Assembly: GCA_025356015.1 (NCBI GenBank)
Contig: JANXYO010000009.1
Location: forward strand, 1-44,928
Length of the DNA: 44,928 nt
Reading direction: 5' to 3'
From: Spirochaetaceae bacterium
Lineage (GTDB): Bacteria; Spirochaetota; Spirochaetia; Treponematales; Rectinemataceae
Each line of letters starts with the position of its first letter. Position 1 is the first letter of the stretch. Made by a program: the position numbers and the translations under genes. Positions 1-44,928 of the stretch are shown one piece after another. The notes beneath the pieces were generated by a model. That model was not told the DNA's origin. It did not search any database and saw nothing but the letters and a program-made list of their open reading frames with translations.

Positions 1-596
1 ACAACCTCCAGGTGATATCGAGCCTCCTCCTGCTGCAGTCGAAATACGTCAAGGACGAGGAGACGCGCGAGATGTTCAAGGAGAGCCAGAACAGGGTGAG
101 GACCATGGCACTCCTCCACGAGAAGCTCTACCGCTCCCGCACACAGACGGGGGTCGAGTTCTCCGAGTACATCGCCTACCTCACGAACAACATCTTCACA
201 TCGTACGGGGTGTCGCCCTCGAGGGTGAGCTACTCGATCGAGATATCCGACATCAACCTCGGGATGGACACCGCCGTGCCTTGCGGCCTTATCATCAACG
301 AACTGATATCCAATGTGCTCAAGCACGCCTTCCCCGGGGAGCGTTCGGGCAAGGTCCTCATAAGGATGAAGACCATCGAGAGGCCCGAGGACAAGAGCCC
401 CTCGGTCGACGGCGAGCAGTGGTACCAGCTCACCGTCTCGGACGACGGCGAGGGCTTCCCCGAGGATCTCGATTTCCGCGCCACCGGATCCCTGGGTCTG
501 AAGCTTGTCACGACCCTCACCCACCAGCTCTGCGGGGACATAGAGCTAGAGCGCTCGCCCGGGACGACCTTCGTCATCAGGTTCAAGGGTCCCTAG
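1..596 (+). CDS. Sensor histidine kinase, C-terminal part (HisKA_2/HATPase_c), 5' end outside window
   Basis: The reading frame is open from the first bases of the window, so the true start lies upstream. It opens inside the phosphoacceptor helix: NLQVISSLLLLQSKY is the segment that follows the catalytic histidine in HisKA_2 kinases, and the His itself is just outside the window. The ATP-binding domain follows, with an N box (NELISNVLKHAF), a G1 box (DDGEGFP) and a G2-like GSLGLKLV, ending shortly after the last strand (TTFVIRFKGP). HisKA_2 kinases usually pass phosphate to a response regulator that need not be adjacent; the input domain cannot be seen. The GTG at 12 is internal and not a real start. 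Family assignment is firm, the signal is unknown. Confidence 0.85.
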   Translation, partial: NLQVISSLLLLQSKYVKDEETREMFKESQNRVRTMALLHEKLYRSRTQTGVEFSEYIAYLTNNIFTSYGVSPSRVSYSIEISDINLGMDTAVPCGLIINELISNVLKHAFPGERSGKVLIRMKTIERPEDKSPSVDGEQWYQLTVSDDGEGFPEDLDFRATGSLGLKLVTTLTHQLCGDIELERSPGTTFVIRFKGP

Positions 597-598
597 CA

Positions 599-738
599 GG
601 CTGTTGAATTACTCGGAGCATTTCAACAGTCTGGCTTACTTCACGATCTTTTGGATCTCCGTGAACCCTCGCGAAGCCGCTTCGCGTCTCCGCGGCGACA
701 AAGGGCTTGCGCCCTTCGTCGGGGCCGTTCCAACAGCC
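599..738. repeat. ~140-bp palindromic element with short terminal inverted repeats (MITE/REP-like)
   Basis: The gap between the kinase stop and the serS stop is filled by nested inverted repeats. GGCTGTTGAA (599-608) is mirrored by TTCCAACAGCC (728-738), differing by one extra base. Inside are CTGTTGAA/TTCAACAG (601-608 with 622-629), a 7-bp stem with a 3-base loop (670-676/680-686) and a 10-bp stem with one A-C mismatch (697-706/711-720). The convergent genes here could use it as a bidirectional terminator, but there is no T-tract. The terminal repeats make a non-autonomous mobile or REP-type repeat more likely. No second copy was noticed in this window. Confidence 0.45.
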
Positions 739-740
739 GC

Positions 741-2015
741 CTACTTCCTCCGTATTTCGGAGAAGCCGCAGTAGGGTATCAAGGCGGGGGGCATCCTTAT
801 CGACCCGTCCTTCTGCTGGAAGTTCTCGATCACGGCGATGAGGCCGCGGCTGCAGGCGATCGCCGTCCCGTTGAGCATGTGGACGTGGCGGTTCTTGCCC
901 TCCTCGTCCTTGTACTTCACGTTGAGCCTGCGAGCCTGGTAGTCGGTGCAGTTCGAGGTCGAGGTGACCTCTCCCCACTCCCCGCCGTTCCGGCCGGGCA
1001 TCCAGGCCTCGAGGTCCCACTTGCGGTAGGCGGGGGCGCCGAGGTCACCGGTGCAGGTGTCCACGACGCGGAAGGGGATGCCGAGCCCGGCGAAGATCTC
1101 CTCCTCGATGCCGCGGAGTTCCTCGTGCATCCGGCTTGAGTCCTCGGGCAGGGTGTAGGCGAACATCTCCACCTTCGTGAACTGGTGGACGCGGTAGAGG
1201 CCCTTGGAGAACTGGCCCGCGGCCCCGGCCTCTCGTCTGAAGCAGTGGGAGAGGCCGGCGAGACGCAGGGGCAGGGCGGCCCTGTCGAGGATGGAGCCGG
1301 AGTAGTAGCCGCCAAGGGTGATCTCGGCCGTGCCGATGAGGCAGGTGCCCTCGCCCTCGATCGTGTAGACGTTCGACTCAGCCCCGCGGGGATTGAAGCC
1401 GATGCCCTCGAGGACCTCGGTCTTGGCCACGTCGGGGGTGGTGAAGAGGGTGAAGCCCTTCTTCATGAGGATGTCGAGCGCATAACGCACAAGGGCCAGC
1501 TCGAGGATGACGCCCTGGTTCTTGAGATAGTAGAACTTCGTGCCCGAGACCCTGGTCGCCGCGTCGAAGTCGATGATGTCGAGCTCCTGGCCCAGCTGCA
1601 CGTGGTCCTTGGGCTCGAAATCGAACTTCGTGGGCTCGAGCGAGCGCTTCACCTCGAGGTTGTCCTTGTCTTCCCTGCCAACCGGGGCCTCGGGGTGGGC
1701 CATGTTGGGGATCTTGCGCGCTTCCTCGTCGAGGCGGGCCTCGACCTGGGAGCTCTCGGCCTCGAGGACGGCTATCCTCTCCTTGAGGGACTTGCCCTCC
1801 TCGATGAGGGCGGTCCGCTTCTCGGCCTCGACCTTTCCCTTCATGGCGGCGGCGTTGTCGTTGCGCTTGCGCCTCTCCTCCTCGAGATCGCGCAGGAGGG
1901 CGTTGCGCCGGTCGAAGAGGGCGACGACCTGGTCGGCGTCGGCCTTCATGAAGCGGTCGGCGATGTTCTTCTTGACCGCGTCCAGATTGTCTTTGATGAA
2001 CTTTAAGTCGAGCAT
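741..2015 (-). CDS. serS: Seryl-tRNA synthetase
   Basis: A class II aminoacyl-tRNA synthetase that charges tRNA-Ser (and tRNA-Sec where present) in the cytoplasm. The 424-residue length is normal. The N-terminal ~100 residues form the charged helical arm that grips the long variable arm of tRNA-Ser. The catalytic domain shows motif 2 (SHCFRREAGAAG, followed by LYRVHQF) and motif 3 (NGTAIACSRGLIAVIEN, with the Arg just downstream in GSIRMPPAL). The ATG at 2015 starts MLDLKFIKDN, the standard SerS N terminus. No strong ribosome-binding site is visible. It is convergent with the kinase and separated from it only by the palindromic element. Confidence 0.97.
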   Translation of the reverse strand: MLDLKFIKDNLDAVKKNIADRFMKADADQVVALFDRRNALLRDLEEERRKRNDNAAAMKGKVEAEKRTALIEEGKSLKERIAVLEAESSQVEARLDEEARKIPNMAHPEAPVGREDKDNLEVKRSLEPTKFDFEPKDHVQLGQELDIIDFDAATRVSGTKFYYLKNQGVILELALVRYALDILMKKGFTLFTTPDVAKTEVLEGIGFNPRGAESNVYTIEGEGTCLIGTAEITLGGYYSGSILDRAALPLRLAGLSHCFRREAGAAGQFSKGLYRVHQFTKVEMFAYTLPEDSSRMHEELRGIEEEIFAGLGIPFRVVDTCTGDLGAPAYRKWDLEAWMPGRNGGEWGEVTSTSNCTDYQARRLNVKYKDEEGKNRHVHMLNGTAIACSRGLIAVIENFQQKDGSIRMPPALIPYCGFSEIRRK

Positions 2016-2090
2016 GGTTGCGCATGATAGCCTGCGCGGCTCTCACTCATCAAGCTCCGGGCGGGTGCGCGCAGCTTTCACGAGCGCCTT

Positions 2091-2993
2091 CTAGAGCCTC
2101 ACCCTCGCAAGGTAGATCTTCGCCTTGCCCTCGTGGGAGGAGTAGTAGCTCAGGGAAAGGAGGCTTCGGTGGAAGACCATGCCCGGGTAGCCGCAGTCCC
2201 CTCCCGAGGGGAGTCCCAGGATTGGTGTGAGGGATGACTCGGTCATGGTGCAGAGGGCCACCCGGGCCTTGCCCCGGCGCCAGATCCTCGTCGCCGCCCA
2301 CATCGAGCCGTCCTTGAGGATGAGGAAGTTCGGGCCGCCGACCCTCTCCCCCGCCTGCTTCCAGGACCAGCTTGTCCAGGGAGGGAGGCTCGATCCTATC
2401 CAGGCGCTGCCCGCCTCGCGGCGGACCAGGGCGATCGCCCGGCCGTCCCTTGCGAAGCGGATGGTCGACTCGTTGGGCCTGCCCGGTACGCCGAACTCGC
2501 AGAGCTCTTTCCACGCCGAACCGGACCGGCCCTTGAACAGGTGGATTGTCCAGCGCAGTGGCTCGCTCAGGCGATAGCTGATGCCATAGTCGGCTCCGCG
2601 GTACCGGGCCGTGCGCCAGAGCCAGTCCCCCTCCTCGAGGATGGGCTCGATACCCCACTCGAGGCCGTCGGGGGAGGAGGCGATCCTCGGCCTGCGTCCG
2701 ATTGCCTTCCCCGAGCGCATCCTTGTCCCGCCCATGATGAGCTCGAGGCCGCCCGAAGGGGATCTGGAAATCTTGGGGTCGCGGAGGTCGATGCCGCGCT
2801 CGGTCAGGAGGGCGGCTGACGCCCAGGCCTTCCCATCCAGCGAGGAGAGGACGCGGATCTTGCCAGCGGCTCCCGCGTGGCCGCCCGCCTCGCGGAAGAC
2901 GCAGTACCACCTGCCCGCTGCGCGCCCCAGGTCGGTGAAGGCGTTGTGCGGAGCCCTGTCCCAGATCATGTCGAGCGATACGAGTTCCGGCAT
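2091..2993 (-). CDS. Sialidase-fold (BNR-like beta-propeller) protein of unknown substrate
   Basis: A 300-residue protein with repeated propeller-type strands: SSLDGKAW, ASSPDGLEWG and WTIHLFKG blocks, and a C-terminal GYPGMVFHRSLLSLSYYSSHEGKAKIYLARV segment typical of sialidase-superfamily hypothetical proteins. Such proteins include sialidases, other glycosidases and non-catalytic carbohydrate-binding propellers; I cannot assign a reaction. No signal peptide is visible from the chosen start, so it is probably cytoplasmic. The ATG at 2993 (MPELVSLDMIWD) is preferred because AGGGGG lies just upstream; an in-frame ATG at 3104 would add 37 atypical residues and overlap the feo control region. 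It lies 75 bp downstream of serS's start on the same strand and is divergent from feoA. Confidence 0.6.
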   Translation of the reverse strand: MPELVSLDMIWDRAPHNAFTDLGRAAGRWYCVFREAGGHAGAAGKIRVLSSLDGKAWASAALLTERGIDLRDPKISRSPSGGLELIMGGTRMRSGKAIGRRPRIASSPDGLEWGIEPILEEGDWLWRTARYRGADYGISYRLSEPLRWTIHLFKGRSGSAWKELCEFGVPGRPNESTIRFARDGRAIALVRREAGSAWIGSSLPPWTSWSWKQAGERVGGPNFLILKDGSMWAATRIWRRGKARVALCTMTESSLTPILGLPSGGDCGYPGMVFHRSLLSLSYYSSHEGKAKIYLARVRL

Positions 2994-3065
2994 CGTCCCC
3001 CCTTGCACTCCGAGGGCAATAGTACAGGAACCCGGAGTGGCGCCACAGCCGGTCTTCCAGGGAGC

Positions 3066-3094
3066 TTGACTGAATGGATGAATTAAGTTAGAGT
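3066..3094 (+). promoter_or_regulatory. Candidate sigma70-type promoter of the feo operon
   Basis: TTGACT (3066-3071), a 17-bp spacer and TAGAGT (3089-3094) fit a -35/-10 pair. Predicted transcription would start around 3100-3102, only a few bases before the feoA ATG at 3105. There is no Shine-Dalgarno sequence between the two, so the mRNA may be leaderless or nearly so. Confidence 0.5.
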
Positions 3095-3102
3095 GATCTA
3101 AC
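3087..3102. promoter_or_regulatory. Perfect dyad operator overlapping the feo -10 region
   Basis: GTTAGAGTGATCTAAC is a perfect 6+4+6 inverted repeat lying on the -10 hexamer and the predicted start site of the feo operon. The TTAG...CTAA arms recall DtxR/MntR-family metalloregulator sites rather than Fur boxes. Binding here would block RNA polymerase, as expected for iron-dependent repression of ferrous iron uptake. The regulator is not encoded in the window; the assignment is inference. Confidence 0.55.
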
Positions 3103-3104
3103 AC

Positions 3105-3356
3105 ATGGCGATACAGATGCAGGTCTCAGATTTGGTGCCGGGTCAGCATTTCAAGGTCCTCAGGATGTCCCTGTCGAAGGAAGTGGGCAAGCGCTTGGTC
3201 GACATGGGCTTCACCGAGGGCCGCCGCGGGGTCGTGATCAGGCGCGGCCTCATCGGGGGCCCGATGCACGTCCGCATCCTCGGCTACGACCTCCTTATCA
3301 GGCGGTCTGAGGCCGCGGGCATCGAGGTCGAGCCCCTCGCTGAAGGGGATGCCTAA
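3105..3356 (+). CDS. feoA: Ferrous iron transport protein A (FeoA, SH3-like)
   Basis: An 83-residue single FeoA domain, the usual size. The core MSLSKEVGKRLVDMGFTEGRRGVVIRRGLIGGPMHVRILGYDLLIRRSEA matches the family's SH3-like barrel, with the conserved LxxMGFTxG turn and GyDLLIRRSEA end. FeoA is a small cytoplasmic partner that modulates the FeoB transporter. Its stop overlaps the feoB start by 8 bases, indicating translational coupling. The ATG at 3105 is used although no ribosome-binding site is seen; a second ATG at 3117 (MQVSDL) is also possible. Confidence 0.92.
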   Translation: MAIQMQVSDLVPGQHFKVLRMSLSKEVGKRLVDMGFTEGRRGVVIRRGLIGGPMHVRILGYDLLIRRSEAAGIEVEPLAEGDA

Positions 3357-5511
3357 GGTGGGCCTGGACGGGATGGCTGCAGTCGATGGAAGGGGCGCTC
3401 CTGGCGGGAGCCCTGGCCCGGTCGCCCCCGCCCTGAAGATCGCCCTCGCCGGAAACCCGAACGCCGGCAAGACCACCCTCTTCAACGCCCTCACCGGCTC
3501 CCACCACAAGGTGGGCAACTACCCCGGCGTCACCGTGGAAAAACGCGAGGGGCGCTGCTCATCCGGCGGTGTGGACTTCCAGGTATTCGACCTCCCCGGC
3601 ATCTACAGCCTCACCGCCTACTCGATGGACGAGGTGGTGGCGCGGGATTTCATCCTTGACGAGGGTCCCGACCTGGTCGTTGACGTCATGGACTCGACCA
3701 ACCTTGAACGCCACCTCTACCTGTGCATGCAGTTCCAGGAACTCGGGATACCCGTGGTGGCCGCCCTCAACATGATGGACGAGGCCGCGGCCGTGGGCAT
3801 CTCGATCGACTCGCTCTCACTGGGAAGGCTTCTGGGGATTCCCTTCGTAAAGACTGTAGGCACGAAGGGCCTCGGCACCGATGAGCTCCTCGCCGTAGTC
3901 GCCAGCCAGGCGCGGGGGGAGTGCGGAGGGACGGGGAGGCAGGTGGACTACGGGGCCGAGCTCGAGGCCTGGCTGGGGCGCGTCGAGGCCCTGATCGCCC
4001 TCGACCCTGGCTTTGGCGCGCGCTACCCGACGCGCTGGCTTGCGGTCAAGCTCCTGGAGAAGGACGCGAACGCCGCCCTGAGGCTTGGAGGCCACAGCCG
4101 GCGTCCCGAGATCCTCGACCTGGTCGCCCAGGCCATCGCCTGGATCGAGAAGCACTTCGGCCGCGACGCCGAGGTCGTCGTCTCGGAGCAGCGCTACGCC
4201 TACATCCATGGCGCCGTGGCGGAAACCGTCAGGATCTCCGCGGCCAGGGGCCGCCCGGTCACCGAGGCTGTGGACAGGATCCTCATGGACCGCTTCCTCG
4301 GCCTGCCCCTCTTCCTCGCGATCCTCTGGGCCGTCTTCCAGGCGACCTTCACAATTGGCGGCATACCCCAGGCCTGGCTCGAGGGCCTGTTCCAGGCCCT
4401 GGCCGCCCTCGCGGCCAGGGTCATCCCCGAGGGGCTCTTCCGCCTCCTCGTCGTCAACGGGATCATAGGCGGGGTCGGGGCCGTGTTCTCCTTCGTGCCC
4501 CTGGTCGTCATCCTCTTCCTCTGTCTGGCCGTCCTCGAGGACCTGGGCTACATGTCGCGCGCTGCCTTCCTCACCGACCGCTTTCTCCATGCCTTCGGCC
4601 TCCATGGCCAGTCCTTCCTGCCCATGATGCTCGGCTTCGGCTGCTCGGTGCCGGCCATCATGGGGGCGCGGACCCTGAAGTCGCGCCGCGACAGGATAGC
4701 GACCATCGTGGCCATCCCCTTCATGAGCTGCGGCGCGAAGCTGCCCGTGTATGTCCTCATGGCGGGAGCCTTCTTCCCGCGGAGGCCTGGCAACGCGGTC
4801 ATGCTTGTCTACCTCGTGGGAATAGCCCTCGCCCTCCTGACGGCATTGCTCTTCAAGCGGACCGTCCTGCGGGGCGACCCGACGCCCTTTGTCATGGAGC
4901 TCCCTCCCTACCGCGTCCCCACCCTGCGGGGCCTCATGTGGCATGTGTGGGAGAAGACCAGCCAGTATATGCGCAAGATGGGGACCATCATCCTGGCGAT
5001 GGCGACCCTGGTCTGGGCCATGACGACCTTCCCCCTCCTGCCGGGCGATGCCTCGGGGCGGGCCCCATCCCCCGAGAAGGCCCTGGCCAACAGCGCCGCG
5101 GGCAGGATCGGCATCTTCCTCGAGCCCGCCCTGAGGCCCATGGGCATGAACTGGAAGCTCGCCGTCGCCACCATCACGGGTTTCGCCGCCAAGGAGGTTG
5201 TCGTGTCCACCCTGGGCATCCTCTACCACGGGGCTCCCGACGCGGCTACCGGCCCGGCCGGGCGGGGAAGCCTCCGCAGCGCCCTCGCGGCGAGCCCCGA
5301 GTTCTCCCCCTTCCTGGCCTTCGTCCTCATGCTCGCGACCCTCGTCTTCCCACCCTGCGTCGCCGCCCTGGCCACCATCAAGGCGGAGATCGGCTGGCGC
5401 TGGCTGGGTTTCGTCATCCTCTACCAGCTCGCCCTCGGCTGGCTGATCTGCACAGGCATCTACCAGTTCGCGGGGGCTCATGGCCCGGCCATCCTTGGGG
5501 GAGGACAGTGA
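3349..5511 (+). CDS. feoB: Ferrous iron transporter FeoB
   Basis: A 720-residue inner-membrane Fe(II) permease with an N-terminal G domain. G1 is GNPNAGKTT (residues 35-43), followed by the switch region NYPGVTVEKREG, G3 DLPGIYSL and G4 NMMD. A helical GDI-like linker leads to the membrane part with the two Gate segments, including the conserved GFGCSVPAIMGART and MSCGAKLPVYVLM motifs. The first ~28 residues before the G domain are Gly/Pro-rich and unusual, so an internal start (for example ATG at 3373) cannot be excluded. Expressed from the feoA promoter, with the small Cys-rich partner directly downstream. Confidence 0.96.
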   Translation: MPKVGLDGMAAVDGRGAPGGSPGPVAPALKIALAGNPNAGKTTLFNALTGSHHKVGNYPGVTVEKREGRCSSGGVDFQVFDLPGIYSLTAYSMDEVVARDFILDEGPDLVVDVMDSTNLERHLYLCMQFQELGIPVVAALNMMDEAAAVGISIDSLSLGRLLGIPFVKTVGTKGLGTDELLAVVASQARGECGGTGRQVDYGAELEAWLGRVEALIALDPGFGARYPTRWLAVKLLEKDANAALRLGGHSRRPEILDLVAQAIAWIEKHFGRDAEVVVSEQRYAYIHGAVAETVRISAARGRPVTEAVDRILMDRFLGLPLFLAILWAVFQATFTIGGIPQAWLEGLFQALAALAARVIPEGLFRLLVVNGIIGGVGAVFSFVPLVVILFLCLAVLEDLGYMSRAAFLTDRFLHAFGLHGQSFLPMMLGFGCSVPAIMGARTLKSRRDRIATIVAIPFMSCGAKLPVYVLMAGAFFPRRPGNAVMLVYLVGIALALLTALLFKRTVLRGDPTPFVMELPPYRVPTLRGLMWHVWEKTSQYMRKMGTIILAMATLVWAMTTFPLLPGDASGRAPSPEKALANSAAGRIGIFLEPALRPMGMNWKLAVATITGFAAKEVVVSTLGILYHGAPDAATGPAGRGSLRSALAASPEFSPFLAFVLMLATLVFPPCVAALATIKAEIGWRWLGFVILYQLALGWLICTGIYQFAGAHGPAILGGGQ

Positions 5512-5512
5512 C

Positions 5513-5662
5513 ATGAAACTCTTCGACATCGTCTCCATCTCGATCGCCATCTGCGCTGCCGCCCTCTATCTGGGCCTGCGCGCCCGAGCGACCCTGCGAA
5601 AAAGCGCGAAGACAGGCTGCGCGGACTCGGGCGGCTGCTCGGGCTGCTCCGGCTGCGGCTGA
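5513..5662 (+). CDS. FeoB-associated Cys-rich membrane protein
   Basis: A 49-residue protein starting at the ATG one base after the feoB stop, with GGGGGAGG upstream as ribosome-binding site. Residues 1-24 form one transmembrane helix (FDIVSISIAICAAALYLGL), followed by a basic segment and a Cys/Gly-rich tail (GCADSGGCSGCSGCG) with four cysteines. This is the architecture of the small proteins encoded next to feoB in many anaerobes (FeoB_associated family). Proposed roles are iron or redox handling at the transporter; the exact function is not established. Confidence 0.8.
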   Translation: MKLFDIVSISIAICAAALYLGLRARATLRKSAKTGCADSGGCSGCSGCG

Positions 5663-5678
5663 AGGCCAGGTCTCCGCG

Positions 5679-5691
5679 AGGGCCCGGCCCT
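5679..5691. terminator. Small GC hairpin between convergent feo and ilv operons
   Basis: AGGGC and GCCCT flank a 3-base loop in the 38-bp gap between the convergent feo and ilv operons. There is no T-tract, so it is only a weak bidirectional terminator candidate. Confidence 0.3.
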
Positions 5692-5700
5692 TGAAGCCTC

Positions 5701-7398
5701 CTAGTCCTCCCTTTCCTCGAGGATCTGCTCCTCGAGGGCCCTGCCCGAGGGCACCATGGGGAGGACGGCCTCGTCGATGTCGATCCTGCATTCCACCAGG
5801 GCCGGCCCCCCGGAGGCGAGGGCAGCGTCGACGGCCGACCTGAACTCCGGGCTGTCCGAGACCCTCCAGGCCGGTATCCCGTAGGCGTCGGCGAGCTTCA
5901 CGAAGTCAGGCGGCCTGTCCAGGGTCGTCTCGGCGAAGCGGCCCTCGTAGAACATCCGCTGCCACTGCCTCACCATCCCCAGGGTGCCGTTGTTCATGAC
6001 TATGATGAGTATGGGCAGGCGGTAGTGCGAGATGGTCGCGAGCTCGGCGCAGTTCATCCTGAAGGAGCCGTCGCCGGCGATATGGGCGACCCGAGATCCA
6101 GGATGGGCGATCTGGACGCCGATCGAGGCCCCGGTACCGAACCCCATGGTGCCAAGGCCGCCCGAGGAGATGAAGCTCCTGGGACGCGTGAAGGGATAGA
6201 ACTGGGCTGTCCACATCTGGTGCTGGCCCACCTCGGTCGTGATAAAGGCATCGTCCCCGATCCGGGCATGCAGGTCCTCCATGATGCCGCGGGGATGGAG
6301 CTCGGCTCTGGCCCTGGAGTGGGAGGGTGGCTGGACCCGTTTCCAGTCCTCGATGTCGCCGTTCCAGTCCGAGCCTTCGCGGGCCGCCACCAGCTTGAGG
6401 AGCCTGCGCAGTATCTCGGCGAGGTCGCCGATCAGGTATCTGCAGCCGGCGACGTTCTTGTTTATCTCCGCAGGGTCGATGTCGATGTGGAGTATCCGCC
6501 CTCCCTTGGCGAAGCGCGATGCGTTGCTGACGACCCGGTCTGAGAACCGGGCTCCGATCGCTATGATGAGGTCGGCCTTGCCGACCGCCATGTTGGAGGC
6601 TTTGGTGCCGTGCATCCCGATCATCCCCGTGCACAGGGGGTGGCGCGAGGGTATCGCCCCGTGGCCCATGAGGCTAATCGCGACAGGGGCGTGGAGGCGC
6701 TCGGCGAGCAGGGTGAGCTCGGCCGAGGCCCCCGCCGCGATGACGCCGCCTCCGGCGTAGATCAGGGGCATGCGCGAGGCCTTGATGATGAGGGCAGCCT
6801 CCTCGACCTCGCTGTCGTCGAGGCAGCGCGGGAGCTTGGGCGCGAACAGCGAGCCTGTCCTGGCTCGCGGAGCGCCCGGGCTCCAGTCGGCGAGGGCGGC
6901 GGTCACATCCTTGGGAATGTCGACGAGGACGGGGCCCGGTCTTCCCGAGCAGGCTATGTCGAAGGCCTGGCGCAGGACCTCGCCGAGCCTGGCTACGTCC
7001 TTGACAATGAAGTTGTGCTTTGTGATTGGCATCGTCACCCCGGTGATGTCCACTTCCTGGAAGCTGTCCTTCCCCAGGAGGTGGTTGGGGACGTTGCCGG
7101 TTATGGCGACCAGGGGGCTCGAGTCCATGTAGGCCGTCGCGATGCCGGTCACGAGGTTCGTGGCTCCCGGTCCGCTGGTCGCGATCACCACCCCCGGCCT
7201 GCCCGTCGAGCGCGCGTAGCCGTCGGCGGCATGGGCCGCTCCCTGCTCGTGGGCGGTGAGGATGTGCCTGATCCGGTCTGAGTTCTTGAAGAGTTCATCG
7301 TAGATGTTGAGGACGGTCCCGCCCGGATAGCCGAACACGGTGTCGACACCCTGCTCAACCAGGGATTCGACGACGATCCTCGCTCCTGTCATCATCAT
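5701..7398 (-). CDS. ilvB: Acetolactate synthase, catalytic subunit
   Basis: A ThDP/FAD enzyme that condenses two pyruvates to acetolactate, or pyruvate with 2-oxobutyrate, in Val/Leu and Ile synthesis. The 565-residue length is standard. It has the ThDP-activating Glu in [16 protein letters not shown], the [27 protein letters not shown] stretch, the ThDP/Mg motif [29 protein letters not shown] and the downstream [13 protein letters not shown] substrate loop of true AHAS. It is the last gene of the operon: its ATG overlaps the ilvD stop (ATGA). Unusually, its regulatory subunit ilvN is nine genes upstream, at the other end of the operon. Confidence 0.96.
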
Positions 7399-9122
7399 GG
7401 TGGTCCCCCTTGGCCCGGGGCGGCAGGGGCCTCCTGGCCGAGCACTGCGCCGGACGCGGCCGGCTGCTGAAGCACGGCTCCGGCAGCAGCTGAGCCGACG
7501 GCTCGCGCATAGCGCGAGAGATAGCCTGTCTTGACCCTGGGTGGCGGGGCCACGAAGGCCTCCCTTCTCGCGGCCAGCTCGGCCTCGTCCACCTTGAGCT
7601 CTATCGACAGCTCATCGATGTCGATCTCTATCCTGTCCCCCTCGCGAACAAGGGCGATGGTCCCGCCAAGGGCAGCCTCGGGCGAGACGTGTCCTATGCA
7701 TGCGCCCCTGGTGGCGCCCGAGAATCGGCCGTCGGTGATGAGGGCCACACAGGCGTCCAGGCCCCTGCCGGCGAGGGCTGCCGTCGGGGAGAGCATCTCC
7801 CTCATGCCGGGCCCGCCGCGCGGCCCCTCGTAGCGGATGACGACGACATCGCCTGGCCTGATGTTCCCGGCCATGACCGCGGCAAAGAGCTCCTCCTCGC
7901 TCTCGAACACGCGGGCAGGCCCGGCGTGGCGGAGCATGGAAGGGGCGACGGCCGAACGCTTGACCACGCAGCCCTCGCTCGCGAGGTTGCCGAAGAGCAC
8001 CGCTATTCCTCCGGTGGCGGAGCGTGGCTTCGAGGCCGGGGAGATGACGAGGGGCTCGCGTATGGAAGCCGTGGCGTTGGCCTCGACCATGCTCATCCCC
8101 GAGACCGAGAGGGCCCCGGTCGCGAGGTGGCCGGAGGCGGCGAGTTCCCTTATCACGGCGGAGACTCCGCCAGCCTCATGAAGGTCCTCCATGTGGTGGG
8201 GGCCGGCCGGGGCGAGGGAGCAGAGGTTGGGGGATGACGCGGAGACTTCGTTGACGAGGGCGAGGTCGACGACGAGGCCCGCCTCGTGGGCTATCGCAGG
8301 GAGGTGGAGGACGGTGTTGGTGCTGCAGCCCAGGGCCATGTCGACAGCGAGGGCGTTCCTGAAGGCCTCAGCCGTGAGGATCTGCCTGGCCGTGGTGCCG
8401 TGCGCGAGGAGTGCCATGACCGCAGCACCGCTATCCTTCGCGAGGCGGATCCTTGCGGCGTGGACGGCCGGTATCGTCCCGTTGCCGGGCAGAGCGATGC
8501 CCAGGGCCTCGGTCATGCAGTTCATGCTGTTGGCCGTGAACATCCCCGCGCAGGACCCGCAGCCCGGGCATGCCGCCTCCTCGAGCTCGCAGAGCTCCTC
8601 TTCCCCCATCCTGCCAGCCGCGACGGCGCCAACGGCCTCGAAGACCGTCGAGAGGCTCACTGCCTTCCCGCGATGCCTTCCCGCCAGCATGGGCCCGCCC
8701 GAGACGAAGATCGAGGGCAGGTCGAGCCTGGCCGCGGCCATGAGCATGCCGGGGACGACCTTGTCGCAGTTGGGGACGAAAACCAGGGCGTCGAAGGCAT
8801 GGGCCATCGCCATGCACTCGACACAGTCGGCTATGAGCTCCCGGGTCGCGAGGGAATAGCGCATTCCGGCATGGCCCATCGCGATCCCGTCGCAGACCCC
8901 GATCGATGGGAACTCGATGGGAGTGCCCCCGGCCGACCTGATCCCCGCCTTCACGGCCTGGGCTATCGCGCCAAGGTGGCTGTGGCCGGGGACGATCTCG
9001 CTCTCGGCGCTCACCACGCCAACAAGGGGCCTGTCGATCTCGGCCTGGGTCAGGCCGAGGGCCCTGAAGAGGGCCCTGTGCGGAGCGCGCTCGATGCCCT
9101 TCTTCGCGGCGTCGCTTCTCAT
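7395..9122 (-). CDS. ilvD: Dihydroxy-acid dehydratase
   Basis: Fe-S dehydratase converting 2,3-dihydroxy-isovalerate and 2,3-dihydroxy-3-methylvalerate to the 2-oxo acids. 575 residues from the ATG at 9122 ([23 protein letters not shown]), which overlaps the leuB stop (ATGA). Cluster and active-site motifs are intact: [50 protein letters not shown] and [21 protein letters not shown]. The C-terminal ~25 residues (Ala/Pro/Gln-rich) extend past the usual end and overlap the ilvB ribosome-binding site region. Confidence 0.96.
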
Positions 9123-10237
9123 GACGATCCTCCAAGTATGGTCTCGGCGACCATGGCGCCCATCGCGCGGGTGCCGAGCAGAAGCTCCCTCGCCCGACCC
9201 TCGACCGGGGCCCCAGGGCCTGGGGCGCTCCGCGTCGCGATGTCGGCGCAGCGGTAGCCGCGCTCGAGGACTAAGGCCACCGCCCCCTCTATTGCTAGGG
9301 CCCCGTCCTCGAGGCCGAGTGAGTGGCGCAACAGGAGGGCGGCCGATAGGATCGCGGCCAGGGGGTTGGCCCTGTCCATCCCGGCGATGTCGGGGGCCGA
9401 GCCGTGTATGGGCTCGTAGAGCCCCGGGCCATCGTCGCCGAGGCTCGCGCTCGCGAGCATGCCGATCGAGCCCGTGATCATGCTCGCCTCGTCGGAGAGG
9501 ATGTCGCCGAACATGTTGCTTGTGGCGATGACGTCGAACTGGCGCGGGTCGCGCACGAGCTGCATCGCGCAGTTGTCGACGTACATGAAGCTGAGCTCCA
9601 CGTCGCTTCGCTCCCTGCCCATCTGTGTCGCGACCTCGCGCCACAGACGGCTGGACTCGAGGACATTGGCCTTGTCGACCATGCAAAGCCGCCCTTTTCG
9701 GCGTCTCGCCGCGTCGAAGCCCACCTCGAGGAGGCGCTCGATCTCGTGTCGGGAATAGCGTTCGGTATCCCAGGCGTAGCGGCCGTCGGGGCTTCTGCCC
9801 CTGTCCCCGAAGTAGATGCCCCCCGTGAGCTCGCGGACGATGAGGATGTCGAAGCCGCCCTCGACGAGCTCGGGACGCAGGGGGCAGGCTCCGGCGAGCT
9901 GGGGGAACATGAGGGCGGGCCTGAGGTTGGCGTAGACCCCCAGGGCCGATCTGATGCCAAGGAGGCCGGCCTCGGGGCGCTTGGGACCCGGTAGGCCGTC
10001 CCACTTTGATCCCCCGACAGCGCCGAGGAGGACGGCGTGGCTCGCGCAGGCGGCCCTGATGGTCGCGGCGGGGAGGGGCTCCCCGCAGGCATCGATGGCC
10101 GCGCCGCCCATGAGGCATTCCTCGAACTCGAAGTCGAGCTCGAAGACCTTGGCGACCGCCTCTAGGCAGGTGACCGCCTCGCGGGTGACGTCGGGCCCTA
10201 TGCCGTCGCCGGGTATGGTGGCTATAAGGTATCGCAC
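9119..10237 (-). CDS. leuB: 3-isopropylmalate dehydrogenase
   Basis: NAD-dependent oxidative decarboxylation of 3-isopropylmalate in leucine synthesis; with citramalate-derived 3-methylmalate it also serves the isoleucine branch. 372 residues. The start is taken as GTG at 10237 ([17 protein letters not shown]), with AAGGGGG upstream, overlapping the leuD end by 16 bases. Motifs: [76 protein letters not shown] and [13 protein letters not shown]. Full length, no anomalies. Confidence 0.96.
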
Positions 10238-10773
10238 AAGGCCCCCTTTCGCATCCACGGGATCCCGCGCTCTGCGGCCATCGCAGGCCTGCGGGCCCTG
10301 GTGTACTCGATGAGGCCGCCGGCGGCGACTATCTCTCGGATGAAGGGGGGCAGGCCTGCGGCCCTGTGCTCGCAGCCCCTCGTGAGGTTGCGGATCGAGC
10401 CTGAGCCCAGATCGATCTCGAGGAGCTCGCCCTTCGACGCGGCCTCGGCCGCCTCGGGGCATTCGAGGAGGGGAAGGCCGATGTTCACGGCGTTGCGGAA
10501 GAAGATCCGGGCGAAGCTCGATGCGACGACGCAGGATACGCCAGAGGCCTTGAGGGCGAGGGGAGCGTGCTCCCTTGACGAGCCGCAGCCGAAGTTGGCG
10601 AGGGCGACGACAAAGTCGCCGGGGCGCACGCTCGTGGCGAAACCGGGGTCGAGGTCCTCCATGCAGTGCCGGGCGAGGTGGGCGCTCTCTGAGGAGCTCA
10701 GATAGCGGGCCGGGATGATGACGTCGGTGTCGACATTGTCGGCGTACTTGAAGACCCTTCCCTTGATGCTCAT
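10222..10773 (-). CDS. leuD: 3-isopropylmalate dehydratase, small subunit
   Basis: Swivelling-domain subunit of isopropylmalate isomerase, partner of LeuC. 183 residues, of the shorter archaeal/thermophile-like class. Characteristic segments are [14 protein letters not shown] near the N terminus and [45 protein letters not shown]. The ATG overlaps the leuC stop (ATGA). The same LeuCD pair probably also processes citramalate, since cimA is in the same operon. Confidence 0.95.
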
Positions 10774-12077
10774 GCTTTCTCCTTGTTCGCGCGCGTGCGC
10801 GCGGGGGCGGGGAATATGTCGGACGGATCGACCAGCCTGCCGGCAACGGCCGCCGCCGCGGCGACAGCCGGGCTCGCGAGATAGACCTCGGACTCGGGGC
10901 TGCCCATCCTTCCCACGAAGTTGCGGTTGGTCGTGGCCACGGCCCTCTCGCCCTTCGCGAGGATGCCCATGTGGCCACCCAGGCAGGGTCCGCAGGTCGA
11001 TGTGGAGACGACGGCGCCGGCCTCGATGAAGGCCTCGATGAGGCCCTCGCGGAGGGCCTGGAGGTAGATCTTCTGCGTTGCGGGGAAGACTATGCAGCGC
11101 ATGCCCTTAGCCACCTTCCTGCCGCGCAGGATCGAGGCGGCCACGCGGAGGTCCTCGATCCTCCCGTTCGTGCATGAGCCTATGACGGCCTGGTCCACGC
11201 TCACGTTCCCCGCGCGCGAGACTGCCCTGGTGTTCGAGGGCAGGTGGGGGAAGGCGACCGTGGGCTCGAGCGAGGAGAGGTCGATCGCGACTGTCCTCGA
11301 GTAGGCCGCGCCAGGGTCCGCCGAATACTCGCGGTATGCGCGGCCGGAGACCGAGGCAGCCCATTCCCGGGTCAGCGCGTCGACGGGGAAGATGCCGTTC
11401 TTGGCTCCAGCCTCGATGGCCATGTTGGCGATCGTGAAACGCTCATCCATGGACAGGGTCGGGCAACCTTGGCCCGCGAACTCCAGCGATTCGTAGAGGG
11501 CGCCGTCGACCCCGAGGATGCCGATGAGGTGGAGGACCAGGTCCTTGCCTGAGGTCCAGCCCGAGAGGGCGCCCGAGAGCTCGACGCGGATGGCCTTGGG
11601 AACCTTGAACCAGGCCAGGCCAGAGGCCATGGCCGCGGCCATGTCGGTCGAGCCCACGCCGGTGGAGAAGGCCCCGACGGCCCCGTAGGTACAGGTGTGG
11701 CTGTCGGCACCGATGACGAGCTCTCCGGGAAGGACGAGGCCCTTCTCGGGTATCAGGGCGTGCTCTATGCCCATCTCGCCGATCTCGAAGTAGTGCTCGA
11801 TGCCCATGGAGCGGGCGAAGTCGCGCATCGTCTTGCACTGCTCGGCCGAGGCGATGTCCTTGTTCGGCGCGAAGTGGTCGGGCACGAGGGCGATGCGCTT
11901 CCTGTCGAAGACGCCTTGGGCTCCGATCTTTTCGAACTCCCTGATGGCGACGGGCGCTGTGATGTCGTTCCCGAGGACGAGGTCGACCCTCGCCTCGACG
12001 AGCTCGCCCGCCTCGACGGCTTCCGCTCCCGTGTGGGCGGCGATGATCTTCTGCGTCATTGTCATTGGCATTTCCAT
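10770..12077 (-). CDS. leuC: 3-isopropylmalate dehydratase, large subunit
   Basis: Aconitase-superfamily [4Fe-4S] subunit that isomerises 2- to 3-isopropylmalate (and likely citramalate to 3-methylmalate). 435 residues, matching the shorter ~420-residue class rather than the ~466-residue E. coli type. The three cluster cysteines are in GSCTNGR and [31 protein letters not shown] is also conserved. The N-terminal [17 protein letters not shown] contains three methionines, so the exact start is uncertain by a few residues. It lies 6 bp downstream of cimA. Confidence 0.95.
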
Positions 12078-12083
12078 ACTCCT

Positions 12084-13679
12084 CTAGAGGTAGGCCCTGT
12101 ATCGCCTTTCTATGTCCTTGATCAGCTTGTACTCGATGGAGTCGACGAGGGCGATCCAGCTCGCCTCGATGATGTCGGCCGAGACCCCGACCGTGGTCCA
12201 GGCGTCGCAGGAGTCGGCGCTCTCGATGAGGACGCGAACCAGGGCCGCGGTCGCGCTCGAGCCGTCGATGACGCGGACCTTGTAGTCCGTGAGCCTCATC
12301 TCGGCGAGGTTGGGGTAGAAGCGCTCGAGGGCCCTGCGAAGGGCCAAGTCGAGGGCGTTGATCGGCCCGTCCCCCTCGGCCGCGCTTATCTCGGCCACAT
12401 CGTCGACGGCGATCTTCACGAGGGCCGTCGCGCAACGCGTCCTGTCCCTCGCGGGCTGCTCGCCTATGGTCCGGTAGTGCCCCAGCTCGAAGAAGGGCTT
12501 GTACTTGCCCGCCGCCTTCCTCATGAGGAGCTCGAGACTGGCGTCTGCCCCCTCGAACTGGTAGCCGGCGCGCTCGAGCTCTTTCAAGCGGGCCAATACC
12601 TTCCCCACCAGGGGAGAGTCCTTGGTGGCCTGTGGCTCGACGCGTCTGACCAGCTCGAGGACGACAGCCCTGCCCCCCACCTCCGAGGCGAGGAAGCGCC
12701 TTTCGTTGCCCACGGCCTGGGGAGGGACGTGCTCGAAGGAGAGTGGGGTCTTGGCCACGGCGTCGACATGCATGCCGGCCTTGTGGGCGAAGGCCTTGAG
12801 GCCCACGTAGGGCATGCCCTCGTCGAACCAGACGTTCGCGATCTCGGCGACCCTCCTCGCCGCGCGGGAGAGCCGGGGGAGGGAATCCTCGCAGAGGCAG
12901 ATCCTGCCCATCTTGAGGCTCAGGTTGGCGACTATCGTGGCGAGGTTCGCGTTGCCGCAGCGCTCGCCGAAGCCCACGAGAGTTCCCTGGACATGGAGGG
13001 CTCCGGCCTCGACGGCGGCCAGGCTATTGGCCACGGCCAGGCCTGAGTCATTGTGGGCGTGGATGCCCAGGGGGGATGAGAGCTCCCGCGCGGCCTGGGC
13101 AGTGGCCAGGCCGATGGTGGAGGGGAGGCTTCCCCCGTTGGTGTCGCAGAGCACGAGGCATTCGGCCCCGCCGTCCATCGCCGCGCGCAGGGTTTTCAGC
13201 GCGTAGCCTGAGTCGGCGGCCCAGCCGTCGAAGAAATGCTCGGCGTCGTAGATGACCCTGCGGCCGGCTGCCTTCAGGAAGGCCACCGAGTCGCGGATCA
13301 TGCCGAGGTTCTCCTCAAGTCCAACCCTCAAGACCTGGCGGACGTGGAGGTCCCAGCTCTTGCCGAAGACCACGACGGTCTCGGTGCCTGCGGCAAGGAG
13401 ACTCGCGAGGCCCTCGTCATCACAGGCGGCGACGCCCTTGCGCGTCGTGGGCCCGAAGGCGGCTATCCTCGAGCGCGAGAGCTTGAGGGAGAGGCTCTCC
13501 TTGAAGAACTCGAGGTCCTTCGGGTTCGAGCCGGGGTTGCCCGCCTCGATGAGGTCGACTCCCAGCTCGTCGAGGGCCTGGACTATGCCCAGCTTGTCCG
13601 TGACCGAGAAGCTGATGCCCTCGCCCTGGGCCCCGTCGCGCAGGGTCGAGTCGAGTATCGCGACGCGCTCCACCTTCAT
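12084..13679 (-). CDS. cimA: (R)-citramalate synthase
   Basis: DRE-TIM metallolyase that condenses acetyl-CoA with pyruvate, giving 2-oxobutyrate for isoleucine without threonine deaminase. 531 residues. The N-terminal [42 protein letters not shown] motif, the [41 protein letters not shown] segment and [10 protein letters not shown] match the long CimA/LeuA2 group. A C-terminal LeuA-dimer domain follows (about residues 395-531), expected to bind isoleucine. It is clearly distinct from the adjacent leuA, so both condensation enzymes are present. The ATG overlaps the leuA stop (ATGA). Confidence 0.9.
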
Positions 13680-15196
13680 GCCCCCTTTGTCTCATGCACC
13701 ATGGCGTTGATCGCGGCGATATAGGCCTTGATGCTGGCCTCGATGACGTCGGTGGAGAGGCCCCGTCCGTTGTAGGACCGCCCCTCCGAGGCCACCCTCA
13801 CCCTTGCCTCGCCCTGGGCGTCCTTGCCACCCGTGACCGAGCTCAAGGAGAAGTCCTCGAGGACAAGCCGGGCGCCGACTATCTTGTCGATGGCCTTGAA
13901 GCTGGCGTCGATGGGTCCGTCGCCCACTGCGACCCGCTCGGCCTGGCCTCCCTCCTTGAGGGCGAGGCGCACCGTGCTGGTCGAGGCTATGCTGTTGCCC
14001 GAGTTGATGACAAAGCGGTCGAGGCGGAAGCTCTCTGGCGGTTGGACGGCCCTGCCCATGACGAGGGCCTCGATGTCCCGGTCAGCCACTGTCTTCTTGC
14101 GGTCGGCAAGCTCCTTGAACTCCTCGAAGAGGATGGCGGCCTGGCCCTCGTCGGGCAGGATTCCGAGCTGGCCAAGACGCTCCATGAAGGCGTGCCGCCC
14201 CGAGTGCTTGCCGAGGACCATGCGGTTGCGGGGCAGGCCGATCGACTCGGGCGTCATGATCTCGTAGGTGGCCCGGTTCGCGAGCACACCGTGCTGGTGG
14301 ATGCCCGCCTCGTGGGCGAAGGCGTTGTCCCCGACGACGGCCTTGTTCGCCTGGACCTTCATGCCGGTGACCGAGGACACGAGACGCGAGGTCGGGTAGA
14401 TCTGGGCGAGGTCGAGGCCGACCGTGGCGTGGTAGTGCTCGCACCTGGTCTTCAGGGCCATCACTATCTCCTCGAGGGCCGCGTTGCCTGCCCTCTCCCC
14501 GAGGCCGTTGACAGTGCACTCCACCTGCTGGGCCCCGGCCCCTATGGCGGCGAGGGTGTTGGCCACGGCGAGGCCGAGGTCGTTGTGGCAGTGGACCGAG
14601 AGGGTGGCGCGGCCGATGTTGGGCACGACCTGGGCTATGAAGCTGACGAGCTCGGCGAACTCGGCCGGCACCGCGTAGCCCACCGTGTCGGGGATGTTGA
14701 CCGTGGTGGCCCCGGCCTCGATGGCGGCCTCGATGACCCTGGCCAGGAAGGCGGGCTCGGAGCGCGAGGCGTCCTCGGCCGAGAACTCGACGTCCTGGCA
14801 GTACTGCTTCGCGTAGCGCACCATCGAGGCGGCCTGGGCGAGGACCTCGTCCGGCCTCATCCTGAGCTTGTGCTCCATGTGTATGGCCGAGGTTGCCAGG
14901 AAGGTGTGGATCCGCGGGCGCTCGGCCTCCTTCACCGCCTCCCAGGCCGCGTCGATGTCCTTGGGCAGGGCGCGGGCGAGGCTCGCCACGACGGGACCGC
15001 GCACCGTCCTTGCGATCTCACGCACCGAGGCGAAGTCCCCCGGGCTCGCGGCGGCGAAACCCGCCTCGATCACGTCGACCCCGAGGCGGCCGAGCTGGCG
15101 GGCCACCTCGAGCTTCTCCTCGAGGTTCATGCTGCATCCGGGAGCCTGCTCCCCGTCCCTGAGCGTCGTATCGAAAATGGCGATTGTGCGCGACAT
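13676..15196 (-). CDS. leuA: 2-isopropylmalate synthase
   Basis: First committed step to leucine: acetyl-CoA plus 2-oxoisovalerate to 2-isopropylmalate. 506 residues from the ATG at 15196 ([20 protein letters not shown]). The catalytic TIM barrel has [58 protein letters not shown] and [11 protein letters not shown]. The C-terminal allosteric domain carries [15 protein letters not shown] and the [15 protein letters not shown] regulatory motif, so leucine feedback inhibition is expected. The reading frame stays open upstream of this ATG, but that part is antisense-like and overlaps ilvC. Confidence 0.96.
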
Positions 15197-15225
15197 CTTT
15201 TTTAACCCTCCCCCTGTCCGGCTCT

Positions 15226-16221
<996 letters not shown>

Positions 16222-16286
16222 ATGACTATTCCTCCTCCCTGGTGATCCTTTTAGATGGATCTCCGGGTGTATCGATTTGAGGTTGC

Positions 16287-16321
16287 GCCGCCTTCGCCCC
16301 TTGGTCGGGTGCGAAGGCGGC
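16287..16321 (-). promoter_or_regulatory. Strong intercistronic hairpin overlapping the ilvN stop codon
   Basis: A perfect 11-bp stem (16287-16297 with 16311-16321, arms GCCGCCTTCGC and GCGAAGGCGGC) encloses a 13-base loop that can add a CCC/GGG extension. It begins on the last base of the ilvN stop codon and lies 66 bp before ilvC. No T-tract follows in the transcribed (minus) direction, so an mRNA processing or stability element, or partial attenuation, is more likely than a full terminator. Confidence 0.6.
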
Positions 16322-16830
16322 TAAATAAGGGAGAGGATGAGGGGGAGGGAGACGGGACCGCGCTCGAGCGCGGAGAGACCGGTGCGCGCGAGCTCGCGGA
16401 TGCCATAGGGCTTGAGCAGGGCGATGAGGGAATCTACCTTGTTCTGGTCGCCGGTGATCTCGAGGGTGAGGCACTCGGCGCAGACATCGACGACGCGGGC
16501 GCGGAAGATGTCGGCGATCTGGATGACGCCGGAGCGGCTCTCCTGGGTGGCATCGACCTTGATGAGGGCGAGCTCGCGCAGGACGCTCGAGTCGGGATCG
16601 AGGCGGCGCACCGCGGCGACCTCGACGAGCTTCTCGAGCTGCTTCTGGATCTGTTCGAGGATGGCGTCATCGCCCCTGACGGCGATGGTCATGCGGGAGA
16701 GGGAAGGGTCTTCGGTCTCGCCGACCGTGAGACTCTCGATGTTGTAGCCGCGCCGGCTGAACAGCCCTGCCACCCGGCTGAGCACGCCGGCGTGGTTTTG
16801 GACAAGAGCCGAAAGCACGAAGCGGTCCAT
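16321..16830 (-). CDS. ilvN: Acetolactate synthase, regulatory subunit
   Basis: 169-residue small subunit that gives acetolactate synthase valine sensitivity and full activity. An N-terminal ACT domain (residues 1-75: LSALVQNHAGVLSRVAGLFSRRGYNIESLTVGETEDPSLSRMTI) is followed by the ALS_ss C-terminal domain with IFRARVVDVCAECLTLEITGDQNKVDSLIALLKPYGIRELARTG. It is first in a nine-gene operon while its catalytic partner ilvB is last, an unusual split since ilvB and ilvN are normally adjacent. Confidence 0.95.
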   Translation of the reverse strand: MDRFVLSALVQNHAGVLSRVAGLFSRRGYNIESLTVGETEDPSLSRMTIAVRGDDAILEQIQKQLEKLVEVAAVRRLDPDSSVLRELALIKVDATQESRSGVIQIADIFRARVVDVCAECLTLEITGDQNKVDSLIALLKPYGIRELARTGLSALERGPVSLPLILSLI

Positions 16831-16840
16831 CGTGAAGTCC

Positions 16841-16910
16841 CCGTTCCCCTTTGCGGACGCTTCTCCAGAGAGGAACGGCCGCTTGTTGACGGAACCCTAT
16901 CCCATGTCAA
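16841..16910 (-). promoter_or_regulatory. Leader region of the ilv-leu operon with candidate -35 and SD-masking hairpin
   Basis: On the minus strand a perfect TTGACA (16910-16905) lies about 75 bases before ilvN; no convincing -10 hexamer follows at 16-18 bp. Within the leader, CCGTTCC (minus 16878-16872) can pair with GGAACGG (minus 16847-16841), masking the GGGGA-type ribosome-binding region of ilvN. I searched for a Leu/Ile/Val-rich leader ORF and found none. Confidence 0.3.
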
Positions 16911-17047
16911 AACCCTTGTAAAGTCCTTTTCTCGCCGAATCTGGCGATTCTATGCAGAAAAACACCGATCCGGCGGGGTTTTTCGTTCCGATGGGGAGAA
17001 ACGAGCCGTTGACCCGGATTTGGGCATTGTGTATCGTCCTCCCTGGC

Positions 17048-18325
17048 ATGAAGAAATCCCTCGGCCGTTCAGCCATTGGTGGCTCGATCACCGCGCCCCC
17101 ATCGAAGAGCTCGATGCAGAGGGCGATCGCATGCGCCAGCCTCGCCCATGGCGAATCCCTTCTCTCCAATCCTAGCGACTCCGCCGACTGCCGGGCTGCC
17201 CTTGGCGTGGCTGCGGGTCTTGGGGCCGCCCTTGGGCAGCGAGGTGGGAGGCTCTCGATCAGGGGGGCGAGACGCAAGGTGGCCGACGCGGTATCGGATT
17301 CCGCACCGAGGATCCTCTCCTGCGGCGAATCAGGGCTCTGCATGAGGATGTTCAGCCCCATCGCCGCCCTCTTCCCCGGAGAGACCCTCCTCGAGGCCGA
17401 AGGCTCCCTGAGGAAGCGGCCGCTTGCCATGCTCGATGGCGCCCTCGAAGCCCTTGGCGCATCCTGCAGGAGCACCGGGGGATTTGCCCCGGTCTCGGTG
17501 CGCGGCCCCCTGCACGGAGGCGTGGCCAGTGTCGACGGCAGTGAGAGCTCGCAGTTCATCACCGGACTACTCATCGCCCTCGCGGCGGCCGAGGGGGACT
17601 CGCGCATCCAGGTCGAGGGAATGGTCTCGGGCGGCTACGTCGAGCTCACGATCGACACGATGCGAGCTTTCGGTGTCGAGGTCGGGCGTCCATCGGGCTC
17701 GTCCTTCACGGTCGCCGGGGGCCAGGTCTACAAGCCAGCCGGGTTCGAGGTCGAGGGGGACTGGAGCGGGGCGGCCTTCCTCGTCGTCGCCGCCTCGATA
17801 GCCGCCGACAGGGCCCCGCTTCGCATCGCTGGTCTCAGGCTCAGGTCCTCCCAGCCCGACCTTGCTATCCTCGAGGCGGCCCGGGCGGCTGGCGCGAGCA
17901 TCCAGAGGGGAGTGGACTGGGTCGAGGTGGGCCGCTCGAGGCTCGATGCCTTCTCCTTCGACGCCACAGACTGTCCCGACCTCTTCCCGCCCCTGGTCGC
18001 CCTCGCCGCTGTCTGCGAGGGCGAGAGCGTCCTCCGTGGCGCCCGAAGGCTCCGGGCCAAGGAGAGCGACAGGGCCACTGCCCTCGCAGAGGCCTTCGGC
18101 CGGCTCGGAGCCTTGGTGAGGGTCGAGGGAGACCTCATGATGATCACCGGGAGGCCAAGGCTCGAAGCCTGTCCCATCGACTCCCACGGCGACCACAGGA
18201 TCGCGATGGCCGCGGCGGTGGCCGCCCTCGCCGCCGAGGGCAGGGTAGAGATCGAGGGTGCTGAATGCGTCGCGAAATCCTGGCCCCACTTCTTCGAGGA
18301 TCTCGACGGGCTGCGACGGCCCTAG
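17048..18325 (+). CDS. aroA: 3-phosphoshikimate 1-carboxyvinyltransferase (EPSP synthase)
   Basis: Sixth step of the shikimate pathway: shikimate-3-phosphate plus PEP to EPSP. 425 residues from the ATG at 17048 (MKKSLGRSAIGGSITAPPSKSS). Motifs: PPSKSSMQRAIACASLAHG, GESGLCMRMFSPIAALFPGETLLEA followed by RKRPLAMLDGALEALGA, SSQFITGLLIAL, CPDLFPPLVALAAV, LRAKESDRATALAEAFGRLGA and DHRIAMAAAVAALAA. The ESGLCMR form resembles archaeal/Bacteroidetes-like enzymes rather than the E. coli GNAGTAMR form. No clear Shine-Dalgarno sequence is seen. It is a single-gene unit divergent from ilvN. Confidence 0.95.
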   Translation: MKKSLGRSAIGGSITAPPSKSSMQRAIACASLAHGESLLSNPSDSADCRAALGVAAGLGAALGQRGGRLSIRGARRKVADAVSDSAPRILSCGESGLCMRMFSPIAALFPGETLLEAEGSLRKRPLAMLDGALEALGASCRSTGGFAPVSVRGPLHGGVASVDGSESSQFITGLLIALAAAEGDSRIQVEGMVSGGYVELTIDTMRAFGVEVGRPSGSSFTVAGGQVYKPAGFEVEGDWSGAAFLVVAASIAADRAPLRIAGLRLRSSQPDLAILEAARAAGASIQRGVDWVEVGRSRLDAFSFDATDCPDLFPPLVALAAVCEGESVLRGARRLRAKESDRATALAEAFGRLGALVRVEGDLMMITGRPRLEACPIDSHGDHRIAMAAAVAALAAEGRVEIEGAECVAKSWPHFFEDLDGLRRP

Positions 18326-18443
18326 GGCTCCTGTGGGCCTTGGCGCCAGGCCAGGTCCGAATATCGGCTGCACATCAATCATCGTGATGCTCCCGTACCC
18401 CGTCTCATCCCCACTCCAGCCTTAAGGGGGCGCGGAAAGGCCC

Positions 18444-18499
18444 TTGACTATTGGCGCTCCTGTGTTAATATATAGGACAGCATCCCGCAATGTGGGACA
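18444..18499 (+). promoter_or_regulatory. Promoter and IclR-type operator A (iclR-aldehyde dehydrogenase)
   Basis: TTGACT (18444-18449), a 16-bp spacer, TAATAT (18466-18471), one base, then the 27-bp site 18473-18499: TAGGAC-AGC-ATCCC-GCAATGT-GGGAC-A. The site covers the expected transcription start, so bound protein would repress. It shares sequence and exact spacing with sites at 22522-22548, 29678-29704 and 32660-32686. The position upstream of the regulator gene implies autoregulation. Confidence 0.8.
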
Positions 18500-18517
18500 A
18501 AAAAGGAAGATACTCGC

Positions 18518-19297
18518 ATGGCATCCGGGGAGATACAGATCCTTTCGCGAGCGATAGCCGTCCTTGACTGCTTCAGCTCGACCCAGCCACAGCTCGGGGT
18601 CAGGGAGATTGCCAGACAGCTGGACATGTCGGCGAGCACGGTGGGCAGGCTCCTTGCCGCCCTCCATTCCGCAGGCATCCTGAACCAGGACGCCGCGACC
18701 CGACTCTACCGCATGGGTCCAAAGGTGATGGCCTGGAGCTCCATCTACACGCGGGCCCTCGACGTGCGCGAGAGCGCCCGCCCGATGCTGGAGGAGATGC
18801 ACAGGCTCACAAATGAGACGGTGAGCCTTTACTCCCTCGAGCGGATGGAGCGGGTCTGCGTGGACTGCATAGAGAGCTCCGAGATCGTCCGCGTCGTCCT
18901 TCGCGTCGGCGAGCGCATGCCTCTGCACGCCGGCTCCTCCGGCAAGATACTGCTTGCCTACATGCCCCCCCTTGAGATCGAGAAGGTCCTCTCGGGCAGC
19001 CTCGAGAAGATGACGGCGAACACCATCACGAGCCGCAAGAACCTGCTCAAGGAGCTCGAGACCATCCGGGCCCGGGGATATGCGACAAGCTTCGGGGAAA
19101 GGTTCAACGAGGTGATTGGCCTCGCCGCCCCCATCTTCAACGCCACGGGCAAGGTGGTCGCGGCCCTCAACGTGGCGGGCCCCAAGAACCGCTTCACCGA
19201 GGCCCATGTGGGGAAATTCGCCCCGAGGATCATCGAGCTGGCCAATCGGGTCTCGCACGCCCTCGGCTATCCAGGGAAAGGCCCGCTGGGACCTTAG
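18518..19297 (+). CDS. IclR-family transcriptional regulator, likely master of the local catabolic regulon
   Basis: 259 residues. An N-terminal winged HTH (about 8-70, with QLGVREIARQLDMSASTVGRLLAALHSAGIL) is followed by the IclR effector domain (about 80-250), including MPLHAGSSGKILLAY, ARGYATSFGERFNEVIGLAAPIFNATGKVVAALNVAGP and the closing helix. IclR proteins bind small organic acids and usually repress catabolic genes from palindromic sites near the promoter. The gene has its own copy of the 27-bp operator that also precedes three other units nearby, so it is the obvious candidate regulator of all four. Effector unknown. Co-transcribed with the downstream aldehyde dehydrogenase (40-bp gap). 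Confidence 0.9.
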   Translation: MASGEIQILSRAIAVLDCFSSTQPQLGVREIARQLDMSASTVGRLLAALHSAGILNQDAATRLYRMGPKVMAWSSIYTRALDVRESARPMLEEMHRLTNETVSLYSLERMERVCVDCIESSEIVRVVLRVGERMPLHAGSSGKILLAYMPPLEIEKVLSGSLEKMTANTITSRKNLLKELETIRARGYATSFGERFNEVIGLAAPIFNATGKVVAALNVAGPKNRFTEAHVGKFAPRIIELANRVSHALGYPGKGPLGP

Positions 19298-19337
19298 TCA
19301 TCTAGCACACAACCGGATCTCAAGGAGGGATTTGAAT

Positions 19338-20747
19338 ATGGCTCAAAGACCGATTACTCCCGAGGAGACCGCCTACGCCGACGAGCTCATGAGGAAGGCG
19401 CGCGTGGCGCTCGCGTCGATCGAGGGATTCGACCAGGCAAAGGTGGACCGCCTTTGTCGCGCGATGGCCTGGGCGACGGCCAACGAGAAGACCTTCAGCC
19501 GCATCGCAAGGATGGGCGTCGACGAAAGCGGCCTGGGCGATCCCGATGGCCGCGTCTCCAAGCGCTTCAAGATAATGGGCATCCTCAGGGACATCCTCAG
19601 GCAGAAGAGCGTCGGCATCATCGAGGACAATCCGGCGATGGGCATCGTCAAGTATGGCAAGCCCGTCGGCGTGATCACCTCCCTCATCCCCACGACGAAT
19701 CCCGAGCTCACCCCCCCCGGCGTCGGGCTCTTTGCCCTCAAGTGCCGCGATGTCGTCATATTCTCGCCCCATCCCCGCTCGAAGGCCACCACCTTCGAGA
19801 TGACGCGGGTCATGCGCGAGACCCTCAAGCGCGAAGGGGTGAACCCCGATGTGTTCCAGTGCATCGAGAAGCCCAGCATCCCACTTTCCCAGTACCTCAT
19901 GTCGATCTCTGACATGGTCCAGGCGACGGGCGGAAGGGACATGGTCAGGGCCGCCTATAGCAGCGGTGTCCCCGCCTATGGCGTGGGTGCGGGCAACTCC
20001 ACGATGGTCATCGACGAGACGGCGAACATCGAGGAGGCGGCGAAGAACACGAGGATCAGCAAGACCTCGGACTTCGGCTCGGGCTGCTCAGCCGACGGCA
20101 ACCTCATCGCCGATGCGGTGATCTACGACGCCCTGCTCAAACAGCTGGTCAAGGAGGGAGGCTACCTTGTCAACGCGGGTGAGAAGGCGAAGCTGCTTGC
20201 CGCGCTCTGGGACGCCGAGGGCCACCGCACTCCCGACACCGTCGCGATCTCGGCCCAGCGCATAGCGGCGCGGGCGGGTTTCGAGATCCCCGCAGACAGG
20301 AAGTTCCTGATTGTCGAGGAGAACAGGATAGGCAAGGAGCACCGCTTCTCGAGCGAGAAGCTCTGCGTCGTACTTGCCATGTTCAAGTACGAGGGCTTCG
20401 AGCAGGCACTCGACATGATCGACGGGATCTACAATGTGGGCGGCAAGGGCCATTCATGCGGCATCTACTCCTGCAACGACGAGCACATCCACAAGCTCGC
20501 CCTGCGCGCCCCCGTGAGCCGCATGATGGTCAGGCAGCCGCAGTCCAAGGCCAACGCCGGAGCCTTCGACAACGGGATGCCCATGACCTCGAGCCTCGGC
20601 TGCGGCACCTGGGGCGGCAACATAACATCCGAGAACATACACCTCAAGCACTACATGAACACGACCTGGGTGAGCAGGCCCATACCCGAGGACAGGCCTT
20701 CCGAGAAGGAGCTCTTCGGGGAGTTCTACGGGGCCGAGACGCTTTAG
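19338..20747 (+). CDS. Aldehyde dehydrogenase of the CoA-acylating (SauS/EutE/AdhE-like) type
   Basis: 469 residues from the ATG at 19338, with AAGGAGGG 8 bases upstream. The sequence follows the acylating branch of the ALDH superfamily: YGKPVGVITSLIPTTNPE, the nucleophile Cys250 in SKTSDFGSGCSADGN, HSCGIYSCNDEHI and the C-terminal SSLGCGTWGGNITSENIHLKHYMN signature shared with AdhE, EutE and sulfoacetaldehyde dehydrogenase SauS. The expected reaction is an aldehyde plus CoA and NAD(P) to an acyl-CoA. It lacks the N-terminal microcompartment peptide of EutE-like shell enzymes, and no shell genes are present. The substrate is probably the aldehyde made by the co-regulated ThDP enzyme or alcohol dehydrogenase (inference). 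Confidence 0.8.
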   Translation: MAQRPITPEETAYADELMRKARVALASIEGFDQAKVDRLCRAMAWATANEKTFSRIARMGVDESGLGDPDGRVSKRFKIMGILRDILRQKSVGIIEDNPAMGIVKYGKPVGVITSLIPTTNPELTPPGVGLFALKCRDVVIFSPHPRSKATTFEMTRVMRETLKREGVNPDVFQCIEKPSIPLSQYLMSISDMVQATGGRDMVRAAYSSGVPAYGVGAGNSTMVIDETANIEEAAKNTRISKTSDFGSGCSADGNLIADAVIYDALLKQLVKEGGYLVNAGEKAKLLAALWDAEGHRTPDTVAISAQRIAARAGFEIPADRKFLIVEENRIGKEHRFSSEKLCVVLAMFKYEGFEQALDMIDGIYNVGGKGHSCGIYSCNDEHIHKLALRAPVSRMMVRQPQSKANAGAFDNGMPMTSSLGCGTWGGNITSENIHLKHYMNTTWVSRPIPEDRPSEKELFGEFYGAETL

Positions 20748-20756
20748 GGGCAGGTA

Positions 20757-20787
20757 GGCGGCGCGACGCGCCGGAAGGCTCGCCGCC
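20757..20787. terminator. GC hairpin between convergent aldehyde dehydrogenase and aroKB
   Basis: GGCGGCG (20757-20763) pairs with CGCCGCC (20781-20787) around a 17-base loop that has its own GGCG/CGCC stem. It sits in a 67-bp convergent gap; without a T-tract it is only a possible bidirectional terminator. Confidence 0.3.
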
Positions 20788-20814
20788 ACGAGTCCAGAAG
20801 ACGTGCGAGGGAGA

Positions 20815-22413
20815 TCACTCCCGCGTCGCGTCGATGACGGCGCGGACGCTCTCGATGGGGATAGCGTCAAACATCTCCACCTTGCCGATGGCGAGGGGGA
20901 GGACAAAACGCAGGCGGGCACCAAGCCGCTTCTTGTCGGTGGCCATGGCGGCGAGGATGTCATCGGTGGACATCGAAGCCGGTATCCGCGTGGGCAGATC
21001 CATGGCCGCGAGGATCGCCTCGATCCTTCCGGCGCTCACCCGGTCGCAGAGCCCCTCGCGAAGCGCCAGGCGGGCGGCGCAGACAAGGCCGATGGCGACG
21101 GCCTCCCCGTGCTGGAGAGTGTAGTCCGAGAGGAGCTCGAAGGCGTGGCCGAAGGTGTGGCCCAGGTTGAGCTTGCCACGCTCGCCGCGCTCGAGCGGGT
21201 CGCGCGCGACTATGTCTATCTTCACCTGCATCGCGCGGACAATCCAGCTCCGCCTTCCCTTTTCTGGGACGGGCGACGAGGCGGGGTCGCGCTCGAGCTG
21301 CTTAAAGAGCTCGACATCCTCGATGATACCGTGCTTGACGACCTCGGCCATGCCGGAGTGGAGTTCCTCCTCGCGAAGGGTAGCGAGGGCGTCCGTGTCG
21401 GCGATGACGGCGAAGGGCTGCTTGAAGGCCCCAATGAGGTTCTTGCCACGCTCATGGTCGACGGCGACCTTGCCGCCGATGCTCGCGTCGACCATGGCGA
21501 GGAGGGTGGTGGGCAGCTGGACAAATGACAGCCCGCGCAGGAAGGTCGCGGCGGCGAAGCCCGCCACGTCACTGATCACGCCTCCGCCGAGGGCAAAGAC
21601 AAGGGAATGCCTGTCGAGGCCGGCGTCGACCATCTGGTTGTAGATCGCGCTCACCGAATGCAGGGTCTTGTTCCGCTCGCTGTCTGGGATCACGATGAGA
21701 GCGGGCTCAAAGCCCCTCGAGCGGAGTGACTCGACCACCGGGGCGGAGTGAAGGGCGGCGACCCTTGGGTTGGTGATGATCGCGCAACGCGGCGAGAAAT
21801 CGTCGGTCGTGAGGTCCATGAGCCGGCCAACCTGGGAGAGGAGTCCCGCGCCGACGAATATAGGACAGACGCTCTCGGGCGCCGAGACGCTGATCTTCCT
21901 CGGCTGAAGCAGGGCGACTATCTCGTCGGCGACCTGCTCGACGGTCTTGGCGTTCGTGCTCAGATGCCATTCCACCCGCGTGTATGCGTCGCGCCTCGCG
22001 TCCATGAGCTCGACGATACGCTGGTGGGGGTTGGGGGTCATGAGCAGCGGCCGGTTGCCCTGCTCCTTGAGCCTGTTGTAGATCTCCTCGGCCTCGGCGT
22101 CGAGGCAGACGACGAGGGCGTCCCTGAAGCGCTCGCGGTTGGCCGGATCGACGAGGGCCCCGCCTCCGGTGGCGACAACGAGGTTTTCCCCTTTCGAGAG
22201 CCGCTCGCACCACTGTGACTCGAGGGTCCGGAAATAGGGCTCGCCCTTAGTCTCGAAGATCCTCGCCACCGCCATGCCCTCGGCCGCCTCGATCGCGAGG
22301 TCCATGTCGATAAAATCCCGGCCGAGCCTCTCGGCGACGAGCTTCCCGGCCGAGGTCTTTCCAGCGCCCATGAATCCGGTGATGACGAGGAGAGAGGTTC
22401 CTTGGCCCTTCAT
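20815..22413 (-). CDS. aroKB: Fused shikimate kinase / 3-dehydroquinate synthase
   Basis: A 532-residue two-domain shikimate-pathway enzyme. Residues 1-~170 are shikimate kinase: Walker A GFMGAGKTSAGK, DMDLAIEAAEG, VATGGGALVDPANRE and the NRPLL lid segment. Residues ~180-532 are 3-dehydroquinate synthase: FALGGGVISDVAGFAAATFLRGLSFVQLPTTLLAMVDASIGGKVAVDHERGKNLIGAF, the metal-ligand segments HSGMAEVVKHG and KLNLGHTFGHAFE, and ATDKKR near the end. Both active sites appear intact. This is the second DHQ synthase in the window (see 40365-41429). It is divergent from the isomerase operon, 80 bp from that operon's -35. Confidence 0.93.
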   Translation of the reverse strand: MKGQGTSLLVITGFMGAGKTSAGKLVAERLGRDFIDMDLAIEAAEGMAVARIFETKGEPYFRTLESQWCERLSKGENLVVATGGGALVDPANRERFRDALVVCLDAEAEEIYNRLKEQGNRPLLMTPNPHQRIVELMDARRDAYTRVEWHLSTNAKTVEQVADEIVALLQPRKISVSAPESVCPIFVGAGLLSQVGRLMDLTTDDFSPRCAIITNPRVAALHSAPVVESLRSRGFEPALIVIPDSERNKTLHSVSAIYNQMVDAGLDRHSLVFALGGGVISDVAGFAAATFLRGLSFVQLPTTLLAMVDASIGGKVAVDHERGKNLIGAFKQPFAVIADTDALATLREEELHSGMAEVVKHGIIEDVELFKQLERDPASSPVPEKGRRSWIVRAMQVKIDIVARDPLERGERGKLNLGHTFGHAFELLSDYTLQHGEAVAIGLVCAARLALREGLCDRVSAGRIEAILAAMDLPTRIPASMSTDDILAAMATDKKRLGARLRFVLPLAIGKVEMFDAIPIESVRAVIDATRE

Positions 22414-22492
22414 TGCAGTTCCTTTGCGTGCCGCCGCTTGGCCTTGGGGAGTCTAGCAAGGGCCCGAAGGGGCGGTCAAGGCGGGTTTTTGC

Positions 22493-22548
22493 TTGACAGT
22501 CTGCCATCACGTGCTACCATATAGGACGATGTCCTGATGAATGGGACA
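22493..22548 (+). promoter_or_regulatory. Promoter and IclR-type operator B (isomerase-alcohol dehydrogenase)
   Basis: TTGACA (22493-22498), 16-bp spacer, TACCAT (22515-22520), one base, then the 27-bp site 22522-22548: TAGGAC-GAT-GTCCT-GATGAAT-GGGAC-A. The first two half-sites form the perfect dyad AGGAC-N3-GTCCT. A ~65-base untranslated leader separates the site from the isomerase gene's ATG. Confidence 0.8.
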
Positions 22549-22612
22549 ATAACAAATGGCATCGAGAGCGCGGTCTTCTCTCTTTTCAGGAAGCGGTCGC
22601 AAGGAGGATGGA

Positions 22613-23485
22613 ATGGCGGAGCCGAAATTCTCCCTGGCCCACCTTACGGTTCTCGGTTGCCCTCCCCCCGAGATGACCTACATCGCCGCAAGGGCCGGCT
22701 ACGACTACGTGAGCTTCAGGCCCATCTTCATGGGCCTGCCCAACGAGCCCAACTACGAGCTCGCCGGGAACAAGGAGCTCCTGCGCAAGACCCGGGATGC
22801 CCTCTCCTCGACGGGAGTCAGGCTCCACGACATCGAGCTGGCCAAGATCTGCGACGGTCTTGATCCGAGGAAGTACCTCGGCGCCATGGAGGTCGCGGCC
22901 GAGCTCGGCGCGAAGAGTCTGCTCTCTAGCATCTGGACGCCGAACGCCGTTTTCGCCGACGAGTGCTACGCCGAGCTCTGCGACCTGGCCCGCCCCTTCG
23001 GCCTCACGGTGGACCTCGAGTTCGTGACCTTCGCCGAGGTCACGAACCTCGCCGAGGCCCTCCGGGTCCTCAAGGCCACGGCACGCGACAACTGCGGACT
23101 CATGGTCGACACCCTCCACTTCCACCGCTCGAGGGTGGCCCTCGAGGAGCTCGACAGCGTGCCGCGGGAATGGTTCCACTTCGCCCATCTCTGCGACGCG
23201 CCAGCCGATATCCCCGAGACCAGGGAAGGCCTGATCCACACGGCCCGCGATGCGCGGCTCTACGCAGGCGAGGGCGGGATCGACATAGCGGCGATCCTGA
23301 ACAGGATTCCCGAGGTTCCATACTCGATCGAGCTCCCCCATCTGGAGCGGGTGAAGGAACTAGGCTACGCTGAGCACGCTTGGCGCTGCCTTGAGACAGC
23401 GAGGAAATACCTGGCCGCCCACCCAAGGACGGGAGCGGCCGCCATCACCGCGGGAAAAGCAGCGGCGGCTGGCGCCAAGAGATGA
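22613..23485 (+). CDS. TIM-barrel sugar isomerase/epimerase-like protein (AP_endonuc_2 fold)
   Basis: 290 residues from the ATG at 22613, chosen over an in-frame ATG at 22556 because AAGGAGG (22601-22607) sits 5 bases upstream. It has the xylose-isomerase-like fold with a plausible metal site: E136 (DLEFVTF), D166 (LMVDTLHFHRS), H192 (FAHLCDAP) and E240 (SIELPH). Relatives include hydroxypyruvate isomerase, inosose dehydratase, epimerases and 3-dehydroshikimate dehydratase, so the reaction cannot be fixed from sequence. First gene of a unit with the alcohol dehydrogenase, under operator B. The C terminus is Ala/Gly-rich and looks untemplated by the fold. Confidence 0.75.
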   Translation: MAEPKFSLAHLTVLGCPPPEMTYIAARAGYDYVSFRPIFMGLPNEPNYELAGNKELLRKTRDALSSTGVRLHDIELAKICDGLDPRKYLGAMEVAAELGAKSLLSSIWTPNAVFADECYAELCDLARPFGLTVDLEFVTFAEVTNLAEALRVLKATARDNCGLMVDTLHFHRSRVALEELDSVPREWFHFAHLCDAPADIPETREGLIHTARDARLYAGEGGIDIAAILNRIPEVPYSIELPHLERVKELGYAEHAWRCLETARKYLAAHPRTGAAAITAGKAAAAGAKR

Positions 23486-23519
23486 AGCGGCATTCTCGAA
23501 GCACAGGAGGGACAGATAG

Positions 23520-24512
23520 ATGAAGACGGCAATGCTCTACTCGCCCGGGCACATCGGGATCGGCGAGACGGCCACCCCGGTTCCCGGTCCGGGCCAGGTA
23601 CTCATACGGCCGATACGCGCCGGCATCTGCGGCTCCGACGTCCATTTCTATCTCGGGCATCGCGCCGTCGCCTCCTATCCCCACGTCCTCGGCCACGAGA
23701 TAGTGGGCCGCATCGAGACCCTGGGCCCGGGCGTTACCAAGTTCCCGATCGGCCAACGCGTCGTCGTCGAGCCAAACTACCCATGCGGGGTCTGCGGCTT
23801 CTGCCGCAGCGGCCGTGGCAACATATGCCCCAACAAGTCAAGCGCCGGGGTCACTGCGACCGGCCTCTTCTCGGAAGTCACTCTCGCCCCCGCCGAGTTC
23901 ACCTGGGCGGTCGGAGACGAGATATCGGACGAGGACGCAGCCACCCTTGAGCCCCTGGCCGTCTCCCTCCACGCCCTGTGGCATTCGCAGGCGAGGCTCG
24001 GCGACACGATCGCGGTGATGGGCCTCGGAGCCACGGGCCTCCTTCTCGTGCAGGCAGCGGTCGCCCAGGGTGTGCGCGTCCTTGCCCATACAAGGAGCGA
24101 GTCAAAGCTCGCCTTGGCCAGGTCGATGGGTGCCATTACGCCAAAGACCGAGGACCTGGCCGCCCTCTGGAAGGCCGAGGGAGTGATCGCGGTCTTCGAG
24201 TGCGCAGGCGCGGTAGAGAGTTTCGAACTTGCCCTGGCCTCGGCGCCGCGCGGGAGCCTTGTGTCCCTCATCGGCCTTTCCAGCGAGCCTGCCAAGCTGG
24301 TGCCGCTTCGCTTCGTGCGCGAAGGCATCACCCTCGTCGGCTCACTGATCTACGACCACCCCGCCGACTTCCAGAAGACGATCTCCCTTGTGTCCCAGGG
24401 GATCCTTCATCCATCGCGCATCGTGAGCGAGAGATTCCGCTTTGACGACCTGGCGCGCGCCTTCGAGACGGCGGGCGCGGGAGCCTCGGTAAAGGTCCTC
24501 CTTGAGATGTGA
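23520..24512 (+). CDS. Zinc-dependent medium-chain alcohol/polyol dehydrogenase
   Basis: 330 residues of the MDR superfamily. Catalytic zinc ligands are C37 (ICGSDVH), H59-E60 (LGHEIVG) and probably E143 (EPLAV). The structural zinc site C89/C92/C95/C103 (CGVCGFCRSGRGNIC) is intact. The Rossmann fold carries GLGATG followed by variable cofactor residues. Sorbitol, threonine and related dehydrogenases share this layout; the natural substrate is probably a hydroxy acid or polyol of the co-regulated pathway. AGGAGGGA precedes the ATG. The IS element starts one base after the stop, and the C terminus (SVKVLLEM) looks native, not truncated. Confidence 0.85.
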   Translation: MKTAMLYSPGHIGIGETATPVPGPGQVLIRPIRAGICGSDVHFYLGHRAVASYPHVLGHEIVGRIETLGPGVTKFPIGQRVVVEPNYPCGVCGFCRSGRGNICPNKSSAGVTATGLFSEVTLAPAEFTWAVGDEISDEDAATLEPLAVSLHALWHSQARLGDTIAVMGLGATGLLLVQAAVAQGVRVLAHTRSESKLALARSMGAITPKTEDLAALWKAEGVIAVFECAGAVESFELALASAPRGSLVSLIGLSSEPAKLVPLRFVREGITLVGSLIYDHPADFQKTISLVSQGILHPSRIVSERFRFDDLARAFETAGAGASVKVLLEM

Positions 24513-24513
24513 G

Positions 24514-25772
24514 TAGTGTTACGAAGATTGTGGCTACCCTCTGGGGTTCATGATCATTCCAGGGCGTAGGCCGGGAGATAGTCTGCCTTGGGTTTGAGGG
24601 GCGTCGTGTGGCTCTTCCTCCATATCCGTTCGAGGGTCGGCGGCAGGGAGAGTCTCGAGATGAAGGCCCGCCGGTTATACATGACCTCGACCGAACGGTC
24701 GATCAGCTCTCGCGCTATGCCGGCGACCTCCGCGTGGACACGCCGGTCCTCGCCCGGTGCCTTGGCCGAGTAGCGCTTGCAGTAGTTGTGGTGGACAAGG
24801 TAGCAGCACAGCCGGGCCATCGCGTTTGAGACGTTTCGGCTGAAGCAGGTCGTCTCGCGGTGGTGGTTGGCCTGGTCCTTCCTGATCTCACGGTCGATGT
24901 AGTTGGATGGAAACAGGGGGTTCAGCCAGGTCCGGGGGAGCCTTGAGCTAATCCGGATGTGGGCGATCCTGCGTTCCTCGTCCTGCCCGAGCCAGAGCGG
25001 CGAGCGGTGGAGGACATCGACGTATTCCCGCTTCTCGTCGGTGATCAGCACGAGCGGCCGCCACCGTGCCGGGGGCCGCTCCCGGCCCAGGGAAACGAGG
25101 ACCTCGCGGAAGCCCCGGGAGACAGCCCCACGCTCGAAGTCCATCCGGGGATACAGCTCGGCGGAGCGGGCCCGCTGCGCGGCCGTCGTTGTGCCCGAGC
25201 GCCTGCGCGTCGCATGGCTGAAGTCCAGGACGAGGCGCGAGCGCGCGGTGACCGAGATGGCGATCTCGCTCGGGAAGTACTGCGAGACATCGAAGCTGAC
25301 GAAGCCATCGACGCAGACCGACTCGTCATTCCGCGCAAGGGGGCGGAGCGAGGCATGGAGGGCGATGGCCTGCCGGGCTAGCCGGTCGAAGCGGTTGAGG
25401 ACGCTGCAGCAGGAGAGCCCGAGGGCGCGGCCGATCGCCCTAACGCTCTCGGAGCTTGCATGGCGCGCCAGGAGACCCCGGTAGTCGACGATCTTCTTGG
25501 CCCAGTAGTCGATCGAGAAGGTCTGGCTCGAGAACGTCCTGCCGCAGGCTGGACATCGGAAGCGCTGGACGCGGCCGAAAGCCCTGGTCTGGTAAGCGCC
25601 GACGCGCGGGAAGCCCCGCGCCCGGGGTGCGACAAAATGGTTTCGGCAGCTTGGATTGGGACAGAACGGGGGTGGTTCCAAGGTGGACCTCCTCGGATCC
25701 GTGGGGATCCTGTAAGGTCAACGCGAATTGCGGCTGCCACCAATTGAGCGATACACAATGTTCGTGACACTA
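24514..25772 (-). mobile_element. Insertion sequence, 1259 bp, with ~20-bp imperfect terminal inverted repeats
   Basis: The ends match as inverted repeats with the consensus TAGTGTYACGAASATTGTG: left from 24514 inward, right from 25772 inward (reverse strand). The element holds one transposase gene on the minus strand. No target-site duplication was found next to these ends, so the insertion may be old or rearranged, or the exact ends may differ by a few bases. It separates the alcohol dehydrogenase gene from aroD; without it they would be ~68 bp apart in the same orientation. Confidence 0.75.
24554..25681 (-). CDS. Transposase with N-terminal zinc ribbon and DDE-type core (IS1/IS1595-like)
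   Basis: 375 residues from a TTG start at 25681 with AGGAGG 6 bases upstream. A zinc ribbon is formed by C7, C12, C43 and C46 (FCPNPSC ... FRCPACGRTF), followed by an HTH (ESVRAIGRALGLSCCSVLNRFDRL). A likely catalytic triad is D125 (CVDGFVSFD), D215 (LITDEKREY) and E276 (HRETTCFSRNVSNAMARL). The overall plan resembles the IS1/IS1595 group but I cannot name the family with certainty. The frame is intact, so the element could be active. Confidence 0.75.
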   Translation of the reverse strand: MEPPPFCPNPSCRNHFVAPRARGFPRVGAYQTRAFGRVQRFRCPACGRTFSSQTFSIDYWAKKIVDYRGLLARHASSESVRAIGRALGLSCCSVLNRFDRLARQAIALHASLRPLARNDESVCVDGFVSFDVSQYFPSEIAISVTARSRLVLDFSHATRRRSGTTTAAQRARSAELYPRMDFERGAVSRGFREVLVSLGRERPPARWRPLVLITDEKREYVDVLHRSPLWLGQDEERRIAHIRISSRLPRTWLNPLFPSNYIDREIRKDQANHHRETTCFSRNVSNAMARLCCYLVHHNYCKRYSAKAPGEDRRVHAEVAGIARELIDRSVEVMYNRRAFISRLSLPPTLERIWRKSHTTPLKPKADYLPAYALE

Positions 25773-25839
25773 AAAGCCGCTTGCGCTTCCTGCTGCCATG
25801 GGCCATAAATTGCTCATGTTCTCGTGAACGGGAGAAGCC

Positions 25840-26598
25840 ATGAAGCCACGGATGATAGGCGAGGGGAAGCTGCCCCTCATTTGCACCCCACTGGTGGGGA
25901 AGACACGCGAGGCGGTCCTCGAGGAACTCGCGGTCGTGCTGCCCAAGGGCCCGGACGCGATCGAATGGCGGGCTGATTTCTTCGCGGCCTTGACCGATGC
26001 CTCTGCGGTGCTCGCTCTCGCCCAAGAGATAAGCAAGGCCGCGGCAGGCCGGGTTGTGATATTTACTGTCCGCTCCCAGAGGGAAGGAGGCCAGCCGATC
26101 GCCCTGTCAGACCGGGCTGCAATCGAGCTCGCCGCCCTGTTATGCGAGAAGACTGGCATCCACTATGTCGACTGTGAGCTCAGCAGCTCCTCCCGCGATA
26201 TCGAATACCTGCGCGACGCGGCTCATGCCCATGGGAAGCTCGTCATCGCCTCCTTCCATGATTTTGGCGGAACCCCGGATCGGGCCGCACTGAGGCAGAA
26301 GTTCCTTGCCGCCGTGGCCCATGGCCTCGATGTCGCCAAGGTCGCCGTGATGCCCAGGAGCCTCGAGGACGTACTCGTCCTATTGGGCGCGACCCTCGAG
26401 GCAAAGCAGACACTCAAGATCCCCCTCATCACCATGTCGATGGGAGGTTACGGGGCCATCAGCCGCATGGTCGGCGGGGTCTTTGGCTCTTCCCTGAGCT
26501 TCGCGGTCGGGCAGAGCGCCTCGGCCCCTGGCCAGGTGCCGATCGAGGAGCTGCGGAGCGTCCTTGAGATAGTCGAGCGGTCCAGGGGAGCCAGCTAG
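25840..26598 (+). CDS. aroD: Type I 3-dehydroquinate dehydratase
   Basis: Schiff-base enzyme that converts 3-dehydroquinate to 3-dehydroshikimate. 252 residues, normal for type I. Conserved elements: EWRADFF near the N terminus, the catalytic His in IASFHDFGGTP, the Schiff-base Lys in DVAKVAVMP and the end segment MSMGGYGAISRMVGGVFGSSLSFAVGQSASAPGQVPIEEL. GGGAGAA precedes the ATG. It can serve the biosynthetic shikimate pathway, whose other genes flank this region. Its original position directly behind the isomerase-alcohol dehydrogenase unit also allows a catabolic (quinate-type) role. Any promoter now lies in the 67 bp after the IS or within the IS. Confidence 0.93.
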   Translation: MKPRMIGEGKLPLICTPLVGKTREAVLEELAVVLPKGPDAIEWRADFFAALTDASAVLALAQEISKAAAGRVVIFTVRSQREGGQPIALSDRAAIELAALLCEKTGIHYVDCELSSSSRDIEYLRDAAHAHGKLVIASFHDFGGTPDRAALRQKFLAAVAHGLDVAKVAVMPRSLEDVLVLLGATLEAKQTLKIPLITMSMGGYGAISRMVGGVFGSSLSFAVGQSASAPGQVPIEELRSVLEIVERSRGAS

Positions 26599-26640
26599 GC
26601 GGCCTCGAGGGCAGTCGCTGCAGGCGGGATCGATGGCCGG

Positions 26641-26665
26641 GTGGAGCTCCACGTTGGAGGTCCAC
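26641..26665. terminator. Bidirectional terminator-like hairpin between aroD and dctM
   Basis: GTGGAGCTCCA (26641-26651) pairs with TGGAGGTCCAC (26655-26665) around a CGT loop, with one G-G mismatch. A pyrimidine-rich tail with several T residues (CTTCTTTCT) follows on the plus strand, so it probably ends aroD transcription and may also end the TRAP operon. Confidence 0.5.
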
Positions 26666-26679
26666 TCGGCCCCTTCTTT

Positions 26680-27960
26680 CTAGCGTATGTAGCCGAAGTA
26701 TCGCGGCAGGAACATCGACAGGGGCTCGATGTAGGTGATCAGGAAGAGGACGATTATCTCCACCACCAGGAAGGGAAGGACCCCCTTGACGATGCGCTCG
26801 AGGCTGAGCCTGGTCATGCCGCAGACGACATAGAGCAGGAGTCCGACCGGCGGGGTGAGGAGGCCGATCATGAGGTTGAGCACCACGACGACGCCGAGGA
26901 AGACTGGGTGTATGTGGTAAATCGCGGTGATCTTGAGGAGGATGGGGACGAGGATTATCATCGCGGCCGTCCCTTCCATGAAGGTGCCGACGATGAGGAG
27001 GACGATGTTGATCGCCAGGAGGATGGCCCAGCGGTCGTGGATGAAGCTCGACACAAAGGTGGCCATGGCCTGGGGCACCTGCTCGACCACGAGCATCCAG
27101 TTGAAGACGTTCGAGCAGGCGATGACGAGGAAGACGATGCCCGTCGTCTTCGCGGTGCCCACGAGGGCTGTCCTGATGGCGCTCCAGGGCAGGTCGCGGT
27201 AGACAAGGAGGCCGACCACGAGGCCGTATACCACCGCGATCGCCGAGGCCTCGGTGGCGGTGAAGATGCCGCCGATTATGCCTCCCAGGATTATGAAGGG
27301 CATGAGCAGGGGGATGAAGCCGTCGGCGATGGCCTTGGCCGCCTGGTGAAGGCTCTTGATGCGCTCGCCACGGGGGAAATCCCGCTTGGTCGCTATGATG
27401 TAGGTGGCGATCATCAGGCCGATGGCGATCATCACGCCCGGCACGATGCCGCCGAGGAAGAGGGCGGCCACCGAGGTCGAGGAGAGCAGGGCATACACGA
27501 CGAAGGGTATGCTCGGGGGGATGATGGGTCCCATCACAGCCGCCGAGGCAATGAGGCCGGCCGCGAACTCATCGTCGTAGCCCTTCTCCTTCATGGCCGG
27601 GATCATCATCGTGCCGACGGCAGAGCAGTCAGCGATGGCCGAGCCCGTGACGCCGCCGAAGAGCATCGAGGTCACGATGCTCACATGGGCAAGGCCCCCT
27701 CGGAGCCGCCCGACAAAGAGGGAGGTGAAGTTGACGAGCCGTTTGGTTATCCCCGAGCTGTTCATGAGCTCGCCCGCGAGGATGAAGAAGGGGATCGCCA
27801 TGAAGGTGAAGCTGTCGAGGCCCGTGAAGAGCCGGGTGGCGATGAGGCCGAGGGATACGCCCTTGAGGATGAGGTAGACCGTGGCCGCCGCGCCAAGGCT
27901 GAAGGCGATGGGCACGCCGATGAGGATGAAGACCGCGAATGCTGCTATTGCTTCCCACAT
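26680..27960 (-). CDS. dctM: TRAP transporter large permease subunit (DctM type)
   Basis: 426 residues with about 12 hydrophobic segments along the entire length. Typical DctM motifs: PFFILAGELMNSSGIT, SMLFGGVTGSAIADCSAVGTMMIPAM, YDDEFAAGLIASAAVMGPIIPPSIPFVVYA, ATEASAIAVVYGLVVG and LTPPVGLLLYVVCGM. It couples sodium (or proton) entry to substrate uptake from the DctP binding protein. Last gene of dctP-dctQ-dctM, 11 bp after dctQ, and thus under operator D. Confidence 0.95.
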   Translation of the reverse strand: MWEAIAAFAVFILIGVPIAFSLGAAATVYLILKGVSLGLIATRLFTGLDSFTFMAIPFFILAGELMNSSGITKRLVNFTSLFVGRLRGGLAHVSIVTSMLFGGVTGSAIADCSAVGTMMIPAMKEKGYDDEFAAGLIASAAVMGPIIPPSIPFVVYALLSSTSVAALFLGGIVPGVMIAIGLMIATYIIATKRDFPRGERIKSLHQAAKAIADGFIPLLMPFIILGGIIGGIFTATEASAIAVVYGLVVGLLVYRDLPWSAIRTALVGTAKTTGIVFLVIACSNVFNWMLVVEQVPQAMATFVSSFIHDRWAILLAINIVLLIVGTFMEGTAAMIILVPILLKITAIYHIHPVFLGVVVVLNLMIGLLTPPVGLLLYVVCGMTRLSLERIVKGVLPFLVVEIIVLFLITYIEPLSMFLPRYFGYIR

Positions 27961-27971
27961 GCTGGTGTTTC

Positions 27972-28478
27972 CTATATCCCCATGTTGTCGGTCGAGCTAG
28001 CCTTCTCGGCCGCGCCCGATATTCCGAATAGCTGGGCAAGGTTCTCGATGAGCATCATGAAGATGCCGAAGGTCACTGCGAAGTAGGGTATGGCCATCGG
28101 GATCTCGAGGGCGCTCGATTTCTGGATGCCGAGGAGGCCCAGCTGCTCGCCGGATTTCGCCAGGATGATGACGAGGAAGGCGATGACCACGAGCCTTGCG
28201 ATCGAATTCATCACCTTCTGGGCGCCGGGCCTGAAAAGAGCGACAAACATCTGGATGCCGACGTGGGAGTTGTCCCGGGCCGCGAGGTAGCAGCCGAAGA
28301 AACCCACCCAGATCATCATGTATCGGCCCAGCTCGTCGGTCCAGGAGAGGGCGTTGTTGAGCACGAAACGGAAGAAGACCCCGACCGAGGTATTGATCAC
28401 CATGAGGGAGACGAGGACGTAGCAGAGAACGACGATGGCCTTCTCGATCCCGGAAAGGACCTTGGCAACTCGGTGCAT
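27972..28478 (-). CDS. dctQ: TRAP transporter small permease subunit (DctQ type)
   Basis: 168 residues with four transmembrane helices; the family signature DELGRYMMIWVGFFGCYLAARDNSHVGIQMF is present. DctQ bridges the large permease and the periplasmic binding protein. GGGAGG lies 7 bases before the ATG. The gap to dctP is 61 bp, which contains no obvious terminator. Confidence 0.94.
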   Translation of the reverse strand: MHRVAKVLSGIEKAIVVLCYVLVSLMVINTSVGVFFRFVLNNALSWTDELGRYMMIWVGFFGCYLAARDNSHVGIQMFVALFRPGAQKVMNSIARLVVIAFLVIILAKSGEQLGLLGIQKSSALEIPMAIPYFAVTFGIFMMLIENLAQLFGISGAAEKASSTDNMGI

Positions 28479-28539
28479 TGGCGGACCTCCCGCGTGGTAT
28501 CCCGGGAGGCAGGGCGCGCCCCGCCTCCCGGCTGCATTC

Positions 28540-29568
28540 CTACTTGAGCTGGTCCTTCTGCTTGGCGATGGCCGCGTTCACGGCGGTCTGGAGCTCGGTG
28601 ATGAGCTTGGGGTCAACCTTGGTCTTGAGCCAGTCGAGGACTGCGGGCTGCATGGCCTTGCGGAAGGCATCGATCTCGGCATCGGTGGGACCGTAGACCT
28701 GGACCTTCGCGTCGATGAGGGTCTGGAGGCCGGCTGCGTTGATGTAGGTGAGGACACCGCGTCCGACGGTGCCGGAGATCTGGGCGCAGTCGAGGACGAG
28801 GTACTGGAGGTCGGCCGGGAGGCTCTTGAAGAACTTCTCGTTGATGATGAACCAGTCAACGCCGTAGACGTGTCCGTCGAGGGTGGCGTACTTCTGGACT
28901 TCCTGGAGCTTGCCCGAGAGGATTGAGCCTATGGGGTTCTCCTGGCCGTCGACCACCCCGGTCTGCAGGGAGGTGTAGGTCTCGGTCCAGGCTATCGGGG
29001 TCGGGCTGGCTCCGACGGCCTTGAGCATGTTGATGTAGACGGGGGTCTCCTGGACGCGGATCTTGAGGCCCTTGAGGTCGGCCGGGCTCTTGATCGGGCG
29101 TACATTGTTCGTGAAGTGGCGGAAGCCTACCTCGGCGAAGGCGAGGGCGCGCATGCCCGTCTCTTTGAGGAACATGCCGCGGAGCTTGTCGCCGAAGGGG
29201 CCGTCCATGACGTCCCAGGCCACCTGGCTCGTTGGGAAAAGGTAGGGGATGTCGGTGATCGCGGCGGTGGGGAAGAAGTTGGCGATGACGCCGGAGGCGA
29301 TGCCCGCCTCGACGGTGCCGGCCTTGATGCCTTCCACATACTCGCGCTCGGCGCCAAGGGAGCCGCCGCCGTAGACCTTCACGTTGATCCTGCCGCCGCT
29401 CCGGGAGTTGACCATGACCGCGAAGGCGATGGCCTGGGCCTGCTTGCGGGACAGGGTGGGATCGGTCGAATCCGCGTGGGCGAGCTTGAGCTCGTATACT
29501 TTCGCCTGGGCGAAGGTCATGCCTACCATCACGGTGACCATGATCACGAGAGTCAACAGTTTCTTCAT
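28540..29568 (-). CDS. dctP: TRAP transporter periplasmic substrate-binding protein (DctP family)
   Basis: 342 residues from the ATG at 29568, with GGAGGTGG upstream. A signal peptide is clear (MKKLLTLVIMVTVMVGMTFAQA, cleavage after AQA). The mature protein has DctP hallmarks: the LKGLKIRVQETPVYINMLKAVGA segment with the carboxylate-binding Arg, and YTSLQTGVVDGQENPIGSI. DctP proteins bind organic acids (C4 dicarboxylates, keto acids, hydroxy acids, sulfonates, uronates), so the substrate is likely an anion. It is the first gene of the transporter operon and carries operator D, which links uptake to the IclR regulon. Confidence 0.93.
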   Translation of the reverse strand: MKKLLTLVIMVTVMVGMTFAQAKVYELKLAHADSTDPTLSRKQAQAIAFAVMVNSRSGGRINVKVYGGGSLGAEREYVEGIKAGTVEAGIASGVIANFFPTAAITDIPYLFPTSQVAWDVMDGPFGDKLRGMFLKETGMRALAFAEVGFRHFTNNVRPIKSPADLKGLKIRVQETPVYINMLKAVGASPTPIAWTETYTSLQTGVVDGQENPIGSILSGKLQEVQKYATLDGHVYGVDWFIINEKFFKSLPADLQYLVLDCAQISGTVGRGVLTYINAAGLQTLIDAKVQVYGPTDAEIDAFRKAMQPAVLDWLKTKVDPKLITELQTAVNAAIAKQKDQLK

Positions 29569-29677
29569 CGCTCCACCTCCTGGAAAATTCTGGGGCGCGG
29601 CTTGCGCCACACGAAAACTGGGAACCTAAAGAACCCGGCTGCGCGATCGTATTCCGGCCTTCACAGAACTGGAGGAC

Positions 29678-29733
29678 CGTCCCACTGATCAGGACACCGT
29701 CCTATAGGATACCACGGTATGACAGCAAGTCAA
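29678..29733 (-). promoter_or_regulatory. Promoter and IclR-type operator D (dctPQM)
   Basis: On the minus strand: TTGACT (29733-29728), 16-bp spacer, TATCCT (29711-29706), one base, then the 27-bp site 29704-29678: TAGGAC-GGT-GTCCT-GATCAGT-GGGAC-G. It has the same geometry as operators A, B and C. It lies between the ThDP enzyme stop and dctP, so the transporter has its own regulated promoter. Confidence 0.8.
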
Positions 29734-29799
29734 GATATGTTCGAAAACCATAGGAATCGATAACTTTTGCGCGCATCTGATCCTCCGGCCAGAGCCGGG

Positions 29800-31602
29800 C
29801 TATTTCGTGTCGGCGTGCTGGAAGCGGGACGCCTCCCCGTCCAGGAGCCGACCCTCGGACACATTCGCCTTTGGCGTGAAGATGTCGTTGATGTTCCAGA
29901 CGCCTTCCGTGGGCACTCCGATGTTCTCCATGGGTACATCGAGGAGATAGGGCTCGTTTGAATCGAGGGCCTCCTTGAAGGCGGCCTTGAACTCGCTGGC
30001 CGACATGATCTTCCTGGCCTTGACTCCATATGCCTTGGCGATCTCGGCCCATTCGGGATTGTAGGAGCTCCCGTCCGGCTTCATGAACTTCGTGCCGAAG
30101 CTGTGGTGGTAATGGCCGGCCGTCAATCCCGCTATCGTGCCAAAGGCTGCATTGTTCATGACCACCCACACGACGGCGATGTTCTGCTCCACGGCCGCCG
30201 CCAGGACGCTCGGATTCGTGCCAAAGCCCCCGTCGCCGACGAGGGTGATAACCTTCTTGTCCGGAGCGGCGAGCTTCACGCCCAGGACGGCGGCGGGACC
30301 GAAACCCATGGTCGCGAGGCCACCGGGGTGGTGGATCCCGCCGGGCATCGTGATGTCGAACTGCTGTCCCACCCCGTTCTTGTTCCAGCCAACGTCGGTG
30401 ACGATGATGCCGTCGGCGGGGAAGACCTCGTGGACATCCTTGAGAATGCGCTGCGGGGTCATCGGGTAGCGGCTGTCCTCGGAGATCTCCTTGTTCGATG
30501 CCTTGAAGGCCAGTTTGAAATCGGCGATGCTCCTGCGGAGCTCTGGGCGCTTGATCCCTTCGCTCTTGAGCTTCCTGGCTGCCTTGAGGATAGCCTTGAA
30601 TGCCTGTCTGGAATCGGCGACAGCGCCGATGGCGAGGGGGTAGTTCCTCCCAAGTTCCGCGGGATCCAGGTCGATCTGTATGAACTTCGACACCGAGGAA
30701 TCAAAACTCACGCCCTGATACCAGGAACTCGAATCGGCTTCGGCGAAGCGGGTCCCGACGGCGAGGATCAGGTCGGCGTTCTTGGAGATGGAATGCACGA
30801 AGTTGGTGCCCCAGAAACCGGTCATGCCGACGTGCAGGGGGTGGGCGTCCGGTATGGCGCCCTGGCCCATGAGGGACCTCGTCACGGGGATGTCCAGGAA
30901 CTCGATAAGGGCCCTGAGCTCCTCGGAGGCGCCGGAAATGAGGACCTGTCCGCCAATGTGGATGAGGGGCCTCTTCGCGTCGATCAGCATCCTCGCGATC
31001 TCGGTGGCGGTCTCCTCGCTCAGGCCGGGATTCACGGTTGTCCTCGAGTCGTGGTAGGTCCGCTCGAAGACTTCCGTGTCCAGCTCCCTCGCGAACATGT
31101 CCATGGGCACAGAGATGAGCACGGGTCCGGGCCGGCCGGACTCGGCGAGCCTGAAGGCCCGCTCGAGTATGTCGGGAAGGAGCTCGGGCCTCTCGAGCCT
31201 CCAGGCGCGCTTCACGAAGGGCCTGTAGATATCGTATTGCGAGCTGTCGCGGTGCAGGTTCACTTCCTGGTGCGGGTGCTTGCCCGCGTAGTAGCTCGGC
31301 ACGTCCCCCGCTATGACCACCATCGGCGTCGAGTCGAGGGCGGCGTTGGCGACTCCCGTGGTGGCGTTGGTGAGCCCGGGCCCCAGATGGGTGAGCACCA
31401 CGCTCGCCTTCCTGGTCATGCGGGCGTAGCCGTCGGCGGCATGGGCCGCTATCTGCTCGTGACGCACCGAGACGAACTTGATCCTGCTGGACTTGATCGC
31501 GTCGAGCATCGTGATGACCGTGTGCCCGGTGAGGCCGAAGATGTACTTGACCTCCCGGCGCTCGAGATAGTCCACCAATAGATGCGCTAATGTCTTTTTC
31601 AA
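29800..31602 (-). CDS. Acetolactate synthase-like ThDP-dependent enzyme (catabolic, substrate unknown)
   Basis: 600 residues from a TTG start at 31602 (MKKTLAHLLVDYLERREV), with AAGGGAGG upstream. ThDP fold: catalytic Glu49 ([15 protein letters not shown]), THLGPGLTNATTGVANAALDSTPMVVIAGDVPSYY, and the ThDP/Mg motif starting at GDG 456-458 and ending at NN 483-484. It lacks the VRQWQ substrate loop of the true IlvB encoded at 5701-7398 and has a ~30-residue tail, so it is not the biosynthetic enzyme. 2-oxo acid decarboxylase, carboligase or 2-hydroxyacyl-CoA lyase activities all occur in this superfamily. It follows the lyase gene by 56 bp under operator C. Confidence 0.8.
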   Translation of the reverse strand: MKKTLAHLLVDYLERREVKYIFGLTGHTVITMLDAIKSSRIKFVSVRHEQIAAHAADGYARMTRKASVVLTHLGPGLTNATTGVANAALDSTPMVVIAGDVPSYYAGKHPHQEVNLHRDSSQYDIYRPFVKRAWRLERPELLPDILERAFRLAESGRPGPVLISVPMDMFARELDTEVFERTYHDSRTTVNPGLSEETATEIARMLIDAKRPLIHIGGQVLISGASEELRALIEFLDIPVTRSLMGQGAIPDAHPLHVGMTGFWGTNFVHSISKNADLILAVGTRFAEADSSSWYQGVSFDSSVSKFIQIDLDPAELGRNYPLAIGAVADSRQAFKAILKAARKLKSEGIKRPELRRSIADFKLAFKASNKEISEDSRYPMTPQRILKDVHEVFPADGIIVTDVGWNKNGVGQQFDITMPGGIHHPGGLATMGFGPAAVLGVKLAAPDKKVITLVGDGGFGTNPSVLAAAVEQNIAVVWVVMNNAAFGTIAGLTAGHYHHSFGTKFMKPDGSSYNPEWAEIAKAYGVKARKIMSASEFKAAFKEALDSNEPYLLDVPMENIGVPTEGVWNINDIFTPKANVSEGRLLDGEASRFQHADTK

Positions 31603-31658
31603 ACCACCCTCCCTTAAGGATCGGCCGGGGACGGCGTCTGGGCCGCCGCCACCCTTTT

Positions 31659-32618
31659 CTAGTTTTTCGCCGCCTCGGTCTGCGACCTTACCAGGTCGCT
31701 GTTCTTGCCTGCCCTCAGGATAAAGCTGTCGGTGGGATGGCCCACCAGCTGCCTGACGAGGCGGGCGATGGAGATCGCCTTGTCGAGCTCGTAGTCCGTC
31801 TCTATCTCCATCTCGTTGCACATGTGGATGAGGTCCTCGGAGGCGATGTTGCCCGAGGCGTCGGGTATGAAGGGGCAGCCGCCAAGGCCGGCGAAGCCAC
31901 CGTCGAAGCGGTCTATGCCCGCGAGCATGCCCGCGGTGACGTTGGCGAGGCCCATGCCCCTGGTGTTGTGGAAATGCAGATTCCAGATGACCTCTGGCTG
32001 CCTCTCGAGGACCATCCGCGAATAGTCGTAGACCTGTCGTGGCGTGGCCATGCCGGTCGAGTCCGAGAGGGAAATTTCCCTTATGCCTATCTTGATGAAA
32101 CTGTCCACCACCGAGAGGACCTGCTCGACGCTCACCCTGCCCTCGAAGGCGCAGCCAAAGGAGGTGGGAATGGCGCCCGAGAGGACGATGCCCTTCGCTG
32201 CGGCGTATTCGGCGCAGTCGGAGAATGACCTCACAGCCTCTTCCGGCGTCTTGCCCGCGTTCTTGAGGGAATGGGTCCGGCTTGCGGAGACGGTGAGCTT
32301 GGCCTTTTTCAGGCCCGAGGCTTCGGCGCGCTCGAGGCCACGGAGGTTGAAGATCAGCACCCGGTACTCTACCCCGTCAACGCGCCTTATGCGGCGCGCC
32401 ACTTCATCGGTGTCTGCCATCTGGGGCACGGCCTTCGGGTTGACGAAGGAGCCGATTTCGATGATGCGTGCTCCCGAGGCCGAGATGAGGTCGATGAGCT
32501 CGACCTTCTGCTCGAGGCTGAGCATGGTCTTCTCGTTTTGCAGTCCATCGCGCGGTCCGACTTCGCAGACGCTTATGCGCGTGGGCCACCTTGGAACAAA
32601 GCTCGCTTCGTTGGACAT
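31659..32618 (-). CDS. HMG-CoA lyase-like protein (DRE-TIM metallolyase)
   Basis: 319 residues from the ATG at 32618, with GGAGAGAGGAGG directly upstream. It matches the hydroxymethylglutaryl-CoA lyase group: CEVGPRDGLQNE (catalytic Arg in PRDG), ASRTHSLKNAGKTPEEA, LSDSTGMATPRQVY, WNLHFHNTRGMGLANV and the signature GGFAGLGGCPFIPDASGNIASEDLIHM containing the lyase Cys. Such enzymes cleave 3-hydroxy-acyl-CoA or citramalyl-type CoA esters, releasing a CoA thioester plus a keto compound. Its partner genes suggest a catabolic acyl-CoA cleavage step; true HMG-CoA is only one possibility. Confidence 0.85.
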   Translation of the reverse strand: MSNEASFVPRWPTRISVCEVGPRDGLQNEKTMLSLEQKVELIDLISASGARIIEIGSFVNPKAVPQMADTDEVARRIRRVDGVEYRVLIFNLRGLERAEASGLKKAKLTVSASRTHSLKNAGKTPEEAVRSFSDCAEYAAAKGIVLSGAIPTSFGCAFEGRVSVEQVLSVVDSFIKIGIREISLSDSTGMATPRQVYDYSRMVLERQPEVIWNLHFHNTRGMGLANVTAGMLAGIDRFDGGFAGLGGCPFIPDASGNIASEDLIHMCNEMEIETDYELDKAISIARLVRQLVGHPTDSFILRAGKNSDLVRSQTEAAKN

Positions 32619-32659
32619 CCTCCTCTCTCCTTTGCCCCTCAGGCCAAATGGCTGCATGG

Positions 32660-32715
32660 CGTCCTATTCATTGGGACGATGTCCTACATGTTAACACAGG
32701 TCGGCGCTTTGTCAA
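32660..32715 (-). promoter_or_regulatory. Promoter and IclR-type operator C (lyase-ThDP enzyme)
   Basis: On the minus strand: TTGACA (32715-32710), 16-bp spacer, TAACAT (32693-32688), one base, then the 27-bp site 32686-32660: TAGGAC-ATC-GTCCC-AATGAAT-AGGAC-G. Spacing is identical to the other three copies. Confidence 0.8.
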
Positions 32716-32783
32716 TCTCAGAACGCCCTCTTCCTTGACACCATCCTTTCCCGGCGTCTATCGTGCTAGCTCGGAGGCTTTTA

Positions 32784-34445
32784 ATGAAAAAATCCCTGGT
32801 AGCCGGCATCCTGGTCCTTGCCCTGGTCATTGGCGGAGGTCTCGCCTACCGCTTTGTCTTCCAGAAGTCCGGGAGTCCGGGCAGCGGAAGCGCCTTGAGC
32901 TACGCGAAGGTCGAGCCCCTGCGGATCGCAGGCATCGGCGGCTACTCCCTGGCGTCCGTCGACCTTGGCGAAGGCCCCGTTCCCCTCATCAGGATACCCC
33001 TCGACACCTGGGGCGGCTACGCGGCCCTCTTCGCCGCGAACGGGGGAGCGAAGCCCTCGAAGGACTCGGCCTTCTACCGCAACGGCAAGTTCGCGGTCGA
33101 GCTCGTGAGCGAGGAGAGCGCCCAGGTCCAGCTCGAGGGCTACGCCTCGGGCAAGTACCCCATCATCTGGGCCTCCATGGACAGCCTCCCCCTGCTCTAC
33201 GACGCCACGCGCCAGGACAAGAGGGTCATCCCCCAGGTCCTCGGCCTCTTCGACTGGTCGATCGGCGGGGACGGCATCCTCCTCAAGCAGGGCATCAAGG
33301 GAGCCCAGGACCTCAAGGGCCGCACCATCCTCACCTCGAGCAACACGCCCTTCAGCTTCTTCCTCCTGTGGTACCTCGCGCAGAACGGGATCTCCCCTTT
33401 CGACATCAAGGTAGTGTACATCGATGACGGACCCAAGGCCCTCGAGACCTTCAGGAAGAGCGGAGAGATAGCAGCCTGGGTCACCTGGAACCCCTTCCTC
33501 CGCGATGTCCTCGACTCGAAGTCGGCAAGCTATGTCCCCGGAGCCCGCCTCCTCATCTCCTCGCGGGACGCCAACCAGCTGATCGCCGACGTCTATATAG
33601 TCCGCCGCGACCTCTCCCAGGACAGGCCAGAGATCATGAAGGCATTCGTGCAGTCGATGATCGAGGGCGCCGCGACGGTGCAGCGCGACCCCGCGAGCGC
33701 CCTCGCTGGCATGGCCCAGTTCTACAAGCTCTCGGGCGGCGCGGCCGAGGCCAAGGGCATGCTCGAAGACGTCCACCTCGCCAACCTGCCTGAGAGCAGG
33801 ATGTTCTTCGCCCTTGACAACCCGATAGGGGCCCAGAAGATCTTCCTCCTCTCCCAGGAATACAACAAGGCCCTCGGAATCCTGCCGCAGGATGCGAGCT
33901 ACGAGCCGGAGCGGGTCATCGCCTCCAGCCCCCTCGAGGCGGCGGCGAAGAGCGGCCGTTTCGCCGACCAGAAGAACGAGATAGCGACGAGCTTCAACCG
34001 CAAGTCGGCCTTCGACATAGCCGACCTCGAGAACCAGAGGGTCGTCATGAAGAACGACATACGGCTCTACTTCGAGGCGCAGAGGCTCGACTTCGACCCC
34101 AAGTCCTCGAGCGAGGAGGTCAGGCAGAACCTGAGGCTCCTCGACAAGGTCGCCGAGCAGATGGGCTTCATGGGCACGACTGTCGTCAAGCTCGTGGGCC
34201 ACCTCGACACCTCGCGGGTCCAGGAGTACAAGGCCAAGGGCCAGCAGGCCTACATCGAGGCGAGCGCCCAGGCCAAGCTCATCTCGAAGAAGCGCGCCGA
34301 GTTCGTGAAGAAGCTCATGGTCGAGCGCTGGCACATCGAGGCCGAGCGCATCGTGACCGAGGGGAGGGGCTGGGACTCGCCGATCAGCGCCGACGACCCA
34401 GACAGGAACCGCCGCGTCGAGGTCCAGTTCCTCTCCCTCGAGTGA
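32784..34445 (+). CDS. ABC-type substrate-binding protein fused to OmpA-like domain
   Basis: 553 residues from the ATG at 32784, with GGAGG 6 bases upstream. An N-terminal membrane anchor or signal (LVAGILVLALVIGGGLAY) precedes a NMT1/SsuA-like binding domain (about 40-400; for example YPIIWASMDSLPLLYDA, LKGRTILTSSNTPFSFFLLWYLAQNG, WVTWNPFLRD). A C-terminal OmpA-type peptidoglycan-binding domain follows (about 425-553, with RRVEVQFL near the end). Similar fusions occur next to VWA, XpaC and TelA genes in diverse bacteria; no permease or ATPase is present, so a sensor or envelope scaffold role is more likely than transport. Confidence 0.8.
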   Translation: MKKSLVAGILVLALVIGGGLAYRFVFQKSGSPGSGSALSYAKVEPLRIAGIGGYSLASVDLGEGPVPLIRIPLDTWGGYAALFAANGGAKPSKDSAFYRNGKFAVELVSEESAQVQLEGYASGKYPIIWASMDSLPLLYDATRQDKRVIPQVLGLFDWSIGGDGILLKQGIKGAQDLKGRTILTSSNTPFSFFLLWYLAQNGISPFDIKVVYIDDGPKALETFRKSGEIAAWVTWNPFLRDVLDSKSASYVPGARLLISSRDANQLIADVYIVRRDLSQDRPEIMKAFVQSMIEGAATVQRDPASALAGMAQFYKLSGGAAEAKGMLEDVHLANLPESRMFFALDNPIGAQKIFLLSQEYNKALGILPQDASYEPERVIASSPLEAAAKSGRFADQKNEIATSFNRKSAFDIADLENQRVVMKNDIRLYFEAQRLDFDPKSSSEEVRQNLRLLDKVAEQMGFMGTTVVKLVGHLDTSRVQEYKAKGQQAYIEASAQAKLISKKRAEFVKKLMVERWHIEAERIVTEGRGWDSPISADDPDRNRRVEVQFLSLE

Positions 34446-34450
34446 AACCC

Positions 34451-35299
34451 ATGAAGAAGCAGAACAAGGGCGGCAAGCGCCTCCTCCCCTTCGTGGCCTT
34501 CGCCGGCGTCCTGGCCATCGCAATGAGCATGAGCCTCTGCGGCCGCCAGGCGAGCGGTGACAAGAGCTATGGCGACAAGAGCTACAAGCTCGAGTTCGAC
34601 AAAGGCTTCCCGGCGGGGCAGAGTTACCGCGACGACCTGGGCATCACGGTCGTCGTCGCCGTCGACCGCTCGGGCTCGATGAACGACATGCCGGCCTCTG
34701 GGCTCCGCGAGCCCAAGTACGTGCAGGCCTCGCGCGCCCTCACCGAAGTCCTCGGCGTCCTGCGCGAGCTTGTAGCCAAGCAGAAGGGCGGGGGCCTCAT
34801 GGTCAAGCTCGGCCTCCTGTCCTTCAGCGACGAGGTCGAGGTCCTGCTCCCGCCCACAGAGCTCAGCCTTGCGAGCCTCGCGCAGATCACGGCCTTCGCC
34901 CGGGATCCCGACAACTTCAAGCCAGGCGGGATGACGGCAATCGGCAAGGCTGTGGAGAAGGGAACCGAGCTCCTCGCGCTGTCGGGGACTATCATGCGCA
35001 GCCTCATCGTCATCACCGACGGGGAGAACACAAAGGGCATCGAGCCGGCCTCGGTGCTCGACGCCGTCTACAAGGACCGCAATACGAGCTCGAAGCCCGA
35101 CCTGCCCGTGACGACCTCCTCCACCCTCATCAGTTTCATAGGCTTCGACATAGAGGCTTCGCGCTTTTCCGAGCTTGCCAAGCAGGGTGCCAGGGTGAGC
35201 TCGGCGGCAGACCAGGACCAGCTGGTCGCCGCCCTCAAGGGCATCCTCGAGGCCGACATCACCAGGCTCGAATCACCCGTCGCCCCGGGAGGAAAGTGA
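34451..35299 (+). CDS. Membrane-anchored von Willebrand factor A domain protein
   Basis: 282 residues from the ATG at 34451; a GTG at 34442 overlapping the previous stop is an alternative. A basic N terminus and hydrophobic segment (LLPFVAFAGVLAIAMSMSLC) give a signal anchor or an atypical lipoprotein signal. The VWA domain (about 65-255) has a complete MIDAS: DRSGSMND, the Thr in KPGGMTAIGKA and the Asp in IVITDGENTKG, so a metal-dependent ligand can bind. It probably works with the binding-protein/OmpA fusion upstream (5-bp gap) and the membrane protein downstream. Confidence 0.85.
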   Translation: MKKQNKGGKRLLPFVAFAGVLAIAMSMSLCGRQASGDKSYGDKSYKLEFDKGFPAGQSYRDDLGITVVVAVDRSGSMNDMPASGLREPKYVQASRALTEVLGVLRELVAKQKGGGLMVKLGLLSFSDEVEVLLPPTELSLASLAQITAFARDPDNFKPGGMTAIGKAVEKGTELLALSGTIMRSLIVITDGENTKGIEPASVLDAVYKDRNTSSKPDLPVTTSSTLISFIGFDIEASRFSELAKQGARVSSAADQDQLVAALKGILEADITRLESPVAPGGK

Positions 35300-35300
35300 C

Positions 35301-35933
35301 ATGGGCAGCGAAGACGCGAAGGGCGGGGCGGGCGGGGGCATTGTCTCAGGCCTCGTGGGTGGAGGCGTCTTCCTCCTCTTCTGGATGGTCCTCGACATAC
35401 CCCTGGCTTGGAGCGCGGCCGCCGGGGCCGCGAGCCTCGCGGCCTCGATCGCCGTGGCGCGTGGGGCCAGGAAGGCCGAGGGACCCGCCGTGGGCTCCTT
35501 TGTTGACAAGGCCCTCGCGCGGAAGACCGTCGCAAGGGCAAGACAGCTCGCTTCCTCCCTGCGCTCCTCGTGCTCCGCTATGGAGCCTGGGTCCTTTCGG
35601 GATAAATTCTCCGGCCTCGCGGTCGGTCTCGACAGCATCGCCCGGGATGTCAGCGATGACCCGAAGGACGCCCTGGCCGCCTCGATCTTTCTCTCGAACA
35701 ACGGCGAGGCAAGTCAGCGCATGGCCGAGCTCTACCTGCGCCTGCGCAAGCGCAGTCCCTCGCCCGCAGACCAGGGCTCGACCCTCGCCAAGCTCGACTC
35801 CCTCCTGGACCGCATGGCCCAGGCCAGCGAGCGCCAGCTTCAGAGGCTCCAGGCAGACGAGTGGGAGGAGCTCCAGACCGAGATCGACCTCATGGCCGAG
35901 ACCATATCCATGGACGCCGACCTCAAGGCCTAG
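35301..35933 (+). CDS. Small membrane protein, XpaC-like (pfam10112-type) by architecture and context
   Basis: 210 residues, ATG one base after the VWA stop with GGGAGGAAAG upstream. Two close hydrophobic helices (about 12-52: GIVSGLVGGGVFLLFWMVL and LAWSAAAGAASLAASIAVA) precede a long charged, helical cytoplasmic domain (about 60-210) rich in Glu/Lys/Arg. This plan, and its place behind PBP-OmpA and VWA genes, matches XpaC proteins, which normally sit next to telA. No TelA is encoded here. Sequence similarity is too weak for certainty. The stop overlaps the convergent aldehyde dehydrogenase's stop. Confidence 0.5.
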   Translation: MGSEDAKGGAGGGIVSGLVGGGVFLLFWMVLDIPLAWSAAAGAASLAASIAVARGARKAEGPAVGSFVDKALARKTVARARQLASSLRSSCSAMEPGSFRDKFSGLAVGLDSIARDVSDDPKDALAASIFLSNNGEASQRMAELYLRLRKRSPSPADQGSTLAKLDSLLDRMAQASERQLQRLQADEWEELQTEIDLMAETISMDADLKA

Positions 35934-37398
35934 AACCGGCGCGAGGCCTTCCCGATGAGGAAGCGGAGCAGCCGGTCTGTCAGCCTCCCGTAGGGAGGCC
36001 TAAGGAGGCCGAGGACGCCGAGTCGGGACCTATGGAAGACAGCCTTGCGTTTGGAGAAGGCGTCGAAGCCTTCGCGGCCATGGTAGTGGCCCCAGCCGCT
36101 CTCCCCCACGCCCCCGAAAGGCAGGCCGTCCTGGGCGATGTGGAGCATCGCGTCGTTGACTGTCAGCCCTCCCGAATGGGTCTCGGCGACCACGCGCTCG
36201 ACCGAGTTCCTGTCGTAGCCGAAGTAGTAGATTGCCAGCGGTTTTGGCCGGGCATTCACAAAGGCGATCGCCTCGTCGAGCTCACCGTAGGGAATGACAG
36301 GGAGGATGGGTCCGAATATCTCCTCGCTCATGAGGGCCGAATCCAGAGGCGGGTCGATCACCACGAGGGGCCGCATCCTCCTGGCCGAGCCTGGCTGGGC
36401 ATTTGTCCCCGGCGCGCCGCAGAGACACACCAGGCGAGCCCCCGAGGCGGCCGCCTCCTTGGCGAGGCGGTTGAGCCTCTCATAGTGGGGCCCATCGATT
36501 ATTGAGCTGTAGTCATCGTTGCCCTCGATGGCAGGGTAGAGCCTCGAGGCGGCGAGGGCGCAGGCCCCGGCGAAGGCCTCGATGCCCGGACGGGGAATGA
36601 GGGCGTAGTCGGGGGCGACGCAGGTCTGGCCGGCGTTGAAGAGCTGGCCGAGATCACGCGTTGCGCGGCATTGTCCAAGGGGAAATCGGGGCCGACTATT
36701 GCGGGGCATTTGCCCCCGAGCTCGAGGGTGAGGGGGACGAGCCGCTCGCTGGCGGCAGAGGCCACATAGCGTGCGACGCGGGAGGAGCCGGTGAACACGA
36801 GGTGGTCAAAGCCCAGAAAGCAGAAAGCCGCGCCCATCTGGCTGCCTCCTGTCACGACGGCCACCTGGTCGGGGGGGAAGTATCGCGAGACGAGCTCCTT
36901 CATGAGGGCCGAGGTCTCGCCCACGAGCTCGCTCGGCTTGATCATCGCCCTGTTCCCCGCCGCGAGGGCGCCCACGAGGGGCCAGAAGCTGAGATGGAAT
37001 GGGTAGTTCCAGGGCGAGATGATGCCGACGACACCAAGTGGCTGTTTCACGATCCTCGCCCCCGAGGGCAGGAAGGGCCAGGAGACGCGGCGGCGCTCGC
37101 TACGCATCCACGAGGACAGCCTGGCCCTCGCCCGGCGCGAGGCCGACACCACCAGGTAGATCTCGCTCAGGAGCACCTCGCGCCGCGAGCGTCCTCCGAA
37201 ATCTCGGGAGATCGCGGCCGCGATCTGGTCGGCGCCTGTGATGAGGAGGTCCTCGAGGGTTCGCAGCGAGCGCCTGCGCTCGTCGGGACCCGGGGGACCG
37301 CGGCGCCTCTGCTCCTCTCTCATGCGATCCAAGATCGCCTCGAGGAGAATGGTCTCGGGCCCCCTTGCCCGGGACATGACTGCACCAATGGCTTCCAT
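35930..37398 (-). pseudogene. Class 3 (ALDH3-like) aldehyde dehydrogenase, frameshifted
   Basis: Two overlapping frames together make one complete ALDH3-type enzyme. The 5' frame (from the ATG at 37398) carries SPWNYPFHLSFWPLVGALAAGN, the cofactor-binding FTGSSRVARYV and the Glu-containing LELGGKCPAIVG. The 3' frame carries the nucleophile in LFNAGQTCVAPDYALI, SEEIFGPILPVI, LAIYYFGYD and DGLPFGGVGESGWGHYHG. The break lies at about 36645-36660: after NAAQRVI the sequence must lose one base (about -1) to reach GQLFNAGQTC. All catalytic residues are preserved, so a recent mutation or a sequencing error is equally possible. It follows tyrA by 80 bp on the same strand. Confidence 0.8.
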
Positions 37399-37478
37399 GG
37401 AGCAAAGATACTGCGGGCGCGGCAGCCCCGTGCGGGCCGCGCTCCCGCCTGGGCCGCGCTCCCGCCTGGGCCGGAGCC

Positions 37479-38285
37479 CTAGGAGGGCTCTGGCAGGGTC
37501 GCTTCAGCGTGGGCTCCGATCTTCTCCCGCAGCCCGTCGAGGAATTTCTTCATCTCCTCGTAGTCCCTGGCCTGGATGATGTGGCTCAGGTAGGAGAGCT
37601 GGGAATTGATGAGCTCGAGCTGGCGGATGGTGTACTTGTTGAACATGATCTCGGAGAGGAGGCGGTCGTCCTCGGCAAGGAGGCCGCGGGCTATGGTCAT
37701 GTGGCGCTTGAAGTTCGTGCCCGGCGCGTCCTGGTGCTTCATGCAGGCTGCGAAGACCATGGTGGAGGCGAAGGGGGTGGCGAGGGAATAGGCGACGGTC
37801 TGGTCGTGGCCCTCGAAGTCCTTCTCGAAGATCCTGATGCCGAGAGCCGAGTAGAAGGCGCGGAAGAAGTCCTTGCCCCGGGGGTCAGACTCCGTGATTA
37901 TCACGGCGCTCTCGTCCTTGAGGTCGCGTATGTTGGCGAAGGTGGGGCCGAACATCGGGTGGGTCGAGACAAAGGGCCTGCCGGCCCTCGCGTAGTACTC
38001 GGCGAGGCCGTTCTTGACCGAGGCTATGTCGGAGAGGATGCATTCCATGCCAATGAAGGGCAGGGCCTGCTCGAAGGCCTCGACGGTTGAGCCAAGGGGG
38101 ACGCAGTTGATGAAAAGCTCGGGTGCGAAGTCGGCGACCTCGGAGAGCTCGAGGGCCCGCTTCACCTTGATGAAGTACTTCATCCTGCGCTGGTCGGCGT
38201 CGTGGACGATCAGCTCGTGCTCCCAGCAGAGCTCCTCGGTGAGCCAGGCGCCCATGCGTCCGGCGCCAAGAATGAATATGCGCAT
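37479..38285 (-). CDS. tyrA: Prephenate dehydrogenase
   Basis: NAD(P)-dependent oxidative decarboxylation of prephenate to 4-hydroxyphenylpyruvate, for tyrosine. 268 residues, without chorismate mutase or ACT domain. A Rossmann motif GAGRMG opens the protein; ILSDIASVKNGL, the catalytic-His segment VSTHPMFGPTF, and DQTVAYSLATPFASTMVFA are typical. It follows pheA by 2 bp, the last pathway gene of the aromatic operon. The lack of an ACT domain suggests that tyrosine control is exerted at transcription (see leader peptide) or at DAHP synthase. Confidence 0.9.
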   Translation of the reverse strand: MRIFILGAGRMGAWLTEELCWEHELIVHDADQRRMKYFIKVKRALELSEVADFAPELFINCVPLGSTVEAFEQALPFIGMECILSDIASVKNGLAEYYARAGRPFVSTHPMFGPTFANIRDLKDESAVIITESDPRGKDFFRAFYSALGIRIFEKDFEGHDQTVAYSLATPFASTMVFAACMKHQDAPGTNFKRHMTIARGLLAEDDRLLSEIMFNKYTIRQLELINSQLSYLSHIIQARDYEEMKKFLDGLREKIGAHAEATLPEPS

Positions 38286-38287
38286 TC

Positions 38288-39370
38288 CTATAACCTCGTT
38301 TCATTGTAGCAGCCGAGGAGCCTGAAGTCCCTCGTGGCCGCCTTGGCCTTGTCGATGGCCTGGGCCACGGCCCTGTCTCGGTCCGAGCCCTCGAAGTCGA
38401 TGAAGATCGCGTAGTCTCCGGGCTTGTTGGGCACAGACTCGATCCGGGTAAGGTTTATGCCAGCGTGGGCGAAGATCTCGAGGGTCCTGAACAAGGCCCC
38501 CGCCTTGTCCTCGGTGAAGAAGACGGCGGAGCACTTCAAGGCCGGGGCGTCGGCCCCGGCCTGCCGGGCCGCCTCCTCGGGGGCGGGCCGCCTCGCGAGG
38601 ACAAAGAAGCGGGTGCGGTTGTTCTCGGAGTCCTGGATGTCCTCCTTGATGATCTCGAGGCCGTAGAGCTCGGCGGCGAAACGGCTCGCGACGACGGCCA
38701 CGCCTCCGGGCCTCTCCTCGGCGAGCATCCGTGCGGCGCCCGCGGTGTCGTAGTAGGGCATGGCCTCGAGCCTGTTGCGCGCGAGAAAGTGGCGGCACTG
38801 GGCGAGGGCCTGGGAGTGGGAGTAGGCCGAGCGCATCTCGCGGTGATCTGCCCCGGGCAGGGAGAGGAGGCAGTGTGAGACCGGCATGTCCACGGCCGCG
38901 ACGATCGCCAGGTCGGAATAGACAAGGATCGAGTTCACCGGGCCGACGAGGCCGCCCAGGGTGTTTTCCACCGGCACGATGCCGTAGTCGAAGAAGCCGT
39001 CCTGGACCGCGTCGAAGACATCGATGAACTCCCTCGCGGGGATGGTCGCGGCCTTGGGGTCCCAGGCCCTGGCCGCCATCTCGCTGTAGGCCCCGTGGTC
39101 GCCCTGGAAGCCCAGGGTGGAGGGGCTGCGTGTCTGGATCGCCTTGCTCTCCTGCATGATGTCCTGGTAGAGAGCGACGGTGAACTCGGGGCTCGCGAGG
39201 CAGCGCGAGGAGCGCCTCGCCCTGTCGAGGACCTGTTGCTCGCGGCCCTCGTCGACGATCCTGTCCTTGAAGGACCTCGTCATCAGGGCCTTCTCCATGC
39301 GCTCGCTAAGGAGGGAGAGCAGCCTCGTGTCGATGCGATCGATGTCCTCTCGCAGGTCCTTGAGGGTCAT
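38288..39370 (-). CDS. pheA: Bifunctional chorismate mutase / prephenate dehydratase (P-protein)
   Basis: 360 residues with three domains in order: chorismate mutase AroQ (about 1-85, LREDIDRIDTRLLSLLSERM), prephenate dehydratase (about 90-265, GFQGDHGAYSEMAAR, IVPVENTLGGLVGPVNSIL, ENNRTRFFVLAR with the catalytic Thr) and a C-terminal ACT domain (about 280-355, EDKAGALFRTLEIFAHAGINLTRIES) that binds phenylalanine. It makes phenylpyruvate for phenylalanine. The ATG overlaps the aroC stop (ATGA). Confidence 0.95.
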   Translation of the reverse strand: MTLKDLREDIDRIDTRLLSLLSERMEKALMTRSFKDRIVDEGREQQVLDRARRSSRCLASPEFTVALYQDIMQESKAIQTRSPSTLGFQGDHGAYSEMAARAWDPKAATIPAREFIDVFDAVQDGFFDYGIVPVENTLGGLVGPVNSILVYSDLAIVAAVDMPVSHCLLSLPGADHREMRSAYSHSQALAQCRHFLARNRLEAMPYYDTAGAARMLAEERPGGVAVVASRFAAELYGLEIIKEDIQDSENNRTRFFVLARRPAPEEAARQAGADAPALKCSAVFFTEDKAGALFRTLEIFAHAGINLTRIESVPNKPGDYAIFIDFEGSDRDRAVAQAIDKAKAATRDFRLLGCYNETRL

Positions 39371-40368
39371 GCTTCCTCCCGGGCTTTCGTGTCGTAGCCC
39401 CGCGCGGCAAGCGCGAGGTCGGCGAGGCTTATTGCGACGGCGGCCTCCACGGCGACCGCGGCCCGTATCGCGATGCAGGCGTCGTGCCTGCCGCCCGCGG
39501 CAAGCTCGGCCTGCTGCCCCGTGGCGAAATCGAGGCTCCTCTGGATCGCGGCTATCGTCGAGGTCGGCTTGACCGCGACACGGAGGACCAGCTCGTTCCC
39601 GTTCGAGATCCCGCCGTTCGCCCCGCCTGAGTGGTTGGTCGCGGTGCGGCCCGAGCGGTCGACAAAGCTGTCGTTGTGCTGGGAACCGCGCATCCTCGCG
39701 GCCGCGAAACCGTCGCCGAACTCGATGCCCCTGATGCCGGGGACGGCGAAGACCGCGTGGGCCACGAGGCCCTCGATCGAATCGAAGAAGGGCTCGCCCA
39801 GGCCCGCCTCGAGGCCCCTGACCCGGAGCTCGAGGAGCCCGCCCACCGAGTCCCCCACCTCGGAGGCTGCGGCCACGGCGGCCGCGATGTCGCTCTGGCC
39901 GCCGGCCTCGAGGAGCCTGGTCTCGAACTCGAGGCCCGGAAGGAGCTTCTTGGCGATCGCGCCGGCGGCCACCAGGCCCACGGTGACTCGACCCGAGAAG
40001 TGGCCGGAGCCCCTTGGGTCGCCGAAGCCACGATAGCGCACGCTCGCCGTGAAGTCGGCGTGGCCTGGTCGGTACACCGAGGCGAAGCTCTGGTAGTCCT
40101 CGCTCCTCGTATCCTCGTTGCGGAAAAGGATGCAGATCGGGCTGCCGGTGCTGCGGCCCTTGAAGATCCCCGAGATGATCTCAGGGACATCGGCCTCGCG
40201 ACGTGGGGTCGTGCCCGGGGCGCCCGAGCGCCTTCGTGCGAGATCGCGCTCGAAATCGGCGGGGCCGACGGCGATGCCCGGCGGACATCCGTCGACGAGG
40301 ACACCGGCGCCTGCGCCATGGGACTCGCCGAAGATCTCGACCCTGAAGATGTTGCCGAATCGGTTCAT
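39367..40368 (-). CDS. aroC: Chorismate synthase
   Basis: FMN-dependent conversion of EPSP to chorismate. 333 residues, slightly short for the family. Signatures: FGESHGAGAGVLVDGCPPG, the YRPGHADFTASVRYRGFGDPRGSGHFSGRVTVGLVAAGAIAK core, GSQHNDSFV and GGANGGISNGNELVLRVAVKPTSTI. Starts with MNRFGNIFRVEIFGESHG, the usual N terminus. The ATG overlaps the aroB stop (ATGA), part of a chain of coupled genes. Confidence 0.96.
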   Translation of the reverse strand: MNRFGNIFRVEIFGESHGAGAGVLVDGCPPGIAVGPADFERDLARRRSGAPGTTPRREADVPEIISGIFKGRSTGSPICILFRNEDTRSEDYQSFASVYRPGHADFTASVRYRGFGDPRGSGHFSGRVTVGLVAAGAIAKKLLPGLEFETRLLEAGGQSDIAAAVAAASEVGDSVGGLLELRVRGLEAGLGEPFFDSIEGLVAHAVFAVPGIRGIEFGDGFAAARMRGSQHNDSFVDRSGRTATNHSGGANGGISNGNELVLRVAVKPTSTIAAIQRSLDFATGQQAELAAGGRHDACIAIRAAVAVEAAVAISLADLALAARGYDTKAREEA

Positions 40369-41429
40369 GGGGCCTCCATGATGAAACTTGAAATTTCCGC
40401 GAGGGGGATGGGCAGGATTGCGACCCTGCCGACGGCTTCGGGGAGGGCGAAGAGTATGTCCTCCCCTGAGCGCTTCTTGTCGGCGCAGAGGGCGCGCACG
40501 AGGGATTCCCTGTAGCTCCTGACGTCTTCCATGCCCGCCAGAGCGGCCGCCTCCTCAAGCGAGGTGGGAAGGTCCCAGGCCCGGAGGAGCCGCAGGACGC
40601 GCAGAGGCGTCCCGCGCGCGATGGCGCCGCGGGAGAGGGCGAGCCTTATCGCCGAGGCGAGGCCGGCCGCGACGCAGTGGCCGTGGGGGAGGGCGGTGAC
40701 TGCCTCGACAGTGTGGCCGATCGTGTGGCCCAGGTTGAGCTTGCGTCTTGAGCCGCCCTCGCGCTCGTCCTCGCCCACTATGGCCGACTTGAGGAGGGCC
40801 GAGAGCCGCACAAGGCGGTCGCGGTCGGCTCGGGCGATCGAGGCGGCCTCGCTCGCGAGGGACTCGATGAAGGAGAGGTGCTCCTCGCCGTCGATGAGGG
40901 CGTGTTTGATCGCCTCGGCCATGCCCGAGGCGTACTCCCTCTGGCCCAAGGTGTCGAGGAGGCCGGTGTCGAAGACGACAAGGCCCGGCTGGCCGAAGCT
41001 GCCCACGAGGTTTTTGAGGCCGCCAAAGTCGATGCCGTTCTTGCCGCCTACTGAGGCGTCGACCATGGCGAGGAGGGTCGAGGGCACAAAGCGGAAATCG
41101 ACGCCCCTGAGCCAGGTCGAGGCCGCGAAGCCCGAGAGGTCACAGACCGAGCCCCCGCCGACGGCGAGGACGACGGCGTCGCGGCCAAGGCCGAGCTCGA
41201 GAAAGCGCCCATACAGGGCCTCAAGCGAGGAGAGGGACTTGGCCGCCTCGCCCCTGGGGACCATGGCCAGGGGAAGGGGTGGGAAGCGCCGCCCGTGGAG
41301 GCGCATCACCTCGGCGTCGGTGACAATGACAGATCGCTGGGGATCGAGGCCCGAGGCGGCGTCCTCCAGGCTGCCGAAGCGGAGCCGGGACTCGCGCGAG
41401 CTGCCGGAGATGACGATGTCGCCGTCCAT
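40365..41429 (-). CDS. aroB: 3-dehydroquinate synthase (stand-alone paralog)
   Basis: 354 residues. Converts DAHP to 3-dehydroquinate using NAD and a divalent metal. Motifs: LAVGGGSVCDLSGFAASTWLRGVDFRFVPSTLLAMVDASVGGKNGIDFGGLKNLVGSF, the metal-ligand segments SGMAEAIKHA and KLNLGHTIGHTVE, and ADKKRSGEDILFALP. It differs clearly from the AroB domain of the AroKB fusion (for example GGKNGIDFGGLKN against GGKVAVDHERGKN), so it is an old paralog rather than a recent duplicate. It sits between DAHP synthase (6 bp) and aroC in the aromatic operon, which marks it as the main biosynthetic enzyme. Confidence 0.94.
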   Translation of the reverse strand: MDGDIVISGSSRESRLRFGSLEDAASGLDPQRSVIVTDAEVMRLHGRRFPPLPLAMVPRGEAAKSLSSLEALYGRFLELGLGRDAVVLAVGGGSVCDLSGFAASTWLRGVDFRFVPSTLLAMVDASVGGKNGIDFGGLKNLVGSFGQPGLVVFDTGLLDTLGQREYASGMAEAIKHALIDGEEHLSFIESLASEAASIARADRDRLVRLSALLKSAIVGEDEREGGSRRKLNLGHTIGHTVEAVTALPHGHCVAAGLASAIRLALSRGAIARGTPLRVLRLLRAWDLPTSLEEAAALAGMEDVRSYRESLVRALCADKKRSGEDILFALPEAVGRVAILPIPLAEISSFIMEAP

Positions 41430-41435
41430 GCCGGT

Positions 41436-42326
41436 TCAGTCCATGCCGTCGGGGAAGGCTTCTGCCGAGCGCCTGGCCCGGGGGATGCTCTCGCTCGCCG
41501 GGCCGTCTGAGCCCGACAGGCCGTCCATGAAGAGACGCAAGGCGCGGAGCTTCTTCATGAGGCGTGTGAAGGCCGCTGGAGTGAGCTGCTGGTCCTTGTC
41601 GCTCAGGGCGCTCGCCGGATCGATGTGGACCTCGATCTCGAGCCCGTCGACCCCGGCGGCCACCGCCGCGAGGCTCATTGGTTCTATCATGCCCAGGATT
41701 CCCGTGCCGTGCGAGGGATCGACGAAGATGGGTAGGTGGCTCTGGCTGTGGACTGCCGGGATCATGCTCAGGTCGAGGGTGTTCCTCGTGAAGGTCTCGA
41801 AGGTACGAATGCCGCGCTCGCAGAAGATCACGAGGCCGTTGCCCTCGGCGAGGATGTACTCGGCGCAGTTGAGCCACTCCTCGAGGGTCGAGTGCATGCC
41901 GCGCTTGAGGAGGATGGGCTTGCCGGACTTGCCCGCCTCACGGAGGAGGGAGAAGTTCTGCATGTTGCGGGCGCCGATCTGCAGGACGTCGGCATACTCG
42001 CCGACCCATGAGACGTCCCTTGTGTCCACCACCTCGGTGACGATGGGCAGGCCTGTCTCGCGCCTGGCCTTGTCGAGGATCTTGAGACCCTTGAGGCCGA
42101 GGCCCTGGAAGGCGTAGGGCGAGGTGCGGGGCTTGAAGGCACCGCCGCGGAGCATGGCCGCCCCGGCTTCCTTCACGGCGACGGCAGTCCTGATGGTCTG
42201 GTCCTCGGTCTCCACCGAGCAGGGCCCGGCTATGACGACGAGGCCCTCTCCCACGCGAACGCCGGCGATCTCGATGACTGTCTTTTCGCCTTCAGGACGG
42301 GCGCCCGTCAGCTTTAGGTCTTTCAT
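41436..42326 (-). CDS. aroF: 3-deoxy-7-phosphoheptulonate (DAHP) synthase, type I-beta
   Basis: First step of the shikimate pathway: PEP plus erythrose-4-phosphate. 296 residues from the ATG at 42326 ([20 protein letters not shown]). Core motifs of the KDO8P-synthase-like I-beta group: [65 protein letters not shown] and [12 protein letters not shown]. There is no N-terminal ferredoxin-like or chorismate-mutase regulatory domain, so feedback at the enzyme may be weak. An upstream ATG (42404) is in frame but lies in the structured leader; AGGAG stands 12 bases before the chosen ATG. Confidence 0.93.
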
Positions 42327-42361
42327 GCTGCTTACAGACTCCTTGCATGCCAATGCTATCC

Positions 42362-42401
42362 CGCGCGGCCCCGCGTCGAATAGCGTCGGGCGGCTCGCGC
42401 G
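42362..42401 (-). promoter_or_regulatory. Leader hairpin B of the aromatic operon (candidate attenuator stem)
   Basis: CGCGCG+GCC (42362-42370) pairs with GGC+CGCGCG (42392-42401) with a single bulged base. Its 5' side on the transcript contains CGCCCG, which can instead pair with CGGGCG in the 3' arm of hairpin A, giving mutually exclusive folds. No T-tract follows, so termination would be Rho-dependent or the control is at translation of the first gene 36 bases downstream. Confidence 0.45.
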
Positions 42402-42422
42402 CATTGCGGCCAGGTCTGTCCT

Positions 42423-42464
42423 GACGGGCTCATTCGCCCGGCCGGTCGGCGAAGGAGCCCCGTC
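42423..42464 (-). promoter_or_regulatory. Leader hairpin A abutting the leader-peptide stop codon
   Basis: On the transcript, GACGGGGCTC pairs with GAGCCCGTC (one bulged G) and an inner TTCGCC pairs with GGCGAA around a GC-rich loop, giving a stem of about 15 bp. It starts at the base right after the leader TAA, so a ribosome that completes the leader would disrupt it, while one stalled on the Tyr/Phe codons would not. Confidence 0.6.
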
Positions 42465-42542
42465 TTAGGAGCAGAAATAGAAATAGGAGTAGATGTAGGA
42501 GGAGGGGAGGGAGGCGGCGCCCGCGGGGAACGTTCTTGCCAT
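42465..42542 (-). CDS. Tyr/Phe-rich leader peptide of the aromatic operon
   Basis: A 25-codon ORF (ATG at 42542, TAA at 42467-42465). Residues 16-23 read YIYSYFYF: four Tyr and two Phe in eight positions, with another Phe at 5; two Tyr codons are TAT, uncommon in this GC-rich DNA. An in-frame ATG at 42551 would add three residues and could be the start of a leaderless mRNA from the promoter just upstream. Immediately downstream are two large hairpins and then DAHP synthase-aroB-aroC-pheA-tyrA, whose end products are Phe and Tyr. The design matches pheL/trpL-type attenuation; the peptide itself probably has no other function. Confidence 0.65.
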   Translation of the reverse strand: MARTFPAGAASLPSSYIYSYFYFCS

Positions 42543-42558
42543 GGATGACATGTGAGGG

Positions 42559-42588
42559 AAGCTAGCACGCCTGGGGCAGCGGGGTCAA
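42559..42588 (-). promoter_or_regulatory. Candidate promoter of the aromatic operon
   Basis: On the minus strand TTGACC (42588-42583) is followed after 18 bp by TAGCTT (42564-42559), preceded by TGC as in extended -10 promoters. Transcription would start near 42552, right at the leader ORF. It lies between the thrA stop and the leader peptide, giving the aromatic operon its own promoter. Confidence 0.45.
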
Positions 42589-42607
42589 GTTACTATCGGT
42601 AGAATTC

Positions 42608-44928
42608 CTAGACGAGGGATTTCGCCACCCTCACGATGTCGGCGAAGAGGCCCCCTGCCGTCACCTCGCCTCCGGCGCCCGGCCCCCTCACGACAAGTGG
42701 CAGGCTCGAGTAGCGCTCGGTGGTGAAGGCGACCGCGTTTTCGGCGTCACGAAGGCCAAAGAGGGGGTCGCCGGGCCCCGCGTCGCGCAGGCCAAGGGAG
42801 ATGTGGCCGTCCTCGATAACCGCCGCGTAGACAAGCTCCTTGCCCCGGGAGGCGGATCGTTCGCGCAACGCCAGGAAGTGGGGCTCGGCCTCGGCGAGGC
42901 GCTCAAGGAATTCGGGCAGGCCCGAGGCCCTCATGCAGGAGGGGGGCACGAGGGGCTCGATCTTGATGTCCGAGAACTCGAGCTCGTAGCCGAGCTCGCG
43001 GGCGAGGATAAGGGCCTTGCGGGCCGCGTCGGCGGCGCTTAAGTCGTCCCTGGGGTCGGGCTCGGTGTAGCCCAGGGCCTTGGCCTCGGCCACGAGGCCC
43101 GCGAAGGTCCCTCCCTTGGAGTAGTTCGACAGGACGTAGCCGATGGTGCCCGAGAGGGTCGCCTCGATACGCGTTATGCGGTCGCCGGAGACCTGGAGGT
43201 CGTGGAGGGTGGAGATGACGGGCAGGCCCGCTCCAGCCGTCGTCTCGTAGAGGTAGGGGGAGCCAGTGCTCCTGGCCGTGGCCATGAGCTCGCGGTAGAA
43301 GGGGAGGGGGCCCGCGTTGCCCTTCTTGTTCGGGGTCACGACGGCCATGGCGTAGCGCAGGGCCATCGGGTAGATGGCCGGGAGCCTCTCGTTCGCCGTG
43401 CAGTCGACGAAGACGGTGTTGGGCAGCTTCATGTTGCGCGCCCTGGCCAGGAAGGCGTCGAGGTGGGTCGACTCCCCCTCGGCGTCAAGCCGGGCGGCCC
43501 AGTCCTCCAGCTCTATCCCCTTCGCGCTCAGAATCATCCGCCTCGAGTCGGCGATGCCGATGACGTTGAGGCGCACCGAGTAGTCCTCGGCGAGGATGCT
43601 GCGGTGGCGGCTGATCTGGCCCAGGAGGGTGCCGCCGACCAGGCCCCGCCCGACCAACAGGACGTTGGCCGATCTCGAGCCCGCGAGGAAGAAGGCCTCG
43701 TGGACGGCCGCCAGGGCCTTCGACTCGTCCTCGGCGTCGACGACGGCCGAGATGTTTAGCTCCGATGAGCCCTGGGCGATGGCAGAGACGTTGATGCCGT
43801 TGCGTCCCAGGGCGTGGAAGACCCTGCCCGAGATGCCCGCTCTGCGCTTCATCCTCTCGCCGACCACGGCGAGGATGGCCTTGTCGCCCTCGGCGATGGG
43901 CCTGTCGAAGGCGCCCGCCGCGATCTCGAGCGAGAACTCATCGAGGATGGCCTCCATCGCGATGGGCCTGTCGCCCTTGGCTATGGCAAGGCAGATCGAC
44001 TGCTCGCTCGAGGCCTGGCTTATGAGGACGATATTGATCTTCCTGCGCGCGAGGCTTCCAAAGAGGCGGCTCGCTATGCCGGGGATGCCCACCATGCCCG
44101 GGCCCTGGAGGCGCAGGAGGGCTATCGAGGAGATCGAGGCGAGCCCGCGCACGGGGTAGCGCGAGGGCGAGGCGTCGTGCCTGATCACCGTCCCGGGGAA
44201 GGAGGGATCGAAGGAGTTGAGGATCCTGATGGGGATGCCCGCCTCGAGCGCGGGCTGGATGGTCGGAGGGTAGATCACCCTCGCCCCGAAGTGGGAGAGC
44301 TCCATCGCCTCGGCGTAGCTCAGGGACTCGAGGCTGAAGGCATCGGGGACCCTGCGGGGGTCGGCAGACATGATGCCGTTGACCTCGGTCCAGATCTCGA
44401 CCTCGTCGGCACCGAGGATCGTCCCAAGTATGGTAGCTGTGAAGTCAGAGCCCCCGCGGCCCAGGGTCACGGTTTCCCCTCCCTCGGTCCTGGCGATGAA
44501 GCCCGTGATGACGGGAAGGGGCCGCCCCTCCTTGGCCTGGCCGCCCGCGCAGCCGCCGAGCCTTGAGAGGACGGCGGCCTCGGTCTTCGCGCGCAGGGGC
44601 CTGGCGTTCCCGAAATCGGGGCTCGCGACGATGAGCTCGCGCGCGTCCAGCGCCTCGGACTCGATGCCCGCCTGGTTGAAGGCAGCGGCGACGATGAGGG
44701 CGGCCAGACGCTCGCCGAAGCTCATCACGAGGTCGCGCGTCCTCATCGAGAGCTCGCGGATGAGCTGGATCCCATGGAGGAGCTCGCCGAGCTCGGCGAG
44801 GAGGGCATCGGCCTGGGCGAGGGTCCCGTCCTTCGTGGTCCCGGTCAGGAGGGCGTCGATTGCCGCGCGGTGGCGCTTCTCGATGCCCGTCCTGCCCTCC
44901 CGCCAGGAAGGAGAGTCGCCGGCCGCCG
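42608..44928 (-). CDS. thrA: Bifunctional aspartokinase / homoserine dehydrogenase, 5' end outside window
   Basis: The frame stays open to the right edge of the window, so the N-terminal kinase start (about 70-80 residues by comparison with E. coli ThrA) is missing; the ATG at 44746 is internal. Seen: rest of the aspartokinase (ITGFIAR ... VTLGRGGSDFTATILGTILGADEVEIWTEVNGIMSADPRRVP, SYAEAMELSHFGARVIYPPT), two ACT domains (about window residues 260-410), then homoserine dehydrogenase with LLVGRGLVGGTLLGQI, VTPNKKGNAGPLPFYREL, ETTAGAGLPVISTLHDL, ATLSGTIGYVLSNYSKG and LGYTEPDPRDDLSAADAARKALILARELG. It supplies homoserine for Thr/Met and aspartyl phosphate for lysine. Confidence 0.95.
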   Translation of the reverse strand, partial: AAGDSPSWREGRTGIEKRHRAAIDALLTGTTKDGTLAQADALLAELGELLHGIQLIRELSMRTRDLVMSFGERLAALIVAAAFNQAGIESEALDARELIVASPDFGNARPLRAKTEAAVLSRLGGCAGGQAKEGRPLPVITGFIARTEGGETVTLGRGGSDFTATILGTILGADEVEIWTEVNGIMSADPRRVPDAFSLESLSYAEAMELSHFGARVIYPPTIQPALEAGIPIRILNSFDPSFPGTVIRHDASPSRYPVRGLASISSIALLRLQGPGMVGIPGIASRLFGSLARRKINIVLISQASSEQSICLAIAKGDRPIAMEAILDEFSLEIAAGAFDRPIAEGDKAILAVVGERMKRRAGISGRVFHALGRNGINVSAIAQGSSELNISAVVDAEDESKALAAVHEAFFLAGSRSANVLLVGRGLVGGTLLGQISRHRSILAEDYSVRLNVIGIADSRRMILSAKGIELEDWAARLDAEGESTHLDAFLARARNMKLPNTVFVDCTANERLPAIYPMALRYAMAVVTPNKKGNAGPLPFYRELMATARSTGSPYLYETTAGAGLPVISTLHDLQVSGDRITRIEATLSGTIGYVLSNYSKGGTFAGLVAEAKALGYTEPDPRDDLSAADAARKALILARELGYELEFSDIKIEPLVPPSCMRASGLPEFLERLAEAEPHFLALRERSASRGKELVYAAVIEDGHISLGLRDAGPGDPLFGLRDAENAVAFTTERYSSLPLVVRGPGAGGEVTAGGLFADIVRVAKSLV

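Follow-up and report, generated by a model that had tools for sequence, protein, structure and literature searches.

A 2023 review (PMC10317159) states that Fur handles iron in most Gram-negative bacteria, with DtxR-type proteins serving manganese only, and describes the occurrence and role of IdeR half sites in other species as an open question. In the IdeR–DNA structure, one dimer occupies repeats 1 and 3 and the other repeats 2 and 4, and IdeR of Saccharopolyspora erythraea also binds the half site TTAGGNNNNCCTAA as one dimer (PMC8464063). Gln43 of IdeR contacts the inner cytosine of the half site, yet the same study reports this residue to be dispensable (PMC8464063). In the 19-bp DtxR/IdeR box TTAGGTTAGSCTAACCTAA, TTAG-N6-CTAA occurs at positions 1 and 6, as two overlapping units offset by 5 bp. 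In the order Treponematales, to which the genome described here also belongs, the DtxR-family protein TroR acts on the tro operon from an operator near or on a sigma-70 promoter, an 18-bp dyad ATTTTGATATATCAAAAT in Treponema denticola and ACTTTGATGCATCAAAAT in Treponema pallidum (PMC2628430). In Leptospira, another spirochaete, dRNA-seq placed many mRNA starts 0–10 nt from the start codon (PMC5243855).

We analysed a stretch of 44,928 nucleotides, hereafter the window, from the genome of a Spirochaetaceae bacterium (GCA_025356015.1; 4.17 Mb in 150 contigs; G000 in our labels). A dyad on the promoter of its feo genes is very probably, judging from sequence comparison, the operator of a DtxR-family metal-dependent repressor controlling ferrous iron uptake. 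The core dyad GTTAGAGTGATCTAAC lies at 3087–3102 and reads GTTAGA-GTGA-TCTAAC, with perfect 6-bp arms at 3087–3092 and 3097–3102. The first-pass annotation called it a perfect 16-bp dyad, which holds for the arms and is too strong for the whole, because the 4-nt centre GTGA has no self-complementarity and 12 of the 16 bases are palindromic. The operator, a predicted single-dimer DtxR-family site, is AGTTAGAGTGATCTAACA at 3086–3103 (no strand assigned). These 18 bp hold the only TTAG-N6-CTAA unit there, and no other match to the dyad with up to three mismatches was found in the whole window (shuffle mean, 0.05).

The dyad overlaps a sigma-70-like promoter on the forward strand, as the first-pass annotation had stated, and all coordinates agree: the −35 hexamer TTGACT at 3066–3071, a 17-bp spacer, the −10 hexamer TAGAGT at 3089–3094 within the dyad, and an ATG at 3105, 10 nt beyond the −10. 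This promoter is the sole match of its kind in the 301 bp between 2950 and 3250 (shuffle mean, 0.1). Transcription usually starts 6–8 nt after the −10 element, and the predicted start, read from the −10 position, is 3101–3103 on the forward strand.

From ATG 3105, feoA (3105–3356, +) encodes 83 residues, of which 5–77 match the FeoA domain (PF04023, E 1.1e-14); homology supports an in-frame ATG at 3117. Its end is overlapped by feoB (3349–5511, +), encoding a ferrous iron permease with PF02421, PF07664, PF07670, PF17910 and TIGR00437 matches. A short cysteine-rich ORF follows (5480–5662, +). It had no family match in Pfam and is probably the third gene of the feo operon; we take it to resemble the FeoB-associated small proteins. 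On the other side lies a divergent ORF (2091–2993, −; from MPELV), for which no NCBIfam match was found. The GTG at 3104 listed as its start would extend it through the operator, and the ATG at 2993 would leave the operator clear. Elsewhere in the window, four promoters (18444+, 22493+, ~29697− and 32655−) carry TAGGAC...GTCC-type dyads beside the −10, and 18518–19297 encodes a protein that looks IclR-like by eye; a local IclR regulon for these dyads is possible.

The first-pass annotation found no ribosome-binding site at feoA, and the pairing energies bear this out. Shine–Dalgarno (SD) pairing amounts to −2.4 kcal/mol before ATG 3105 and −1.9 before ATG 3117, whereas random positions in the window average −4.2 and the FTR1 gene of this genome has −12.2. 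The FeoA Pfam domain and the start codons of relatives align with the second ATG, which leaves the N-terminal MAIQ outside the conserved part, and two leaders have to be considered: one of 2–4 nt with a four-residue extension, or one of 14–16 nt without an SD. The longer one, an ordinary short leader with transcription starting at 3101–3103 and translation at 3117, would not be strictly leaderless. We regard it as a possible reading, though the less probable of the two: the domain and the relatives begin there, but 3117 is not preceded by an SD either, and the in-frame ATG 3105 has a promoter spacing found 71 times in the genome and also at the NRAMP gene of G003, dtxR of G051 and feoA of G087.

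Those 71 places match TTGAC-N17-19-TANNNT-N6-11-ATG, for which the reversed pattern gave none. We inspected 30 of these loci: the ATG opens an ORF of 80 codons or more at 22 of them, and an SD-like motif is present at one. Gaps of 12–41 nt between promoter and ATG gave 157 matches vs 7 reversed, or about 5 per gap length against about 12 at gaps of 6–11 nt. The near-leaderless pattern was clearly above control in most of the 58 genomes of the order that were searched, with a few, such as G044 and G055, that were not; the relative G033 has 267 such arrangements vs 34 reversed. In most relatives, feoA itself has a leader with an SD. Considering the missing SD, the 71 arrangements vs 0 and the leaderless mRNAs of Leptospira, near-leaderless translation of feoA from ATG 3105 is plausible, and it would not be unusual here, as one member of a genome-wide class. 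The Leptospira starts were measured by dRNA-seq (PMC5243855), whereas ours are read from the −10-to-ATG spacing alone. An aromatic leader ORF had been listed as similarly arranged, and it is: at 42551 (−), the short aromatic-rich ORF MSSMARTFPAGAASLPSSYIYSYFYFCS follows TTGACC-17-TAGCTT with its ATG 7 nt past the −10, though without such a dyad. At aroA (17048+), the ATG lies 10 nt past the −10 of TTGACC-17-TANNNT, and no SD pairing was found.

The first-pass annotation had proposed a genome search for the dyad at other iron genes, and this search was rewarding. The exact 18-bp pattern WGTTAGN6CTAACW occurs twice in the genome vs once for its reversed form, so that copy number alone is weak evidence and the case is carried by the location of the two sites. 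The second (G000:C145:20770-20787), beside a TTGACA promoter, stops 16 nt short of the GTG start codon of a gene for an FTR1-family iron permease (PF03239, E 7e-40). Looser patterns were not enriched genome-wide, neither TTAGN6CTAA with one mismatch (58 vs 415 reversed) nor TGTTAGN6CTAACA with three (136 vs 290). As these are rarer than their reversed controls, only exact sites are informative in this genome, and in 15 stretches around weaker sites we mostly found no metal gene. A site with one mismatch, some 70 nt upstream of a cation diffusion facilitator (cation efflux) gene (L304:1422-1439; G000:C138:143421-143438), may be due to chance. Autoregulation of dtxR was considered for this genome and rejected, the dtxR start overlapping the upstream gene with no dyad nearby. 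Two genes for similar MarR-like proteins (L329, G000:C30:4821-4862; L364, G000:C122:9578-9619) have near-leaderless promoters with TTAG-N4-CTAA dyads, a spacing that differs from that of the feo dyad.

A FeoA match was retrieved in 78 of 98 related genomes searched. From these we took 58 loci in 56 genomes of the order Treponematales, defined by a strong FeoA match with at least 100 nt upstream; this left out G077:C579 and G056:C68 (less than 100 nt upstream) and all matches weaker than that of G043:C140. Within 250 nt upstream, TGTTAGN6CTAACA is present with 0–2 mismatches at 17 of the 58 loci and with 4–6 at the other 41, none having three. All 17 dyad loci beat their shuffles (0–1% of 100 shuffles as good). 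In a second set of named records, which shares some contigs with the first and consists of Spirochaetota bar one record labelled Omnitrophota, feoA was found in 75 of 80 loci and the dyad with up to two mismatches in 34 of these 75 (hand count). The dyad is exact at feoA of Gracilinema caldarium and has two mismatches at that of Breznakiella homolactica; both of these feoA genes have leaders of the ordinary kind. Among 66 related sites, 42 have a TTGAC-like promoter whose −10 overlaps the dyad, whereas positions drawn at random from these upstream regions gave such an overlap in 427 of 2960 cases. An operator on the −10 is thus a common arrangement among related sites. Many relatives have a second dyad about 50–70 bp away; the window has one only. 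At the second feoA of G014 (L186) and at feoA of G051 (L081), the dyad overlaps the first codons, with the start codon inside the dyad or at its edge.

A single protein of this genome has a DtxR metal-binding domain (G000:C70:7182-7550; 122 aa). It matches PF01325 (E 3e-17) and PF02742 (E 2e-17), both above cut-off, and has no third, SH3-like domain. Orthologues, defined by at least 50% identity to it, accompany 16 of the 17 dyad loci and 4 of the 41 loci without a dyad (Fisher test, 9e-10, uncorrected for shared ancestry). The converse holds for fur, which lies directly upstream of feoA at none of the 17 dyad loci vs 29 of the 41 others (5e-7, likewise uncorrected). When the count is restricted to the 29 loci without adjacent fur, an orthologue accompanies 16 of 17 dyad loci and 1 of the 12 that lack a dyad. 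The exceptions are few. G074 has the dyad and no DtxR match, its genome being 87% complete and two other members of its genus having dtxR; G001 and G060 have an orthologue and no feoA dyad; and G006 and G016 have a fur-feoA arrangement, yet carry the dyad before a second feoA.

The association extends beyond feoA. Exact sites were found in 18 of 27 genomes with an orthologue vs 4 of 39 without (Fisher test, 2.5e-6) among 66 scanned genomes, of which 30 had been chosen partly after seeing dyads; in the 36 outside those 30, the counts are 5 of 8 vs 0 of 28. Of 34 exact sites in the 27 orthologue genomes, 22 by our reading stand immediately before feoA (first or second copy), FTR1, a gene for a P19-type Fe2+ transport protein, NRAMP, ferritin or dtxR. 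The neighbours of the other 12 include an SBP_bac_5 binding protein or its upstream response regulator (2), a NifH-like gene, AhpC, ABC transporters or permeases (4, two by eye), a small membrane protein, a lyase-like protein and an alkyltransferase, with one site whose neighbour is unclear. One exact dyad (L188:4241; G041:C1:625240) has a NifH-like gene cluster on one side and a divergent ABC permease gene on the other. The four exact sites in genomes without an orthologue lie inside an ORF (G022), before feoA (G074 and G093) and at no assigned gene (G088).

Two of these loci repeat the window's layout closely. In G051, the ATG of the dtxR orthologue stands directly after the exact dyad TGTTAGTCTAGTCTAACA, under a TTGACT-17-TAGTCT promoter; dtxR is followed by a gene that looks feoA-like by eye, whose start is overlapped by another exact dyad, and then by a feoB-like gene. 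The regulator gene, the predicted operators and the target are here together. The exact dyad at the NRAMP gene of G003 lies in TTGACG-17-TAGGGT-11 nt-ATG, the same layout as TTGACT-17-TAGAGT-10 nt-ATG at the window's feoA.

The operator resembles the IdeR half site in its TTAG/CTAA register and in the single dimer predicted on it, TTAG-AGTGAT-CTAA having the 6-nt spacing of a DtxR/IdeR single-dimer site. The 19-bp two-dimer box was not found at the feo dyad: one copy of the unit is present at 3086–3103, where TTAGGTTAGSCTAACCTAA has two, and there is no sign of a second overlapping dimer. The inner G and C of the half site are A and T here, and both are present in 1 of 62 related sites; the outer G/C and T/A are kept (TGTTAG...CTAACA). 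The protein differs in a corresponding way. Ser37 and Pro39, which contact the thymine, are invariant in 26 orthologues and Thr40 is always Ser, while the position of Gln43 is never Gln, a loss consistent with that of the inner G/C. Both systems have iron genes as targets and a Met/Cys/Glu/His primary metal site, M7/C99/E102/H103 being DtxR M10/C102/E105/H106 at an offset of 3. The ancillary site of H79, E83 and H98 is not retained, with H76 kept and T80 and E95 in place of E83 and H98. The present regulator further differs from IdeR (PMC8464063) in its lack of an SH3-like domain and in belonging to Spirochaetota instead of Actinobacteria, and its single-dimer site is apparently the normal operator, not an exception.

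The residues make iron likelier than manganese as the sensed metal. The MntR selectivity residues Asp8 and Glu99 are replaced by Met and Cys, a combination associated with Fe(II) preference in the IdeR review (PMC10317159), and the predicted targets are mainly iron genes (feo, FTR1, P19 and ferritin). Nevertheless, a regulator that senses manganese in the manner of MntR or TroR, with feo as a target of a manganese or mixed regulon, deserves consideration, although we hold it to be unlikely. The best PDB match of the protein is MntR (2h09, E 4e-17) and its best NCBIfam models are the MntR equivalogs, both of which score below cut-off (102.9 of 153 and 78.4 of 138 bits); the DtxR Actinobacteria equivalog is also under its cut-off (57.7 of 290 bits). 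There is also the site at the NRAMP gene of G003, and the first metal ligand is Asp in place of Met in 13 of the 26 orthologues, so that iron is less securely assigned when the whole family is considered. With these substitutions and MntR leading the searches, some room is left for manganese or mixed sensing. TroR itself was ruled out as the regulator by operator sequence and metal ligands: the feo dyad is unlike ATTTTGATATATCAAAAT in its letters, as the TroR operator is given in PMC2628430, and TroR has Asn and Glu at the selectivity positions and about 29% identity to the G000:C70 protein.

It is quite improbable that a regulator of another family (MarR or TetR, for instance) binds GTTAG-N6-CTAAC and that the DtxR co-occurrence reflects lineage history. 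The co-occurrence statistics ignore shared ancestry, and dyads of similar letters with a 4-nt centre stand before the MarR-like genes at G000:C30:4821 and C122:9578. However, exact dyads lie at the ATG of the G051 dtxR orthologue and at the next gene, feoA, the register is that of the IdeR half site, and presence of the dyad tracks the dtxR orthologue within families.

Binding by a Fur-family protein is more doubtful still. Fur control of feoAB would share the target operon and the expected iron-dependent repression with the DtxR-type control favoured here, but the protein family and the operator differ, and at feoA adjacent fur and the dyad are mutually exclusive (the dyad is at 0 of 29 loci with adjacent fur). 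The Fur box has the 19-bp consensus GATAATGATAATCATTATC. Upstream of the window's feoA its best match is 10 of 19, equalled by 40% of 20 shuffles, and matches of at least 14 of 19 occur at none of the 17 dyad loci vs 12 of the 41 others. The genome does have one FUR-family protein (G000:C95); its gene adjoins a rubrerythrin gene (named by eye), which suggests that it is PerR-like. The first-pass annotation had read the TTAG/CTAA arms as DtxR/MntR-type and not Fur: DtxR over Fur is upheld by the co-occurrence, the lack of a Fur box and the register, and the likeness does not extend to the TroR/MntR-type operator sequence. A chance palindrome or an RNA hairpin can be dismissed with near certainty: the arms are short at 6 bp and the genome has two exact copies in 4.17 Mb vs one reversed, but the sequence, beyond mere symmetry, is conserved at orthologous promoters, and the dyad, because it overlaps the −10, lies mostly outside the transcript.

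We therefore favour control by the DtxR-family protein. In iron-replete cells, the metal-loaded 122-aa repressor (G000:C70:7182-7550), presumably with Fe(II) as co-repressor, would bind TTAG-N6-CTAA on the feoAB promoter as one dimer. With the bound dimer lying over the −10, the transcription start and the few bases leading to the start codon, RNA polymerase would be blocked; low iron would release the repressor from the operator. The FTR1 permease gene, at a different place in the genome, would be under the same repressor. For feoA, the mRNA probably starts 2–4 nt ahead of ATG 3105 and would be translated without a Shine–Dalgarno sequence.

The component parts (a DtxR regulator, a feo operon and a sigma-70 promoter) are of known kinds. 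Our literature search, in which subscription papers were thinly covered, found no publication on a single-dimer DtxR-type standard operator replacing Fur in spirochaetes. On balance, we lean towards the view that two unrelated regulators have replaced one another in the iron control of feo within a single spirochaete order: Fur, encoded beside feoA, and a short DtxR-type protein that lacks the SH3 domain and has a half-box, single-dimer site as its standard operator. At feoA here, the NRAMP gene of G003, dtxR of G051 and feoA of G087, operator, −10, transcription start and start codon would be fused within about 25 bp, one dimer masking a leaderless gene start. The present loci offer whole regulons that seem to rely on single-dimer sites, their targets being feo, FTR1, ferritin and NRAMP. 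A natural comparison is provided by sister lineages in which the feo operon would answer either to Fur or to DtxR, and this family of loci may also serve as a simple case for studying the repression of leaderless genes.
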